Below, one piece after another: positions 1 to 64,000 of a stretch of DNA of 64,000 bases. Where the stretch lies: NCBI GenBank assembly GCA_030692515.1, contig JAUXZS010000015.1, positions 248,001 to 312,000 of the forward strand, written 5' to 3'. Made by a program: the position numbers and the translations under genes. Every line of letters starts with the position of its first letter. The first letter of the stretch is position 1. This DNA comes from Bacteroidota bacterium (GTDB lineage Bacteria > Bacteroidota > Bacteroidia > B-17B0 > Aurantibacillaceae). The notes under the pieces are model-generated. The model saw only the letters and a list, made by a program, of their open reading frames with translations. It was not told where the DNA came from and ran no database searches.

Positions 1-2343
1 GGAACCGCAAGCATTACTTCAATTGTGGGGAGCCCTAATTTGCCTATCACTTATTTATGGAGTAATTCTCAATCTGGACCTTCTGCAACAAATTTATGTA
101 ATGGTGTTTATACTTACACAGCAACAGACGCATTAGGATGTTTTAATAGCTTTACAACAAACATAGTTTCTCCAACCCAAATCACCTCAACTAACTCGAT
201 CGCCTCTCCTTCTTGTAATATGTGTAATGGCTCGTCAACAATTACTGCCGCTGGCGGAGTAGGACCATTTACTTATAGTTGGACATCTAGTGCAGTTGGT
301 TCTGTTGCTTCAAATTTATGCGCTGGATTATACCAAGTTTTAATAACAGATAATAATCTTTGTACTCAATTACAAAATGTGTTAATTAGTAGTTCAAGCG
401 GAATTACTGGAGAAACGGCAACGATACAAAACGAAATTTGTGCAGGACAGTGTAATGGTGCTGCAACTGTTGTAGCAATAGGAGGAACAAATCCAATATC
501 ATATAGTTGGGTAAACCCCGCCGTATCTAATTCGGTTATAACAAATTTATGCGCTGGCAATTATTTTTTGCAGATGACCGATGCGCAAGGTTGTATTCGA
601 ACCACTTCGGTAAATATTGCCGCGGCATCTAACTTAACACTAACTCCAACAATTATTGCTCCTGCATGTACTTTAGCAAATGGAACAATAAGCATTGTTC
701 CGAGTGGCGGAAATCCTTTGCCGTTTTATAATTTTTCTTGGGCACCTGTTGTTGGAATTACTTCTTCATTAACTAATATTTCAGCCGGAAATTATACTGT
801 TACTGTTACTGATGGATCTGGTTGTCAAAAAACTCAAGTGTTTGCAATTAGTAATTCAAGTGGTCCTGTCATTACTTTTACTCAAAATAACATTCCTTGT
901 TTTAACGATTGCACCGGTGCAATAACAGCTTTAGGAACTAGTACCTCCGCACCAATAACCTATAATTGGAGTAACGGAAACAATACGCCAACCGTTAGCG
1001 GTTTATGTAAAGGTTTAATTACATTAACGGTTACTACGCCTGCAAATGGATGTGTTAGCGTTCAATCATTTAGTGTAACTGATAATCCTGCGTTACAATT
1101 AAGTCTTACAAATATTACCCAACCTAAATGTCATAATGATTGTGATGGCGCAATAACTTTAGTGCCCAGTGGTGGAACTTTACCTTACACTTTCACATGG
1201 TCGCCTTCTGGTTCAAGTAACCCTCAATTCTCTTTATGCCCAGGGCCATCAACTGCAGCAATTGTTTACTCTGCGACTATTACTGATGCTAATGGATGTA
1301 CGGTTTCTACTAGCACCACATTAATAAATCCTGCGTCTATTGTATTAACTCCTACGGTGGTTAACTCTTCTTGTAGTTCCGTTCCAGATGGTTCATTAAG
1401 TCTTGGTGTAAATGGTGGAACTCCAATTTATACTTTTACTTGGACAGGCCCATCAGCATTTACTGCTAACACTCAAAATGTAGGGGCTTTATTTGCCGGA
1501 ACTTATTCTGTAAGCATTACTGATTTTAATGGGTGTTTAAAAGATACCGTTTTAGATGTGGTGCCAACAATTAGTATTGTGGCGCAGGCTGGAAATGATG
1601 TAACGGTTTGTCCTACACCTTCAGTAATATTAACAGGAACTAATTCTTTTGGTGGAGTTTCATTTGATTGGTTTTTACTTCCAAACAATACAAATACAGT
1701 TGCCAATACGCCAACTTTTTTAGCGCAAACTCCAAACCTCGCGCCAGGATCATTTACGTATGTATTAGTCACTACATCTTCTGTTTCAGGATGTGCAGAT
1801 TTTGATACAGTTGTTGTAAATACATTTGCCTTACCTTTTGTAGAAGCCGGACCATCATTCACAATTCCGGTATTTACAAATGTTACCATTGGTGGTAACC
1901 CAACAGCTATGGGTTCTTTCTCGTTAAACTGGTCACCTTCCTTCTTTTTAGATGACCCTAGTATTCAAAACCCTTCAGCTTCAAATACTTTACAAACAAC
2001 CTATACTGTTACCGTGGTTGATTTAGTGACCGGTTGCTCGGCAAGTGATACCATGACAGTTTTCTTATACCCAATTATTAAAATTCCAAATGGCTTTAGT
2101 CCGAATGGAGATACTAAAAACGAAAAATGGATAATAGATTATTTGGATCAATTTCCAGACAACACAGTTGAAATTTATAATCGTTGGGGTGAGCAATTAT
2201 ATTTCTATAATAATTACAACGGTCAGTTTGATGGAAAGTATAAAGGAAAGAATTTACCTGTTGGAACGTATTATTACGTAATTAATTTAAATCATCCGGC
2301 ATACCCAAAAGCGTATACAGGCCCATTAACCATATTTAGATAA
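1..2343 (+). CDS. SprB-repeat adhesin with T9SS type B (gliding-motility) C-terminal domain, 5' partial
   Basis: The frame is open to the left edge, so this is the C-terminal part of a larger surface protein; the first in-frame GTG (25) lies inside a repeat and is not a credible start. The visible ~780 residues are tandem SprB-type repeats of roughly 70-85 residues. Each has a Cys pair near its start, a GG-x-x-P-x-x-Y-x-W core, an NLCAGxY-like turn and a TDxxGC end. The last ~85 residues are a type B sorting domain: IPNGFSPNGD, then VEIYNRWGEQLY, then a YTGPLTIF end. SprB of Flavobacterium johnsoniae is a mobile surface adhesin exported by the type IX system; a similar export route is inferred. 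The stop overlaps the start of the PorP/SprF gene by one base, the usual pairing for such adhesins. Total length and N-terminus are unknown. Confidence 0.9.
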   Translation, partial: GTASITSIVGSPNLPITYLWSNSQSGPSATNLCNGVYTYTATDALGCFNSFTTNIVSPTQITSTNSIASPSCNMCNGSSTITAAGGVGPFTYSWTSSAVGSVASNLCAGLYQVLITDNNLCTQLQNVLISSSSGITGETATIQNEICAGQCNGAATVVAIGGTNPISYSWVNPAVSNSVITNLCAGNYFLQMTDAQGCIRTTSVNIAAASNLTLTPTIIAPACTLANGTISIVPSGGNPLPFYNFSWAPVVGITSSLTNISAGNYTVTVTDGSGCQKTQVFAISNSSGPVITFTQNNIPCFNDCTGAITALGTSTSAPITYNWSNGNNTPTVSGLCKGLITLTVTTPANGCVSVQSFSVTDNPALQLSLTNITQPKCHNDCDGAITLVPSGGTLPYTFTWSPSGSSNPQFSLCPGPSTAAIVYSATITDANGCTVSTSTTLINPASIVLTPTVVNSSCSSVPDGSLSLGVNGGTPIYTFTWTGPSAFTANTQNVGALFAGTYSVSITDFNGCLKDTVLDVVPTISIVAQAGNDVTVCPTPSVILTGTNSFGGVSFDWFLLPNNTNTVANTPTFLAQTPNLAPGSFTYVLVTTSSVSGCADFDTVVVNTFALPFVEAGPSFTIPVFTNVTIGGNPTAMGSFSLNWSPSFFLDDPSIQNPSASNTLQTTYTVTVVDLVTGCSASDTMTVFLYPIIKIPNGFSPNGDTKNEKWIIDYLDQFPDNTVEIYNRWGEQLYFYNNYNGQFDGKYKGKNLPVGTYYYVINLNHPAYPKAYTGPLTIFR

Positions 2344-3263
2344 TGATAAAAAAGTGTTTCATATGTTTGTTTTTTATAGCTGCCATTAGCGGTTATAGCC
2401 AACAATTACCTCAGTACACTCAGTACATGCTAAATGAAATGGCTATAAATCCTGCGGTTGCTGGAAAAGATGATTATGCGGATGTGCGCTCAAATAATCG
2501 CTATCAATGGATTGGAATAACAGACGCACCTCGTACATATATGCTTACCCTTAATGGCCCAATTAAAGCGAAAAATATGGGGGTAGGGATGAAACTTTAT
2601 ACAGATATTGTTGGCCCTACGAGAAGAACTGGTTTAAACTTTTCTTACGCCTACCATTTAAAACTTAAAGAAGACATGTTCCTTTCTATGGGATTAAGTG
2701 CTGGTGTTTTGCAATGGGGAATTGATGGAAGCAAATTAATTTTGAGAGATGAGGGAGATGAAAATTTATTATCTACCTATCAAACAACCTATGTGCCGGA
2801 TTTTGGAGCAGGTATTTATTTTCATAAGAAAGATAGATTTTATGTTGGATTAAGTTTACCACAATTATATAAGGCGCCTATTAAATTATATGATGGTGCA
2901 GGAAAAAACAGTACGCTCGTTAATCACTTTAATTTAAACGCTGCATATAAGTTTGATGTTGGAGATGATTTTAAAATTGAACCATCATTTTTAGTGAAAT
3001 ATGAAATACCTGCGCCACCAAAAATTGATATTGGAGCAAGAGTTATTTACCAAGAACAAATTTGGTTAGGCGGTGCTTACCGACATAATGATGCCTTTAC
3101 AGCATTAATAGGTTATTTTTACAAGAACTATTTAATGATTGGTTATTCTTTTGATTTTACAACAACTAACATCAAAAAATATTCTACTGGTACTCATGAA
3201 ATCATGTTAGGTATTCGTTTCTCGAAAAAACAAGCTCCTACTTGGGAGAAAGTAGAAAAGTAA
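2343..3263 (+). CDS. PorP/SprF family type IX secretion membrane protein
   Basis: 306 residues, close to the usual length of this family. An N-terminal signal peptide ends near ISGYSQ, followed by the family's characteristic QQLPQYTQYMLNEMAINPAVAG segment (residues ~20-42) and then alternating amphipathic strands of an outer-membrane barrel. SprF is required for secretion of the adhesin SprB in F. johnsoniae, and PorP-type proteins bind the C-terminal domains of type B cargo. The start codon overlaps the adhesin stop codon (TAATG), so the two are translationally coupled and this protein is probably dedicated to that adhesin. The family call is secure; the partner is inferred from position. 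Confidence 0.92.
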   Translation: MIKKCFICLFFIAAISGYSQQLPQYTQYMLNEMAINPAVAGKDDYADVRSNNRYQWIGITDAPRTYMLTLNGPIKAKNMGVGMKLYTDIVGPTRRTGLNFSYAYHLKLKEDMFLSMGLSAGVLQWGIDGSKLILRDEGDENLLSTYQTTYVPDFGAGIYFHKKDRFYVGLSLPQLYKAPIKLYDGAGKNSTLVNHFNLNAAYKFDVGDDFKIEPSFLVKYEIPAPPKIDIGARVIYQEQIWLGGAYRHNDAFTALIGYFYKNYLMIGYSFDFTTTNIKKYSTGTHEIMLGIRFSKKQAPTWEKVEK

Positions 3264-3302
3264 ATTAAAGTTTTTAGTAAATTTTAAGCCAGAATAATTC
3301 TT

Positions 3303-3323
3303 GCCACGAATTACACTAATTAG
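3303..3323 (-). repeat. Dispersed AATTAGTG..ATTCGTGGC repeat, copy 1
   Basis: On the minus strand it reads TAATTAGTGTAATTCGTGGC. Relatives occur at 3814-3842, 61211-61299, 63422-63440 and 63478-63499. Always intergenic in this window. Confidence 0.6.
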
Positions 3324-3437
3324 TCGAACATCAAATTCTCTGTAACGCCTATCTTTATTGACTTAAACTTTAAATTACGGGATAAATACCTGCCGGAAAT
3401 ATTTACAACGTCTTAAATTTTCGGTATTTTTTTTGTC

Positions 3438-3599
3438 ACTTTTGGCGCTCAAAAGTAACCAATCCCGATAGCTATCGGGAGCTTTCGATTTTTTGTAGGA
3501 GATTTTTATTTTGGCGATGTAGAGGCAGCCAAAATAAAACCATTGTCTGTCTAAACTCTTGTCTGCATGCCGATACAACTAACCGCAGTGTTTAGACAG
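3438..3599. repeat. Compound palindromic element (four stacked inverted repeats)
   Basis: Four inverted repeats in a row: ACTTTTG-gcgct-CAAAAGT (3438-3456); perfect palindrome TCCCGATAGCTATCGGGA (3463-3480); TTTTATTTTGGC (3504-3515) with its exact complement at 3528-3539; CTGTCTAAAC (3547-3556) with its exact complement at 3590-3599. The first hairpin is a shorter version of the one that opens the element at 44257-44448, in both cases followed by AAC, suggesting one repeat family. Confidence 0.6.
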
Positions 3600-3725
3600 C
3601 AATTATCTCTGCAAAAAATCAAAATAACATTACGTTGAAAAACTGTGCGCCAATAAAATTTATTTCTAAATTGACTTTTTGAGGGTTGACTAATTAGCAC
3701 TAAATCATTTTGCGTAAAAAATTTT

Positions 3726-3769
3726 CATTTCGTGAAATGATTGTTCGAATGATTTATTAATCGAACAAT
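3726..3769. repeat. Twin adjacent hairpins
   Basis: CATTTC-gt-GAAATG (3726-3739) is directly followed by ATTGTTCGA (3740-3748), whose exact complement lies at 3761-3769 across a 12-nt loop. Downstream of the minus-strand gene that ends at 3885; no strong T-run, so terminator function is doubtful. Confidence 0.45.
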
Positions 3770-3813
3770 TAAATTACACAAATGCAGGCAAGATTTTTTA
3801 AATGTTCATTATT

Positions 3814-3842
3814 AATTCGTGAAAATTAGTGCGGTTAGTGGC
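3814..3842 (+). repeat. Dispersed ATTCGTGAAAATTAGTG..GTGGC repeat, copy 2
   Basis: Contains AATTCGTGAAAATTAGTG and ends GTTAGTGGC, matching the family seen at 61211-61299 and 63478-63499. Lies just downstream of the minus-strand gene ending at 3885. Confidence 0.55.
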
Positions 3843-3884
3843 TTTTTTGAGCGCTAGTTTAAATTATTTGGTTGAGGTTAAAGT

Positions 3885-5549
3885 TTATTTTGACAACTCC
3901 TTAACGAATATTTTTTTAAAATTAAGAGTGTTGGATATTTCTATGTAATTAAATTCTGAATTACCTTTTTCTACAACAAATCTTTTTAATTTATTTTTTT
4001 CAGATGCAGTTAATTTTTTTGTTTGAATACAAAATCCAATAAAAAAACTTAATTTTTTAATTCCAATTTTTTCAGATTTGTTTGCTTTATTAATGTCAAT
4101 TCCTAAATCAGTTTTAAGAACACTTAAACACCATTTTTCTGAAGCATTTCTGTCTCCATTAAATTTTAAATTTATTTGAGCGCTAATAAACTCACTTATT
4201 AAACTTGGATTTAACGGTTGAGACTCTTTATTAAAATTAACTGCTAAATTAGAATTTGTAAATTGCTTTAAAGTTTCTATTGATGTTCGGTAACCTTTTA
4301 TATTTTGAATTTTCTCGGCTTCTTTTAACGCGAGTTGTTTTAAATCTGCATCTATAGGTCTAAAACCAAAGCGATAATAAAACCAAAAAGCGCCTGATTT
4401 TAATCCTTCAGGATTATTTTTCCCAAATTGATATGGCTCAACTTCAAAGTAGTTCGCGCCAAAACTTTGTTTGTAGGTTCGAAGTAATTGACAAAAAACA
4501 AAAGCAGATTCACCACCCCTAAAACTTTCAAAAATGTTGATGCCTAATAATGAACGATTGCCAAATAACCAACCACCACCGTACGACATTGGGTAGCCAT
4601 TTTTAAACATCATAAAGCCAATATAGGATTCTAGTGGCAATCTTCTTTCTGGCAAAATGCTAAAAAGACCAATTGATAAGCCATGTTCCAATTCGTAGAA
4701 CTTTAAGCCATCTGCGTTACAATAAACAATAGGCTCTGTTTCTCTGTTTAATAAAAATAAAGCTATTCTTGCTTTTTCAATAATAGTATTTTTTTCGGCA
4801 ACGGATAATTTTTTTGGTGCCGGTAATTTTTTATTTATTATTTCCTTTTCATCAAATCGTTTTAATAAACCATTTGTGTGAAAGTGTTTTTTGTGTAAAT
4901 CAAAATTTCCAAAGCCTTTCGATAATATTTTGTTTGTAGGAAGTATAAAAATATAAATTTTCAGCGATTCAAATAGTTGATCTTTAATTAGGTCGGCTGC
5001 ATCAATCTTTTCAAAATGATTAATTAGCCAGTTTAAAATAATATTTTTATTTTTTGATCCTGCGGCCGTTTCTATCCATTTTATAGGATTTAGTTTTTCG
5101 CTAAATGCAAGTTCAAATTCCATTTCAGATAATGCGTGCCTTAAAATTTCTTTAGGATGAATTCCCGTTTCATCGAATGAATGAAGCGATACTTGGCCCG
5201 GAAATAAATTTAGAAGCCACTTAATTAAAGTGAAACTATTGGCAGCTTGTGTTTGCGTGTAGGTAATTCCTGTTCTCTCTAGTTGGTCTTTTAATGTTTT
5301 TGTTGAATTTTTAACAGCTAAGCTTAGTCGTTCCAATTCTTTTTGAGCCAATAAAAATAGCTCTTCATTTTCGGGGTAGCCTAATAAAAAAAGTAAACAA
5401 TTATGGTACTGTTCAATTATTTTTTTTGAGTTTAATTTAATGCTCGAGCAATCAATTAATAGTTGCTTTTTTTTATCAGCAGAACTTTCATTAAATGTTG
5501 AGGCAATTTCAATTAAATTGAATAAAGAAGTAGTTTTATTTTTTTTCAC
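3885..5549 (-). CDS. Unknown 554-residue protein with GNAT-like acyltransferase core
   Basis: I do not recognise a named family. The N-terminal ~250 residues are Lys- and Leu-rich and look helical, with no signal peptide, so it is probably cytosolic. Residues ~290-400 resemble a GNAT fold: strands around YIGFMMFKNGYPMSYGGG, an FRGGESAFVFCQLLR segment (R344-S348) where acetyl-CoA-binding motif A (R/Q-x-x-G-x-G/A) would sit, then FWFYYRFGFRPI (~386-398), which looks like the usual FYeklGF signature at the end of GNAT domains. The C-terminal ~130 residues are Lys-rich. It starts at the ATG divergent from the propeller gene at 5669, with a 119-bp shared control region. The GNAT assignment is inference from motif shape; substrate unknown. 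Confidence 0.75.
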   Translation of the reverse strand: MKKNKTTSLFNLIEIASTFNESSADKKKQLLIDCSSIKLNSKKIIEQYHNCLLFLLGYPENEELFLLAQKELERLSLAVKNSTKTLKDQLERTGITYTQTQAANSFTLIKWLLNLFPGQVSLHSFDETGIHPKEILRHALSEMEFELAFSEKLNPIKWIETAAGSKNKNIILNWLINHFEKIDAADLIKDQLFESLKIYIFILPTNKILSKGFGNFDLHKKHFHTNGLLKRFDEKEIINKKLPAPKKLSVAEKNTIIEKARIALFLLNRETEPIVYCNADGLKFYELEHGLSIGLFSILPERRLPLESYIGFMMFKNGYPMSYGGGWLFGNRSLLGINIFESFRGGESAFVFCQLLRTYKQSFGANYFEVEPYQFGKNNPEGLKSGAFWFYYRFGFRPIDADLKQLALKEAEKIQNIKGYRTSIETLKQFTNSNLAVNFNKESQPLNPSLISEFISAQINLKFNGDRNASEKWCLSVLKTDLGIDINKANKSEKIGIKKLSFFIGFCIQTKKLTASEKNKLKRFVVEKGNSEFNYIEISNTLNFKKIFVKELSK

Positions 5550-5571
5550 AGGCCGAGGTTTTCTAATATTG

Positions 5572-5655
5572 AATTAAAGATATTAATTAGTTTACTATTT
5601 TCGACACTTAGAATCAATATTAAAGTAAAGTCTGTTTTTTTTAATATCTTTAATT
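5572..5655. promoter_or_regulatory. Symmetric divergent control region with 15-bp inverted arms
   Basis: AATTAAAGATATTAA (5572-5586) and its exact complement (5641-5655) are separated by 54 nt between divergent genes. Each arm read outward contains TATCTTTA, one mismatch from the Bacteroidota -7 box TAnnTTTG, at a suitable distance from each start codon (5549 and 5669). This may be a mirrored promoter pair or operator half-sites. No TTG -33 element is evident. Confidence 0.45.
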
Positions 5656-5668
5656 AAATTAATTTCAA

Positions 5669-8326
5669 ATGAAAATTTACATCTCACTATTTTTAATTTC
5701 TACTGTTTGCTTTTTATCAGGACAAAATTTTTCAAAAAACACTACAGGAAGGGCATTAACTTTTAAGGAAGTCCAAAAACAATTTGACGACTTTAAAAAA
5801 AACAACGATTTATCTAAAACAAAACATTGGAAAAACTTTAAAAGATGGGAATATGAAACTGAGTTTCATACTAACACAAATGGTGAGCCGTCTGGCTTTG
5901 CCGATTATATTTATGCAGCTACAGAAATGGCCAATAGTAAACAACAGAAAGAATCTTCAAAAGCGTCCTCAGTTTGGTCGCCGTCCGGTCCAAATGTTTT
6001 GCCAAATAATTTAACGGGTTATATGGAAAATGGTATAGGAAGAATAAATTGCATAGCTTTTCATCCTACCAATTCTAATACTTATTTTGTTGGTGTTGCT
6101 CAAGGCGGAGTTTGGAAAACTACCAACAACGGTGTGAGTTGGACGCCATTAACCGACAACTTGCCAATAACAAGGATTAGTGATATTAGTATTGACCCTT
6201 CTAATCCAAACACGATGTATATTTCTGTTTGTGATTTTGCATATATTGGCGTGAGTTTAACCTTAAACGGAAGAAAAAGGCATTCGCATTATGGAATGGG
6301 CGTTTATAAAACAACTGATGGAGGCCTGAATTGGGCGCCAACTGGATTAACCTTTCAATTGACAAATGGCGATGCGTCATTAATAAGAAAAATTATCGTT
6401 AATCCTGCCAACGGTAACGAGGTTGTTGCATGTGGTGTGAGTGGGATGTATAAATCAATTAATGGCGGCACTTCTTGGGTTAAAAAATTAGACTCTTTAT
6501 TTTGGGATTTACAACAAGACCCAGCCAACCCAAATATATTATACGGAGCAACTGGCTGGGTATTGAATTCAAATATAGGAAATGCAGGGGTTTATAAATC
6601 TACCGACTTTGGAAATACTTGGGCCATGTTAAATACTACAATGCCTTTAACAGGAGCTATTCAACGTGTTAAATTGGCAATAGCCCCTTCTGATCCAAAT
6701 TATATTTATGCTATATGTGTTAATAATAGCTCAGGGCTTTATGGATTTTATAAAAGCATAAATGCAGGAGCTTCATGGACATTTGTTCCGCCAAACTTAA
6801 ACATTTTGGAATCTGGACAGGGAAATAATTCAGGCGGGCAGGGTAATTACGATTTAGGTTTTTTAGTTCACCCAACAAATAAAAATACGGTTTATGTTGG
6901 AGGTGTAAATTTATGGGGTTCAACAGATGGCGCTTTAAATTTTAATCCTATATCGCATTGGACTTTAAATTATGGAGCAACTCTTCATGGAGATATTCAC
7001 TCCATTGATAGGCAGCCGAGCACTGGACAATTTTTTGTTTGTGGTGATGGGGGAGTTTATAAAACTGCAAATATGGTGATTAGTAATTGGTCGGTAAGTA
7101 ACTGGCCAACTTCATGGACAAACTTAAATAATGGCATGCAGATTTCATCTTTTTATAGAATATCTAGCTCAAAAAATACTAACGGCCGACTTGTTGCCGG
7201 CGCACAAGATAATGCAACATTTTATTATAAATCTGGTACTTGGTCAACTATTTTTGGTGGCGATGGAATGGATAATTATTTAGACCCTTTAAATAACTCA
7301 AGAATTGTTGGCTCTAGTCAATATGGTAATTTTTATACCAGTAATAACGACGGTGTTTTTAGTAACGGGCCAAACACAAATACAAATTTTGAATCGTCAG
7401 AATGGGTAACTCCAATAGTGGCTGATTACAGTAATCCTGGAGTGTTATATATTGGCAATGAAAATGTAATGAAATCAACTAACGGAGGAAATACTTGGAG
7501 TCCATTAGCGACTATCTTTACAAATACTACTACCAACACAAATACCGAAATAAGTGCATTGGCTGTATCTGCTACAAATAGCCTTGTTATTTATGCGGCA
7601 AGACGAGTAAGGTATGAGTATGGTTTGCCGGGTATTGTTTTTAAAACTACCAATGGTGGAACTAGCTTTACAAATATTACTAATAATTTACCCGATAGTT
7701 TATATTATACAGGAATAGAAGTGAATGAAACGAATCCAAATATTGCTTATGTTTCTATGGCTGGATTTAGCAATGGGAATAAAGTTTTTACAACAACAAA
7801 TGGCGGAACAACTTGGCAAAATATTTCCTATAACTTACCAAACCTGCCAGTAAATTGTATAAAACAAATTCCAGGCACAAATAATTTAATGGTGGCAACA
7901 GATATTGGTGTTTATATTTTAACCTTTGGGAATACCAGTTGGGTGAGCAATAGTTTTGGTTTACCTAATGTAATAATAAGTGATATTGAATTTAATTTAC
8001 CATTAAACAAAGTGTACGTTTCTACTTTTGGAAGAGGAATTTGGGAAACGAGTTATAATATTATAACCAACACAAATAATCTTGAAAAATTTTCTTTAAC
8101 ATTTGATTTGTTTCCAAGTATAAATGATGGAAGATTTAATCTAAATTTTGCAGAGCTGATTGATGAAAAAATAATTGAAGTGTTGGATGTACTTGGTAAA
8201 ATTGTTTACACTCAAACAATCAAAGACAATAAAACAGAACTTAATTTATCGTTATCATCAGGCGCATATTATTTAAGAGTTTCCTCAAAAGAAAAATTAG
8301 GAGTAAAACGTTTTATTATAAAATAG
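5669..8326 (+). CDS. Secreted BNR/sortilin-like beta-propeller protein with T9SS type A sorting domain
   Basis: 885 residues. Signal peptide (~1-19, ending FLSGQ), then a linker with WSPSGPNVLPNN, then many BNR/Asp-box-type repeats in VYKTTDGGLNW, MYKSINGGTSW, MKSTNGGNTW and VFTTTNGGTTW form, typical of VPS10/sortilin-like and sialidase-fold propellers. No sialidase catalytic set was recognised, so a binding role is as likely as hydrolysis. The last ~80 residues are a type A sorting domain: the usual PNPxxG motif is degenerate (FPSINDGRFNLNF), followed by VLDVLGKIVY and SGAYYLRV...KRFIIK. T9SS cargo carrying this domain is exported and attached to or released from the cell surface. It has no operon partner and is divergent from the 3885-5549 gene. 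Confidence 0.85.
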   Translation: MKIYISLFLISTVCFLSGQNFSKNTTGRALTFKEVQKQFDDFKKNNDLSKTKHWKNFKRWEYETEFHTNTNGEPSGFADYIYAATEMANSKQQKESSKASSVWSPSGPNVLPNNLTGYMENGIGRINCIAFHPTNSNTYFVGVAQGGVWKTTNNGVSWTPLTDNLPITRISDISIDPSNPNTMYISVCDFAYIGVSLTLNGRKRHSHYGMGVYKTTDGGLNWAPTGLTFQLTNGDASLIRKIIVNPANGNEVVACGVSGMYKSINGGTSWVKKLDSLFWDLQQDPANPNILYGATGWVLNSNIGNAGVYKSTDFGNTWAMLNTTMPLTGAIQRVKLAIAPSDPNYIYAICVNNSSGLYGFYKSINAGASWTFVPPNLNILESGQGNNSGGQGNYDLGFLVHPTNKNTVYVGGVNLWGSTDGALNFNPISHWTLNYGATLHGDIHSIDRQPSTGQFFVCGDGGVYKTANMVISNWSVSNWPTSWTNLNNGMQISSFYRISSSKNTNGRLVAGAQDNATFYYKSGTWSTIFGGDGMDNYLDPLNNSRIVGSSQYGNFYTSNNDGVFSNGPNTNTNFESSEWVTPIVADYSNPGVLYIGNENVMKSTNGGNTWSPLATIFTNTTTNTNTEISALAVSATNSLVIYAARRVRYEYGLPGIVFKTTNGGTSFTNITNNLPDSLYYTGIEVNETNPNIAYVSMAGFSNGNKVFTTTNGGTTWQNISYNLPNLPVNCIKQIPGTNNLMVATDIGVYILTFGNTSWVSNSFGLPNVIISDIEFNLPLNKVYVSTFGRGIWETSYNIITNTNNLEKFSLTFDLFPSINDGRFNLNFAELIDEKIIEVLDVLGKIVYTQTIKDNKTELNLSLSSGAYYLRVSSKEKLGVKRFIIK

Positions 8327-8348
8327 TTCTTCGAGAATTTTCGGCAAT

Positions 8349-8376
8349 TAAAAATTTCTAAAAAATTTAGTTTTTT
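8349..8376 (+). terminator. Weak terminator-like hairpin after the propeller gene
   Basis: CTAAA-aaa-TTTAG followed by a run of T, 20-50 nt after the stop at 8326. The stem is short and AT-rich. The rest of 8327-8577 shows only the -7 box of the next operon. Confidence 0.35.
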
Positions 8377-8503
8377 ATATCGATAAAAGCCAGTTATTCG
8401 CCTACAAAAGTGATATTCAAAAACTTCTTATTTAGAATGATTATAAATTACGTCTTTCGTTAAAAAAAATTAAAATTTCCCTCGCTAATTCTTAATCTTC
8501 TGC

Positions 8504-8511
8504 TAATTTTG
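8504..8511 (+). promoter_or_regulatory. Candidate -7 box for the act-cox operon
   Basis: TAATTTTG is a perfect match to the Bacteroidota -7 consensus TAnnTTTG, 66 nt upstream of the actA ATG. No TTG is seen at the -33 position, so it is a candidate only. It would give a leader of about 60 nt. Confidence 0.4.
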
Positions 8512-8577
8512 CCAACGTTTAATGTCATTAATTTGTCATTAAAGTAGTAAAATAAGAATAAAATTTCTCATTTTTAT

Positions 8578-9861
8578 ATGAAAAACAACATATCTCAAAT
8601 TTCAGTAAAAACCTTGCTAGCAGTAGTTTTCACGGTTTTTGCAATCTCTTCAAAAATTCAAGCACAAGACGGAGAAAAACTATTTAAACAAAATTGTGCT
8701 GTTTGTCACTATTCACATACCGACCAAAAATCAACTGGTCCGGGTCTGAAAGGAGTGTTTGATCGTGTTCCCAAAGGTGACTGGATTAACAGATGGATAC
8801 GCAACAACGAAAAGTTGATTAAGTCTGGCGATGCGTACGCAAATAAAATTTATGCTGAAAATGGAAAAGCGGCCATGACAGTGTTTGAAGATTTAGACGA
8901 AAAACAAGTTGAATCAATTATTGCCTTTATTAAAGCACCCGCACCTGTTCCGGTTGGCGTTGCTTCAAGCAGTGGCGGACCTGAATCATCAGAGACAGCA
9001 AATGGTAATGGTGGTATTGAGCCTTTATATTTAATTTTAGGTTTCATTGTAATTTTAGCAATTTTAATTGGTTCATTACGCAGTGTTAGGGCTTCTCTAC
9101 AAAACGCGAGCAACCGCGCAGAAGGAAAAGCGGAAAATCCTGAAATGACTTTTGGTCAAGAAGTAAAAGGATGGATTTCTGGACACCGTCGTTTAGTTGG
9201 AGTATTCAGTATTATAATTGTTTTTATTGGTATGAAAAGTTGCTGGGATGCTTGTTACAATATTGGTGTTTATTATGATTACAAAACACAAAAAGGTTAT
9301 AAGCCAGAACAACCAATTAAATTCTCACATAAATTACATGCTGGCGACAATGAAATTGCTTGTCAATATTGCCATAGCACAGTTGAAAAATCTCGTCATG
9401 CAGGTATCCCTACTGTAAATATTTGTATGAATTGCCATAAAGGAATTCAATCAGGACCTCAATACAAAGAAAAAGAAATATCCAAAATTTATGCTGCTGC
9501 TGGTTTTGATCCAAAAGCAGGAACATATGACGATAGCAAACAAAATCCACTAAAATGGATTAAAGTGCACAACTTACCAGATCACGTTTATTTTAATCAC
9601 TCACAACACGTTGTTGTGGGAAAAGTAGAGTGCGCTACTTGTCATGGTAATCTTAAAGAAATGACTGTTGCGGAACAAAAAGTTCCTTTAACAATGAAGT
9701 GGTGTATAGAGTGTCACCGTAAAACCGAAGTTTCGATGCAAGGAAATGCATACTACGACCGCTTACATAAAGCTTTAAAAGAAAAATATGCTGGTCAATA
9801 TGATGTTAAATTTACAGTTGATAAAATTGGCGGCTTAGAATGTACTAAGTGTCACTATTAA
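8578..9861 (+). CDS. actA: Alternative complex III subunit ActA, multihaem cytochrome c
   Basis: 427 residues. It carries the haems c of the periplasmic electron-transfer arm of ACIII. After a signal peptide (~1-30, ending KIQAQ) comes a monohaem domain with CAVCH (C40). Two hydrophobic segments follow (~145-165 and ~205-225), then a cytochrome c3-like region with CXXCH at C262, C283, C352, C376 and C422, the last one residue from the C-terminus. That is six motifs in all; the Rhodothermus marinus ActA is described as pentahaem, so the N-terminal monohaem module is additional to that core. First gene of a co-directional run of eight genes. Its haems need the ccm products encoded at 26783-31396. 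Confidence 0.93.
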   Translation: MKNNISQISVKTLLAVVFTVFAISSKIQAQDGEKLFKQNCAVCHYSHTDQKSTGPGLKGVFDRVPKGDWINRWIRNNEKLIKSGDAYANKIYAENGKAAMTVFEDLDEKQVESIIAFIKAPAPVPVGVASSSGGPESSETANGNGGIEPLYLILGFIVILAILIGSLRSVRASLQNASNRAEGKAENPEMTFGQEVKGWISGHRRLVGVFSIIIVFIGMKSCWDACYNIGVYYDYKTQKGYKPEQPIKFSHKLHAGDNEIACQYCHSTVEKSRHAGIPTVNICMNCHKGIQSGPQYKEKEISKIYAAAGFDPKAGTYDDSKQNPLKWIKVHNLPDHVYFNHSQHVVVGKVECATCHGNLKEMTVAEQKVPLTMKWCIECHRKTEVSMQGNAYYDRLHKALKEKYAGQYDVKFTVDKIGGLECTKCHY

Positions 9862-9892
9862 AATTAATTTACATTAAGAATTTATATAACTA

Positions 9893-12800
9893 ATGTCTAT
9901 GTCAAAAAAATACTGGAAAGGTTTACCTGAACTACATAATAGTCCGGAGTTTCAAGAGCAACAAAAAAATGAGTTTGCTACTCCTCTTCCTATGGATGAG
10001 TTTTTAGGAAGCGATGAAGCTGAAAAAGAAGGAACATCACGCCGTGATTTTTTAAAGGTGATGGGATTTTCAACTGCCGCAGTTGCATTAGCAGCTTGCG
10101 AAACCCCTGTTAATCGCTCAATTCCTTACGTTGTAAAACCTGAAGAAGTTACTCCGGGTGTAGCTAATTTTTATGCTACAACATTTTATGATGGACATGA
10201 TTATTCATCAATTTTAGTAAAAACTCGTGAGGGTCGTCCAATAAAAATTGAAGGAAATGACCTTTCAAAAGTTAGTCATGGTGGAACTACTGCACGTGTT
10301 CAAGCTTCTGTTTTAAGTTTATATGATGGCTCTCGTCTTCGCGGACCATTAGTAAAAGGAAAAGATGCCACATGGAAAACTGCGGACGCTGTTGTTGCAG
10401 CAGGTTTAAATGGTGGTGCAATACGTATCTTAACTTCTACAATAATTAGTCCTTCTACAAAAGCTGTTATTGCTGAGTTTACTGCTAAAAATCCAAATAC
10501 AAAGCACGTTACATACGATTCAATTTCATATAATGCTTTAACAAAAGCAAACAAAAATGTTTTTGGTAAATCTGTTGTATCTTCTTACGATTTTAGTAAA
10601 GCTCAAATTATTGTTGGTATAGCTTGTGACTTTTTAGGAAACTGGTTAAACCCAAGTGAGTTTGCAAAACAATATGCTGTTAACCGTAGAATAAGTTCAG
10701 AAAAACCAGAAATGAGTAAACATTACCATTTCGAGTCTAACTTATCTTTAACAGGTGCAAATGCTGACGATCGTTTTTTAGTTAAGGCTTCAGAACTTGG
10801 TCGTTTAACAGTTGCTTTATTCAACGAAATTGCTAGCGCAACTGGAAATGCAAAAGTTAGTGGTGATGAAAAAGTTTCTAATCCATTAGCTGCAAAAGCA
10901 ATAAAAAAAGCTGCAGAAGATTTATTAAAAAACAAAGGGAATTCAGTTGTTGTTTCAGGAATTAATGATGAAGGAATTCAAACATTAGTAAATGGAATTA
11001 ATAAAATGTTAGACAACTATGGTAAAGCTGTAGATGTTGAAATGCATTATAATTTTAAACAAGGTAATGATAAAGAATTTGCAGACTTAGTTGCTGATAT
11101 GGCTTCAGGAAATGTGAGTGTTTTAATGACTTATAATTGTAATCCTGTTTATACGGCTCCTGCTTCATTTAAATTTGCTGAAGCTTATAAAAAGGTACCA
11201 ACTAAAGTTTCCTTTGCACAATCATTAGATGAAACTGCGCAAATGGCTGACGTTGTTTGTCCCGATCATCATTATTTAGAATCTTGGGGTGATGCAAATC
11301 CTAAGCGCGGACATTATTCTTTACAACAACCAACAATAAACCCAATTTTCGCAAGCCCTCGTCACGAAGGAACTCGTCAATTTCAAGACAGTTTACTTAA
11401 ATGGTCTGGAGTAAAAAGTGATTATTTATCATACTTACAAGGATATTGGAACAATCATGTTTTTGTAAACCAAGGAAAATATTTAGACTTCCCTAGTTTC
11501 TGGGCTCACGCTTTACATGATGGTGTTACTAAAGTAGCAGTATATAAAGATGCTCCTGCATTGCCAATGGCAAAAGATTCTACAGGAAAACCTTTAATGG
11601 CTGGAGTTGCATCATTAATAAATGAATCATCAGAAACAACAACAGACTCTATTAAGCATGTTGTGCCAGTTAAAGTTGAACAGAATAAAGCAGTTTTAGA
11701 AGTAGCAGAATCACTTCCTACACCAGATTACAATAAGGCGTCTTCAATGGCTACTGCAATTAAAGGTGGTGCTTTTGATCTTTTTGTTTACGAAAAAATA
11801 AGTTTAGGTAATGGTAACCAATCTAATAACCCTTGGTTAATGGAATTGCCAGATCCTATTTCAAAAGTAACTTGGGATAATTATATTACCATGAGCCCTA
11901 TTGATGTGAAAACAATGGGTTTAAATGAAATGTTACGTCAAGATATAGAAGGTTCTGTAGTTGAGTTAACAGCAAATGGAGTAAAAATTAAAGTTCCAGT
12001 TTTCCCACAGCCAGGTCAAGCGCCAGGAACAATAGGTTTAGCTTTAGGTTATGGCCGCTCTGCAGAAACAATGAAAGTTGCAAACGGAAAAGGAGTTAAT
12101 GCATTTCAATTTTTAAATTATTCAAACGATACTATTCAACCAATTGTTGCCAATGTAACAATTACTAAAACAACTGATGAGCATAAATTCGCAGCTACTC
12201 AAATTCAACACACCATTATGGGTCGTGAAGAATTTTTGTTACGCGAAGTTTCTTTAAATGAATTTAAAACTTTAAAGAAAGAATCTTGGAACCCATCAGC
12301 AGAATTACCTGTTCATGGTGGAGGGAAAAAACATGTAGATCAAATCGATCTTTGGAATGCTTTTCCACGTATGGGACATAAATGGGGTTTAACAATTGAT
12401 ATGAATACTTGTATTGGTTGTTCGGCTTGCGTTGTTGCTTGTACTTCTGAAAATAATGTGGCTGTAGTAGGTAAAGAGGAAGTTTCTAAAACACGTGATA
12501 TGTTTTGGTTACGTATTGACCGTTATTACAGTTCTGATATGAACCTTGAAAAAGGTAAAGAAGAACATTTGGGTTCAAAAGAAACATATATTGAAATGGA
12601 AAATCCTTCGGCAAACCCGAAAGTAACTTTCCAACCAATGATGTGCCAACATTGTAATCACGCACCTTGCGAAACTGTTTGCCCTGTATTAGCTACAAGT
12701 CACAGTACCGAAGGTTTAAATATGATGACTTATAACCGTTGTATTGGTACTCGTTACTGTGCTAACAACTGTCCATTTAAAGTTCGTCGTTTTAACTGGT

Positions 12801-13249
12801 TTAATTATAACACTAATGAGTGGTTTTCAGATATTAATCCTGCTCAGCAAGAATTGGGACGTATGGTGTTAAATCCAGACGTAGTTGTTCGTAGTCGTGG
12901 TGTAATGGAGAAATGCTCTATGTGTCAACAACGTTTACAAGCTGGTAAATTAGCTGCTAAAAAAGCTGGAACTGAATTATTAGACGGATCAATAAAAACC
13001 GCTTGTCAACAAGCTTGCCCTACAAACGCTATTATGTTTGGAGATGCTAATGATGAAAAATCTGAAGTTACAGCATGGCGTAATACGGATCGTAATTATG
13101 TATTATTAGAGGAAGTTGGTGTTAAACCAACAGTTTCTTATATGGTTAAGGTTAGAAATCAAGATGAAAAAATTCTTCGCGAAGAAGGTCATGTTGAAGC
13201 TACACACGGAGATAAGAAAGAAGCTCATAGTGAAGAAAAACATTCATAA
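9893..13249 (+). CDS. actB: Alternative complex III iron-sulfur subunit ActB
   Basis: 1118 residues, made of a molybdopterin-oxidoreductase-like half fused to a ferredoxin-like half, as usual for ActB. A Tat-type segment SRRDFLKVMGF lies at residues ~50-60 followed by AALAAC, which fits Tat export with a lipid-anchor Cys. The N-terminal half belongs to the MopB fold but in ActB carries no Mo cofactor (family knowledge). The C-terminal part has four Cys clusters: CIGCSACVVAC, CQHCNHAPCETVCP, CIGTRYCANNCP and CSMCQQ...CQQACP, ligating FeS centres that link quinol oxidation to the haems of ActA and ActE. ATG at 9893, 31 nt after actA; an alternative ATG lies two codons in. Confidence 0.95.
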   Translation: MSMSKKYWKGLPELHNSPEFQEQQKNEFATPLPMDEFLGSDEAEKEGTSRRDFLKVMGFSTAAVALAACETPVNRSIPYVVKPEEVTPGVANFYATTFYDGHDYSSILVKTREGRPIKIEGNDLSKVSHGGTTARVQASVLSLYDGSRLRGPLVKGKDATWKTADAVVAAGLNGGAIRILTSTIISPSTKAVIAEFTAKNPNTKHVTYDSISYNALTKANKNVFGKSVVSSYDFSKAQIIVGIACDFLGNWLNPSEFAKQYAVNRRISSEKPEMSKHYHFESNLSLTGANADDRFLVKASELGRLTVALFNEIASATGNAKVSGDEKVSNPLAAKAIKKAAEDLLKNKGNSVVVSGINDEGIQTLVNGINKMLDNYGKAVDVEMHYNFKQGNDKEFADLVADMASGNVSVLMTYNCNPVYTAPASFKFAEAYKKVPTKVSFAQSLDETAQMADVVCPDHHYLESWGDANPKRGHYSLQQPTINPIFASPRHEGTRQFQDSLLKWSGVKSDYLSYLQGYWNNHVFVNQGKYLDFPSFWAHALHDGVTKVAVYKDAPALPMAKDSTGKPLMAGVASLINESSETTTDSIKHVVPVKVEQNKAVLEVAESLPTPDYNKASSMATAIKGGAFDLFVYEKISLGNGNQSNNPWLMELPDPISKVTWDNYITMSPIDVKTMGLNEMLRQDIEGSVVELTANGVKIKVPVFPQPGQAPGTIGLALGYGRSAETMKVANGKGVNAFQFLNYSNDTIQPIVANVTITKTTDEHKFAATQIQHTIMGREEFLLREVSLNEFKTLKKESWNPSAELPVHGGGKKHVDQIDLWNAFPRMGHKWGLTIDMNTCIGCSACVVACTSENNVAVVGKEEVSKTRDMFWLRIDRYYSSDMNLEKGKEEHLGSKETYIEMENPSANPKVTFQPMMCQHCNHAPCETVCPVLATSHSTEGLNMMTYNRCIGTRYCANNCPFKVRRFNWFNYNTNEWFSDINPAQQELGRMVLNPDVVVRSRGVMEKCSMCQQRLQAGKLAAKKAGTELLDGSIKTACQQACPTNAIMFGDANDEKSEVTAWRNTDRNYVLLEEVGVKPTVSYMVKVRNQDEKILREEGHVEATHGDKKEAHSEEKHS

Positions 13250-13278
13250 TATTTAGTATAAAAAATTAAAAATATAGT

Positions 13279-14661
13279 ATGCACGCAGAATCAGAAATAC
13301 GGATACCATTAATACTTGGCGATAAAAGTTACCGCCAGATTACTGATGATATTATAGCGCCAATTGAAGGCAAAGCTGCAAGGGGTTGGTACACACTTAT
13401 CACACTTTGCGCCTTATCTTTTTTATGGGGCATAGGATGTTTAGCCTATACAATTGGTGTGGGTATCGGAGCATGGGGAAGTAATAATGGTGTAGATTGG
13501 GCTTGGGATATCACCAACTTTGTATGGTGGATTGGTATTGGTCACGCTGGAACATTGATCTCAGCGGTATTATTATTATTCCGTCAAAAATGGCGTATGG
13601 CAATTAACCGTTCTGCAGAAGCAATGACAATTTTCGCGGTACTTTGTGCGGCAATATTTGTATTGTTGCATACTGGTCGTCCTTGGTTAGATTATATGTT
13701 ATTCCCTGTGCCAAATCAATTCGGTAGTTTATGGCCAAACTTTAACTCTCCATTATTATGGGACGTATTTGCAGTATCTACTTATGCTACTGTTTCAATT
13801 GTTTTCTGGTATATTGGTTTAGTTCCTGATTTTGGAATGATTCGCGACCGTGTTATTAAACCTTGGCAAAAGAAAATGTATGGTTTATTGTCTTTAGGTT
13901 GGGGTGGAAGTGCTCGTCACTGGAGCCGTTTTGAAGAAGTTTCTTTGGTATTAGCTGGTTTATCTACTCCCTTAGTATTTTCAGTTCACTCAATTGTATC
14001 ATTTGACTTTGCTACTTCGATTGTACCAGGATGGCACACGACAATTTTCCCTCCTTATTTCGTTTCCGGAGCTGTATTTTCAGGATTTGCGATGGTGTTA
14101 ACATTGATGTTAGTAGTTAGAAAAATATACAAATTAGAATCTTACGTTACAATTAAACATATCGAATACATGAACATTGTAATTATTGTTACAGGTTCAA
14201 TTGTTGGTGTTGCTTATTTAACTGAATTATTTGTTGCTTGGTATTCTGGTGTAGAATGGGAACAATATGCCTTTTTAAATAGAGCAACTGGTCCTATGGC
14301 ATGGAGTTATTGGATTATGATGTCGTGTAACGTTTTATCGCCTCAATTATTCTGGTTCAAAAAAATTCGCACTTCTATTGTTGCCACATTTATATTATCA
14401 ATCGTTGTAAATATTGGTATGTGGTTTGAGCGTTTTGTAATTATCGTTCCAACATTATGTCGTACTTATTTACCTTCCACTTGGAATACTTACACGCCAT
14501 CATTTATTGATATCGGAATTTTTGTTGGAACAATCGGAATGTTCGGAACCTTCTTTTTATTATTCTCTAGATTCTTCCCCGTTATTGCACAGGCTGAATT
14601 AAAAACGATCTTAAAATCGTCTGGACAATCACAAAAAGAAGCAAGTAAAAATCATCATTAA
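13279..14661 (+). CDS. actC: Alternative complex III quinol-binding membrane subunit ActC (NrfD/PsrC family)
   Basis: 460 residues with about ten hydrophobic helices; the NrfD-like membrane subunit thought to hold the menaquinol site and a possible proton pathway. Recognisable stretches include ARGWYTLITLCALSFLWG near the first helix, VWWIGIGHAGTLISAVLLL, FSVHSIVSFDFATSIVPGWH and FPPYFVSGAVFSGFAMV, all typical of ActC. The N-terminus is short and polar and the C-terminus ends in a charged tail. It starts 29 nt after actB and is followed 14 nt later by actD. Confidence 0.94.
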   Translation: MHAESEIRIPLILGDKSYRQITDDIIAPIEGKAARGWYTLITLCALSFLWGIGCLAYTIGVGIGAWGSNNGVDWAWDITNFVWWIGIGHAGTLISAVLLLFRQKWRMAINRSAEAMTIFAVLCAAIFVLLHTGRPWLDYMLFPVPNQFGSLWPNFNSPLLWDVFAVSTYATVSIVFWYIGLVPDFGMIRDRVIKPWQKKMYGLLSLGWGGSARHWSRFEEVSLVLAGLSTPLVFSVHSIVSFDFATSIVPGWHTTIFPPYFVSGAVFSGFAMVLTLMLVVRKIYKLESYVTIKHIEYMNIVIIVTGSIVGVAYLTELFVAWYSGVEWEQYAFLNRATGPMAWSYWIMMSCNVLSPQLFWFKKIRTSIVATFILSIVVNIGMWFERFVIIVPTLCRTYLPSTWNTYTPSFIDIGIFVGTIGMFGTFFLLFSRFFPVIAQAELKTILKSSGQSQKEASKNHH

Positions 14662-14675
14662 TAAGATTTAAAAAT

Positions 14676-15245
14676 ATGGTAACTAATAAAAATATTATTC
14701 ATGGAGTTTTTGGCGATGAGGTGCCATTGTTAGCAGCTTGTACAAAATTAAGAGCTGCTGGTATCCGTGTTAAAGAAGTATTTTCACCAATGCCAATTCA
14801 TGGTATTGATGGAGTAATTGGCGTTCCTAGAACCCGAATTGCAATTTGCGCTTTTATTTATGGCATTACAGGCACATCACTTGCTACACTGATGATGTGG
14901 TACATGATGGTTTCTGATTGGCCTAGTGATATTGGTGGTAAGCCTAGCTTTGCGTATTACATGAATATTCCAGCTTTTATTCCCATTACATTTGAAGCAA
15001 CTGTATTTTGTGCAGCTCACGGAATGGCTTTAACTTATTTTTTACGTTGTTGGTTAGTGCCAGGTGCAAAAGCTAAAAATCCAGATCCTAGAACTACAGA
15101 TGATAAATTTTTAATTTATTTAGAGTTAAATGAAGAGCAATCAAAAAAGGCTGAAGAAATTATGAAAAGTAATGGTGCAGAAGAAGTTAATTACAAAGGC
15201 TCTTTTGTAGTAGAACCAAAATATACATTAGAAGAAACACACTAG
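14676..15245 (+). CDS. actD: Alternative complex III subunit ActD (DUF3341)
   Basis: 189 residues. The N-terminal soluble part begins with HGVFGDEVPLLAAC and VFSPMPIHGID, hallmarks of DUF3341. Two membrane helices follow (~60-85 and ~100-125), then a soluble tail (DDKFLIYLELNEEQ). ActD packs beside ActC in the membrane; a structural role is usually assumed and no cofactor is known. It sits between actC and actE, leaving only one base before the actE ATG, so the pair is probably translationally coupled. Confidence 0.93.
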   Translation: MVTNKNIIHGVFGDEVPLLAACTKLRAAGIRVKEVFSPMPIHGIDGVIGVPRTRIAICAFIYGITGTSLATLMMWYMMVSDWPSDIGGKPSFAYYMNIPAFIPITFEATVFCAAHGMALTYFLRCWLVPGAKAKNPDPRTTDDKFLIYLELNEEQSKKAEEIMKSNGAEEVNYKGSFVVEPKYTLEETH

Positions 15246-15246
15246 T

Positions 15247-15891
15247 ATGAAGAAATATTATAAAACTATAAAATTCGTTTTTGTTTCTGCCACTTTTGGT
15301 TTGATACTATCGAGTTTTACATCTTGTGGTAAAAAGGATGTTAATAGTCCGGGTTTTGAGTTTATGCCTGATATGTATCGCTCTCCTTCTCTTGAAGTTT
15401 ATAGCGTTCATACTATAGATGGTGATACTCTCGATAATGCAATGCAACCCGTAAAAGGTACTGTTGCTCGCGGATATTTACCTTATGCATACCCAAATAC
15501 TGCCGAAGGATATGATCAAGCAGGATTAAATTTACATAATCCATTTTCTAGTCAAAAAGAAGTTTTTGAAAAAGAGGGAGAAGTATTATACGGAAAATTT
15601 TGCGTGCATTGTCATGGTGGCACAGGTGCTGGTGATGGCAAAGTTGGCGGAAAATTACCTGGCCCACCACCTGCATACGATGGCGCTTTAAAAAATTTAC
15701 CAGAGGGAAAAATTTTCCACACATTAACTTATGGTAAAGGAACTATGGGTTCACACTCAAGTCAGTTAACTCAAGAAGAGCGTTGGAAATTAGTTTTTTA
15801 TGTACAAAAATTACAAGGGCCAAAAGAATCAACAAGCGACAGTACCAAAACAGTTGCCGCTGTAACTCCAACGGTTACTGCTAAACACTAA
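15247..15891 (+). CDS. actE: Alternative complex III monohaem cytochrome c subunit ActE
   Basis: 214 residues. A lipoprotein-type signal (SSFTSCGKK, Cys ~27) is followed by PDMYRSPSLEVY, and then a class I cytochrome c domain with CVHCHGGTGAGDGKVGG (haem attachment ~residues 119-123) and a Met-containing loop YGKGTMGSHSSQL as probable axial ligand. The end is Thr/Val-rich. As a lipid-anchored monohaem subunit it is the likely exit point for electrons toward the oxidase encoded downstream. One base separates it from actD, and actF follows after 25 nt. Confidence 0.93.
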   Translation: MKKYYKTIKFVFVSATFGLILSSFTSCGKKDVNSPGFEFMPDMYRSPSLEVYSVHTIDGDTLDNAMQPVKGTVARGYLPYAYPNTAEGYDQAGLNLHNPFSSQKEVFEKEGEVLYGKFCVHCHGGTGAGDGKVGGKLPGPPPAYDGALKNLPEGKIFHTLTYGKGTMGSHSSQLTQEERWKLVFYVQKLQGPKESTSDSTKTVAAVTPTVTAKH

Positions 15892-15916
15892 TATTAATTA
15901 AGATTTAAGAGAGATT

Positions 15917-17152
15917 ATGAATACCGAAAAATTAAATTTTATAGTACCATCAAAAGCAAAAACTTTCTCTTTTGTTTTAATGGCAATTGGTTTATTATCA
16001 ATTATCTTGATGTTTATCCTAGATAAAGGAAATCATGAAGAAAATTACCATGCTGGAACTCGTGCTTGGAGTAATGTATTTGCAGGCTCTTTCTTTTTTA
16101 TGGCCTTATCATTAGCAGCGGCTTTCTTTTTAGGATTGCAGTATGCGGCTGAGGCCGGATGGTCAACCACTATCAAGCGTGTTATAGAAGCTATTACAAT
16201 GTATTTACCTTATGGGTTAAGTTTTATGTTACTCCTTTTTATCCTTGGACAAATGCATGTTCACCATATTTATCATTGGATGGCAGACGGAATAGCAACT
16301 CCAGGTCATGAAAACTATGACGAAGTTATCGCTAATAAAATAGGTTATTTTGGATGGTTTTGGTGGGTTAGAACAATTCTTTACATGGTAGGTTGGTATT
16401 GGTTTACAATGAAACTAAGAAAAAATTCTCTTGAAGCTGATAAATTGGATGTTGATATTAATAACAGTTACCACTGGAAAAATGTTAAGATTGGTGCTTG
16501 GTTTATGGTTTTGTTTGCCGTTACTTCTTCTACCTCATCTTGGGATTGGTTAATGAGTATTGATACTCATTGGTTTTCAACTTTATTTGGATGGTATATC
16601 TTTTCTGGAATGTGGATTAGTGCAATTGTTGCAATTACAATTTTAGTTATTTGGTTAAAAAAAGTTGGGTATTTAGAATTTGTTACAGAAAGTACTATTC
16701 ATGATATGGGTAAATGGATGTTCGCAATTTCTTTCTTATGGACATACTTATACTTCTCACAATTTATGTTGATTTGGTATGCAGATATTCCTGAGGAAGT
16801 TATTTATTACCAAACACGTTGGGAAAATTTTAAAGGATTAATGTGGACAGTATTCTTCATCAACTTTGCTTTTCCAATGGTAATGTTAATGAGTAGAGAT
16901 TCTAAGCGTAATTTCTTTTTCTTAATGTTTGTAGGAACAATAATTTTCATTAGTCATTATTTAGATTTAATTATGATTGTAATGCCAGGAACCGTTGGTC
17001 ACCACTGGACTGGTTTAAGTTGGATGGAATTTGGTAATTTCTTTTTCTTCTTAGGATTATTTATTTATGTTGTTTTAAACGCATTGTCAAAAGCTCCTTT
17101 ATTAGTGAAAAATCATCCATTCTTAAATGAGGCTTTACACCATTCAACTTAA
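15917..17152 (+). CDS. actF: Alternative complex III membrane subunit ActF
   Basis: 411 residues with about ten hydrophobic helices. ActF is paralogous in fold to ActC (NrfD-like) and forms the second large membrane subunit of ACIII. Readable landmarks are HAGTRAWSNVFAGSFFFMALSLAAAFF, the loop with GQMHVHHIYHWM, TSSTSSWDWLMSIDTHWFSTLFGWY and MPGTVGHHWTGLSWME. The last two resemble the proton-pathway region described for this family. It ends the actA-F series; coxB follows after a 64-bp AT-rich gap with no clear terminator. Confidence 0.93.
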   Translation: MNTEKLNFIVPSKAKTFSFVLMAIGLLSIILMFILDKGNHEENYHAGTRAWSNVFAGSFFFMALSLAAAFFLGLQYAAEAGWSTTIKRVIEAITMYLPYGLSFMLLLFILGQMHVHHIYHWMADGIATPGHENYDEVIANKIGYFGWFWWVRTILYMVGWYWFTMKLRKNSLEADKLDVDINNSYHWKNVKIGAWFMVLFAVTSSTSSWDWLMSIDTHWFSTLFGWYIFSGMWISAIVAITILVIWLKKVGYLEFVTESTIHDMGKWMFAISFLWTYLYFSQFMLIWYADIPEEVIYYQTRWENFKGLMWTVFFINFAFPMVMLMSRDSKRNFFFLMFVGTIIFISHYLDLIMIVMPGTVGHHWTGLSWMEFGNFFFFLGLFIYVVLNALSKAPLLVKNHPFLNEALHHST

Positions 17153-17216
17153 TAAAACGTAAACTTATTTTAGAATAAAAAAATAAAAAGAATTAAAAAT
17201 ATAAAACTTAAATAAA

Positions 17217-18251
17217 ATGAATTTTTTAGTACTGTTAGCCATCGTTTTATTAATAATTGCAGGACATCAATTATTAAGAGTTATTGAGTTAAGCCGTGGC
17301 TTGAAAAAAACGAAAGAATGGCAAGTTAGCGAAACAGATAATAATATGATGGGCAAAGCCATGTTTTTGTTCATGATTTTGTTTTTTGCTTTTTTCTTTT
17401 GGCAAGTTAATCGTTGGATGGATAGATCCTTACCTCCTGCGGCTTCAATTCATGGTCAAAAAATTGACGATTTATGGGATGCAAATATTTATCTAATTAC
17501 TTTCGTTTTTTTAGTTACTAATTTCTTTTTGTTTTGGTTTGCTTATAAGTATAGAGGAACAAGCAAAGCAAAAGCGGTTTTTTTAACTCACAATAATAAA
17601 TTAGAAATGGCTTGGACAATTATTCCGGCTGTTGCTTTGGCCTTTATCGTAATTTTTGGTTTGAAATATTGGAATGAAATTATGACTGAGGCAAATGATC
17701 CAAAAAGAGTTGTTATTGAATTGTACGCTAAACAATTTGATTGGACAGCTCGTTACGCTGGTAAAGATGGAAAGTTAGGCGAATCAGAATACAGACAAAT
17801 TAGTGGAAGTAATCCTGTAGGTATGGATACATCTGATGTTTTAGGTTATGATGATATATTAGTGAAAAATGAATTTCATATTCCGGTTGGTCGTGAAATT
17901 GAATTAAAAATGCGTAGCCGCGATGTTATTCATAGTGCCTATCTCCCTCACTTTCGCGCGCAAATGAATTGCGTTCCTGGAATGATAACTACATTTAAAT
18001 TTGTTCCAAATAAAACAACCGCTGAAATGAAAAAGGATCCCTATGTTGTGAAAATGATGGCAGGAATAAATGCGCAACGCGCTAAATTTAATAAAGAGCC
18101 TGTAGAGTTCGATTACCTATTGTTATGTAATAAAATTTGTGGAGCATCTCACTATAACATGCAAATGAATGTAATAGTAGATACTGAAGCGGATTACAAA
18201 GCATGGATTGATAAACAAAAAGTTTTTAAAACAGCTGTTGCAGCTAATTAA
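17217..18251 (+). CDS. coxB: Cytochrome c oxidase subunit II
   Basis: 344 residues. The C-terminal cupredoxin domain holds the CuA site: an upstream His in VIHSAYLPHFRAQ and the cluster CNKICGASHYNM (C-x3-C-x3-H-x2-M). The position that is Glu in the mitochondrial protein is Lys here; that ligand acts through its backbone carbonyl, so function should be kept. Four hydrophobic segments precede the domain (~1-20, 48-65, 85-110, 128-150), two more than in the textbook two-helix subunit. Electrons enter here from the ACIII cytochromes or a soluble carrier. Directly upstream of coxA; no subunit III or Sco gene is in the window. Confidence 0.94.
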   Translation: MNFLVLLAIVLLIIAGHQLLRVIELSRGLKKTKEWQVSETDNNMMGKAMFLFMILFFAFFFWQVNRWMDRSLPPAASIHGQKIDDLWDANIYLITFVFLVTNFFLFWFAYKYRGTSKAKAVFLTHNNKLEMAWTIIPAVALAFIVIFGLKYWNEIMTEANDPKRVVIELYAKQFDWTARYAGKDGKLGESEYRQISGSNPVGMDTSDVLGYDDILVKNEFHIPVGREIELKMRSRDVIHSAYLPHFRAQMNCVPGMITTFKFVPNKTTAEMKKDPYVVKMMAGINAQRAKFNKEPVEFDYLLLCNKICGASHYNMQMNVIVDTEADYKAWIDKQKVFKTAVAAN

Positions 18252-18280
18252 TCATTAAAAAATTCTAAATAAAATATAAC

Positions 18281-20104
18281 ATGGGTACCGTAAAAAATTC
18301 AGAATTAGAAAAGGAACATTTGGTTCATCATGATCATGTTCATGATCACGACGATCATGAAGAGAGTTTTGTGAGTAAATATCTTTTTAGTATGGATCAT
18401 AAAATGATCTCTCGTCAATTTTTAATAACAGCAATTGTTATGGCTGTTATTGCAATGGGAATGTCTATTATTTTCCGTATGCAATTAGCATGGCCCGGAG
18501 AACACTTTGGCTTTATCAACGCAATGTTGGGAGACAAATGGGGTAAGGATGGAGTTCTAGATCCAAATATGTATTTGGCTTTAGTTACAATTCATGGTAC
18601 AATCATGGTTTTCTTTGTATTAACAGGTGGTTTAAGTGGAACCTTTGCAAATTTACTTATACCTTACCAAGTTGGTGCTCGTGATATGGCTTCCGGCTTT
18701 TTAAATATGCTTTCATTTTGGTTCTTTTTTGTTTCGGCTGCGATAATGACAGCTTCCTTATTTATTAATGATGGACCAGCGTCAGCAGGCTGGACAATTT
18801 ACCCGCCCCTTTCTGCTTTACCTGAGGCAATCCCAGGCTCTAAATTAGGAATGACTTTATGGTTAGTTTCAATGACTTTGTTTGTTGTTTCTTCATTATT
18901 AGGTGGTATTAATTACATAGTAACTGTGCTTAATTTAAGAACAAAGGGAATGAAAATGACAAGAATGCCATTAACTGTTTGGGCATTTTTAATTACAGCT
19001 ATTTTAGGTGTATTATCTTTTCCTGTTTTAGTTTCTTGTGTTGTATTATTAATTTGCGATAGAAGTTTAGGAACAAGCTTTTACTTATCTGATATTTATA
19101 TCGGCGGAAGACCATTAGATAATGTAGGTGGAAGCCCTGTGTTATTCGAACATTTATTTTGGTTCCTTGGGCACCCCGAAGTTTATATTGTATTATTACC
19201 AGCTTTAGGTATTACTTCTGAAGTTATTGCAACTAGTTCTCGTAAACCAATTTTTGGTTACAGGGCAATGATTGGCTCAATGTTAGCTATCGGTTTCTTA
19301 TCATTTATTGTTTGGGGTCACCATATGTTTATGACTGGAATGAACCCATTCTTAGGTTCAGTATTCGTATTTACAACTTTATTAATTGCCATTCCTTCTG
19401 CAGTAAAAGCGTTTAACTACATCACTACAATGTGGAAAGGCAATATTCAATTTACCCCGGCTATGTTGTTTTCTATTGGTTTAGTTTCTTCTTTTATTAC
19501 TGGTGGTGTTACAGGAATTATCTTAGCAGACTCTACTTTAGATATTAATGTTCATGATACTTATTTTGTGGTTGCTCACTTTCATATTGTAATGGGATTA
19601 AGCGCCATCTTTGGTATGTTTGCCGGTGTTTATCATTGGTTTCCGAAAATGTTCTTACGTATGATGAATAAGAAATTAGGATTTATTCATTTTTGGATAA
19701 CATTAACAATGGCTTACGGCGTATTTTTCCCAATGCACTTTTTAGGTCTTGCTGGCGTACCTCGTCGTTATTATACAAATAGCAATTTCCCTATGTTCGA
19801 TAATTTAGTTGATATAAATGAAATTGTAACTATTTGTGCAATTATTGGCGCATTAGGACAAGGAGTGTTTTTATTCAACTTTTTTTACAGCATTTTCCGT
19901 GGCGAAAAAGCGCCTCAAAACCCTTGGAATTCTAACACTTTAGAGTGGACAACTCCAATGGCTCATATTCACGGAAACTGGCCTGGATCATTACCTGTTG
20001 TTCATCGTTGGGCTTATGATTACTCTAAGCCGGGTAAAGAAAAAGATTTTGTTCCCCAAACGGTTCCTTTAGAAGAAGGAGAACACGACGGAGAAAGTCA
20101 CTAA
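18281..20104 (+). CDS. coxA: Cytochrome c oxidase subunit I (aa3-type)
   Basis: 607 residues. The haem-copper core is complete: the low-spin haem His in ALVTIHGTIMVFF, FLGHPEVYIVLLP with the cross-linked His-Tyr of the CuB site, WGHHMFMTG with the two further CuB ligands, and DTYFVVAHFHIVMG with the haem a3 and low-spin haem His. The Tyr in HPEVY marks a type A oxidase. It reduces O2 to water in the cytoplasmic membrane and pumps protons. An unusual N-terminal extension is rich in His and Asp (HHDHVHDHDDHEE, residues ~16-28). Last gene of the act-cox run; a strong terminator follows. Confidence 0.95.
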   Translation: MGTVKNSELEKEHLVHHDHVHDHDDHEESFVSKYLFSMDHKMISRQFLITAIVMAVIAMGMSIIFRMQLAWPGEHFGFINAMLGDKWGKDGVLDPNMYLALVTIHGTIMVFFVLTGGLSGTFANLLIPYQVGARDMASGFLNMLSFWFFFVSAAIMTASLFINDGPASAGWTIYPPLSALPEAIPGSKLGMTLWLVSMTLFVVSSLLGGINYIVTVLNLRTKGMKMTRMPLTVWAFLITAILGVLSFPVLVSCVVLLICDRSLGTSFYLSDIYIGGRPLDNVGGSPVLFEHLFWFLGHPEVYIVLLPALGITSEVIATSSRKPIFGYRAMIGSMLAIGFLSFIVWGHHMFMTGMNPFLGSVFVFTTLLIAIPSAVKAFNYITTMWKGNIQFTPAMLFSIGLVSSFITGGVTGIILADSTLDINVHDTYFVVAHFHIVMGLSAIFGMFAGVYHWFPKMFLRMMNKKLGFIHFWITLTMAYGVFFPMHFLGLAGVPRRYYTNSNFPMFDNLVDINEIVTICAIIGALGQGVFLFNFFYSIFRGEKAPQNPWNSNTLEWTTPMAHIHGNWPGSLPVVHRWAYDYSKPGKEKDFVPQTVPLEEGEHDGESH

Positions 20105-20108
20105 TTTT

Positions 20109-20140
20109 AAACCCCTCGAAATTTCTTCGAGGGGTTTTTT
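20109..20140 (+). terminator. Strong intrinsic terminator of the act-cox operon
   Basis: AAACCCCTCGAA (20109-20120), a 5-nt loop, then its exact 12-nt complement and TTTTTT, five bases after the coxA stop. This closes the ~11.5-kb unit. Confidence 0.93.
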
Positions 20141-20265
20141 GTTAACACTAAAATAGTTACATCAATCGTTTTGCATCTTAAAATGAATCGTGAAAAATAG
20201 TTTTTCCTTTTTTTAGCCTAAGGAGTTTTGATAAGCAAAAGCAATTTTTTCTATTTTTTAAATAA

Positions 20266-21231
20266 ATGCTCAATTTGAAACGGAAATTATTTTTATTTTT
20301 TTTGGGGTTAAGTTCTGTTTGTATTTCACAAACTGATTCTTCTAGCGTTAAAATAAAACAAGAAAATTACATTAGGTTTAATTACGAGAATGATTTTTTT
20401 AGTGCTACAGACCGTTATTATACACAAGGCATCCTGCTTAGTTTTATTCATCCAATTATACGTTACTCTCCTTTTTCAAGAACACTATTTCAGTTAAAAA
20501 ACGCAATTAATTATTTTGGTATTCATGCTCAGCAAAATTGTTTTACGCCTAAAAGTATTCGCATAGATACCATCATGTTTGGCGAGCGCCCATATACCGG
20601 CACAATTTTAATTTCACATTCATTAAATTCTTTGAGTAAGAAAAAAAAATTGCTTTTACAAACACAGTTAGATCTTGGAGGAATAGGTAAGTGCGCGCGT
20701 TGCGAAGATGAACAAAAAGCCATTCACAAAGGATTGGGTAATATTGCTCCTTTAAGTTGGGAATATCAATTAGCAAATGACTTTGTCATAAATTACAACG
20801 CAAAAATAGAGAAAGGAGTTATCTACAGAAAAAAATTTGAATTAATGTCGAATGCTAATTTTAGAGTTGGAACATTGTATACAGACTTTGGTGCGGGCTT
20901 AAATGCACGTATCGGTTTCTTCGATCCTTATTTTAATAATTTAGGGTTATCACAAGAACCGGAAAGCAGGAAATTTAAAATTTACGCGAATGTAAAAGCA
21001 AATGCAAAAATAGTTGGTTATAATGCAACGTTGCAAGGTGGGATATTTTCTAAAGATATTTATGTGATAGATGCTGATAATGTAGAGCGAATTGTTTTTA
21101 CGGGAACAGCAGAAATTGTAATGGCCTATAAACGCTTTAGTTTAACCTATTCAAGAACTTATATTACACAGGAATATCATACAGGAGTGGATCATAGTTG
21201 GGGCGGTATTTTTATAACTGCTGCTTTTTAA
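20266..21231 (+). CDS. lpxR: LpxR-family lipid A deacylase-like outer-membrane protein (DUF2219)
   Basis: 321 residues with a signal peptide (~1-22, ending VCISQ). The family signature ENDFFSATDRYYTQGILLSF is present (N42, D43, D49, T53, G55), corresponding to the Asn/Asp Ca-binding and active-site region of Salmonella LpxR. A later GKCARCEDEQKAIHK segment aligns with the G-x-x-x-x-x-x-x-Q-x-x-x-H stretch carrying the catalytic His. The remainder looks like amphipathic strands and the chain ends in Phe, typical of outer-membrane barrels. LpxR removes the 3'-acyloxyacyl chain of lipid A; the activity here is inferred from family and conserved residues. Monocistronic, starting 126 nt after the coxA terminator. 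Confidence 0.8.
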   Translation: MLNLKRKLFLFFLGLSSVCISQTDSSSVKIKQENYIRFNYENDFFSATDRYYTQGILLSFIHPIIRYSPFSRTLFQLKNAINYFGIHAQQNCFTPKSIRIDTIMFGERPYTGTILISHSLNSLSKKKKLLLQTQLDLGGIGKCARCEDEQKAIHKGLGNIAPLSWEYQLANDFVINYNAKIEKGVIYRKKFELMSNANFRVGTLYTDFGAGLNARIGFFDPYFNNLGLSQEPESRKFKIYANVKANAKIVGYNATLQGGIFSKDIYVIDADNVERIVFTGTAEIVMAYKRFSLTYSRTYITQEYHTGVDHSWGGIFITAAF

Positions 21232-21372
21232 GGCATCAATTTCTTGTTTCACCATAATAAATATTTTTTATTTTATTTTATTTTTCTTAAAATAGGTAAA
21301 TTAAAATTTACAAGATGGGATTGAAAAATGGTTGTTATGCTTTATGAAATTACTGTTATTTGTGGCAAAAAC

Positions 21373-22740
21373 TTAACGATAAAACTCGATGGTTGTTTGA
21401 GAATCAGAGGTAATAGTAAATTTTTTCTCAATAGTATAAATGCTACCCTTTAAAGTTTTTGCTCTCCATGTAGAAACATAATTTCCCGGTTGTAAATAAT
21501 AAGTTTGCAAGGTTTGTGTACTTAAATTGCAAACCCATTCTAATTTATCATTACGCTTTACCATAATACAGCCGTCTCCAGCCTCTAAACATTTTACTTG
21601 AAGCACACCAGCATTTGGAATTTCAAGTGTTTTTGTTTTTGATTGTTCAATATCTATATTATTAATGTGTATTCGAGGAAGAGTTAATATTTCAACATCA
21701 TATTTTCCGGTAATATATTTTTCTGTGTTATTTAATAATTGAACATTTATTGTATTCATATCCTTTGTTTTTCTTACAACGCACTTTACCTTTTCATTAA
21801 AATTGTACACGCCGTTAGGTCTATCAATAATTAAATACCCCTGAGGAGCGTCAATAGGAATAATAGTATGTTTTCCTTGCGATAATTTTATTTCTTGGCT
21901 TTCTGTTTGTGGTATTGTATGAGCAATAACTTTGTAAGTTGGATAATCGTCGATGTAAAGTGTATCGGGATTATTTTTATAATTTAAAGTGTGTATGTAA
22001 TTATATTTATACTCTTTTCTTCCAATATCATAAAAAGTCATGTTCACATTCGTTTCTGTTGGATTTGATTTTGTATCTAATAAATTTACTTGAGCCGACG
22101 TTTTATTTAGTTTTTGCTGTTGAATAATTGTACTGATATCATTAAATGTAGTTTGATTATCATAATCGTAAAAAGTACCTACACATTCAAAAGTTTTTAT
22201 TTGCTCTGGCGTTAAGCCAATCCCAATAATAAAAGGTTTAAATATAATTCCTTTCTCCATTAGTTTTTGTCTTGCGTTACAAGGGTCGCCTCCACACTCT
22301 TCAATGCCATCAGTAATAAGTATTACAATATTATTCGTTTTATTATCTTTAAAATCGTTTGCAGATTCTGTTAATGAATGTTCAATAGGGGTTATGCCGG
22401 TTGGAGTAGCGGCTTGAACTTTTTGTTTTATTAAAGCGATATTATTTATACCAAAAGGAACAATTAATTTACTGTCTTTACAATCTCCCGGTGGGTATTT
22501 TACGGTATGTCCATACATGCGCAATGCAAATTGCAGAGTTTTATCTTTACTTAAGCTATCAATGAATTTAAAAAATAAATTCTTGGCACCATCCATTCGG
22601 GTAGTGTTGTCGTGTTTTGCAATCATGCTTTTGCTTGCGTCAAACACAAATAAAATGCGCGTTGGTTTTAATACAGGCTTTTTTTGATTAAAGCCTAAAA
22701 AATAAAATAAAAATAAAATTATGGTAAATAAATATTTCAT
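21373..22740 (-). CDS. Secreted von Willebrand factor A domain protein
   Basis: 455 residues. A signal peptide (~1-19) precedes a vWA domain (~26-210) with an intact MIDAS motif D34-A-S36-K-S38, a conserved Thr in the TGITPIEHSL loop and VILITDGIEEC with the MIDAS Asp. The C-terminal half has no recognised domain and looks beta-rich, perhaps carbohydrate-binding-like modules (DIEILTLPRIHINNIDIEQ-type text). vWA domains bind metal-dependent protein ligands. The gene lies 92 bp downstream of the type B sorted protein on the same strand, so co-transcription is plausible. No sorting domain is seen; probably periplasmic or outer-membrane associated. Confidence 0.82.
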   Translation of the reverse strand: MKYLFTIILFLFYFLGFNQKKPVLKPTRILFVFDASKSMIAKHDNTTRMDGAKNLFFKFIDSLSKDKTLQFALRMYGHTVKYPPGDCKDSKLIVPFGINNIALIKQKVQAATPTGITPIEHSLTESANDFKDNKTNNIVILITDGIEECGGDPCNARQKLMEKGIIFKPFIIGIGLTPEQIKTFECVGTFYDYDNQTTFNDISTIIQQQKLNKTSAQVNLLDTKSNPTETNVNMTFYDIGRKEYKYNYIHTLNYKNNPDTLYIDDYPTYKVIAHTIPQTESQEIKLSQGKHTIIPIDAPQGYLIIDRPNGVYNFNEKVKCVVRKTKDMNTINVQLLNNTEKYITGKYDVEILTLPRIHINNIDIEQSKTKTLEIPNAGVLQVKCLEAGDGCIMVKRNDKLEWVCNLSTQTLQTYYLQPGNYVSTWRAKTLKGSIYTIEKKFTITSDSQTTIEFYR

Positions 22741-22832
22741 TAACAGTTTAAAGTTAAGCTTTGCTGTAAAACTTAATTTTAATAACGGTAAATAGTTTTA
22801 AACGATACAGGTTTAACAATCCCTATATTTTT

Positions 22833-24848
22833 TTAATCGATGAGTAAGACAAAGCCTTTTAATTCTTTATACTCTCCTCTTGAATTTTTAAAAGTAATTA
22901 AGTAAACATAAGTGTCGCCAGAAAATCCACTGCCATCCCAGCCTTTAGTATCATCATGGGTTTCAAAAATTTTATTTCCCCAACGATTAAAAAGTGTAAC
23001 AGTGTACTCTAATTTATCAACAAAGTGGCTTACAGGCAGCCATATTTTATTTTTGCCTCTTGGCGCAAATGCATTAGGTACAAAAATTTTATCTTCCATA
23101 TAAATTGCAACGGTATTAGATTTACTTGCTTCTAAAAAACCATAAGGATTTCCTAACCCTTCAATAGCCTCAATTAAATAGTCTATTTTAGAGCCATTCT
23201 GTGCTTCATCCTCCAAGTTATCAATATAAGCAATTTGTGTTGGGCCTGTTGATGCTACCGGACTTGAAGATTGAACATCATTTATTACACGATAGATATT
23301 GTAACCACTTACTCCACCGGCAAAACCCAAATAATCGTTCCAATTTAAGTGTTTTGTAAAAATGTTTTCATCATCATCTTTAACACTTAATAAAATAGTT
23401 TTTGAAATATTGCTAGAGGTTCTAGAGTTACCACAACTATCTTTAACAACGGCTTTGTAATAATAACTCGTTTTATTTGTTTCTATTTTTTCATCGAGAT
23501 AATAAAAGTTTGGCTCACCGGTATAAGGAATAAATGATATCGCGTTAAAAGTTAATCCGTCTTCTGAGCGATATATATCAATACCTTGACTTGTTTTAGT
23601 GGTGTCAATAAAAACCCTTACTTCAACTGAATTTTTATCAACCACACTTACTTTTTTTATATAAACAAAATTGGATGCTTGAACTTGTGTTGAAAAAATA
23701 CATGTTCTATTTGATGAAGCAGTAATGCTTTGATTTGTATTTACAACCCGCACAAAATAACAAACCGTTTTGTTTGGTTGCACATTTTCTACTGTAAAAT
23801 TTGTTTGTGTTGTTGCGCCAATTTTTAAAAACGGACTTCCATTAACCGAAGAGTAAATTCTGTATTCTAATATTCCTTTCGGAAGATTTACGTATGCGTT
23901 CCAACTCAAATCGGTTTTGTATGCGCATTTATCATAATTCGCCGATAAGAACATGGTTTTTGGATTCACATCAAACGAGCCTAGATTCTGACAACTATCT
24001 ATAGCGGCTACATACAATGAAACCGAATTAGAGTTGCCTTCATTTGTTGTAAAAGTATAAGCTGTATTATTTCTTCCAATAACACTATCTATTGCAGTGT
24101 TTATGCCTGAAATATTTTTGTAGATTCTATATTTTTGTATGTCTAAATCTCTCGGAATATTCCATGCTAACACTACATTTCCATTAGGTAAAACGCTAAT
24201 TGAATCAATAAATGGCGGGTTTGGATTTTTTTTGTCTTTATAAATCCCTCCTTGAATATTTGAGGATGATACACAGCCGCTATTGTCAGCTAAAGTAATT
24301 TGATAATTTAAGCTAGCAGAACAAACACTAATTGTATCAGCATAATTTTTAGAAGTTGTTGTTGCAAAATTACTCCAAGTAAAGGCTGGGTATTCTTTTA
24401 AAATGTTGTAAGAAGGCGATGTACTCGGTAAAGCGGGTTGATGAACATTGTTATAAAGTATTTTTACGTCTGGAGCGCCAGAGGTATTTAGAAGATTTAA
24501 AAAAATTGTTTTAAGCGTATCTGACGGACTAGAAACCGAGCTGCCCCCTGGTCCAAATTTTGTTTTAACAAAATAATAAGCGCTTGATAATGTTGCGTTT
24601 GACCCAGAGTGAGTATAAGTTGTAGTATTAATTGTATTTACGTTTCCGACAACAGCAAATGGCCCTAAAGAATTTGGAGAGTAATAAATATCATACGAAT
24701 TAAATAAAAATCCTGGGTCTGCCGGAGGAATCCAAGTAAGTGTTACATCACCATTATTTAAAACGTTTAGGCAACGCAAATCTGGTGGGCCAACCTGTGA
24801 AAAAAAAGTTAGCCAATAAAAACTCAATATAAAAAAGATAATTCTCAA
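22833..24848 (-). CDS. FnIII-like surface protein with T9SS type B sorting domain
   Basis: 671 residues. Signal peptide (~1-18, ending FFSQ). The body contains several fibronectin type III-like modules with repeating Y-x-I-Y-(x)n-G cores, for example FNSYDIYYSPNSLGPF, IQKYRIYKNISGIN, ILEYRIYSSVNGSPF and VSGYNIYRVINDVQ. The final ~85 residues are a type B sorting domain: IFVPNAFAPRGKNKIWLP, YTVTLFNRWGNKIFE, GWDGSGFSGDTYVYLI and a VLLID end. Type B domains direct export by T9SS with help from a PorP/SprF protein. The nearest such protein in the window is the one at 2343, but no local partner is encoded here. Confidence 0.87.
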   Translation of the reverse strand: MRIIFFILSFYWLTFFSQVGPPDLRCLNVLNNGDVTLTWIPPADPGFLFNSYDIYYSPNSLGPFAVVGNVNTINTTTYTHSGSNATLSSAYYFVKTKFGPGGSSVSSPSDTLKTIFLNLLNTSGAPDVKILYNNVHQPALPSTSPSYNILKEYPAFTWSNFATTTSKNYADTISVCSASLNYQITLADNSGCVSSSNIQGGIYKDKKNPNPPFIDSISVLPNGNVVLAWNIPRDLDIQKYRIYKNISGINTAIDSVIGRNNTAYTFTTNEGNSNSVSLYVAAIDSCQNLGSFDVNPKTMFLSANYDKCAYKTDLSWNAYVNLPKGILEYRIYSSVNGSPFLKIGATTQTNFTVENVQPNKTVCYFVRVVNTNQSITASSNRTCIFSTQVQASNFVYIKKVSVVDKNSVEVRVFIDTTKTSQGIDIYRSEDGLTFNAISFIPYTGEPNFYYLDEKIETNKTSYYYKAVVKDSCGNSRTSSNISKTILLSVKDDDENIFTKHLNWNDYLGFAGGVSGYNIYRVINDVQSSSPVASTGPTQIAYIDNLEDEAQNGSKIDYLIEAIEGLGNPYGFLEASKSNTVAIYMEDKIFVPNAFAPRGKNKIWLPVSHFVDKLEYTVTLFNRWGNKIFETHDDTKGWDGSGFSGDTYVYLITFKNSRGEYKELKGFVLLID

Positions 24849-25083
24849 GTGTTATTTAACGTTTAAATATAAATTATATTGTAATGTTTATCACATAATT
24901 CCACCAAACTTTTGAGCGTAATATTCTTTAAAATTAGTACGTAAGAAATAGTAAAATAGTTGGAGGTTTTTTTAGAAAGAGAAATACAGTTTTAATGTTA
25001 AAATCTTTCTGTTAAATATACCGCAAATTGATGGATTTCTGTTAAAATTGACGTTTTTTTCACTATAATTGTAAATCTATAAA

Positions 25084-25461
25084 TTGAAAAGAACTGTTTT
25101 TATATTTCTTCTGTTGTGTGGAATCATAGTTTCTAGCGACATTATGGCGCAAAGTGGAGGTCGTAAGCGCGAGCACAAAAATCAAAAAAGAGGCAGTGGA
25201 ATGTTTAATGGTAAGCGCAGTGCCGGAAACGCCGATAATTTTGCAAGAGGCGGAGGAAGAAAAAAAGGAAAAAGTGTAGCTTGGAGTATGCGTCATTCGC
25301 GCCCAGGGCCATCTAAAAGTAACGATTCAAGAACATTGTTTTCACGATATAGAACAAAAGGCAAAGTTTATAGGCATAATGTTTTAGCCAAACAAAATTC
25401 GGATAGAGCCCGAAAAAGAATAAGAGGAAATAAAGTATTTCAAAATAAAAAGTTTTTTTAA
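25084..25461 (+). CDS. Small, very basic secreted protein of unknown function
   Basis: 125 residues. It starts at TTG (25084): this gives a normal signal peptide (MKRTVFIFLLLCGIIVSS..MAQ, cleavage ~23), whereas the only later ATG lies within that peptide. The mature chain is dominated by Arg, Lys, Gly and Ser (GGRKREHKNQKRGSG, RGGGRKKGKS, RARKRIRGNK), with almost no acidic residues, and looks disordered. No family recognised. Possible roles are binding polyanions such as LPS, DNA or polyphosphate in the envelope; this is conjecture. It is followed by a terminator whose stem begins in its stop codon. Confidence 0.68.
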   Translation: MKRTVFIFLLLCGIIVSSDIMAQSGGRKREHKNQKRGSGMFNGKRSAGNADNFARGGGRKKGKSVAWSMRHSRPGPSKSNDSRTLFSRYRTKGKVYRHNVLAKQNSDRARKRIRGNKVFQNKKFF

Positions 25462-25490
25462 TCCCGATAAACCGTCGGGATTTTTTATTT
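25460..25490 (+). terminator. Intrinsic terminator between the basic protein and purD
   Basis: AATCCCGA (25460-25467), a 7-nt loop, then its exact complement TCGGGATT (25475-25482) and a T-run. The stem starts in the upstream stop codon and the T-run ends only ~12 nt before the purD ATG. Confidence 0.8.
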
Positions 25491-25502
25491 TTACTGATTA
25501 TT

Positions 25503-26786
25503 ATGAATATTTTAATTTTAGGTTCAGGTGGAAGGGAACATGCATTTGCATGGAAAATAGCCCAAAGTAAAGAATTACAAAACTTATATATTGCTCCGGG
25601 TAATGCAGGAACTGCAAATTGCGGCACAAATGTAGATATTGATTTAAATGATTTTGAAAGCATAAAAAACTTAGTCTGGCAAAAAGATATTAATTTAGTA
25701 TTGGTTGGCCCCGAAGACCCTTTAGTAAAAGGCATTCACGATTATTTCTTAAACGATGAAGTCTTAAAAGAAATTCCAGTAATTGGACCCAAAAAAGATG
25801 GTGCTCAGCTAGAAGGAAGCAAAGACTTTAGTAAAAAATTTATGCTTAAGCATGGTGTGCCCACTGCCCGCTATGCCACATTTACAAAAGATAATTTACA
25901 GCAAGGATTTGATTTTATAGATACCTTAGAGCCACCCTTCGTTTTAAAGGCTGATGGATTAGCTGCTGGTAAAGGGGTTTTAATAATTGACGATATTACT
26001 GAAGCAAAAACGGAACTTAAGAATATGTTGGTGGATGCCAAGTTTGGCGCCGCAAGCACAAAAGTGGTAATAGAAGAATTTTTAAAAGGCATTGAGCTTT
26101 CTGTATTTGTTTTAACCGACGGTAAATCTTATAAAATATTACCCGCTGCAAAAGATTACAAAAGAATTGGAGAGGGGGATATGGGTTTGAATACTGGTGG
26201 CATGGGAGCTGTTAGTCCTGTGCCTTTTGCCGATGAAGCCTTTATTAAAAAAGTAGAAGAGTTAGTGGTAATTCCAACAATAAATGGTTTAAATAAGGAT
26301 GGCATCGATTACAGAGGATTTATTTTTATTGGCTTAATGAATTGTAATGGAGAGCCTTCGGTAATCGAATATAATTGCCGCATGGGAGACCCCGAAACAG
26401 AAGTTGTTATCCCAAGAATAAAATCTGATTTTATAGATTTATTGCAAGGGGTTGCTACACAAACCTTACACGAAAAAAATTACGAAACTATAGATGAGAT
26501 TGCTACAACTGTTGTTATGGTTAGCGGAGGGTATCCAGAGAGTTTTGAAAAAGGAAAAGAAATTACCGAATTAAATAATAATTTCGATTCGCAGGTTTTT
26601 CATTCCGGAACAAAATTAGTTGGCGATAAAGTAGTCACAAATGGAGGTAGAGTTTTTGCAATTACTTCTTTTGGAAAAACTATCGAAGAAGCCGTCACCA
26701 AAAGCTTTGCTACAGCTGATAAAATTGAATACCAGGGGAAATATTTCAGGCGAGATATTGGTAACGACTTAAAAGCCTATAAATGA
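25503..26786 (+). CDS. purD: Phosphoribosylamine-glycine ligase (GARS)
   Basis: 427 residues, the normal length of PurD. It joins phosphoribosylamine and glycine with ATP, the second step of purine synthesis, in the cytosol. Landmarks: MNILILGSGGREHAFAWK at the N-terminus, IGPKKDGAQLEGSKDFSKKFM, the ATP-grasp stretch PFVLKADGLAAGKGVLI, NTGGMGAVSPVPF and EYNCRMGDPETE (metal and ATP binding). Its stop overlaps the ccmB start by four bases (ATGA), so purine and cytochrome c maturation genes are co-translated. The promoter is unclear because a terminator ends 12 nt upstream. Confidence 0.96.
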   Translation: MNILILGSGGREHAFAWKIAQSKELQNLYIAPGNAGTANCGTNVDIDLNDFESIKNLVWQKDINLVLVGPEDPLVKGIHDYFLNDEVLKEIPVIGPKKDGAQLEGSKDFSKKFMLKHGVPTARYATFTKDNLQQGFDFIDTLEPPFVLKADGLAAGKGVLIIDDITEAKTELKNMLVDAKFGAASTKVVIEEFLKGIELSVFVLTDGKSYKILPAAKDYKRIGEGDMGLNTGGMGAVSPVPFADEAFIKKVEELVVIPTINGLNKDGIDYRGFIFIGLMNCNGEPSVIEYNCRMGDPETEVVIPRIKSDFIDLLQGVATQTLHEKNYETIDEIATTVVMVSGGYPESFEKGKEITELNNNFDSQVFHSGTKLVGDKVVTNGGRVFAITSFGKTIEEAVTKSFATADKIEYQGKYFRRDIGNDLKAYK

Positions 26787-27433
26787 TATTTTCACTTTTA
26801 AAAAAAGAGTTGCTTCTTGAATTTCGCCAAAAATCAACAATAGGTGGGGTAGTGGTTTATGTGATTGGAACTATTTTTGTGAGTGCATTATGCTTTAAAG
26901 GTAAACTTGATAAACCAACTTGGAACGCTTTGTTTTGGGTTATTACATTATTTACTTCTGTAACTATAAGTGGCAAAAGTTTTTTGAAAGAAACCGGAGG
27001 GCAAGCATTATTTAATTTTTTACACTATTCACCAACGCATTTTATTGTTGCCAAAATTCTTTACAACATGGCATTTATGTTGGTGTTAAGTTTTATTACT
27101 TTTTTCTTTTACGCTTTTTTTATTAAAAACGAAGTTGAAAATCTTGGCTTATTTTTTGTTGTTTTAGTACTTGCGTCAACTGGTTTAGCAGCCATATTAA
27201 GCTTAATGAGTGCAATTGCCAGTAAAGCAAGCGGCAATTTTGCAATAATGAGTATTTTAAGTTTCCCTGTGTTAATGCCCTTAATTATTGTGGTTATTCG
27301 TATCAGCAAACAAGCAGTTGATGGTATTGAATGGGCAGGGGTTGGTTTTAGTTTTATTGGCATTTTAATAGCCCTAAATGTTTTAACGATAGTCCTTTCT
27401 TTTCTATTATTTCCCTATCTTTGGCGCGATTAA
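26783..27433 (+). CDS. ccmB: Haem exporter protein CcmB
   Basis: 216 residues with about six hydrophobic helices, as in CcmB, the membrane partner of the ABC ATPase CcmA. The N-terminus IFSLLKKELLLEFRQKSTIGG matches the conserved cytoplasmic start of the family, and KETGGQALFNFLHYSP corresponds to the conserved loop after the second helix. With CcmA and CcmC it loads haem on CcmE and releases holo-CcmE. No ccmA is found next to it, so the ATPase must be encoded elsewhere. ATGA overlap with purD. Confidence 0.9.
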   Translation: MIFSLLKKELLLEFRQKSTIGGVVVYVIGTIFVSALCFKGKLDKPTWNALFWVITLFTSVTISGKSFLKETGGQALFNFLHYSPTHFIVAKILYNMAFMLVLSFITFFFYAFFIKNEVENLGLFFVVLVLASTGLAAILSLMSAIASKASGNFAIMSILSFPVLMPLIIVVIRISKQAVDGIEWAGVGFSFIGILIALNVLTIVLSFLLFPYLWRD

Positions 27434-27453
27434 ATTATAATAGATTATAGTTA

Positions 27454-27526
27454 TTAGTCGATAGTCGTTAGTCTTTTTTACCACGATAGTTTGACTTAAA
27501 TCTAATGACTAAAATCTTGCGACTAA
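27454..27526. repeat. Nested inverted repeat between ccmB and ccmC
   Basis: TTAGTCG (27454-27460) and TTAGTC (27468-27473) are mirrored by GACTAA (27507-27512) and CGACTAA (27520-27526) with identical 7-nt gaps on the two sides. The far arm ends four bases before the ccmC start codon, so a folded leader could affect ccmC translation; alternatively it is an inserted short palindromic repeat. Confidence 0.6.
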
Positions 27527-27529
27527 AAA

Positions 27530-28189
27530 ATGAAACACTGGTACAAAATAATTGCAGTAATTTTAATTTTATATACTCTTGTTTGGGGTTTATTAAATGA
27601 CGTTCCTAGATTAGATATTTTAAACGAAACTATTCGTAATGTATATTATCATGTGCCAATTTGGTTTGCAATGTTATTTATGATGTCTGTTTCTGTTGTA
27701 CAAAGTATTTTAACCCTCACAAAAAATAAACTGGATAATGATGCGAAAGCATACAATGCAGCTTTGGTAGGTTTTTTCTTTAGCATACCTGGCTTAACTA
27801 CAGGCTCAATTTGGGCAAAATACACTTGGGGTACTTGGTGGACATTTCAAGATCCAAAATTAAATGGTGTTGCAATAAGCATCTTAATTTATTTGGCATA
27901 TTTTATTTTGCGTTTTTCTGTTGATGATGAATTAAAACGCGCAAGAATTTCTGCAGTATATAATGTTTTTGCTTTTGTAATGATGAATGTATTTATTATG
28001 ATTTTACCTAGGTTAACAGATTCGCTTCATCCCGGTAATGGTGGTAATCCTGCATTTGCAAAATATGATATGGATAGTAGTATGCGAATGGTTTTTTACC
28101 CTGCAGTTATTGGATGGATATTATTTGGTTATTGGTTATTTGAAATAAAAAACAGAATTAGTTTTATAAAAAATAAAATACATGATTAA
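27530..28189 (+). CDS. ccmC: Haem handling protein CcmC (CcsA/HemX family)
   Basis: 219 residues with six predicted helices. It carries the tryptophan-rich WWD motif WGTWWTFQDPKLN (~residues 101-113) flanked by conserved His in YYHVPIW (~residue 41) and SLHPGNGG (~167), the set that binds haem and presents it to CcmE. Located 96 bp after ccmB behind a nested inverted repeat. Its 3' end overlaps the small ccmD-like gene by eight bases. Confidence 0.93.
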   Translation: MKHWYKIIAVILILYTLVWGLLNDVPRLDILNETIRNVYYHVPIWFAMLFMMSVSVVQSILTLTKNKLDNDAKAYNAALVGFFFSIPGLTTGSIWAKYTWGTWWTFQDPKLNGVAISILIYLAYFILRFSVDDELKRARISAVYNVFAFVMMNVFIMILPRLTDSLHPGNGGNPAFAKYDMDSSMRMVFYPAVIGWILFGYWLFEIKNRISFIKNKIHD

Positions 28190-28403
28190 GAAAATTTTAA
28201 GCTTAGTTTTATTGCTTTCCGCATTAGCTACTTCTGCGCAAGAAACAACTTCTTCTCCTCAAATGGCGGATGCTTTTAGAAGCGAAGGAAAAATCTATGT
28301 TGTAATTGCAGTTATTGCAATAATATTTATTGCCTTAGTTGCTTTCTTAATTACGATAGAGCGCAACGTAAAAAAGTTAGAGAAACAAATTAATAAAGAT
28401 TAA
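28182..28403 (+). CDS. ccmD: Small CcmD-like membrane protein
   Basis: 73 residues. An N-terminal signal-like helix (MIKKILSLVLLLSALATSAQ) is followed by one transmembrane segment (~38-59, VYVVIAVIAIIFIALVAFLI) and a charged, cytoplasmic-looking tail (ERNVKKLEKQINKD). Size, topology and position between ccmC and ccmE match CcmD, which helps release holo-CcmE from CcmABC. Sequence alone is too short to prove it. Overlaps ccmC by eight bases and precedes ccmE by six. Confidence 0.75.
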   Translation: MIKKILSLVLLLSALATSAQETTSSPQMADAFRSEGKIYVVIAVIAIIFIALVAFLITIERNVKKLEKQINKD

Positions 28404-28409
28404 TATAAA

Positions 28410-28796
28410 ATGAAAAAATTACACATAGTAGGTATTGTTATTATTGCGGTTGCAATAGGCGTAATATTTGTTTCATTAAAAAATACAAGTACCTATGCAG
28501 ATTTTACAGAGGCAATTTCAAATCCTGAAAAAGAATATCATGTGGTTGGAAAGTTGGATAAAACGCAACCGCAAATTTACGACCCAAAATTAAACGCCGA
28601 TCAATTTATGTTTACCTTAATTGATAACAAAGGGGTAAGTAAACAGGTTGTGCTACATAAAAGCAAACCACAAGATTTCGAAAAAAGTGAACAGATTGTT
28701 TTAATCGGAAAAATTCAAGGAAACGAATTTCATGCAAATGATATTTTAATGAAATGTCCAAGTAAGTATAACGATGGTAAACCGCAAATAGACTAA
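28410..28796 (+). CDS. ccmE: Cytochrome c maturation haem chaperone CcmE, Cys variant
   Basis: 128 residues: an N-terminal membrane anchor (~3-23) and an OB-fold periplasmic domain. E. coli CcmE attaches haem through the His of an H-x-x-x-Y motif; here the equivalent position in ILMKCPSKYND is Cys (C116-P-S-K-Y120). Such C-x-x-x-Y proteins are known from the variant 'System I*' of some archaea and bacteria, which lacks CcmH. The cluster fits: no ccmH or ccmI is present. It carries haem from CcmC to CcmF. Confidence 0.92.
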   Translation: MKKLHIVGIVIIAVAIGVIFVSLKNTSTYADFTEAISNPEKEYHVVGKLDKTQPQIYDPKLNADQFMFTLIDNKGVSKQVVLHKSKPQDFEKSEQIVLIGKIQGNEFHANDILMKCPSKYNDGKPQID

Positions 28797-28807
28797 GTGG
28801 TTACGAT

Positions 28808-31396
28808 ATGAACGAAATTCAATATATAGCAGAGAGGTTGTGGGCAGGACATTTAGGTAATGCTTTTGTGGTTTTGTCATTCGTGAGTTCTTTACTTGCA
28901 TTTATCTCTTATTATTTATCAGCAAATAATGCGTCCTTTCAAAAGTTGGCGCGCCTAGCTTTTAATGTGCATGGCCTCTCAGTAATTGGTATTATCGCCA
29001 CATTGTTTTATATGTTGCTTAATCATTATTTTGAATACCAATACGTATGGCAACATAGTAATTCTACTATGGATATGAAATACATTCTTTCATGTTTTTG
29101 GGAGGGACAAGAAGGAAGCTTTTTATTATGGACCTTTTGGAATGTTGTTTTAGGAATGATTTTAAAGCGCCAACTTAAAAATGGCGATTGGGAAATTCCG
29201 GTAATGACAGTTTTTTCTTTAGTCCAAGTTTTTTTAGCTAGCATGTTATTGGGAGTTTATTTCTTTGATTATAAAATTGGCACTAATCCTTTTTTATTAT
29301 TAAGAGATCATGCTGAATTTAGTAATCTCCCTTTTCTTCAAAAAGAAGGTTTCGTTCCAATTAAATTAGACGGCCGCGGCTTAAATCCTTTATTAATGAA
29401 TTATTGGATGACGATACATCCTCCAACTTTATTTTTAGGATTTGCTTCAACCCTAGTCCCTTTTGCTTTTGCCATAGGTGCGTTATGGAATAAAAAATAT
29501 AACGATTGGCAAAAAATTGCTTTACCATGGACCTATTTTTGTATTATGATTTTAGGAATTGGTATTTTAATGGGTGGTGCTTGGGCTTATGAAGCTTTGA
29601 GTTTTGGAGGCTTTTGGGCATGGGACCCCGTTGAAAATTCTTCATTAGTACCATGGCTTGTAATTGTTGCTGCCGGCCACACCATGATAATAAATAAAAA
29701 TAAAGGCGGCTCCTTATTTACAACTCATTTTTTAGCAATAGGAAGTTTCTTGTTGGTATTGTATTCAACATTCTTAACAAGAAGCGGTGTGTTAGGAAAT
29801 GCATCCGTTCATGCATTCACAGATTTGGGAATGACAGGGCAATTAGTATTATATGTGCTCACTTTTATTTTTATTACCGTTGCCTTATTAATTAACGATA
29901 AACTTTTTAAAGTGTCCTACATAGTTGTTTCGCTATTATTACTGTTTTTCGGAATGCTTTACGGATACAAAAAAGTGTTGTTAATGGTATGGCTTGGTTC
30001 ATCTGGCATCATCACTTTTATCTCTTATTATCTTTATTTCCCAAAAGAAAAAGATGAAGAAGAATTGTTCTCACGAGAATTCTGGATGTTTTTAGGATCC
30101 TTAGTTTTTTTACTTTCTGGTTTAATTATCACTTACTTTACTTCTATTCCAGTAATAAATAAATTGTTTAATACCGAATTTGCACCGCCAAAAGTTCATG
30201 TATATAATACCTGGATGATGCCTTTTGCAATTTTAATTATGCTCCTTATTGCGGCTTCACAATTTTTAAAATATAAAAAAACAAATCCAAAAAAGTTTTT
30301 AAAACGTGTGTCGTATAGTTTTATTTTGGCACTATTATTTGGTTTAGCTTGTAGTATTCCGCTTTATTTTATGACTTCTCCCGAAAATAAAGGAATTGAT
30401 AACTGGGATTTGATAAGTTATTCGATATTATTTATAACAGGATTGTTCGCTGTTTTTGCAAACTTAGATTATTTTATAATTGTTTTAAAAGGAAAGGTTT
30501 CCAAAAGTGGTGCGGCAATTGCGCATATTGGTTTTGCTATGGTTTTAATTGGAGCTTTAATTTCAACTTCCAAAAAAGTTACGCTTGCAAAAAATACAGA
30601 GGATAAAAAATTAACCAGTCTCGGAAAAGATTTTGATGATCGCGAAAGTATTTTATTAACCCAAGGCGATACTTTGCCAATGGGACCATATTTGGTAACC
30701 TATAAGGGTAAAAAAAGAATCGGTATTAATATTTATTTTACGGTAGATTATTTTAAATTAAATAAAGATAATAAACCCGAATACGATTTTTCTTTAGAGC
30801 CTCACATTCAGGAGAATCCTAAAACCGGTCAGCAGTCTGCCGAGCCAGATACCAAACATTATTTAGACCGTGATATTTATACACATATTACGGCCGCCGA
30901 TTTAAATATTGATACAACTACAAAAAAGAAAGATGCATTTACTTCTGCTAAAAATTATGTGGGACATGTTGGCGACACTATTTTTTCAAGTAATGCATTA
31001 GTAATTATTGATTCTTTACGAAGTAACTTAAGTAGAGAACAATATGAAAAAAATGATTCTGTATTAGAGGTAACCGCAGTGTTACGTTGCGTAAACACTC
31101 AAGGGAAAAACTTTTTTGCGCATCCAAAATTTATTATTCAAAACAATGTGGTAATTCCAAAAGAAGATGTTCTTGAAGATTTAGGTTTAAAATTTGTGTT
31201 TTGGAAAATTAACCCCGATGATGGAACAGTAGAAATTACAATGAGCGAAAAGTTGGCCAACAATAAGGATTTTATAGTGATGAAAGCTTTTGTGTTTCCA
31301 TTTATAAATGTATTATGGTTGGGTTGCTTGATAATGGCTTTTGGAACTGGTATTGCTATTGTAGAAAGAATTCGTAAATTCAAAGTACAATTATAA
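28808..31396 (+). CDS. ccmF: Cytochrome c haem lyase CcmF (CcsA-type)
   Basis: 862 residues, longer than the ~650 of E. coli CcmF because of an extended C-terminal periplasmic region (~590-830). About fifteen helices. The WWD haem-binding motif is clear: GGAWAYEALSFGGFWAWDPVENSS (~residues 258-281, read in two halves), with conserved His in IHPPTLFLGF (~residue 200) and AGHTMI. It receives haem from CcmE and ligates it to the CXXCH Cys pairs of apocytochromes such as ActA and ActE. Last ccm gene of the run, 11 nt after ccmE. Confidence 0.93.
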   Translation: MNEIQYIAERLWAGHLGNAFVVLSFVSSLLAFISYYLSANNASFQKLARLAFNVHGLSVIGIIATLFYMLLNHYFEYQYVWQHSNSTMDMKYILSCFWEGQEGSFLLWTFWNVVLGMILKRQLKNGDWEIPVMTVFSLVQVFLASMLLGVYFFDYKIGTNPFLLLRDHAEFSNLPFLQKEGFVPIKLDGRGLNPLLMNYWMTIHPPTLFLGFASTLVPFAFAIGALWNKKYNDWQKIALPWTYFCIMILGIGILMGGAWAYEALSFGGFWAWDPVENSSLVPWLVIVAAGHTMIINKNKGGSLFTTHFLAIGSFLLVLYSTFLTRSGVLGNASVHAFTDLGMTGQLVLYVLTFIFITVALLINDKLFKVSYIVVSLLLLFFGMLYGYKKVLLMVWLGSSGIITFISYYLYFPKEKDEEELFSREFWMFLGSLVFLLSGLIITYFTSIPVINKLFNTEFAPPKVHVYNTWMMPFAILIMLLIAASQFLKYKKTNPKKFLKRVSYSFILALLFGLACSIPLYFMTSPENKGIDNWDLISYSILFITGLFAVFANLDYFIIVLKGKVSKSGAAIAHIGFAMVLIGALISTSKKVTLAKNTEDKKLTSLGKDFDDRESILLTQGDTLPMGPYLVTYKGKKRIGINIYFTVDYFKLNKDNKPEYDFSLEPHIQENPKTGQQSAEPDTKHYLDRDIYTHITAADLNIDTTTKKKDAFTSAKNYVGHVGDTIFSSNALVIIDSLRSNLSREQYEKNDSVLEVTAVLRCVNTQGKNFFAHPKFIIQNNVVIPKEDVLEDLGLKFVFWKINPDDGTVEITMSEKLANNKDFIVMKAFVFPFINVLWLGCLIMAFGTGIAIVERIRKFKVQL

Positions 31397-31400
31397 GCTT

Positions 31401-32198
31401 GTGCAAAAAAAGTTAAAGCATAAAATCGTAATAATAGGTTGCGGCAACTTAGCTTGGCATTTAGCAAGACGTTTTTCTGGTTTAAAAAATTACGAGCTTT
31501 TTATTTATAATCATAAGCCAAACACATTATTAAATGATTTCAGAACAAAATTAAAATGCACCACGCATTCAAGTTTAGCCAACATTATTCCAGATGCCGA
31601 TTTCTATTTTATTTGTGTAACAGATAAATTTGTTTCTCAAGTCGCAAAAAAAATAAATTTAAATAAACCTATTTCAATTTTAATACATACTTCTGGAAGC
31701 CTTAAAATAAATGAGTTAGGAAACAAAGCAAATACTGCTGTTTTTTATCCGGTTCAAACTTTTTCAAAGCAAGATGAAATAAATTGGAAAGAAACACCAA
31801 TTATTATTGAAGCTAAAAATAAAATTGTACAAACAAAAATTGCCAAATTAGCAAAATTGTTTAGCGAGAATAGTATCAACTTAGATTACAAACAAAGATT
31901 AAAAATACATTTAGCTGCCGTTTTGGTAAATAACTTCACCAATGCTTTATTTGTTGCTGCAGGAGATTTAATTCCAAAAAATTCAGGAAATAAATTTTTA
32001 CTTCCTTTAATAAAGCAAACAGTTTTAAAAATTGAGCACATGGATCCGCTTTTAGCTCAAACTGGCCCCGCAAAAAGAAACGATTCTGTTGTTATGAAAA
32101 AACATTTAAAACTACTTTCTCAAAACGAAGAATTAAAATATATATATAAACAATTAAGTGAATTAATTGTAACACAACAAACTAAAAAGCATGCTTAA
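31401..32198 (+). CDS. Rossmann-fold DUF2520 protein (NAD(P)-dependent, unknown substrate)
   Basis: 265 residues. It starts at GTG (31401), four bases after the ccmF stop; an ATG start in this frame would cut into the first strand. The N-terminal Rossmann domain opens with KIVIIGCGNLAWHLARRF (G-x-G-x-x-A/W) and includes FICVTDKFVSQVA and ILIHTSGSLKINEL. The C-terminal DUF2520-type helical domain has LAAVLVNNFTNALFVAA and TGPAKRNDSVVMKKHL. The layout resembles pyrroline-5-carboxylate or ketopantoate reductases, but the substrate is unknown. It overlaps the next gene by eight bases. Confidence 0.85.
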   Translation: MQKKLKHKIVIIGCGNLAWHLARRFSGLKNYELFIYNHKPNTLLNDFRTKLKCTTHSSLANIIPDADFYFICVTDKFVSQVAKKINLNKPISILIHTSGSLKINELGNKANTAVFYPVQTFSKQDEINWKETPIIIEAKNKIVQTKIAKLAKLFSENSINLDYKQRLKIHLAAVLVNNFTNALFVAAGDLIPKNSGNKFLLPLIKQTVLKIEHMDPLLAQTGPAKRNDSVVMKKHLKLLSQNEELKYIYKQLSELIVTQQTKKHA

Positions 32199-32703
32199 CT
32201 TTAAACAAAAACTTACTAAAATCACCACGCTCATGTTTGATGTGGATGGGGTTATGACCGATGGCAAAGTGTTGGTTATGGAAAATGGTGAAACGGTTAG
32301 GAACGTAAATTCTAAAGATGGTTATGCGCTTCATTTGGCAAGGGAAAAACAATATAGAATTGCTGTTATAAGTGGTGGGAATAATGTTGCAGTTAAAAAT
32401 CTATTGAATAAAACCGGTATCACGGATGTTTTTATTAATCAACGCGATAAGCTGGCTTGTTATTTAGAATACGTAAAAGTAAATAACTTAGTAGACGAAG
32501 AAGTTTTATTTATAGGTGACGACCTTCCGGATTATGAAATAATGAGTAGGGTGGGTGTTGCTGCTTGCCCTAAAGACGCTGCCACCGAAATAAAACACAT
32601 TTGTCAGTACGTTTCAGGTAAAAACGGGGGAGAGGGTTGTGTAAGGGATATAATTGAGCAAGTATTACGCGTGCAAAATAATTGGGAAATAGTTGGTTGG
32701 TAA
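32191..32703 (+). CDS. kdsC: KdsC-like HAD phosphatase (KDO 8-phosphate phosphatase)
   Basis: 170 residues, the size of KdsC, a C0-type HAD enzyme without a cap domain that works as a tetramer. HAD motif I is FDVDGVMTDGK (~16-26), motif II lies in AVISGGNN, the conserved Lys is near QRDKLACY and motif IV is FIGDDLPDYEIM. KdsC dephosphorylates KDO 8-phosphate for LPS synthesis. Other members of this clan act on related sugar acids, so substrate specificity is inferred. Overlaps the DUF2520 gene by eight bases; a UbiA gene starts three bases after its stop. Confidence 0.85.
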   Translation: MLNFKQKLTKITTLMFDVDGVMTDGKVLVMENGETVRNVNSKDGYALHLAREKQYRIAVISGGNNVAVKNLLNKTGITDVFINQRDKLACYLEYVKVNNLVDEEVLFIGDDLPDYEIMSRVGVAACPKDAATEIKHICQYVSGKNGGEGCVRDIIEQVLRVQNNWEIVGW

Positions 32704-32706
32704 TAA

Positions 32707-33681
32707 ATGAATAAACTACTAAATAATAAAGCCATTGCTTTTTTAAAGCTAATCAGGATAGAGAATCTTATCATGATTGCTTTGACTCAAATTTTTCTAA
32801 GATATTTTGTGTTACAAAAAATTTTAAATCAACACCAAATTTCTTTAGAGTTAAATAACGGCTTATTTTATTTGGTTGTTTTAAGTACAGTGTTAATCGC
32901 CGCCGCCGGTTATATTATTAACGATTATTTTGATATGAAAACCGATTTAATCAATCATCCCGAAACGGTTGTTGTTGGTAAAGTAATTAAACGGCGCATG
33001 GCAATTGTATTACACATTGCATTTACTATTATCGGAATTTTTATTGGGATGTATGCGGCTCTTATGACGGGTTATTTGCGCCTTGCCATCTTTCACATAG
33101 TTGCAGCAACCTTATTGTGGTTTTATAGTACCAATTTTAAAAAGCAATTATTAGTTGGCAATATTGTAGTTTCTGCGCTAACAGCAGCTGTAGCTTTTAT
33201 GCCTTTTGTTTATGAGATGGGAGTCATGCAAAAAATTCATCCTGGTTTTGCTTTTGCGCATAAGGATGTAGTGCTTTCTTGTTTTAAAATTACTTTTATA
33301 TTTTCTTTATTTGCGTTTATCACTAGCTTAGCTCGCGAGATAATAAAAGACATGGAAGATTATAAGGGTGATGAAGCCACAGGTGGGAAAACAATGCCAA
33401 TTGTATGGGGTATGCACACAAGTAAACTGAATGTATTTTTCTTAATAGTTATTTCTGTTATTTTGTTGCTATTTGTAATTTATAACACTTTTAAATTTTA
33501 TAGAATCATTATTAACACAAATAACATTTATATTTTTATTGGATTAATTATTCCATTAATTATTCTGGCATTTATGACTTTAAAAGCAAAAAAATCTCAC
33601 CAATTTAAAAACGCCAGCTTATTGCTTAAGTTTATTATGCTTACCGGTTTATCTTATAGCATTATATTTTATTTTAATTAG
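32707..33681 (+). CDS. UbiA-family prenyltransferase
   Basis: 324 residues with eight or nine hydrophobic helices. The two Asp-rich motifs that bind Mg-diphosphate are visible: NDYFDMKTD (~residues 78-86) and DMEDYKGDEATGG (~217-229). In Bacteroidota such genes are usually annotated as geranylgeranylglycerol-phosphate geranylgeranyltransferase-like; the acceptor could be a quinone head group, haem or a glycerol phosphate and cannot be read from the sequence. Three bases after the KdsC-like gene, in the same unit. It is not obviously MenA or CyoE. Confidence 0.85.
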   Translation: MNKLLNNKAIAFLKLIRIENLIMIALTQIFLRYFVLQKILNQHQISLELNNGLFYLVVLSTVLIAAAGYIINDYFDMKTDLINHPETVVVGKVIKRRMAIVLHIAFTIIGIFIGMYAALMTGYLRLAIFHIVAATLLWFYSTNFKKQLLVGNIVVSALTAAVAFMPFVYEMGVMQKIHPGFAFAHKDVVLSCFKITFIFSLFAFITSLAREIIKDMEDYKGDEATGGKTMPIVWGMHTSKLNVFFLIVISVILLLFVIYNTFKFYRIIINTNNIYIFIGLIIPLIILAFMTLKAKKSHQFKNASLLLKFIMLTGLSYSIIFYFN

Positions 33682-33780
33682 TCATCAAAGCCTCTTCATC
33701 ACCTTTTTCGTGACGAATTAGATTCTAATTTATTTTTTAATGTGCCTTACTTTTTTTACCTTCGGCTAAACTTATTTATT

Positions 33781-35541
33781 ATGAAAAAAAATATACTACT
33801 TTGTCTTTTTGTGGCTTTATCTTTTTATAGCCAATCACAATGCACACCAGTTTTTTATGATGGTTTTGAATCTGGAAACTATACTCCAACGTGGACGTTA
33901 GGTGCAGGATTAACTTCTGCCACCGTAAGTACTGGAAATACTTACGCAGGTAATTATAAAATTGAAGGGTTCGGAGGGACGAGTGCGCATTTAACTGGTT
34001 TATCCACTGCTTTTGCCAGCGCTACTCCAAATTATATGTCTTGGGCAATTTATCCTACGGGCGCCTTGGCTACAAATTATGTTGTAGCTGGAGATAATGC
34101 GGTGTCAGCAACTAATTGTATGATGTTTTGCTATTGGCAGGGAGGGACAAATATTAGGTTTGTTTCATCTACCACTCAAATTTACAACTGTACACCAAAT
34201 GCATGGTATTTTATTGAATTAAAAAATATTAATTATGTAACTCATGTATTTGATATTTATATCAATAATGTATTAATCGTAGCGTCATTTCCATTTAGAT
34301 CCAATACAGTAAATAATTTATCACGAGTTCATTTATATAATTTTAATTCAGGTACTGGAACCTGGGATGATGTAAAAGTTGGAAATGGTTTTTCTGCTAG
34401 CGCACTAACAAATTCTATTTCTTGTTTTGGTGGCTCAAATGGTTCATCCACTGTTTCTGTAAATGGCAGTAATGGGCCTTTTACTTATACTTGGACTGCC
34501 CCAGCGGTAAGTACTTCATCTATTGCTTCAAGTTTAACTGCTGGTAATTATACTTGCACAGTTTCTAATGGCACTTGTATTGCTTCAACTTCCTTAAACA
34601 TTATTCAGCCCGCTGTAATTTCTGCTGTATCAACACAAAGTAATGCATTATGTTTTAATGCCTGTAATGCAACGGCGAGTGTTTCTGCTAGTGGTGGCAC
34701 GGGAGTGTATACTTATTCTTGGATTCCTTCTGGCGGAACAGCTAGTTCTGAAATTAACCTATGTGCCGGAAATTATACCTGTTTAGTTACCGATGCTAAC
34801 TCATGTGTTCAAACCAATACAATTTCTATTACGCAACCAACTCAAATTTCGGCTGTTGTAAGTCAAACTAATATTACTTGTGTAAATTCAAGTGGATCGG
34901 CATCTATTACTACAAGTGGTGGAGTTGGACCATACACATATAGTTGGTCTCCATCTGGAGGGACAGCACCATCAGCCTCGTCACTAACTGCAACAAATTA
35001 CACGTGTACCACTCTTGACGCAAATCTTTGTCCAATAATTTCAACTGTTGCTATTCTTTCTAATACAACTTCACCGGTAGTTACAGTTCCTGGAACAAGT
35101 GTTATATGCACCGGTCAAACCGCTACTTTATCTGCAAGCGGTGCAAATTCATATACATGGAGTACAAGTGCAAATACAAGTTCAATTGTAATCTCTCCGA
35201 CTTTAACAACAACATATACTGTAAGTGGAACTAATACTACTAATGGTTGTGTTGGAACAACTACCGTAGTTCAAAATGTCTCACTGTGTACGGGTATCGA
35301 ATCTATAGCTGGTAATAATTCAAATACTTTACAAGTATATCCAAACCCTAGCAATGGGGAGTTTAATATTTCATTTGCTGAAAAAGGTATTTACAGCTTG
35401 ATAAACTCTTTGGGGCAAACTATAAAAGAGATTAACATTGTTGATTTAAATTATGCAACTATAGAGATTGCTAATTTGCCTTCAGGTGTTTATTTTATTA
35501 TTGGTAATAGCACAAAAGCTAAAATAATTGTATCAAAATAG
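33781..35541 (+). CDS. T9SS type A cargo with lectin-like N-terminus and SprB-type repeats
   Basis: 586 residues from the ATG at 33781; an in-frame GTG at 33742 would add 13 residues ahead of a perfect signal peptide (MKKNILLCLFVALSFYSQSQ), so I reject it. Residues ~21-205 look like a concanavalin/LamG-type jelly roll (FYDGFESGNYTPTW ... GTWDDVKVG). Three or four SprB-type repeats follow (SISCFGGSNGSSTVSVNG, CFNACNATASVSASGG, CVNSSGSASITTSGG), then an Ig-like module and a type A sorting domain (LQVYPNPSNGEFNISF ... LPSGVYFIIG...KIIVSK). It interrupts the KdsC/UbiA/maf housekeeping series and may be a later arrival. Confidence 0.87.
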   Translation: MKKNILLCLFVALSFYSQSQCTPVFYDGFESGNYTPTWTLGAGLTSATVSTGNTYAGNYKIEGFGGTSAHLTGLSTAFASATPNYMSWAIYPTGALATNYVVAGDNAVSATNCMMFCYWQGGTNIRFVSSTTQIYNCTPNAWYFIELKNINYVTHVFDIYINNVLIVASFPFRSNTVNNLSRVHLYNFNSGTGTWDDVKVGNGFSASALTNSISCFGGSNGSSTVSVNGSNGPFTYTWTAPAVSTSSIASSLTAGNYTCTVSNGTCIASTSLNIIQPAVISAVSTQSNALCFNACNATASVSASGGTGVYTYSWIPSGGTASSEINLCAGNYTCLVTDANSCVQTNTISITQPTQISAVVSQTNITCVNSSGSASITTSGGVGPYTYSWSPSGGTAPSASSLTATNYTCTTLDANLCPIISTVAILSNTTSPVVTVPGTSVICTGQTATLSASGANSYTWSTSANTSSIVISPTLTTTYTVSGTNTTNGCVGTTTVVQNVSLCTGIESIAGNNSNTLQVYPNPSNGEFNISFAEKGIYSLINSLGQTIKEINIVDLNYATIEIANLPSGVYFIIGNSTKAKIIVSK

Positions 35542-35578
35542 AACTGCAAGTTACTCTGATATTTTATAAAAGTAAATA

Positions 35579-36178
35579 ATGACAAATTCCGTAGAAGAAA
35601 TACTTAACGAATTTCCTTATCAATTAATATTAGGTTCTGCATCTCCTCGCCGCCAAGAATTATTAAAAAGCTTGGGTTTTGAATTTTTATCAAGACCGAT
35701 TAAAGCAGATGAATCTTTATGGCCAAAAGATTTAGAGGCGCAAGAAATTCCAATTTTTTTGGCGGAGTTAAAAGCAGATGCTTACGAAGAAGAATTAAAA
35801 AATAACCAGTTATTAATTACCGCAGATACTGTTGTATGGTGCGAAGGAAAAGTTTTTAATAAACCCGAAAATTTCGCCGAAGGAAAAAAAATGTTAGAGG
35901 CATTAAGTGGAAAAATGCACGAAGTTTTTACGGCCGTATGTTTAAAAAGCGCCAACAAACAAACTACTTTTTATGATGCAAGTAAAGTCTACTTCAAAAA
36001 ATTAAAATCAGATGAAATAGATTATTACTTAACTAATTATAGTCCCTATGACAAAGCCGGTGGATATGGGGTGCAGGATTGGATTGGTTATATTGGTATA
36101 GAAAAAATTGATGGCAGTTTTTATAATGTAATGGGCTTGCCAGTTAAAAAATTATTTGAAGAGCTTATTAAGTTTTAA
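35579..36178 (+). CDS. maf: Maf-family nucleotide pyrophosphatase
   Basis: 199 residues, the standard Maf size. The signature LILGSASPRRQELLKSLGF lies at residues ~16-34, followed by the catalytic region ITADTVVWCEGKVFNKP and LSGKMHEVFTAVCL, and a C-terminal YDKAGGYGVQDWIG. Maf/YhdE enzymes hydrolyse dTTP/UTP or modified nucleotides to monophosphates and pyrophosphate in the cytosol. Starts 37 nt after the T9SS cargo gene and ends in a bidirectional terminator. Confidence 0.94.
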   Translation: MTNSVEEILNEFPYQLILGSASPRRQELLKSLGFEFLSRPIKADESLWPKDLEAQEIPIFLAELKADAYEEELKNNQLLITADTVVWCEGKVFNKPENFAEGKKMLEALSGKMHEVFTAVCLKSANKQTTFYDASKVYFKKLKSDEIDYYLTNYSPYDKAGGYGVQDWIGYIGIEKIDGSFYNVMGLPVKKLFEELIKF

Positions 36179-36179
36179 A

Positions 36180-36215
36180 AAAAAGACGCTTAATTTATAA
36201 GCGTCTTTTTTTTAT
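36180..36215. terminator. Bidirectional terminator between maf and the plug gene
   Basis: AAAAAGACGCTTA (36180-36192) and its exact complement (36198-36210) around a 5-nt loop, with A-run before and T-run after. It sits between converging stops at 36178 and 36219 and can serve both. Confidence 0.9.
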
Positions 36216-36218
36216 TTT

Positions 36219-37064
36219 TTATCCCTCTGCTTCTTTTTTCTTTTCCTCTTCAATTTCTTTTAAACGATTTTCTTCATCTAACTTTGCTTTTTCAATTCGT
36301 TTTTGCTCATTATATTTTTCTTGACGGGCAATGTGTCGCATGTTTTTTTCGCGAATACCACTGAAATAACTTTTTGTAGTTATTATTACAACGCCCCCCA
36401 TCACATCGCCATACATTGCCGGAACGCCCCCACTAAAAACAGTTAAGTTTTCTATTCCTAAGCCTGGTATTGTGTTAGCATCTAATGTTCTTACACCATC
36501 AACAAAATAACCATTAGCGCCACCGCGTGAGCCCCTAAAATGCATTTCTCCGTTGGTTTCAATTACATCTGATGTAATACTTGTTAAAACACCTTTTATG
36601 TCTCCTCTCGAACTTCCTGCGAGTTGCAATAGTTCTGTGGCGTCTAAACTTTTCATGGTATACATCGTCTTATCTACCCCTGACTTTGTGTAGTCGTAAG
36701 CCTTTGCTGTTACAGTTACTGTAGTTAAGGTGTTAGCACTTATCTTTACATCAACATAAGTTGCTTCGTTTGGTATTACTTTTATTTTATTTACTGGCTG
36801 CGTAATGTGTCCGCTTTCCATCACAATTATATCATATGTACCCGGGTTTAAAGGCTTATATTTATATTTCCCCTCTACATCTGTTTGGGCACCACCAATT
36901 AATATATTTCCTTGTAATATTTTAACTGTAGCAAAGGGCACTGGCTCTAAACTTGTGTTTTTAATAATTCCTCGTATTTCTCCGTATCCTTGTGAATTGG
37001 CTTTTAGTGCTGACGCTATTAACAATATGGTAATGGCAGCGATTTTTAAGTTGATTGTTTTCAT
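36219..37064 (-). CDS. CarboxypepD-reg-like plus TonB-receptor plug protein without a barrel
   Basis: 281 residues. Signal peptide (~1-24, ending ANSQ). Then a carboxypeptidase-regulatory-like Ig domain (~27-115: GEIRGIIKNTSLEPVPFATV ... PGTYDIIVM). Next is a plug domain (~130-225) with a Ser/Arg-Gly-rich turn (HFRGSRGGANGYFVDGVR), LTVFSGGVPAMYGDVMGGVVIITTK. This is exactly the N-terminal part of a SusC/TonB-dependent receptor, but the ~600-residue barrel is missing. The chain ends instead in a charged, coiled-coil-like helix (~235-281, KRIEKAKLDEENRLKEIEEEKK). The clean stop and shared terminator argue against a random frameshift. Divergent from a sigma factor gene, so a signalling role is possible. 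Confidence 0.85.
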   Translation of the reverse strand: MKTINLKIAAITILLIASALKANSQGYGEIRGIIKNTSLEPVPFATVKILQGNILIGGAQTDVEGKYKYKPLNPGTYDIIVMESGHITQPVNKIKVIPNEATYVDVKISANTLTTVTVTAKAYDYTKSGVDKTMYTMKSLDATELLQLAGSSRGDIKGVLTSITSDVIETNGEMHFRGSRGGANGYFVDGVRTLDANTIPGLGIENLTVFSGGVPAMYGDVMGGVVIITTKSYFSGIREKNMRHIARQEKYNEQKRIEKAKLDEENRLKEIEEEKKKEAEG

Positions 37065-37129
37065 AATTTCTAGTTTTTTTTATTTATAAATTAAAACCGG
37101 TTTCTATAAATAAGACGGTAATAGGGATA

Positions 37130-37160
37130 TATTCCATAAATAATTTATTTTTATGGAATA
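37130..37160. promoter_or_regulatory. Inverted repeat upstream of the sigma factor gene
   Basis: TATTCCATAAA (37130-37140) and its exact complement TTTATGGAATA (37150-37160) with a 9-nt spacer, 38 nt ahead of the sigma factor ATG and in the divergent region shared with the plug gene. Candidate operator. Confidence 0.45.
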
Positions 37161-37197
37161 ATAGATAAAATGCGTCTTAATAGAGAGAAACAAATTT

Positions 37198-37797
37198 ATG
37201 TGGTTGTTTAAAAAGAGAGATTTTGCTACTGATGAAGAGTTAGCCACGAATTATTATAATTCGGGCGACAAGGAATTAGTGGGATTACTTTTTGAGAAGC
37301 ATGTAAAAACTGTTTTTGGTGTTTGTTTATTTTATTTTAGAGATAAGGATGTTGCCAAAGATGCAGTAATGCAAATCTTCGAAAAATTAATTACAGAACT
37401 AAAAAAAACCGAGGTAAAAAACTTTAAAGGTTGGTTGAGTTTCGTTGTTAGAAATTATTGCATTAGCGAAATTAGAAAAAACAAGAATAAATATAAGCTG
37501 CCTGAGAGTTATTTGGATTTTGAAATTCAAGAAACAACATTGGATGTTGAGGAAAAAATATTAGGTGTAAGTGATGAAATAATGTTGGAACAAATGCACG
37601 CTTGCATGATGGAATTAAAAGAAAATCAAAAAGTGTGTGTTGATTTGTTTTATTTAAAAAACCAGAGTTATCAGCAAATAAGCGATAAAACTAATTTTTC
37701 TTTAAACGAAGTAAAGAGTTTCATTCAAAATGGGAAACGAAATTTGAAATTATTAATTGAACAGAAAATTAAAAATAATAAAAATGCAGGTCGATAA
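37198..37797 (+). CDS. Sigma-70 family (ECF-like) RNA polymerase sigma factor
   Basis: 199 residues. Region 2 is visible at ~25-95 (VFGVCLFYFRDKDVAKDAVMQIFEKLI, then FKGWLSFVVRNYCISEIRKNK). Region 4 is at ~130-185 (LEQMHACMMELKENQKVCVDLFYLKNQSYQQISDKTNFSLNEVKSFIQNGKRNLKLLI) with a helix-turn-helix. No region 1 or 3, so it is of the ECF type and would redirect RNA polymerase to a small regulon. Its end overlaps the membrane-TPR gene, the usual place for an anti-sigma factor. Confidence 0.92.
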   Translation: MWLFKKRDFATDEELATNYYNSGDKELVGLLFEKHVKTVFGVCLFYFRDKDVAKDAVMQIFEKLITELKKTEVKNFKGWLSFVVRNYCISEIRKNKNKYKLPESYLDFEIQETTLDVEEKILGVSDEIMLEQMHACMMELKENQKVCVDLFYLKNQSYQQISDKTNFSLNEVKSFIQNGKRNLKLLIEQKIKNNKNAGR

Positions 37798-38791
37798 AAA
37801 TAATATGGATGATTTGGATTACATTTCTGAGCTTGGCTTTGAGAAGGTTGTTACAACTAACAACGACTTATTAGATTTAAGTTCAAAAATAAAAAAACGT
37901 ATTTTTTCTTATAACAATGGTTTTTATTTTGGCTTTATTAGTTTAATTGTAGGTGTTTTTATTGGAGTATCTGTTTTTTATATGGTCGACAATCAACCTA
38001 AAATTTACTCTTCCGATTTCCCAAACAAAATTTTAAACGAGAAACCTCCTGTTAAACAAAACACACAAATTTATTTGGAATTAGATACGGTAAATATTTC
38101 AAAAGAAAATTTTGTGAAGCCTGAAACTCATTTTAAGAAAATTCAAGACACAACTAATCAGCTTGCAAATATTAAGCATATTGATACTGCTATAATAATT
38201 CCATCAAAACCGCTTGATTTATCTTTATTACTTGAGAATAATATACCAGAGTCGAAAATTAAATATATTTCCAATTCCTCAGTAGTTTATATCCATGATT
38301 TAAAAGTTACAAATTATACCACTTTGTATTTCAAGAAAAACCAATTCGTTAAGTTGCCTGTAAAAGGAGGGCTTCCGGTTTCTTATGCAAATAAAGATGA
38401 TTTAAATCGTAGTCGCACTGGTTTAAAACAAAGTGCCGATTATTTTCTACATGAAGAGTTTTCTGATGCGTTGCTTGCCTTTAAAAACAAAAATTACAAC
38501 CAATCTATCTATGCTTTAAATGTTATTTCAGGATATAATGATGAGGATGTGAATTGCAACTTCTATTTAGGGATGTGTTACTATTATAAAAAGAATTACT
38601 CAAAAGCTAATGAGTTTTTTGATCGTTGTATTCAATCTTCAAATAATACTTTTTTACAAGAAGCAACTTATTATAGAGCCCTAAGCTTATACGAGAGTGG
38701 CGACAAAGTATCTGCTATTCAAAAATTTAAATTTATTGCAGAAGAGGGTGAATTTTATTCTGAAAAGGCTAAGGCTTTTTTAAAAAATTAA
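37784..38791 (+). CDS. Single-pass membrane protein with TPR-like C-terminus, putative sigma regulator
   Basis: 335 residues from the ATG at 37784, which overlaps the sigma factor stop by 14 bases; a TTG at 37757 or an ATG at 37805 are alternatives. A short cytoplasmic N-terminus (~45 residues, MDDLDYISELGFEKVV) precedes one membrane helix (~46-68, FGFISLIVGVFIGVSVFYMV), a periplasmic linker, and two or three TPR-like helical pairs at the C-terminus (DALLAFKNKNYNQSIYAL, NFYLGMCYYYKKNYSKANEFFDRC, YYRALSLYESGDKVSAIQKF). The topology matches an anti-sigma factor, with a cytoplasmic segment to bind the sigma factor and an outer sensor, but no known anti-sigma domain is recognisable. Its stop overlaps the tsaB stop on the other strand by four bases. 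Confidence 0.82.
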   Translation: MQVDKNNMDDLDYISELGFEKVVTTNNDLLDLSSKIKKRIFSYNNGFYFGFISLIVGVFIGVSVFYMVDNQPKIYSSDFPNKILNEKPPVKQNTQIYLELDTVNISKENFVKPETHFKKIQDTTNQLANIKHIDTAIIIPSKPLDLSLLLENNIPESKIKYISNSSVVYIHDLKVTNYTTLYFKKNQFVKLPVKGGLPVSYANKDDLNRSRTGLKQSADYFLHEEFSDALLAFKNKNYNQSIYALNVISGYNDEDVNCNFYLGMCYYYKKNYSKANEFFDRCIQSSNNTFLQEATYYRALSLYESGDKVSAIQKFKFIAEEGEFYSEKAKAFLKN

Positions 38792-39471
38792 TTCTTTTTT
38801 GTAAGAATTAAAAAATCTTTCAAATAGAAAGGTTCAAAGTAGGCAACATCTTCAAGATTTTTAGAGTTGTACTTTTTAAATGAAAGGGCACACATTGTTT
38901 TGGCGCTAGGAATAATAGAATCTATAAAATTGGCATTTTTAAGGGTCTGCAAAATCTCCTTGCATTTTTGCATGCCATCACCAAAAAAATAAATCTTCTC
39001 AAAATCTAAATACTGCGCAACCGAATTTTCATCCACTATTAAAGCTTCTGTATTTTTTAATTGCACTAAATTTTTATCGTAAATGGCTGTGTAAACTTCC
39101 ATTCTTCGAGCATCTAACATCGGACAATAAACCGCATTAGCTTCATTATAATTAATTAAGACGCTCGCTGTCATAATTTCTAGTGTATCGAGCGCTATTA
39201 ATGGAACGTTTAAACTAAACGCTAAACCTTTAGCGGCACTTACTCCAATTCGCAAACCTGTATACGAACCAGGACCTTTACTTATAGCAATTGCATTTAA
39301 TTGTTTTGCCGTGATAGAAGCTGTATTTAAAACCTCTTCAATAAAAACATGCAGGTTTTCGGCGTGGGTATAACCATTATTTATTTCTTGGAAGGAAATT
39401 AGTTCGCCATTTTTAGAAAGAGATACTGAGCAAACAGTTGTTGAGGTTTCAATATTTAAAATTAAAGCCAA
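38788..39471 (-). CDS. tsaB: tRNA threonylcarbamoyladenosine biosynthesis protein TsaB
   Basis: 227 residues, normal for TsaB. ILNIETSTTVCSVSL at the N-terminus and AIAISKGPGSYTGLRIGVSAAKGLAFSLNVPLIALDTLE (~60-98, read in segments) are the ASKHA-fold signatures of the TsaB/TsaD family. TsaB pairs with TsaD and TsaE in making the t6A37 modification of tRNA in the cytosol; it lacks a catalytic site itself. Its start codon directly abuts the stop of the efflux adaptor gene upstream, so the two are probably one transcript. Confidence 0.93.
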   Translation of the reverse strand: MALILNIETSTTVCSVSLSKNGELISFQEINNGYTHAENLHVFIEEVLNTASITAKQLNAIAISKGPGSYTGLRIGVSAAKGLAFSLNVPLIALDTLEIMTASVLINYNEANAVYCPMLDARRMEVYTAIYDKNLVQLKNTEALIVDENSVAQYLDFEKIYFFGDGMQKCKEILQTLKNANFIDSIIPSAKTMCALSFKKYNSKNLEDVAYFEPFYLKDFLILTKKN

Positions 39472-40818
39472 TTATTTTTCGGTTTTATAAAGATCTTCTT
39501 TTCTTACTATTTTTATTTTAGAACCTTCTTTCAAACTTTTCGAAACTGCACTATATGGGCCACAAATAACTTCTTCTTTACCAGATAAGCCTGAGACAAT
39601 TTCAATATAATCGTTGTCTTGAATACCAGTTTTTATTTCTATTTGTTTTGCTGTTCCATTATTAACTACAAAAACGTATTCTTTTATTTTAGCATCTTCT
39701 TTTCTGATGTCTTTGTCTTCGTTATCATTTTTTACTTTCACATCACGGCTATCGTCGTCATTATTAGAAACAACAAGCGAGTCTGGGTTTCTTGTTGTAA
39801 CTGCTTGAATAGGAATTGCAGTAACATTTAATACTTTTCTTGTTTGAATGTCAACGCTTGCGCTCATTCCGGGTCTAAATGGTATTTGATTTTTATCAGA
39901 AATTAAAAAAGCGTAAGACTCTCTTATTAATCTAATTTTCACTACAAAGTTGGTTACTTGGTCAATCGAAATTCCAGAGCTGTTAGATGAGTTTGCAATC
40001 TCTGTAACAATTCCTTTAAATTTTTTATCCATGTAAGCATCCACTTCAATTATGGCAGTATCGTTTTTATGAACTTTTATTATATCGTTTTCATTTACTT
40101 CAACGCTTACTTCCATTTCATTTAAATTTGCTAAACGTAAAATTTCTGTTCCTGCCATTCCACTTACACCAACAACACGTTCGCCTTTTTCTACACTTAG
40201 TTTTGAAACCGTTCCATCAACAGGCGCATAAATAAAAGTTTTCTCTAAATTGGTGTTAGCTTCTTTCAACGTAGCCTCACTACTTTGAATTGTGTATTGA
40301 CTAGCATTTACGCCTGCTTCTAGCGCTTGCACATTCGCTTTAGCAGATTCGTATTGAGCTTTAAAGCCATCAAATTCCTGTTGAGAAATGGCATTTTGAT
40401 CTAATAATTTTTTGTTTCTGTTAAACGTTGCTTCACTATTAATTAAATTGGCTTTAGCTTGTTCTAATTGTGCAATAGCAGTTTTTAAGTTAGCTTTTGT
40501 AGTGTTTACATTGGCATTAACTCTATCAATTGCGCTTACATATAAATCTGGCTTTATTCTACACAACAAAGCACCTTTTTTAACTTGGTCGCCTTCTTTT
40601 ACTGTCATTTCAGTAATTTCGCCGCTTACATCACTGCTTAGTTTTAATTCTGTTTCTGGTTGAATTTTACCTGTGGCAGATACTAACTCAATAATTGTTC
40701 GTGTAGTAGCTTGTTGGGTATACACCTCAGTTGGCTTATTACCATTAAGATATTTAACTATAATTACAGAAAAAATAATTAATAATCCAATTGCTATTAT
40801 CCAGTATAATCGTTTCAT
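39472..40818 (-). CDS. Efflux RND/MacA-type periplasmic adaptor subunit
   Basis: 448 residues. One N-terminal membrane anchor (~4-24), then a lipoyl half (ISGEITEMTVKEGDQVKKGALLCRI), a long alpha-hairpin (~95-190, with Asn- and Ala-rich heptads), the second lipoyl half (IYAPVDGTVSKLSVEKGERVVG), a beta-barrel domain and a membrane-proximal domain. Between the last two is an unusually acidic and basic insert (~343-372, NNDDDSRDVKVKNDNEDKDIRKEDAK). Adaptors of this kind link an inner-membrane MacB-type or RND pump with a TolC channel. No pump or channel gene is adjacent, so partner and substrate are unknown. Confidence 0.92.
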   Translation of the reverse strand: MKRLYWIIAIGLLIIFSVIIVKYLNGNKPTEVYTQQATTRTIIELVSATGKIQPETELKLSSDVSGEITEMTVKEGDQVKKGALLCRIKPDLYVSAIDRVNANVNTTKANLKTAIAQLEQAKANLINSEATFNRNKKLLDQNAISQQEFDGFKAQYESAKANVQALEAGVNASQYTIQSSEATLKEANTNLEKTFIYAPVDGTVSKLSVEKGERVVGVSGMAGTEILRLANLNEMEVSVEVNENDIIKVHKNDTAIIEVDAYMDKKFKGIVTEIANSSNSSGISIDQVTNFVVKIRLIRESYAFLISDKNQIPFRPGMSASVDIQTRKVLNVTAIPIQAVTTRNPDSLVVSNNDDDSRDVKVKNDNEDKDIRKEDAKIKEYVFVVNNGTAKQIEIKTGIQDNDYIEIVSGLSGKEEVICGPYSAVSKSLKEGSKIKIVRKEDLYKTEK

Positions 40819-40863
40819 TCCTTAATTTAATTTTTTACTTAGTGTATTTCGGAATTATTTATT

Positions 40864-40871
40864 CAAATTTA
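40864..40871 (-). promoter_or_regulatory. Candidate -7 box for the adaptor-tsaB unit
   Basis: On the minus strand TAAATTTG, a perfect TAnnTTTG match, 46 nt upstream of the adaptor ATG. No clear TTG at -33. Confidence 0.35.
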
Positions 40872-40905
40872 ACTAAATATATAGGTTTAACAGTAAAACC
40901 ATGTT

Positions 40906-40913
40906 TAAATTTG
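40906..40913 (+). promoter_or_regulatory. Candidate -7 box for the YyaL-type gene
   Basis: TAAATTTG, a perfect TAnnTTTG match, 40 nt upstream of the ATG at 40953. It is the mirror image of the minus-strand box at 40864-40871. No clear TTG at -33. Confidence 0.35.
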
Positions 40914-40952
40914 TGTGTTTAGTATATATTATTTACCACTTGTAAAGTTTAA

Positions 40953-42983
40953 ATGAATTCAAACAAAAATAAAACACCAAATAGTTTAATAAATGAGAGT
41001 AGTCCTTATTTATTGCAACATGCCTATAACCCTGTAAACTGGTTGCCTTTTACAGATGCCGCATTTGAAAAAGCAAAAAAAGAAAATAAAATTGTTCTCA
41101 TTAGTATAGGCTATAGCGCTTGCCACTGGTGTCATGTAATGGAACACGAAAGTTTTGAAGATGCCGATGTAGCAAAATTAATGAACGAGCATTTTGTAAA
41201 TATTAAGGTGGATAGAGAAGAGCGCGCAGATGTAGATATGCTTTATATGCAAGCAGTTCAGCTAATGACAGGGCAAGGAGGTTGGCCTTTAAATTGTTTT
41301 ACTTTACCGGATGGTAAACCTATTTATGGCGGAACTTATTTTAAAAAAGACAAGTGGAAAGAGATTTTAAATGGATTGGCAAATTTATATTCAGAAAATA
41401 AAGAGAAAGCAATTGAGTATGCGCAAAATTTAACCGACGGAATAAATCAATCTGAATTATTATCCACGCAAAAACAAAACGATTTAATAATTGATAAGGC
41501 TTTATTAAAAGCGTCGGTTACTAAATGGAAAAGCGGATTAGATAATGAAAATGGTGGCCCTAATAGAGCGCCTAAGTTTCCTTTACCTTCTAATTACCAA
41601 TTTTTATTGCGTTACGCTATTTTAAATAACGACGACGAATTATTAAAACATGTAAATCTTACTTTAACTAAAATGGCTTTTGGCGGTATTTATGATCAAC
41701 TGCATGGAGGATTTGCAAGATATAGTACTGATATGATTTGGAAAGTACCGCATTTTGAAAAAATGTTATACGATAATTCCCAGTTGGTTTCTCTCTATTG
41801 TGAGGCATTTACACTTACAAAAAATAATTTGTATAAAGATGTTGTAATTGAAACTTTAGATTTTGTAAAAAAATATTGGCTTACCGAAGAAGGTTGTTTT
41901 TACTCTGCTTTTGATGCAGATAGTGATGGTGAAGAAGGTAAATATTATGTATGGAATCAGTTAGACTTAAAAGATCTTTTAGGAGATAATTATGAAATTT
42001 TTTCGGAGTATTATGAAATAAACGATACCGGCTATTGGGAGCATGGAAATTATATTTTAATGCGCTCAGAAAATTTTGCTGAATTGTTAACCAAATTTGA
42101 TTTAAGTCGTGAGCAGTTGAACGAAAAAATTAATGCTTGTAAAGATATTTTAAAACAAGAAGTGAAGAGTCGTATTATGCCGGGCTTAGACGATAAATCT
42201 ATTACATCTTGGAATGCATTGATGTGTACCGCCTATGCAAAAGCGTATTTGTCTTTAGGAAATATAGAATACAAAGAAATTTGTTTGTCATCAATTAATT
42301 TTATTTTAAATAAATTATCTAAACCAGATGGTAGTTTGTTTAGAACATACAAAAATGGACAATCTAAAATTGATGCTTTTTTGGATGATTATGCTTTTAC
42401 AATTGAAGCCTTGCACCAAGTTTATTTAATTACTCATGATGAGGATTATTTAGTGAAAGCAAAAAGTTTAATAGAATTAACTTTAGAGCATTTTAAAAAC
42501 GATAAAAGCGAGCTTTTATTTTATACCAATAATTCTTCTTCGCAATTAGTTGCAAGAACTACTGAGGTGAGCGATAATGTTATTCCGGCCTCTAATTCTC
42601 AAATGGCGCTTAATTTATTTTATATTGGCACCTATTTTGGCAATAATGATTGGCTAAATAAGGCAGAGAAAATGTTAAATTGTGTATCTGAAGAACTAAA
42701 AGGTTATGGCCCCGGATATAGCAATTGGGGCTGTTTAGCGCTAAATTTTGTTTTTCCTTTCCGAGAAATTGCAATTGTTGGTAACAATGTTGATGAAAAG
42801 TTATTGGAGCTTTACCAAACAGGCGTAACAAATGCGATTTTAGCGGTTAGTGCAACTGAGTCGGCTTTACCGTTAACAACAAACAGGTTTAACTCGCAAA
42901 AAACATTTATTTATGTTTGCGAAAATCACGCTTGTAAACAACCGGTAGAGACTATTGAAGAAGCCTTATTACAACTTGAATAA
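40953..42983 (+). CDS. Thioredoxin-domain protein of the YyaL/SSP411 (DUF255) family
   Basis: 676 residues, the normal family length. The N-terminal DUF255 thioredoxin-like domain opens with [21 protein letters not shown], has the CHWCH active-site-like motif in [14 protein letters not shown] (~residues 54-67) and [24 protein letters not shown]. The rest (~190-670) is an alpha/alpha barrel related to N-acylglucosamine epimerase and glycoside hydrolase folds ([44 protein letters not shown]). Physiological function remains poorly defined. Cytosolic: no signal peptide. Confidence 0.93.
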
Positions 42984-43980
42984 ATTTAGTTTAATAGTTA
43001 TTTTTTCTGTTTCTTGCTTTTTTGCAAGAACTCAAGTACTGTTGCCCTCAACCGAAATGCCATTTGACACACAGCACGATTTTAATCCTGTTGTACTTAA
43101 AAATCGAAATATTAAGCGTATTACTTTTGATATTTTAGATAAACAAGATTTTCAAGTGGCGGTTGATAAAAGCTTAATTGAGTCTTACGAATTTGATACC
43201 AACGGAAATATTTCACGTTATTTTTATACGTCAATAATTAAATCTATCGACAAAGAAATTACAACGCCTCCTGTTTATAAAAAAAGAAAAAAAATTAGAG
43301 ATGGAGGAACAAAAACAATAAGTGTTTATATTTATGATACGGTGAGTACAAATTATTTTTACTCCGGTAAAAATTTAATTTTAAAACGTTATTTTGATGG
43401 TTTTAATTATTATGAAAGTCGTTATTATCGCTATGATTCGCTAGGGAATTTAACCAAAGAGTTAAGGTTTAAAGAAACTAATAATAGTAAAGACAAATCT
43501 TTTTTTGTGTTAGGAAATCAAATGTTGTTAAGTGAGGATAGTTTTCAGTATCAGAAATATTCATCAGGGCAAACAAAATGCACCTATTTAAATAATGAAA
43601 ATAGGCCATATAAAGAGGTTGTAACAAATTATGATAGTTTGGGGCGCAAAAAAGAAATTTTTGAAAATTATACAGTTGCTTCTTGGATAATGCAAGAGCA
43701 CAGGTTTGAATATGCAAATAATCTTTTATCTGAGGCAAGATTTAAGGGTAATGCGCACACTAATATTGATTTGAAAATTACATACGAATACGATAAAAAT
43801 CTAGAGTTATATGCAGAAAAACATTATAAAAATGAGCTTTTAATAAAAGAGGTAAGTTACATTACCGATTCGGGCAATGGTTTATTAAATTCTTTTATCA
43901 TCCGCGATCCAATAAATAAAACCATGCGCATCGTAAAATTAAAATATGATTTTGGTGGCGTGAGTAAAAGTGGTAAATAA
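42955..43980 (+). CDS. Secreted YD/RHS-like repeat protein of unknown function
   Basis: 341 residues from TTG at 42955, which overlaps the previous gene by 29 bases; a second TTG at 42976 overlaps it by eight bases and yields a cleaner signal peptide ([20 protein letters not shown]). I cannot decide between them. No in-frame ATG occurs before the mature region. The mature protein has loosely spaced Y-D-S-L-G-N/R units ([39 protein letters not shown]) reminiscent of YD/RHS strands, but no toxin tip or shell is present. Two Lys/Arg-rich stretches occur near residues 105-115. Probably periplasmic or on the outer membrane. Confidence 0.72.
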
Positions 43981-44006
43981 AATAATCTTTCTGTTATTTT
44001 TCAACT

Positions 44007-44049
44007 GTCATTTCGAGTGCCGACCTTAGGAGGTTTATCGAGAAATGAC
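44007..44049. repeat. Palindromic repeat with GTCATTTC ends
   Basis: GTCATTTC (44007-44014) and GAAATGAC (44042-44049) are exact complements, each with an inner TCGA-like step. The same architecture, ends of TGTCAT type around a short variable core, recurs inside the coding region at 44487-44543. Confidence 0.65.
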
Positions 44050-44127
44050 TCCCGAAAATACCATCTCGATACGAAAATTAATAGACACATTTCCAAACTT
44101 ACTAACGCATAAGCAAACACAACTTGT

Positions 44128-44168
44128 CCTCCTCTTGGAGGAGGTGCCCGAAGGGCGGAGGAGGAGTA
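44128..44168. repeat. GC-rich double hairpin
   Basis: CCTCCTC-ttg-GAGGAGG (44128-44144) is followed by GCCC-gaa-GGGC (44146-44156) and another GGAGGAGG. The last segment can compete for the first arm, giving two alternative folds. Strikingly GC-rich for this genome. Confidence 0.65.
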
Positions 44169-44256
44169 CTCAAGTTTTTTATTTCCTCCCAATAGTTATA
44201 AGGATGTTGAAACGTAATTACTATTATAATTTACTGCATTTCAACCCTTCTGTTAT

Positions 44257-44448
44257 ACTTTTTTGCTTGAACAAAAAAGTAACAAAAAATTCAAGGCTTC
44301 TTAAAATTTTGCTAAAAATCTTTATTCTTCAATCTGATGATTTAAGCGCTACGCGAACAGCCAAATCATCTTCACACAAGCCAACGCTTTTGAAGTATAA
44401 AGATTTTCTCACGCAAAATTTTAAAAGGCCGATAAACTGTGTGGGCTA
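44257..44448. repeat. Long compound palindromic element
   Basis: It opens with ACTTTTTTG-cttgaa-CAAAAAAGT (44257-44280, exact). An outer imperfect inverted repeat follows: GGCTTCTTAAAATTTTGC..TCTTTAT (44295-44325) against 44397-44430. Within it GATGATTT (44336-44343) pairs exactly with AAATCATC (44363-44370). The element reaches the stop codon of the minus-strand gene (TAG at 44448-44446, inside GCTAACGCG). Its first hairpin resembles that at 3438-3456. Confidence 0.65.
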
Positions 44449-45792
44449 ACGCGATATAACAAAACGTTTACTAACGTTTAACGAATTGTCATTCCGACCT
44501 AAGGAGGAATCTGTATTTAGATCCCTCGTTCCTCGGGATGACAGTTTTAAAACATAAACACCATTTGCTAATTCTTTTGTATTTATTGTTGCTGCTAAGC
44601 TTTCTGCTTGCTGAGTAAAATGTAGCTCTTCTTCTTTTACAATTTGCCCTAATGAGTTCATAATTTGTATATTCACGTCTCGATACGCTTCGTTACTCGA
44701 CGTGACAAATTCTATGGTTAAAATCTCATTTGCTGGGTTTGGAAATAACTTTAATTTAGTCGCTTCGACTCCGCTCAGCGTGACGAAACCCAATCCGCTT
44801 GCATGTACAACAACTGTATCGTATTTAATTACCCCACAAATATCTTGTTTTACCATATAGGTATTTGTTGTTGTGGCAACGGTTAAAGTTAAACCTGCCG
44901 CATTAGCAATAACACTTGTGGTGTTTGGTAGTTTAAACCATTGGCAGGCTTCATCTATACCAACATCTTGCGGCCTACCAATATAAATTGTATTACCCGG
45001 TATTGCCCAAATATCATTACTTGCTGCTGCATAGGCTGGGAGGTCAATGGGGATGCACGACACATCGTCTAATAAAATATCACAAGCAACGGCAGGTAAA
45101 GAGGTAGAGTTGATTAACGTTTTTGTTGTAGCAGCGTCACTTTTAAAATTACCAATAACGCAATTTTTTTCTGTACCATTGGCTACAAATGTACCAGTAA
45201 TAGCTACCCAATTCATTGTGTCTGTTAAAATATTTGACGTTGAATTTTCAATCTGTGGTGTAATATAAGTTAAAGGGATATTAATTTTAGTTATTGTATC
45301 AATAGAATTGTCAACAAAAAAAATTCCAATATTAGAAATACCATAGCTTGATGGATTACTGACATTAACATACAGTTTTACACAGTAGGTTTTTCCAAAA
45401 ACCAAAGTTGATTTAAGACGATTTCTAAAATAACCTCTATTTGGATTTACCATACATTGGGGTGGCTGACATAAAAAAGTTGCCTGTAAAAAAGCATTAC
45501 CACTATGTGGCCATTGGTATGTTAAACCGTTATTTGGAACATTTGGAAAACAAGTATTACAATAGAGAATGCCATTAAAATATGTGGAATCTATAGAGCG
45601 CCAACCTTTTGCAACTACAATGGAATTTCCACAATTATAATAATTTTCTATTCCTCCATTAGTTATATAATTAGCTATTTGTTGGCTTCTAATATTAGTA
45701 ATAAACAAAAAAAGAAAAAACTGAATAAACAGCCTTTTCTTCTTAAGAAAGAAGAAAACATTATTTAGATATAATGAGTTTTTTATATTCAC
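44446..45792 (-). CDS. T9SS type A cargo protein with repeat-derived segments in its C-terminal domain
   Basis: 448 residues. Signal peptide near residues 15-37 (FFLFLFITNIRSQQ). Residues ~40-235 look like a jelly-roll module (GIENYYNCGNSIVV ... CDILLDDVSCIP), then an Ig/PKD-like module (~250-330). A type A sorting domain follows: LKLFPNPANEILTIEF, VNIQIMNSLGQIVKEE, LANGVYVLKLS and SKRFVISR. Three stretches of the last third are encoded by sequences that look like intergenic palindromic repeats: FVTLSGVEA (44762-44784), TSSNEAYRDV (44674-44706) and SSRGTRDLNTDSSLGRND (44487-44543). All keep the frame and fall in loops, so the protein is probably functional. Preceded by the slyD terminator. 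Confidence 0.85.
   Translation of the reverse strand: MNIKNSLYLNNVFFFLKKKRLFIQFFLFLFITNIRSQQIANYITNGGIENYYNCGNSIVVAKGWRSIDSTYFNGILYCNTCFPNVPNNGLTYQWPHSGNAFLQATFLCQPPQCMVNPNRGYFRNRLKSTLVFGKTYCVKLYVNVSNPSSYGISNIGIFFVDNSIDTITKINIPLTYITPQIENSTSNILTDTMNWVAITGTFVANGTEKNCVIGNFKSDAATTKTLINSTSLPAVACDILLDDVSCIPIDLPAYAAASNDIWAIPGNTIYIGRPQDVGIDEACQWFKLPNTTSVIANAAGLTLTVATTTNTYMVKQDICGVIKYDTVVVHASGLGFVTLSGVEATKLKLFPNPANEILTIEFVTSSNEAYRDVNIQIMNSLGQIVKEEELHFTQQAESLAATINTKELANGVYVLKLSSRGTRDLNTDSSLGRNDNSLNVSKRFVISR
44487..44543 (-). repeat. 57-bp intergenic-type repeat inside a T9SS sorting domain
   Basis: TGTCATTCCGA (44487-44497) and TCGGGATGACA (44533-44543) are inverted with one mismatch; GAGGAA/TTCCTC pair inside. 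The 57 bp are 19 codons, so the frame is kept. It expands the turn between the last two strands of the sorting domain. Confidence 0.75.
44674..44706 (-). repeat. CACGTC/GACGTG repeat inside coding sequence
   Basis: CACGTC (44674-44679) and GACGTG (44699-44704) flank a CGATACGCTTCGTTACTCGA-type core. It encodes TSSNEAYRDV in the sorting domain of the cargo protein. The core is typical of dispersed Bacteroidota intergenic repeats. Confidence 0.65.
44762..44784 (-). repeat. GCTTCGACTCCGCTCAGCG repeat inside coding sequence
   Basis: The + strand reads GCTTCGACTCCGCTCAGCG then TGAC, a widespread intergenic motif in Bacteroidota genomes. Here it encodes VTLSGVEA just before the sorting domain. Confidence 0.6.
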
Positions 45793-45911
45793 GTTTTTGT
45801 TCTTTGTTAACTATTTCTACAAAGTACTCTTCGCCATTTAAATGTACAATATTAATCTCAATTTTAATGCGCTTTTAAAAAACAGGAATTAATACTATTC
45901 GTAAACAAAAA

Positions 45912-45950
45912 GCAAAAAAAAACTCAAACTTTTAGCCTGAGGTTTTTAAT
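45912..45950 (-). terminator. Terminator of the phosphatase-ppk1-ppx-cdaA-slyD operon
   Basis: On the minus strand CTCAGGCT-aaa-AGTTTGAG (8 pairs, two of them G-U) followed by a run of T, downstream of the slyD stop at 45964. Confidence 0.75.
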
Positions 45951-45963
45951 TATTTTTTATTTA

Positions 45964-46479
45964 TTAGTGATGATGATGTCCGCCTGGTCCGTGAACGTGG
46001 CCGTGGTCTAACTCTTCTTGTGTAGCTTGTCTTACTTCTAAAACTTCCCCAATAAAATGTAAGTCATATCCTGCTAAAGGATGGTTAAAATCCATTTCTA
46101 CATGAGCGTCTGTAATTTCTAAAACCTTTCCAATTAATTGGTTGCCTTCTGCATCATTCATTTCAACATCTTCACCAACTTTAATTCTTGCATCGTCAAA
46201 TGCTCCATCAACTTCAAAAGCCGCTTTGTCAACTTTTACTACATATTCTTTTTCAAAAGCACCGTAAGCTTTTGCTGCACCAATATGAAAATCAAATTTA
46301 TCGCCTTTGCTTTTTCCGCTTAAGTTAGATTCAAAATCGGGTAATACCCCACCAAAACCAAATAAAAAAACAAATGGTTGTTCTGTTGAAGTCTGTTCTA
46401 TTAATTCTTCGGGTTGTTTGTTTTTGCTTGCAGTTAAATAATAATTAACTGTTACTGCTTTGTCTTCTGAAATAGTCAT
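45964..46479 (-). CDS. slyD: SlyD-like FKBP peptidyl-prolyl isomerase
   Basis: 171 residues. The split FKBP domain (EQPFVFLFGFGGVLPDFESNLSGKSKGDKF; ~residues 36-65) is interrupted by an insert-in-flap domain (~70-125, AKAYGAFEKEYVVKVDKAAF) and resumes with DFNHPLAGYDLHFIGEVLEVR. The C-terminus is His-rich (HGHVHGPGGHHHH), as in SlyD proteins that bind nickel. It catalyses prolyl isomerisation and acts as a chaperone and metal store in the cytosol. Last gene of a five-gene minus-strand run, 28 nt after cdaA, followed by a terminator. Confidence 0.92.
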   Translation of the reverse strand: MTISEDKAVTVNYYLTASKNKQPEELIEQTSTEQPFVFLFGFGGVLPDFESNLSGKSKGDKFDFHIGAAKAYGAFEKEYVVKVDKAAFEVDGAFDDARIKVGEDVEMNDAEGNQLIGKVLEITDAHVEMDFNHPLAGYDLHFIGEVLEVRQATQEELDHGHVHGPGGHHHH

Positions 46480-46507
46480 ATTAATTTTTTTTTTGAAATT
46501 ACTATTT

Positions 46508-47317
46508 TTAGTTTAATTGCTTAAGATTTTTTTCTAACAAAAAGGTTAATTTTTGTTTGTTGATATTGGCTGTAATTTCAGCGTGCATAGTAAAGGAAAC
46601 AGCCCCTGTTTGCTCGCTAACAGAAATTGCTATGGCATCTGTATTTTCTGTAATTCCAACTGCGGCCCTATGGCGTAAACCAAAATTAGCCGGAAAATCT
46701 TCTTTTTCAGTAACCGGTAAAACGCATCTTGCAGCAACAATTCTATTGTCCTGTATAATTACGGCGCCATCATGCAGCGGCGAATTTTTAAAGAAAATAT
46801 TTTCTAACATTCGGCTTGTTAAACCTGCGTCTAATAAATCTCCGGTTGTAATAAAAAATTTAAGGTCCGATTTTCTTGCTATAATTATTAGCGCGCCTGT
46901 ATTGGTTTTACTCATATTAAAACAAGCCTCAACTACATCTTCAATATTTAAATGAATTTCATTTTCGGGAGTACTTGAAAAATTAAGTTTAAAAATATTT
47001 TTCCAGTTTTTATTTCTTAAAAATTCATTAGATCCAATGTAGAGTAAAAACTTACGTATCTCTTGCTGAAACACAATCATAACGGCTATTACACCCACGT
47101 TAACAAATTTACCAATAATGGAGGAGAGCAATTTTAAATCAAAGGCTTTAATAACAATGTAAGCCAAATAAATTAAGGCTAAACCAATAAAAATATTGAC
47201 GGCAGATGTACCTTTAACTAAATTGTATGCTAAATATAAAATAACGGCAACCAACAAAATATCAATTGCATCAGTAATGCCGAAGGAAATAAAAAGTATA
47301 AAATTTTGTATAAGCAC
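46508..47317 (-). CDS. cdaA: Diadenylate cyclase CdaA (c-di-AMP synthase)
   Basis: 269 residues. Three N-terminal membrane helices (~10-85) precede a DAC domain with both catalytic motifs: DGA in SPLHDGAVII (~residue 181) and RHR in NFGLRHRAAVG (~213), with SVSEQTGAVSF further on. It makes cyclic di-AMP from two ATP, a second messenger for osmotic and potassium control. Two bases separate it from ppx upstream. It is the only c-di-AMP gene in the window; no GGDEF domain or phosphodiesterase is seen here. Confidence 0.95.
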   Translation of the reverse strand: MLIQNFILFISFGITDAIDILLVAVILYLAYNLVKGTSAVNIFIGLALIYLAYIVIKAFDLKLLSSIIGKFVNVGVIAVMIVFQQEIRKFLLYIGSNEFLRNKNWKNIFKLNFSSTPENEIHLNIEDVVEACFNMSKTNTGALIIIARKSDLKFFITTGDLLDAGLTSRMLENIFFKNSPLHDGAVIIQDNRIVAARCVLPVTEKEDFPANFGLRHRAAVGITENTDAIAISVSEQTGAVSFTMHAEITANINKQKLTFLLEKNLKQLN

Positions 47318-47319
47318 GT

Positions 47320-48204
47320 TTATTTTTTAATTAAAGATTTTTCGTACATCTGATGTACAAGCCCATCTGACAATCCTACTTGTGGGACATAAACTTTTTC
47401 TATATCGGCGTGTTTCATGATAGTTAAAAATATTTTTGCTGCCGGCACAATAACATCGGCTCTATCTGGCTTTAAATCCAAGCGCTCTATTCTTTCTTTA
47501 TAAGTGTATGAACATAACATATCATAAATCCCTTTTAATCGGTCGTAGCTTAAATGTTTGGTTTCTTTTTTACCACTCATTTTAAATATTTTATTTATGT
47601 TTCCGCCGGAACCAATGGCACTTAAAGGATGAATACCAACTGTGTTTCTTTTCAGCCAGATTTTCATTTCTTCAAATTCATTTTTATCCAATTTATCCAA
47701 TAACATCCTAACGGTTCCGATATTGAATGATTTTGCGGCCACTACTTTATTATTAAAGTATAAAGTAAGTTCTGTACTTCCGCCACCAACATCAATGTAT
47801 AGATACGCCCATCTTGGATTTAATAATTCTTCAATATGGTTAGAGAAAACAAGAGCTGCTTCACTTTTGCCGTCTATAATTTCAACATCTAATCCAAGTT
47901 CTGTTTTAATTCGAGCTATAATTTGCATTCCGTTAGAGGCTTCGCGCATTGCACTTGTGGCAACGGCCCTGTAACTTTCTACTTCGTAGGCTTTGATAAG
48001 TTCAGTATACCCTCTTAAAGCGGTAATTAATTTTTCAGTCTTTTTTTCAGATATTTTTCCAATGGTAAAAACATCTTCGCCTAACCTAATTGGCATTCTA
48101 AAAAGTTCTTCTTTACTGAAATGCGGCTTACCGTCTACAATATAAACTCTGCAAAATAATAATCGCATAGCGTTACTTCCAATATCTATTGCTGCAAATA
48201 CCAT
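47320..48204 (-). CDS. ppx: Ppx/GppA-family exopolyphosphatase
   Basis: 294 residues, the short single-module form (E. coli Ppx has an extra C-terminal part). The ASKHA-fold motifs are present: FAAIDIGSNAMRLLF (~2-16), YRAVATSAMREASNG, YLYIDVGGGSTELTLY (~135-150) and SAIGSGGNINKIFK. It removes terminal phosphate from polyphosphate or pppGpp; which one is not decidable. Six bases after ppk1 and two before cdaA, so synthesis and breakdown of polyphosphate share a transcript. Confidence 0.92.
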   Translation of the reverse strand: MVFAAIDIGSNAMRLLFCRVYIVDGKPHFSKEELFRMPIRLGEDVFTIGKISEKKTEKLITALRGYTELIKAYEVESYRAVATSAMREASNGMQIIARIKTELGLDVEIIDGKSEAALVFSNHIEELLNPRWAYLYIDVGGGSTELTLYFNNKVVAAKSFNIGTVRMLLDKLDKNEFEEMKIWLKRNTVGIHPLSAIGSGGNINKIFKMSGKKETKHLSYDRLKGIYDMLCSYTYKERIERLDLKPDRADVIVPAAKIFLTIMKHADIEKVYVPQVGLSDGLVHQMYEKSLIKK

Positions 48205-48210
48205 TTGTTG

Positions 48211-50307
48211 TTAGTTTTTTAATTTATTTATAGTTAAGTGTTTCACTTTATCGTTTTTTAAAAAATTATAAATTTCGTCTTGAACTCTAACTTTTTTCTC
48301 TCCAGGCTTAGCTTTTTTATAAGCATTTTCTTGTTTTTTATCAATTATTCTAACTTTAGTGTTGCCTGATAATTGTATGCGAATAATTTCTTTTAGTTGC
48401 GAACGAATTTCTTCATCAAAAATTGGAACAGCTACTTCGCTTCTGCTATCAAGATTTCTACTCATCCAATCTGCAGATGAAATAAATATTTTTTCGTCGC
48501 CATTATTGTGAAAAATAAAAATGCGCGTGTGCTCTAAATATTTATCTACAATACTATATGCTTTAATGTTATCACTCCATCCAGGAAAATCTGTAACCAA
48601 AGAGCATGCACCTCTTATAATTAAAGTAATTGCAACACCTGCTTGGCTAGCCTCATAAAGTTTATCAATCATTTCTTTATCAACCAAACTATTCATTTTT
48701 AAAGTTATGGCCGCAGGCTTTTTACTTTTAGCGTTTTGTATTTCTTTTTGAATAAGCTCTAAGAATGTTCTGCGCATAAAAAACGGAGCAACAACTAATG
48801 TTTTAAAATTATAAACTTTAAAATTGTTTTCATAAAAATCAAAAACTTTGCTAAGGTCTTCGGTTATTAATTTGTTACAAGTTAGCAGCGAAAAATCGGT
48901 GTAAATGCGAGCAGTTGTTTCGTTAAAATTACCCGTGCCAATGTGCGCATATTTAATTTCTTTTCCGGCTTCGCGTGTAGTAATTAAAAAAAGTTTAGAG
49001 TGTACTTTTAGTCCAGGCACACCATAGATAACTTTAGCTCCCTCTTCTTGTAATTTATTGGCCCAATAAATATTATTTTCTTCGTCAAAACGCGCTTGTA
49101 ATTCAACGAGAACCGTAACTTTTTTACCGTTTTTTACAGCATTAATTAGTGCATTGGCAATTTTAGAAGAGTCTGCTACGCGATACAATGTAATTTTTAT
49201 ACTTTCAACAACAGGGTCAATTGAGGCTTCGCGCAGTAGGGTGATAATATGATTATAGGTATGATAAGGATAATGTAAAAGTATATCATGACTTTTTATA
49301 GCCCGTAAAGTGGATAGCGGATTGTTTATTAAATATTTATGCTGTAATAATGGTGGTTGTTTGTATGAAAGTAATTTTCCGCCTAATTTTGGGAAACTAA
49401 TAAAGTCTTTAAAATTATGATAACGACCACCGGGAATTGCATTGTCTTTTTTTGCCATCCCAAGTTTCCTCATAATATAACGCAACATATCATTTGGCAT
49501 TGCCGCATCGTATACAAACCTAACCGGTAAGCCTTGTTTACGGGCCTTAACGCTTTTAGATATTTTTTCGATCATGCTTTTGCTCACATCATTGTCCATA
49601 TCTAACTCCGCATCGCGGGTTAATTTTATGTTGTAAGATTCAACCGTTCTGTAACCAAACACATCAAAAATCTGGTCGGTATTAAAGCGAATAACATCAT
49701 CTAATAACATTATGAAGTTTTTGTTTCCTTCTTTTGGTAATACAACAAATCTTGAAATTATTTTAGATGGGATTTCTATTATTGCGTATTTGTTTTTTTG
49801 ATTATTAACGATAGACTCCATTTTTAAGTACAAGTAACTCGCCTTATCCTTTAAAAAAGGAAATGGTTTTGTATCATCAATCATTACCGGAAATAAAGTA
49901 GATATTATTTCATCTCTAAAATAATCGCTTACAAATTTTTGTTGCAGGTGAGATAATTGTTTTTCGTTAATAATAAATACATCATTTTTGGCTAACTCTT
50001 TTAATATTTCCTGATATATACTTTCAAATTTTATTTGTTGCTCAATTACTTTACGTTGTAATCGGGTTAATAATTCTTTTGGGTCTTCATCATAAATTGC
50101 AATTGCTTTTTTACCAAGTTTAATTAAGCGTTTTACTGTTGCAACACGCACTCTATAAAACTCGTCGCGGTTATTACTAAAAATGCCTAAAAATTTTAAT
50201 CTTTCAATCAGTGGAGTGGTTTTGTCGGCTGCTTCTTGAAGAACTCTTTCGTTAAATGAAAGCCAACTTATTTCGCGGTTAATGTATGGAACTTCTTTTT
50301 TCTTCAT
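48211..50307 (-). CDS. ppk1: Polyphosphate kinase 1
   Basis: 698 residues, normal for Ppk1. The four-domain layout begins YINREISWLSFNERVL. The catalytic phospholipase D-like domains carry VHSKLFLITTREAGKEIKYAHIGTGNFNE (~residues 430-458, read in segments) with the phosphorylated His in VHSK, and RIFIFHNNGDEKIFISSADWMSRNLDSR (~585-612). It makes polyphosphate from ATP, reversibly, at the membrane or in the cytosol. It follows the histidine phosphatase gene by 19 nt and precedes ppx by six. Confidence 0.96.
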   Translation of the reverse strand: MKKKEVPYINREISWLSFNERVLQEAADKTTPLIERLKFLGIFSNNRDEFYRVRVATVKRLIKLGKKAIAIYDEDPKELLTRLQRKVIEQQIKFESIYQEILKELAKNDVFIINEKQLSHLQQKFVSDYFRDEIISTLFPVMIDDTKPFPFLKDKASYLYLKMESIVNNQKNKYAIIEIPSKIISRFVVLPKEGNKNFIMLLDDVIRFNTDQIFDVFGYRTVESYNIKLTRDAELDMDNDVSKSMIEKISKSVKARKQGLPVRFVYDAAMPNDMLRYIMRKLGMAKKDNAIPGGRYHNFKDFISFPKLGGKLLSYKQPPLLQHKYLINNPLSTLRAIKSHDILLHYPYHTYNHIITLLREASIDPVVESIKITLYRVADSSKIANALINAVKNGKKVTVLVELQARFDEENNIYWANKLQEEGAKVIYGVPGLKVHSKLFLITTREAGKEIKYAHIGTGNFNETTARIYTDFSLLTCNKLITEDLSKVFDFYENNFKVYNFKTLVVAPFFMRRTFLELIQKEIQNAKSKKPAAITLKMNSLVDKEMIDKLYEASQAGVAITLIIRGACSLVTDFPGWSDNIKAYSIVDKYLEHTRIFIFHNNGDEKIFISSADWMSRNLDSRSEVAVPIFDEEIRSQLKEIIRIQLSGNTKVRIIDKKQENAYKKAKPGEKKVRVQDEIYNFLKNDKVKHLTINKLKN

Positions 50308-50326
50308 ATTATATTAAATAGTACTT

Positions 50327-50833
50327 TTAATTGGTGTTTTTATAATCTTTCGGAAATTGAAAAAAGTTAAGTTTAGCATTTTTTTCGTTAATGTCTTTCC
50401 AGGATTTAGTGTCGAAATTAATTTTTATTATACCGCAAGTTGGCACATTGTCAATAAACATATCCGTACATAACTCGTTGTAAAGATTTGTAATGCTGGG
50501 ATTGTGACCAAAAAGCATCATAGATTTTAAAGTATCAGGCTGTTTTTTTATGGTCGATAAGAGATTAGATACTGAACTTTCATAAATAGATTCTTCAATT
50601 AAAAAATTTGCCATATTAAAATTTAAAGCTCTAGCAAATATTAGGGCTGTATTGAGTGCTCGGGTAGCAGTACTGCTTAAAATTCGTTCTGGCGCCAGGT
50701 GGTTTTCAAAATACCATTTACTTAGCATATATGCGTCGCCGTATCCTCTAGCGTTAAGGTGTCTGTCGATATCTTTTAAATACTCGTTGCCCCAATCGCT
50801 TTTAGCATGTCGTATCAAAATTAATTCCTTCAT
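50327..50833 (-). CDS. SixA-like phosphohistidine phosphatase (histidine phosphatase superfamily)
   Basis: 168 residues. The RHG-type motif is LILIRHAKSDWGN (~3-15, with RHAK, as in SixA). The second His lies in MLFGHNPSITNLYNEL (~105-120). SixA removes phosphate from phosphohistidine proteins. A role on the phosphohistidine intermediate of Ppk1 would fit its place as first gene of this operon, but that is conjecture. The start codon follows a 76-bp divergent gap shared with the DUF2130 gene. Confidence 0.88.
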   Translation of the reverse strand: MKELILIRHAKSDWGNEYLKDIDRHLNARGYGDAYMLSKWYFENHLAPERILSSTATRALNTALIFARALNFNMANFLIEESIYESSVSNLLSTIKKQPDTLKSMMLFGHNPSITNLYNELCTDMFIDNVPTCGIIKINFDTKSWKDINEKNAKLNFFQFPKDYKNTN

Positions 50834-50909
50834 GTTATTACTATTTTAATAAAAACAACCAAATTAAAAAACTATAAAGCGTAAATTTACATAAAACCAT
50901 ACTTTAGTT

Positions 50910-52130
50910 ATGAGCAACAATTCAACAATTACCTGTCCAAATTGTAAACACGAGTTTCCAATAGAAAATGCCTTGTCACAAAAAATTGAAGATGATATAA
51001 AAGCAAGATATCTTAAGCGATATAATGAGGATAGACAAAAGTTTGAACTTGAAAAAGCTCTATTAGCAAAGGAGGCAGAGCTAATTAAAACACAGGGAGA
51101 AAATCAAGAACAGATTTTGGCCGATAAATTACGTTTAGCAAAAAATCAGTTAGAGCAAGAGGCAATAAAGAAAGCTGCCTCCGAAATGGCTTTGCAAATG
51201 GAAATGCTTAACAAAGAATTAACTGAAAAGTCTCAAAAACTGAAAGAAAGTCAGGTAAAAGAACTTGAGTTAATGCAAAAAGAAAAGCAAATTAAAGAAA
51301 GAGAAGAAACTTTAATGCTTGATTTGGAAAAGCAACTTGTTAGCAGGCAAAAAGAGATAGAAGACAGGGTAAAAAAAATGGAAAGTGAGCGTTCGGATTT
51401 TAAAATAAAAGAACTCGAAAAAAAATTGACCGATCAAGCAGAATTGGTTGAAACCATGCGCAGAAAAGTCGAACAAGGAAGTATGCAGTTGCAAGGCGAG
51501 GTTTTAGAGTTAGCGCTAGAAGAATTATTAAAATCTACTTTCCCAACAGATACGATTGAAGAAGTTGCTAAAGGAGTAAAAGGGGCAGATTGTGTTCAAT
51601 ATGTGAAAAATAATCTTGGTCAAGAGTGCGGTAAAATTATTTATGAAAGTAAGCGCACCAAAGCTTTTACAAATGAATGGATAGAAAAGCTTAAAAAAGA
51701 TATGCGTGCCCAACAAGCCGATATTGCCGTTATTGTTACCGAAACATTACCTAAAGATATGGATGCTTTTGGCTTTAAAGATGGCGTTTGGATATGTAGA
51801 TTTAGTGATGTAAAGCCATTGTCGTTTTTATTACGCGATAGTTTGTTAAAAATTCAAATTGCAATGATAAGCCAGGAAAACAAAGGTGATAAGATGCAGA
51901 TGTTGTATAATTATCTTACTGCCAATGAGTTCAAACAAAATATTGAGGCGGTAGTTGAAGGGTTTTTAGCTCTCAAAGATGGTATTACCCGAGAAAAGGT
52001 GCAGATGGAAAAAATATGGAAAGAGCGAGAAAAACAGTTAGATAAAGTGTTGTTAAACACTACCCAGTTTTACGGCTCTATCAAAGGTATAGCGGGCAAC
52101 GCGGTTGGAGATTTAAAAATGTTAGAGTAA
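50910..52130 (+). CDS. DUF2130 coiled-coil protein with zinc-finger-like N-terminus
   Basis: 406 residues. The N-terminal TCPNCKHEF (~residues 8-16) is half of a zinc ribbon. A long coiled coil follows (~30-185; Lys, Glu and Gln-rich heptads), then the DUF2130 domain (~190-330: LEELLKSTFPTDTIEEVAKGVKGADCVQYV, GKIIYESKRTKAFTNEWIEKLKKDMRAQQADIAVIVTET). The spacing of G-A-D, E-S-K-R and K in the last part resembles a PD-(D/E)XK nuclease-like core, with D, E and K at plausible positions. Family function is not established. Monocistronic or first of a loose unit with the next gene (66 bp). Confidence 0.88.
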   Translation: MSNNSTITCPNCKHEFPIENALSQKIEDDIKARYLKRYNEDRQKFELEKALLAKEAELIKTQGENQEQILADKLRLAKNQLEQEAIKKAASEMALQMEMLNKELTEKSQKLKESQVKELELMQKEKQIKEREETLMLDLEKQLVSRQKEIEDRVKKMESERSDFKIKELEKKLTDQAELVETMRRKVEQGSMQLQGEVLELALEELLKSTFPTDTIEEVAKGVKGADCVQYVKNNLGQECGKIIYESKRTKAFTNEWIEKLKKDMRAQQADIAVIVTETLPKDMDAFGFKDGVWICRFSDVKPLSFLLRDSLLKIQIAMISQENKGDKMQMLYNYLTANEFKQNIEAVVEGFLALKDGITREKVQMEKIWKEREKQLDKVLLNTTQFYGSIKGIAGNAVGDLKMLE

Positions 52131-52131
52131 G

Positions 52132-52165
52132 TTAATTTATTGTTGTTTTAGAACAATAAAATTAA
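52132..52165 (+). terminator. Hairpin after the DUF2130 gene
   Basis: TTAATTTATTGTT (52132-52144) pairs with AACAATAAAATTAA (52152-52165) with one bulge. No T-run follows, so it may be a weak terminator or only an mRNA 3' stem. Confidence 0.35.
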
Positions 52166-52196
52166 ACAAATTACGTATCTTTAATGTTCTAGAATA

Positions 52197-55100
52197 ATGA
52201 TTTTGTTTAAGCGTCATATACTTTTTTTATTACTTTTTTCTTCTATCCTTTCAAAGGCTCAATTTAATTATGGGCATCAGATGGATTTCGGGAAAAACAG
52301 AATTCAATACCAAAATTTTAACTGGACTTATTTCGATTACGAGCGCTATAGAATTTATTCATATCAAGGTGGTGGCGAAATTTCTAAATTCGTTTCCGTT
52401 TCTGTAAACAAACAATTACCAATTTTAGAAAAAAAGCTGGATTATCAAAGCGAAGAAAAAATAAACATTTTGGTATATAATAATCAAAATGATTTTAAAC
52501 AAAGTAATTTAGGATTAAGCTCCGACGAGCAAACTAATATTGGTGGTGTTACCAAAATAATTGGTAATAAAATGAGTGTGTTTTTTAATGGCTCTCACGC
52601 AGAATTAGAAATTCAAATTAAAGCTGGAATAGCGCAAATATTAATTAATCAAATTTTATACGGCGGTAGTGCTCGCGAAATGGTGCGGAATTCTACTTTA
52701 TTAAATCTTCCTCCTTGGTACACAAATGGTTTAGTGAGCTATATTTCAGAAGGCACAAATTCTTATACCGACAATTATACTTATGATGCAATTAAGAATG
52801 ACCACCTAACACATTTTAATAGATTAGAGGGTAAAGAGGCTGTTCTTGCTGGTCACTCATTGTGGGCTTATATTGTTGAATCTTATGGTGAGGCTGTTAT
52901 TCCCAATCTTCTTTATATGACAAGAGTTACGCGGAGTCCAGATAATGCGTTTTTATTTGTACTTGGTGTTTCGCTTTCAAATTTGGTGTATGATTTTACA
53001 GATTCTTATAATCGTAGATTATTTATGAATAAAGACTCTCTTAGGAAATCACCCATAAATAATAATAGCGTTTTAAAAAAATATAAAACTTATCGTCAGT
53101 ATTATCAATTAAAAATTAGTCCAGATGGTAAACAAGTTATTTATACGCGGAACGAGTTAAATCAAGTTCGTGTTTATTTAAATACTATCGGTGAAAAAAA
53201 ACAAAAACGTTTATTAAAATTCGGGCCAAAACTAGAGCAGTTGCCAGATTACAGTTACCCTCTTATAGGGTGGCACCCAAATGGGAAAACTGTATTTATG
53301 ATTTATGAAAAAAAGGATCAATTAATTATTCATACAATTGATTTAGAAAACAACGAAAAAGTTATTCGTAATTTACCTGGTTTCGAAAAAATAAATAGTT
53401 TTTCTTTTAGTCCGGATGGTAAAAAATTAGTCATTAGCGCAGTAAAAAAAGGAAAAGGACAAAGTGATATTTTTGTTTTTTCATTAAACACGAGTGCTAT
53501 CGAGCAGTTAACCAATGATATTTGGGACGATAATTATCCTGTATTTATTAAAGGAAACAAACATGTTGTTTTTGAAAGTAATCGTTTAGGCGACACTATA
53601 AAGGCTTCGGATGACGCAAAGTTTTTTTATAAGATAAATAAAAATATGGATTTGTTTATGGCGCAATATCCATTTACAAATAAAACATTGGTGCGTGTAA
53701 CCAATACGCCAGAAATTAACGAGACACAAGCGCAATCATACAAAAATAATTATGTTGTTTATTTAAGTGAGAAAAATGGGATCTATAACCGATACATTGC
53801 AGAGTTTGATAGTTCTATTTCTTTTGTAGACACAACTGAACATTACAGATACTTTTTTAAATCTAAACCAATAACAAATTTTGACAGAAATATTTTAGAA
53901 CAAAATATTAATGAGCAAAACACACATATTGCCGAAGTAATTTATGCGAATGGTAAAAATATGATGTTAGTTTCTCCGATAGATAAGTTAAATGAAGTTG
54001 TTATAAAAGAACCGCAACAAACGTGGGCAAAGATTTCGGCTCGTCCGGTACTTGTTGATATTTCGGAGCATCAAGAATTAAAACCCGCTGAAAGCATTAT
54101 ACCTAAAAAAGATGAGTCTTCAAATAAAGGAATAGATTTTGATAATTATAAATTTGAAGGTGAGAAAAATAATGCAACTAAAACATCAAGCGTTACTAAT
54201 GGCGCTATTTCACTTAAAAAAGACACAACCAAAAAATCGAATGCAAATCTTTTTAATTTTCCAATCCAAAAAAATTATTTTACTTCCTTTTATACTGATT
54301 ACGTTGTAACACAATTTGATAATTCTTTTTTAGCGAATAATTATCAATTATTTGCCGGTGGAGGTTCGCCATTATATTTAAACCCAGGCTTTAATTTTTT
54401 AACCAAAGTAGCCATAAGTGATTTATTTGAAGACCAAAGAATAATAGGTGGCTTTAGATTTAATCCTTCTCTCGATAATGAATTTATGCTTTCTTGGGAG
54501 CGAAGAAAAAAACTAATAGATTATACTTTATTAGTAGATCGTCAAACTTTTGCGCGCGTACAAATTTCGCCAGATTTAATTTCAAATTTTTTTGCAAAAG
54601 TAAATACGCATTCGGTTTCTTATAAGGTAAAATATCCATTTAGTCCAGTCGCATCAATTAGAGGTTCTTTATTGTATCGTAACGACAGATATGTACCACT
54701 TTCAAATGGAGATTTTTCACTACCGTTAAAGCCAGTATTCCAAAATATGGCAGGTGTTAGATTAGAATATGTTTTTGATAATACACGAAGTGTAATGCTT
54801 AATATAATGAATGGCCTGCGCTTTAAAGTATGGAGCGAGTATTGGCAAATTAAGGATACCAAAAACAAAAATTTATTCACTTCTGGTTTTGATGTGCGTC
54901 ATTATCAAAAAGTTCATCGTCAAATTACTTGGTGTAATCGTATAGCTGGCGGAAATTCATTAGGAACAGATCGTTTAATTTTTTATTTAGGCGGGGTCGA
55001 TAATTGGCTAAATCCATCTTTTAATTCTAACATTAATATTGTTAGGCCTGAGCAATATGGATTTCAAACAATTGCAACCAACATGCGCGGCTTTAAGCAA

Positions 55101-55481
55101 AATATTCGTAATGGAAATAATTTTTTGGTTTACAATTCGGAACTGCGCTTTCCAATTGTGCGTTATTTAATTAATTATCCTTTACGCTCAGATTTCTTAA
55201 ATAATTTTCAGATTATTGGATTTACTGATTTAGGAATGGCATGGACAGATTGGAATCCTTTAAGCAAAGAAAATACTGAAAACACAAACGTATATCCTTA
55301 TGAAGGAAGTAACATTATTGTAACTGTAAATAATCCCAAAAACCCTTTAGTCGGCGGTATGGGTTTTGGTTTTAGGTCGCGTTTATTAGGATATTTTGTA
55401 AGGTTAGATATTGGATACGGTATTGATAATTGGCAAGTTCAAAAACGAATTGTTGGTTTTTCTTTAGCTACAGATTTTTAA
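52197..55481 (+). CDS. Pseudo-peptidase / TolB-like propeller / Omp85-like barrel fusion
   Basis: 1094 residues. Signal peptide (~1-22, ending LSKAQ). Residues ~25-290 resemble a gluzincin (peptidase MA-like) domain, but the zinc motif HExxH is replaced by AELEIQIKAGIAQ and the downstream Glu region reads PPWYTNGLVSYISEG (~172-186), so it looks catalytically dead. Residues ~296-600 are TolB/WD40-like blades (KISPDGKQVIYTRN, SFSPDGKKLVISA, YPVFIKGNKHVVFESNRLGD). After a Lys/Asn-rich linker comes an outer-membrane barrel (~690-1094) with MRGF (963-966), which matches the RGF/Y motif of Omp85 loop 6, and a terminal Phe. The fusion suggests an outer-membrane factor that binds and perhaps inserts or exports proteins. 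Function unknown. Confidence 0.85.
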   Translation: MILFKRHILFLLLFSSILSKAQFNYGHQMDFGKNRIQYQNFNWTYFDYERYRIYSYQGGGEISKFVSVSVNKQLPILEKKLDYQSEEKINILVYNNQNDFKQSNLGLSSDEQTNIGGVTKIIGNKMSVFFNGSHAELEIQIKAGIAQILINQILYGGSAREMVRNSTLLNLPPWYTNGLVSYISEGTNSYTDNYTYDAIKNDHLTHFNRLEGKEAVLAGHSLWAYIVESYGEAVIPNLLYMTRVTRSPDNAFLFVLGVSLSNLVYDFTDSYNRRLFMNKDSLRKSPINNNSVLKKYKTYRQYYQLKISPDGKQVIYTRNELNQVRVYLNTIGEKKQKRLLKFGPKLEQLPDYSYPLIGWHPNGKTVFMIYEKKDQLIIHTIDLENNEKVIRNLPGFEKINSFSFSPDGKKLVISAVKKGKGQSDIFVFSLNTSAIEQLTNDIWDDNYPVFIKGNKHVVFESNRLGDTIKASDDAKFFYKINKNMDLFMAQYPFTNKTLVRVTNTPEINETQAQSYKNNYVVYLSEKNGIYNRYIAEFDSSISFVDTTEHYRYFFKSKPITNFDRNILEQNINEQNTHIAEVIYANGKNMMLVSPIDKLNEVVIKEPQQTWAKISARPVLVDISEHQELKPAESIIPKKDESSNKGIDFDNYKFEGEKNNATKTSSVTNGAISLKKDTTKKSNANLFNFPIQKNYFTSFYTDYVVTQFDNSFLANNYQLFAGGGSPLYLNPGFNFLTKVAISDLFEDQRIIGGFRFNPSLDNEFMLSWERRKKLIDYTLLVDRQTFARVQISPDLISNFFAKVNTHSVSYKVKYPFSPVASIRGSLLYRNDRYVPLSNGDFSLPLKPVFQNMAGVRLEYVFDNTRSVMLNIMNGLRFKVWSEYWQIKDTKNKNLFTSGFDVRHYQKVHRQITWCNRIAGGNSLGTDRLIFYLGGVDNWLNPSFNSNINIVRPEQYGFQTIATNMRGFKQNIRNGNNFLVYNSELRFPIVRYLINYPLRSDFLNNFQIIGFTDLGMAWTDWNPLSKENTENTNVYPYEGSNIIVTVNNPKNPLVGGMGFGFRSRLLGYFVRLDIGYGIDNWQVQKRIVGFSLATDF

Positions 55482-55491
55482 TTTTACCCAT

Positions 55492-55857
55492 ATGACAAAT
55501 ACAATTATTATTCTTTTAGGTGTAGGATTGCTTGCTGGTTTTTTAAGTGGATTAGTTGGAATTGGCGGCGGCATTATTGTTGTACCCGTTTTAGTTTATT
55601 TATTAAGTATGGATCAAAAAACGGCTCAAGGCACAACCATATTTATGTTTTTGTTACCAATAGGATTATTGAGCGTTTACAATTATCACAAAGCCGGTCA
55701 CATAGATTTTAAATTTGCCGCAATAATGGCCATTACTTTTTTTGTGGGGAGCTATTTTGGAAGTAAAACCGCCATTGCAATTGATACTAAAACGGTAAAA
55801 CAAATTTTTGCAGTTGTAATGATTTTAGTTGGTGTTAAAATGTTATGGAATAAATAA
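55492..55857 (+). CDS. Half-size TSUP/TauE-SafE family membrane protein
   Basis: 121 residues with four hydrophobic helices. GVGLLAGFLSGLVGIGGGIIVVPVLVYLL is the TSUP repeat signature (~8-36), and AQGTTIFMFLLPIG follows. Full-length TSUP exporters have two such repeats (about 250 residues); this is a single-repeat version that would need to dimerise. Members export sulfite, organosulfonates or other anions; the substrate is unknown. It follows the Omp85-like gene by ten nt, and its stop overlaps the M20 gene start by one base. Confidence 0.88.
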   Translation: MTNTIIILLGVGLLAGFLSGLVGIGGGIIVVPVLVYLLSMDQKTAQGTTIFMFLLPIGLLSVYNYHKAGHIDFKFAAIMAITFFVGSYFGSKTAIAIDTKTVKQIFAVVMILVGVKMLWNK

Positions 55858-57065
55858 TGGACATAACAAGCAAAATAAAATCTTTAGCAAAAAATTACTT
55901 TAATAAAGTTCTCGAAATCAGAAGGCACTTACACCAAAATCCTGAGTTGTCTTTTAAAGAATTTCAAACTTCAAAATATATTCAAAAGCAATTGTCAGAG
56001 GCGGTAATTCCGTTTACTACGGGTCATGTTGAAACTGGAATAATTGCACTCATTAAAGGCAAAAATCCCAACAAAAAAACAATTTTGCTCCGTGCCGATA
56101 TGGACGCATTGCCAATTGAAGAAAAAAACAATTTACCGTATAGATCTCAAAACTCGGGAGTTATGCATGCTTGCGGACACGATGTGCATTCTTCCGTTGC
56201 ACTTGGAGCCGCATTTATTTTAAATGATTTAAAAGAGGAGTTTGAAGGAACAGTAAAAATTATGTTTCAACCCGGCGAAGAAGTTTTGCCAGGTGGAGCA
56301 AGCTTAATGATTAAAGATGGTGTTCTTGAAAATCCAAAGGTGGACAAAGCAATTGCATTACATGTTTTTCCTAATATGGAGGCGGGTAAGGTTGGTTTTA
56401 AAACAGGGATGTATATGGCAAGCACCGATGAGTTATACATTACTGTTAATGGAAAAGGTGGGCATGCGGCGATGGTTGCTGATTATGTAAATCCATTAAT
56501 TATTTCTTCAGAAATTTTATTAGAAATACATAATCAATTTATGAAGCCAAATGCACTTGTTGGCAGCATGGGCGAAAATATTCCTACTGTAGTTGCTTTT
56601 GGAAAAATTGAAGGGAAAGGCGCAACAAATATTGTTCCTGAAAAAGTGGAGTTGGAAGGCACATTCAGGACTATGGATGAAAACTGGAGAGATAGCGTGC
56701 ATCAGCAATTAAAAAACATTGTAAAATCTATTTCAGATAAATATAAAATTGAATCTAGTATTAGAATAGAAAAAGGATATCCATTTTTGGTGAACGATAT
56801 TAATTTTACAAATTCTTGTATTTCTTCGGCTCAAAATTATTTAGGAAAAGAAAATGTTGAAGAATTGCCATTAAGAATGACTGCAGAAGATTTTGCGTTC
56901 ATTACTCAAAAAGTGCCGAGTTGTTTTTATCGACTAGGAACAGGAAATAAATCAAAAGGAATAACGTCCGGCGTTCATACTTCTACATTTGATATTGATG
57001 AAACAGCCTTGGAAACCGGAGTTGGCTTAATGACCTTTTTAACTATTACAGAGTTAAATAGCTAA
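55857..57065 (+). CDS. M20-family amidohydrolase / metallopeptidase
   Basis: 402 residues, normal for the IAA-amino-acid hydrolase branch of M20. Landmarks are RRHLHQNPELSFKEF, ADMDALPIEEKNN, MHACGHDVHSS (metal-binding His), MFQPGEEVLPGGASLM (Glu pair), IALHVFPNMEAGKVG, and PLRMTAEDFAFITQKVP with GVHTSTFDID at the C-terminus. It hydrolyses N-acyl amino acids, hippurate-like substrates or small peptides; the real substrate is undecided. No signal peptide, so cytosolic. Overlaps the TSUP gene by one base. Confidence 0.93.
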   Translation: MDITSKIKSLAKNYFNKVLEIRRHLHQNPELSFKEFQTSKYIQKQLSEAVIPFTTGHVETGIIALIKGKNPNKKTILLRADMDALPIEEKNNLPYRSQNSGVMHACGHDVHSSVALGAAFILNDLKEEFEGTVKIMFQPGEEVLPGGASLMIKDGVLENPKVDKAIALHVFPNMEAGKVGFKTGMYMASTDELYITVNGKGGHAAMVADYVNPLIISSEILLEIHNQFMKPNALVGSMGENIPTVVAFGKIEGKGATNIVPEKVELEGTFRTMDENWRDSVHQQLKNIVKSISDKYKIESSIRIEKGYPFLVNDINFTNSCISSAQNYLGKENVEELPLRMTAEDFAFITQKVPSCFYRLGTGNKSKGITSGVHTSTFDIDETALETGVGLMTFLTITELNS

Positions 57066-57117
57066 CCATTTTCAAGCTATCGCTTCGGTATCTTAACCCT
57101 TCACCAGATCATTTCTT

Positions 57118-57195
57118 CTTGAAAATAAAAACAAATTATTTCTCCCTTTGAAAAAAGGGAGTTGGTGGGATTTATCAAAACAATTTATTTTCAAG
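57118..57195. repeat. 78-bp MITE-like element
   Basis: Terminal inverted repeats CTTGAAAATAAA (57118-57129) and TTTATTTTCAAG (57184-57195) are exact. They enclose a hairpin CTCCCTTT-gaaa-AAAGGGAG (57142-57161). It lies between converging genes in the gap 57066-57224, with no coding content. Confidence 0.55.
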
Positions 57196-57224
57196 ATTAC
57201 AGAAAACCGACGCAATAATGGAAA

Positions 57225-57545
57225 CTATTTCTTCTTTACTGCCGTTTTCTTCTTGGTGGTAGTTGTTTTTTTAGTAGTAGCAGCCTTATTAATTGCAGCT
57301 GGTTTTTTGCCGGTCATATAAACTATTTTTCCATTTTCATATTGAATATATTCAACATCTGATTTAGGTAATTTTAATTTAGGATCCTTTAATTTATAAA
57401 TCTTGTAATAAATTACTTCGGTATTAGTAACACCCAAAACTCTCGATTTAATTATATCGCCACTTTTTAATTTAATTTTGTCTTGAGCAAAACTACTTGC
57501 GGCAAAGGTTAAACTAAATGCTAACAAAAGAAGACATTTGTTCAT
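57225..57545 (-). CDS. Small secreted Lys-rich protein of unknown function
   Basis: 106 residues. A good signal peptide (MNKCLLLLAFSLTFAASSFAQ, cleavage ~21) is followed by a compact beta-rich domain (~22-75: DKIKLKSGDIIKSRVLGVTNTEVIYY ... VEYIQYENGKIVYMTG), which has the look of an SH3-like or OB-like module often found in Bacteroidota. A Lys/Thr tail ends the chain (ATTKKTTTTKKKTAVKKK). No name. The tail could bind an acidic partner or anionic polymer. Monocistronic; convergent with the M20 gene. Confidence 0.75.
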   Translation of the reverse strand: MNKCLLLLAFSLTFAASSFAQDKIKLKSGDIIKSRVLGVTNTEVIYYKIYKLKDPKLKLPKSDVEYIQYENGKIVYMTGKKPAAINKAATTKKTTTTKKKTAVKKK

Positions 57546-57707
57546 TTTTAATTGAATTTTTGACTAGCATTAAATTACAAAATTAAAATCTAAATCAAAA
57601 ATAATTCAATAATAGTTTAGTTATCCAACAAATAGACTTTGACACAGTAGCATTAGTGCTAAAAATCACCGTTAAATACAATTTTGTATCTTTAAAAGCG
57701 TTATTAA

Positions 57708-60700
57708 ATGGTGTATTTGAGGCAATTAGGAATTCTAATGGTGCTTTCTTTTTTTTGTATAAAAGGAAGTGCTCAAGTATTTAATCCAAATCAAAAAAAA
57801 CTTTTTAAAATCGTTAGCGATACTTTGGTTTTAGACAGCTTAAGTTTAGTTCCCGGAAGCGTAAATTTTAAAATTTATCCTTCAGACGATTCACTTTCAT
57901 ATCCGGTAGTTAATTATAAAATTCACGCACTTATTTTTTCCTCTAAAAAACCCGATAGTATTTTAGTAGCTTATAAACGCTTTCCTTATAATTTCGAAAA
58001 CATTTTTTTTCATAAAAACCCAAGTATCCTTTATACTGATTTGTCGAAGCCTAATAATCCTTATAATATCAATTACAACAACCTTAATACGAAACAAGAT
58101 TATTTATTGCAGAATGATGGCCTAAATAAAAATGGAAATATTAGTCGTGGTATTTCCTTTGGTAATAATCAAGATGTTGTGGTTAACTCAAATTTAAATT
58201 TGCAAGTAAGTGGTAAGCTTACTCCGGAAATAGATATGGTGCTTGCCGCAACCGACAATAACATTCCTTTTCAAGCCGATGGAACAACTGCTCAGTTACA
58301 AGAATTTGATAAAGTATTTATTCAGTTAAATAATACTACAACAAAATTAGTAGTTGGAGATTATCAATTATCTCGACCACAAAATTCTTATTTCATGAAT
58401 TTTTATAAACGAGCACAAGGCGCGTATTTAGAAAATATTTATTTGGATAGCGCGGCAAAGAATCCTTTAATTTTTAAAACGCAAGTTTCAGGAGCTGTTT
58501 CTCGTGGTAAATTTTCGCGCCAAATATTTTTTGGGACAGAAAATAATCAAGGTCCGTACCGTATGAGGGGCGCCGATAACGAACCATTTATTATTATTTT
58601 GAGTGGGACTGAAAAAATTTATATTGATGGAAAATTGTTACAACGTGGACAAGAAAACGATTACATCATTGATTATAACACAGGCGAATTAACTTTTACT
58701 GCCAAACAATTAATTACAAAAGATAAAAGAATTGTAGCAGAGTTTCAATATGCTGAGCGTAATTATGCGCGTTCTTTATTTTTCTTTGGCGAGGAAGTTA
58801 AAAGTAAAAAGGCCACTTTATTTTTTAATGTTTATAGTGAGCAGGATAATAAAAATAAACCTTTGCAACAAACTTTATCGCAACAACAAAAAAACATTTT
58901 AATTGCTATTGGTGACACCTTAGATAAAGCCGTTTACAGCGGGGTAGAGGCGGCTGCATTTAATAATAGTGATGTGTTTTATCGCAAAGTTGATTCTACG
59001 GTGAATAGTATTGTTTACCCATCTGTTTACGTTTACAGTACTAATGCTGATAGTGCAAAATATAGATTGAAGTTTAGTAATGTTGGTTTTGGTAAAGGAA
59101 ATTATAACCAAGTTAGTTCTACTGCAAATGGAAGAGTTTACATTTGGGTTGCACCCATATCTGGTCAGCTTCAGGGAAGTTTTGAGCCAATTATACCTTT
59201 GGTTACGCCTAAGCAAAATCAGATGCTAACAAGTGGATTTTCTTATTCTATTACTAATAATAATATTTTAAATGTAGAAGGTGTTTATACAAAAAATGAT
59301 GTTAATCGTTTTAGTCGTGCTGATAAAGGTAACGATGAAGGTGCGGGGGTAAAAGTGAATAGTAAAAATCAAAATATCTTAAAAACAGATTCGCTTAAAA
59401 ATGAAACTAAGATGATTTATAATTTTGGTTATGAATATTTGCAAAAACAATTTCATCAGGTAGAACGGTTTAGAAGTATTGAGTTTGATAGAGACTGGAA
59501 TAGACCCTTAAACTCGATACTTTTAAATGATCAAAATATTGCCAATGCAGAATTAGGATTAGTTTCTACAAAAGGTTCGGCATTAATGTATGGAGCAAAC
59601 CTTTTTAATGAGGGAAATAATTATCAAGGGCTTAGGCATAATGTAATTGCAAAAAAGCAATTCGGAAAGCTTACAACATCCTATGATGGTAGTTATTTGT
59701 TAACGAACGATAATTTAAATTTTGAAAATACTGAATTTTATAGACATAAAACTCTTGTTTCGCAACGCATAAAAAAACTCAAGTTTAGTTATAGCGATGT
59801 ATTGGAAAATAATTTATTTAAGAGTTCAACTGATAAATTTCTATTGCCAAGAGCTTATCAGTTTTGGGAATGGGAAGGAAGCATATCTAATGCAGATAGC
59901 TCAAAAAATAATGTAAAATTATTTTATAAGGAGCGGAGAGATAAATTGGCTTATGGTAGCAGTTTAAAAGACAGTACGTTTGCAACAAATATCGGAGTTC
60001 AGGCGTCAATATATTCTATAAAAAACAACCCTATTTCGGTTTTAGTTACTTATCGAAAATTAGAGTTGAAAAATGTAGTAGGCACTTTTTTAAAACCGGA
60101 TAATTCAGTTTTAAGTCGCTTGGAATATAACCCAAGGTACTTTAAAGGACTTATAACATCGAGTTTATTTTACGAAACAGGTTATGGATTAGAAAACAAA
60201 AAAGAGTTTTATTATTTAGAAGTAGCACCAGGTCAAGGTCAATATGCTTGGAATGATTATAACGGTAACAGCATAAAAGAAATAAACGAATTTGAAATTG
60301 CTCAGTTTAGCGATCAGGCAAAATTTATTCGAATATTTACACCAACAAATCAATATGTAAAAGTACTACAAAACCAAATGAGTATTTCTGTTTCGTTACG
60401 CCCGGCTTCAATAATTAAACAACCTAAAAATGTAGCAGGAAAGTTCATTAATAGATGGGTAACGCAAACTGTTTTTAGGGTTGATGGTAAAACTGCGGAT
60501 AAAGGTGATATTTTAAATTTTAATCCGTTTTTGGATGTCAGTGATACTTCAATATTAGCAAGCAATAATAATTTAAGACAAAGTATTTTTTTTAATCAAA
60601 GTTCTGCCGTGTTTGGTGCAGATTATACTTATATAAATAATCAAGCAAAACAATTATTAGTAAACGGTGTTGAAAGAAAAACATTATTATCTCATGAAAT

Positions 60701-61208
60701 AAAAGGAAGAGTTAATTTTTTGAAATCATGGGCAATTAACAGCAACGGAGTGTTTAGCCAAAAAGCAAACGCTTCTCAGTTTTTTGCTACCCGTAATTAT
60801 TTAATTGAGGGATATGAAACAGAGCAACGGTTAATTTTTCAACCCAACACTTATTTTAGAGTGAGTGGAATTTATAAATACAACGAAAAGAAAAATAAAA
60901 TTGAAGGAGGTTTTCAGGCCGCATATATAAATACTTTTGCTGCTGAAATAAAATACAATCAAACAGAGAAGGGAAGTCTTACTGGTAGAATGGATTTTGT
61001 TCTTATCAATTATAATGATAATGAAAATTCGCCAGTAGCTTATGAAATGTTGAATGCTTTAAGCAAAGGACAAAATTTAACCTGGGAATTAAATTATCAA
61101 AGAAATTTGAGCGGAAATATTCAGATAAGTATAAATTATAATGGCAGAAAAACTCCTAATTCTAATGCGGTGCATTTAGGCGGAGCGCAGATTAGGGCGT
61201 TCTTTTAA
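57708..61208 (+). CDS. Large predicted outer-membrane protein, SprA-like motif, unknown function
   Basis: 1166 residues. Signal peptide (~1-22, ending IKGSAQ). After ~280 residues comes a segment SGTEKIYIDGKLLQRG, then ENDYIIDYNTGELTFT (~298-330), closely resembling the G-x-x-x-V-x-x-D-G-x-x-L-x-R-G-x-D-Y-x-I-D pattern seen in SprA-type T9SS translocon proteins. Earlier is GVSFGNNQDV-like text (RGISFGNNQDVVVNS), and the rest is rich in alternating strands and ends in IRAFF with a terminal Phe, as expected for a large outer-membrane barrel. It is far shorter than SprA (about 2400 residues), so it is not that protein. Function unknown; probably surface or transport-related. Confidence 0.78.
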   Translation: MVYLRQLGILMVLSFFCIKGSAQVFNPNQKKLFKIVSDTLVLDSLSLVPGSVNFKIYPSDDSLSYPVVNYKIHALIFSSKKPDSILVAYKRFPYNFENIFFHKNPSILYTDLSKPNNPYNINYNNLNTKQDYLLQNDGLNKNGNISRGISFGNNQDVVVNSNLNLQVSGKLTPEIDMVLAATDNNIPFQADGTTAQLQEFDKVFIQLNNTTTKLVVGDYQLSRPQNSYFMNFYKRAQGAYLENIYLDSAAKNPLIFKTQVSGAVSRGKFSRQIFFGTENNQGPYRMRGADNEPFIIILSGTEKIYIDGKLLQRGQENDYIIDYNTGELTFTAKQLITKDKRIVAEFQYAERNYARSLFFFGEEVKSKKATLFFNVYSEQDNKNKPLQQTLSQQQKNILIAIGDTLDKAVYSGVEAAAFNNSDVFYRKVDSTVNSIVYPSVYVYSTNADSAKYRLKFSNVGFGKGNYNQVSSTANGRVYIWVAPISGQLQGSFEPIIPLVTPKQNQMLTSGFSYSITNNNILNVEGVYTKNDVNRFSRADKGNDEGAGVKVNSKNQNILKTDSLKNETKMIYNFGYEYLQKQFHQVERFRSIEFDRDWNRPLNSILLNDQNIANAELGLVSTKGSALMYGANLFNEGNNYQGLRHNVIAKKQFGKLTTSYDGSYLLTNDNLNFENTEFYRHKTLVSQRIKKLKFSYSDVLENNLFKSSTDKFLLPRAYQFWEWEGSISNADSSKNNVKLFYKERRDKLAYGSSLKDSTFATNIGVQASIYSIKNNPISVLVTYRKLELKNVVGTFLKPDNSVLSRLEYNPRYFKGLITSSLFYETGYGLENKKEFYYLEVAPGQGQYAWNDYNGNSIKEINEFEIAQFSDQAKFIRIFTPTNQYVKVLQNQMSISVSLRPASIIKQPKNVAGKFINRWVTQTVFRVDGKTADKGDILNFNPFLDVSDTSILASNNNLRQSIFFNQSSAVFGADYTYINNQAKQLLVNGVERKTLLSHEIKGRVNFLKSWAINSNGVFSQKANASQFFATRNYLIEGYETEQRLIFQPNTYFRVSGIYKYNEKKNKIEGGFQAAYINTFAAEIKYNQTEKGSLTGRMDFVLINYNDNENSPVAYEMLNALSKGQNLTWELNYQRNLSGNIQISINYNGRKTPNSNAVHLGGAQIRAFF

Positions 61209-61210
61209 AA

Positions 61211-61299
61211 GCCACTAATTTCACAAATTAAAATTTTATCTGTGTAATCTGCGAAATCTGTGGCTTAATTCATTCGTGTTAATTCGTGAAATTCATGGC
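61211..61299. repeat. Dispersed GTGAAATTAGTGGC-type repeats, three in a row
   Basis: Three units: GCCACTAATTTCACAAATTA on the + strand (61211-61230, inverted orientation), ATCTGTGTAATCTGCG..GTGGC (61238-61264) and CATTCGTGTTAATTCGTG..ATGGC (61271-61299). They fill the gap between the converging genes 61208 and 61301. Confidence 0.65.
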
Positions 61300-61300
61300 T

Positions 61301-61957
61301 TTAAATTTCCCCTAAAACACTTTGCGAACCCTTTACAACATCACCAATTTTTACATTTAGTTTTGTTCCAACGGGTAAAAAAAGGTCAACACGCGAACCG
61401 AATTTAATAAAGCCCATTTCTCCGCATTGTTCGGCAATATCTCCTTGTTTAGTGTACCAAACAATTCTGCGAGCTAATGCTCCTGCAATTTGTCTGAATA
61501 ATATTTCGGTGCCATTTGCATGTTTTACTACAATGGTTGTACGCTCATTATCAGTGCTGCTTTTAGGCTCCCATGCTGCTAAAAATTTACCAGGATGATA
61601 TTTGAAAAAGCTTACTACACCAGCAATTGGATAGCGATTAACATGTACATTAATAGGGCTCATAAAAATACTTACCTGCAATCTTTTATCTTTAAAGTAC
61701 TCGTTTTCTGTAGTTTCTTCAATAACAACAACTTTTCCGTCAGCCGGGGCAATAATTAAATTGTCGCCTTTGGTGTGTTGGCGGGTTGGATGTCTAAAAA
61801 ACTGAACAATAACAATGGTTAAAAAGGTACTTAATGCGTACGCAAACCAATGAGCAATAGCAAAAGTGGGGAAAAAATAATGAGCTATAAATATTAGAAT
61901 AGCACTAAAAACCAGCACTAATACTAAACTAACGTAACCTTCTTTGTGAAACTTCAT
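61301..61957 (-). CDS. psd: Phosphatidylserine decarboxylase proenzyme (short bacterial type)
   Basis: 218 residues, the short form. Two N-terminal membrane helices (~8-50), then LIIAPADGKVVVIEE (~71-85), MSPINVHVNRYPIAG, HPGKFLAAWEPKSSTDNERTT and the self-cleavage site FIKFGSRVDLFLP, where the Ser188 in Gly187-Ser188 becomes the pyruvoyl group. It converts phosphatidylserine to phosphatidylethanolamine at the inner membrane. No pssA gene is adjacent in the window. Divergent from icd; the shared 128-bp gap holds the icd promoter. Confidence 0.93.
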   Translation of the reverse strand: MKFHKEGYVSLVLVLVFSAILIFIAHYFFPTFAIAHWFAYALSTFLTIVIVQFFRHPTRQHTKGDNLIIAPADGKVVVIEETTENEYFKDKRLQVSIFMSPINVHVNRYPIAGVVSFFKYHPGKFLAAWEPKSSTDNERTTIVVKHANGTEILFRQIAGALARRIVWYTKQGDIAEQCGEMGFIKFGSRVDLFLPVGTKLNVKIGDVVKGSQSVLGEI

Positions 61958-62016
61958 TGAAACTAAATTTGTTCAAATATAATGGTTTAAAATCAATAAA
62001 ATTTAGCTTAAAAAAC

Positions 62017-62046
62017 TTGGTACTTACACAACCTTTTCTAATTTTG
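62017..62046 (+). promoter_or_regulatory. Promoter of icd
   Basis: TTG (62017-62019), a 19-nt spacer, then TAATTTTG (62039-62046), a full match to the Bacteroidota TTG-N17-23-TAnnTTTG promoter. The predicted start site is near 62053, about 30 nt before the ATG at 62085. Confidence 0.75.
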
Positions 62047-62084
62047 TGAAGTATTTTCAAAAAAATCTTAAAAAGCCTAAACAC

Positions 62085-63314
62085 ATGAGTAAAATTAAAG
62101 TAGCAAATCCCGTTGTAGAATTAGATGGGGATGAAATGACCCGTATTATCTGGAAATTTATTAAGGATAAATTAATAGTTCCGTATTTAGATATAGACAT
62201 TAAATACTACGATTTAGGCATGGAGCATCGTGATGCTACAAACGACCAAGTTACAATTGATTCTGCAGAGGCAATCAAAAAATATCAAGTTGGTATTAAG
62301 TGTGCTACTATCACTCCTGATGAGGCGCGTGTTGAAGAATTTAAATTAAAGCAAATGTGGAAGTCTCCTAACGGAACTATCCGTAATATTTTAGATGGTA
62401 CTGTGTTTCGTGAGCCAATCGTTTGTAAAAACGTACCGCGTTTAGTGCCAAACTGGACAGCTCCTATTTGTATTGGACGTCACGCTTTTGGAGATCAATA
62501 CCGCGCAACAGATTTCGTTGTTCCTGGAAAAGGAAAATTAACTATGAAGTTTGAAGGTGAAGATGGAAAAGTAATGGATTTTGAAGTTTATAATTTTAAA
62601 GGTCCAGGTGTAGCAATGGGTATGTATAACACTGAAGAAAGTATCCGTGGTTTTGCACACTCTTGTTTTAATATGGCTTTAACTAAAAAATGGCCATTAT
62701 ATTTATCTACAAAAAATACCATCTTAAAAAAATACGATGGTAGATTTAAAGATATTTTTGAAGAAATTTTTCAAGCAGATTACAAAGCTAAGTTTGATGC
62801 AGCAGGAATTGTATACGAACATCGTTTAATTGATGACATGGTTGCTTCAGCATTAAAATGGAATGGAAATTTTGTTTGGGCTTGTAAGAATTATGATGGA
62901 GATGTTCAATCAGATACTGTTGCTCAAGGTTTTGGTTCATTAGGTTTAATGACATCTGTATTAATTACTCCAGATGGTAAAGTAATGGAAGCAGAGGCAG
63001 CTCATGGTACTGTTACTCGTCACTATAGAGATCATCAAGCAGGTAAGCCAACTTCAACTAATCCAATTGCAAGTATTTTTGCATGGACAAGAGGTTTAGA
63101 GTTCCGTGGTAAATTAGATGGTAATAAAGAATTAATGCACTTTGCACAAACATTAGAAAAAGTTTGCGTTGAAACTGTTGAAAGCGGTAAAATGACAAAA
63201 GATTTAGCGGTTTGTATACATGGTAATAAAGTTAAGCATGGCGACCACTATTTATATACCGAAGAATTTTTAGCAGCTATCGATGATAATTTAAAGAAAG
63301 CTTTAGGTAAATAA
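62085..63314 (+). CDS. icd: NADP-dependent isocitrate dehydrogenase (eukaryotic-like type)
   Basis: 409 residues from the ATG at 62085. An in-frame GTG at 62046 would overlap the -7 box of the promoter and is rejected. [23 protein letters not shown] is the start typical of the homodimeric, IDH1-like branch rather than the E. coli type. Substrate- and metal-binding stretches are visible: [40 protein letters not shown] and [12 protein letters not shown]. It converts isocitrate to 2-oxoglutarate and makes NADPH in the cytosolic TCA cycle. Monocistronic with its own promoter and terminator. Confidence 0.95.
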
Positions 63315-63335
63315 TTTAAATTTTTATTTTTCAAG

Positions 63336-63368
63336 AAGCCTCGTTTTATAAACGGGGCTTTTTTTTTG
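63336..63368 (+). terminator. Intrinsic terminator of icd
   Basis: AAGCCTCGTTT, a 3-nt loop region, then AAACGGGGCTT (63336-63360, one G-U pair) and a long T-run, 22 nt after the icd stop. Confidence 0.88.
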
Positions 63369-63382
63369 TCACGAACTATTCA

Positions 63383-63413
63383 CACCTGTCAGGTTTTTAA
63401 AACCTGACAGGTG
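63383..63413. repeat. Perfect 31-nt palindromic repeat
   Basis: CACCTGTCAGGTTTT (63383-63397) and its exact 15-nt complement (63399-63413) around a single T. Isolated by the icd terminator from the gene upstream, so it is not needed for termination. Its form is typical of dispersed Bacteroidota palindromes. Confidence 0.7.
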
Positions 63414-63421
63414 TTTGTTTT

Positions 63422-63440
63422 AATCAGTGAAATCAGTGGC
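63422..63440 (+). repeat. Dispersed GTGAAATCAGTGGC repeat
   Basis: AATCAGTGAAATCAGTGGC followed by TATCC. A second close copy at 63478-63499 is also followed by TATCC. Confidence 0.6.
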
Positions 63441-63477
63441 TATCCTTTTCGAAAGGTAACATTAAATCCAGTTTAGT

Positions 63478-63499
63478 GCTAATTAGTGAAATTAGTGGC
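63478..63499 (+). repeat. Dispersed GTGAAATTAGTGGC repeat
   Basis: AATTAGTGAAATTAGTGGC preceded by GCT and followed by TATCCTTT, like the copy at 63422-63440. Together the pair frames the downstream end of the minus-strand gene at 63506. Confidence 0.6.
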
Positions 63500-63505
63500 T
63501 ATCCT

Positions 63506-63964
63506 TTATTGATATTCATTCAAATACATTTTACAAAAGCGTTCAAAGTATTGTTTTATATCACTTCTTAAATCAGTCAAACTTTCTTTTATTTCTATGT
63601 CGGGAATTTTAAAATTGTAATTAAATTTTAAAGCGGCTTTAAATTCTTTTTCAATAAAAGTATTAGCATTTGCACTTAAACTTATGATATAGTCAAATTC
63701 GTAGCTGTGTAACTCGCTTAAAGAATAAATAATGTTAAACTCCTGCGTAATAGTATCCTCTTTAAGAAGCTCAATTACGGCCCCATTAATAGGTTTTGCG
63801 TCAATCCCAAAACTGTAAACTTCAGCTTTACATTTCTTGAATCTATCAATATAAGCCGCCGCTAGCGGACTTAATATCGAATTTGTATCACAAACAACTA
63901 GTACTTTTTTCACCCTACAAATGTACACAACCTTGTTAATAATCCCTTCTAGTATTGTTTCCAT
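63506..63964 (-). CDS. LMW protein-tyrosine-phosphatase/ArsC-like protein lacking the catalytic Arg
   Basis: 152 residues from the ATG at 63964; GTG at 63928 or 63913 would give a start nearer to the first strand (VKKVLVVCDTN), so the real start is uncertain. The fold of low-molecular-weight phosphatase / thioredoxin-dependent arsenate reductase is suggested by VLVVCDTNSILSPLAAAYI (C25, N28), DYIISLSANAN and FKIPDIEIKESLTD. The P-loop C-x5-R needs Arg at position 31; here it is Leu (C-D-T-N-S-I-L). The conserved D-P pair near the end reads PDIEI. It is probably not an active phosphatase of the usual type. Lies between the end of the window and the icd repeats. Confidence 0.72.
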   Translation of the reverse strand: METILEGIINKVVYICRVKKVLVVCDTNSILSPLAAAYIDRFKKCKAEVYSFGIDAKPINGAVIELLKEDTITQEFNIIYSLSELHSYEFDYIISLSANANTFIEKEFKAALKFNYNFKIPDIEIKESLTDLRSDIKQYFERFCKMYLNEYQ

Positions 63965-64000
63965 TTTTAAAGCTTTAACTTTACCTTTAAAATATGTCTA

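Follow-up and report, generated by a model that had tools for sequence, protein, structure and literature searches.

REPs and REPINs are dispersed bacterial palindromes that are moved by RAYT transposases. Repeats inside bacterial genes have already been published: passages of PMC3733652 describe GTAG- and CGTC-tagged REPs that lie mostly between genes, with some inside ORFs and in frame, and report that two Xanthomonas species have unlike REPs at roughly one position of recB. Passages of the same source describe Rickettsia palindromic elements (RPEs), in-frame insertions in genes whose proteins likely work, and its main text names Bacteroidetes once, for CGTC repeats (PMC3733652). Searches of the open-access literature, judged by the papers that they listed, gave no earlier description of such repeats within sorting domains of the T9SS. 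The repeats analysed here resemble the intragenic REPs, as those passages present them, in being short dispersed palindromes, mainly intergenic, of which some copies are read in frame within genes, with differing repeats at one site. In contrast to them, several families share the loops of one export domain in many cargo genes. The resemblance to the Rickettsia elements, as described in the same source, is that palindromes stand in frame in genes of likely working proteins (as in genome G010, below); here, however, the phylum is another one and some captures replace sequence, and the likeness is one of description.

The window, the whole 64,000-nucleotide stretch of DNA that was analysed, comes from a 4.33-Mb Bacteroidota genome (G000) and carries on its minus strand (44446-45792) an ORF of 448 amino acids encoding a T9SS cargo protein. 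The C-terminus of this protein matches both family profiles of the T9SS type A sorting domain, PF18962 (50.3 bits) and TIGR04183 (36.2 bits), above their cut-offs, the profile-defined domain spanning residues 349-421 (44530-44748, minus strand). The domain really extends to the stop codon, and the profiles end at residue 421 because the loop between the last two strands (L6-7) is a repeat, about 15 residues longer than in repeat-free relatives. Residues 325-448 were modelled with AlphaFold2 from an alignment of 16 domains, at a mean pLDDT of 74.4. The model has seven main strands, at fragment residues 22-28, 33-39, 48-54, 60-67, 74-80, 87-95 and 114-122 (add 324 for the residue of the whole protein), with a basic last strand and the end KRFVISR. 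With this fold and ending the domain is a normal member of its type, and it departs from the usual one in its repeat-made, lengthened L6-7 loop.

The preliminary description had claimed that three segments in the last 110 codons of this gene are repeats of intergenic type that keep the reading frame and encode loops, and our analysis bears this out. Segment A (44487-44543, minus strand) is a 57-nt imperfect palindrome coding SSRGTRDLNTDSSLGRNDN; in the model it occupies fragment residues 93-111, between strands 6 and 7, where pLDDT is low (about 58). Segment B (44674-44706, minus strand), with the arms CACGTC/GACGTG at 44674-44704, codes VTSSNEAYRDV at fragment residues 39-49, between strands 2 and 3. 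Segment C (44762-44784, minus strand; GCTTCGACTCCGCTCAGCGTGAC) codes VTLSGVE at fragment residues 13-20, in a disordered linker just before strand 1. The translation runs in frame through all three, and the repeat-coded stretches of the protein include SSRGTRDLNTDSS and VTLSGVEA.

Each segment belongs to a dispersed family, for which reversed control patterns gave counts at or near zero in the source genome. The 11-nt seed of repeat A, TGTCATTYCGA, has 30 matches there, versus 3 for the reversed pattern, and full-length copies of 57-61 nt are found between genes. All three coding copies are 57 nt long, as are 8 of the 25 proper copies (25 of 27 were kept for this count, the composite matches L045 at 2148 and L059 at 1993 being excluded); three of the six frames are open in the copy of the window. 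A copies often hold GACG/CGTC, seemingly within paired arms, compared with the unpaired GTAG/CGTC tag of the intragenic REPs. Repeat B (TCGAGTA-N5-28-TATCGAGA) has 7 matches versus 0 reversed: the window gene and its two paralogues account for three, each in its sorting domain, and the remaining four places lie within no ORF of at least 80 amino acids. Repeat C (CTTCGACTCCGCTCAG, up to 2 mismatches) has 18 matches versus 0 reversed, with copies between genes. Altogether, sorting domains hold 7 of the 55 places of A, B and C in the source genome (two each of A and C, three of B). None of the other 48 was judged intragenic except a lone A 11-mer in a 938-amino-acid ORF (L037), which is probably due to chance and was not counted as a capture; A or C matches in spurious short frames (L041, L054, L058, L067) or before the likely start (L063, L043) were not counted either.

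Three further repeats came up in the sorting domains. Repeat D is also dispersed, with 37 among the matches listed versus 0 for the control, under seven handles of which two have the same places. In the same-genus genome G036, the minus strand of the stored contigs carries 12 of the 13 D matches, which may be a chance of contig orientation. Four distinct copies of the CCCCATTGGGG type were seen in the examined loci of the source genome, at least three of them adjoining sorting-domain tails, and the GAGAGGGG type, with about two places in the examined loci, is the weakest-supported of the families. Y1_Tnp genes occur in 9 of 11 genomes, and none of the 29 Y1_Tnp loci has an A, B, C or D motif nearby. 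In this the repeats differ from the REPs and REPINs moved by RAYTs, with which they share their dispersal as palindromes, and from the intragenic REPs; a RAYT as their mover is thus unsupported.

We compared the sorting domain with those of the two full-length paralogues in the source genome (L002, L003), of 16 homologous loci from metagenome-assembled Bacteroidota genomes, and of two genes of G036. These genes differ in which repeat family, if any, stands at a given shared site, and we recognised four such sites. The linker holds C in the window gene, L085, L096, the first ORF of L099 and L168 (with one mismatch), a GAGAGGGG-type palindrome in L002, and D in L084, L088, L094 and L212; others, such as L003, L089, L093 and L098, have no recognised repeat there. 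The loop between strands 2 and 3 (L2-3) holds B in the window gene, L002 and L003, a B-like repeat in L097, C in L210, L212, L168, both ORFs of L099 and L182, and no repeat in the other genes. Between strands 4 and 5 there is C in L002 and a candidate C-like 15-nt form, reversed, in L099 and L210; this site is 4 residues longer in the window gene, with no recognised repeat. The L6-7 loop holds A in the window gene, L002, L004, L210 and L094, a CCCCATTGGGG-type palindrome in L003, reversed C in L212 and L168, a different sequence in L099, and no repeat in the rest. Neither homologues lacking intergenic copies of the segments, nor conserved residues encoded by unrelated DNA, were found, the two outcomes that had been named as arguing for ordinary coding sequence. 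We found no two strains that differ by a repeat in DNA that is nearly the same otherwise, and hence no capture in the form of a clean insertion.

The preliminary description had further suggested that the domain may be growing by capture of repeats. Capture is supported by the differing repeats at shared loops and by the several frames and both orientations in which C is read (below); growth, by the lengths at the four sites, is clear at two of them. The L6-7 loop is 11-16 residues long in all nine repeat-free homologues measured, 30-31 with A and 18-35 with other repeats; the distance from strand 3 to strand 6 is 24-29 without a strand 4-5 repeat and 33-36 with one. The linker has 19 residues in 10 of 10 repeat-free homologues and 19-22 with a repeat. 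The span between the PxP motif and the strand 3-4 motif is 23-24 residues in 10 of 10 repeat-free homologues; it is 25 in 8 of 8 domains with a repeat in L2-3 (37 in L097), and 22-26 where repeats are only elsewhere. The gain is thus about 15 residues for A and 5 to 8 at the strand 4-5 site, compared with about 2 for B, inside the range of the others, and 0 to 3 for C. Only A and the strand 4-5 site clearly enlarge the domain, and repeats in the linker and L2-3, B and C of the window among them, mostly replace earlier sequence.

The loop between strands 3 and 4 (NSLGQ), in which N is invariant and G and Q are nearly so, is repeat-free in 16 of 16 aligned domains. In P. gingivalis, according to passages of PMC11285876, secretion depends on the C-terminus and on the loop between strands 3 and 4, and replacing 11 residues of the loop between strands 5 and 6 does no harm. 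The repeats seem to occupy positions of the sorting domain where change is tolerated. In P. gingivalis, the cargo is exported and its sorting domain cleaved by PorU (PMC4804311); presumably, the cargo is translated and exported, and its domain cleaved, in the source organism too.

Repeat C is dispersed in the relatives as well. With up to 1 mismatch its motif has 157 matches in 11 genomes, versus 9 for the control, the rows of the source genome being listed in part. In the ten relatives (the source genome excluded) we fetched 80 regions with 87 exact copies, including 28 of the 29 listed exact matches of G010 (G010:C138 was left out). Eight of these are in sorting domains, in six genes (L139, L140, two in L168, three in two genes of L172, and L182, which is cut by a contig end and was recognised as a sorting domain by sequence), and 16 are in other long ORFs. 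The remaining 63 are intergenic or in short, edge or uncertain frames; they include L105, an ORF of 261 amino acids without a family. In L157 and L179, also among them, the motif stands at residue 3 of a frame and so probably ahead of the real start, and the frames of L125 and L127 are short or terminal. As 16 of the 24 in-frame copies of the relatives are outside sorting domains, tolerance of the repeat is not unique to these domains. Fifteen of these 16 copies are in ORFs that match a family, among them IleRS, FtsZ, SucB, BioF, ThiD, a menaquinone-synthesis protein, an ABC ATPase and a hydrolase; LeuRS hosts C three times, at two places in one G010 gene and at one of those also in G009. In alignments with solved homologues, the repeat faces a gap in IleRS and at the first of the two LeuRS sites, and no gap at the second. 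Twelve of the 16 copies are in G010; the copy in L121 may adjoin the true start of its gene. These twelve in-frame repeats in ordinary genes of G010 (L159-L183), those in LeuRS (two), IleRS, FtsZ, SucB, BioF and ThiD among them, amount to an RPE-like invasion of coding sequence. In another genome, G006, a long ORF with Pfam matches to FG-GAP and the TcdB middle region has a C repeat in frame (L158).

We analysed whether sorting domains hold more repeats than their share of the genome. There are 100 or more sorting domains per genome (at most 150 per genome were scored, of up to 274 candidates), which, with the linker, make up an estimated 0.8-1.8% of it. In the source genome, the 7 of 55 places are an excess with P 3e-7 to 6e-5, and 4 of 52, with P 0.0008 to 0.014, when paralogues are collapsed. 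In the relatives, 8 of 87 C copies are likewise an excess (P 6e-7 to 2e-4), with P 0.03 to 0.18 if they are taken as about three events. The enrichment is clear in raw counts and weak after collapsing copies shared by descent. The sorting domain is likely a hotspot of capture in the source genome; that it is one in general is unproven.

Dispersed families of palindromes are thus read in frame at loop positions of sorting domains, with differing repeats at the same loops. We think it probable that intergenic palindromes have been captured, in frame and recurrently, as loops of the sorting domain, and that exchange of domains spreads them. Several REP-like families (A, B, C, D and two more types) populate the intergenic DNA of these Bacteroidota, and copies landing in coding sequence would persist if they are in frame, free of stop codons and at places where altered or additional residues do the protein no harm. 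The sorting domain would be tolerant in this sense, its linker and most loops varying freely and the domain being removed after export in the model species. Repeats could then become loops, at L6-7 and the strand 4-5 site through net insertion, at the linker and L2-3 chiefly through replacement, and exchange of sorting domains between cargo genes would spread a captured repeat, A especially. The DNA mechanism of capture and the near-neutrality of the inserts are what we infer beyond this. A single capture behind all the sites was rejected, as families and frames differ at the same loops.

How much of the pattern is due to fresh capture depends on how the repeats were passed on. In sorting domains the readings of C are VTLSGVE, AELSRS and STPLS, with LRLAQ for its C-like form. 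Several frames and both orientations are thus in use, and C was therefore captured more than once. A has the same frame and orientation in all five sorting domains where it was seen, which suits one capture followed by spread. The cargo parts of L210 and L090 are 80% identical and their sorting domains 48%, and the domain core of L210 is closest to that of the window (72%); on these identities we read L210 as a probable case of exchange of sorting domains between cargo genes, with A carried along. Since A keeps one frame and orientation and domains seemingly are exchanged, it was probably the domain that carried A from gene to gene. At least four changes for A are required on a tree of the cargo parts, and only one on a tree of the domain core (58 columns, poorly resolved); partial, duplicate or other-family ORFs were left out, eight in the first and seven in the second. 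It is possible to go further and explain the whole distribution by a few old entries, passed on by duplication and swapping with little fresh capture. The behaviour of A, the L210 domain, the single change in the domain-core tree and the presence of B in all three paralogues fit such a history. It does not account for different families at the same site, for C in several frames and orientations at four sites, or for C in frame in unrelated genes, and we find it unlikely as the full explanation.

The gap at 43981-44445, behind the cargo gene, is, as had been proposed, a cluster of palindromes: by sequence and seed search, a short A-like palindrome lies at 44006-44049, between the convergent genes, followed by a GGAGGAGG-type inverted repeat at 44127-44166 (44106-44165 has copies in L002 (two), L005 and L021), and by a long dispersed hairpin with inverted arms at 44295-44430, 3' of the cargo gene. 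Copies of this hairpin are found in L003, L005, L072, L074 and L076, several of them just behind sorting-domain tails. The stop codon had been placed inside one of the palindromes. This was not confirmed: 44446-44448 lies in no palindrome detected, 15 nt away from the hairpin, and belongs instead to a dispersed, non-palindromic tail. This tail, coding the last strand with the stop codon (44446-44474, minus strand), has a 20-nt core that occurs exactly five times in the source genome, four of these outside any full sorting domain; the four exact cores and two near copies directly follow a palindrome. Orphan sorting-domain ends stand between genes, each straight after a palindrome, at L071, L072, L074, L076 and L079 in the source genome and at L212 and L214 in G036. 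One orphan tail in the source genome is behind rsgA (RsgA family match), and seemingly the same rsgA-end tail in G036 has a C-like repeat within an A repeat; a second tail lies just downstream in L002 and L004. The tail search gave 14 matches versus 6 for the control, and the orphan tails were taken from it without the 3-mismatch matches L081-L083 and without L080 and L078. The orphan tails may be relics, or material for swapping domain ends.

Such tails, intergenic and each directly after a palindrome, are what one would expect if the intergenic copies had their source in genes and were ends broken off cargo genes. The majority of the A and C copies between genes, however, have no sorting-domain sequence adjoining them, which mostly contradicts this derivation, and C and D are dispersed in many genomes; we regard it as very improbable. 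That ordinary coding sequence merely resembles the repeats by chance or codon bias, which the shortness of segments B and C and their small effect on length might suggest, is hardly credible, and chance likeness is ruled out, given matches 16 to 57 nt long, for which the reversed patterns gave counts of 0 to 3, and the excess of C over its control in the 11 genomes.

More tentatively, recurrent capture may have a wider role. It is possible, though we would not call it likely, that the sorting domain serves as a permanent landing pad in Bacteroidota: as the domain is discarded after export, its loops would be a nursery in which intergenic palindromes turn into coding sequence, and the shared repeats, with the orphan tails downstream of cargo genes, would be recombination handles by which domains and their ends are swapped from one cargo gene to another.

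The sorting domains offer a replicated natural case of protein sequence arising from non-coding repeats, in one small domain, at four sites, from several families, and in many genes and species. Since there are 100 or more such domains per genome, the process can be counted and dated. The repeats map where the sorting domain tolerates new sequence, in agreement with the two motifs that are essential in P. gingivalis, and they explain why the family profiles miss the end of such domains.
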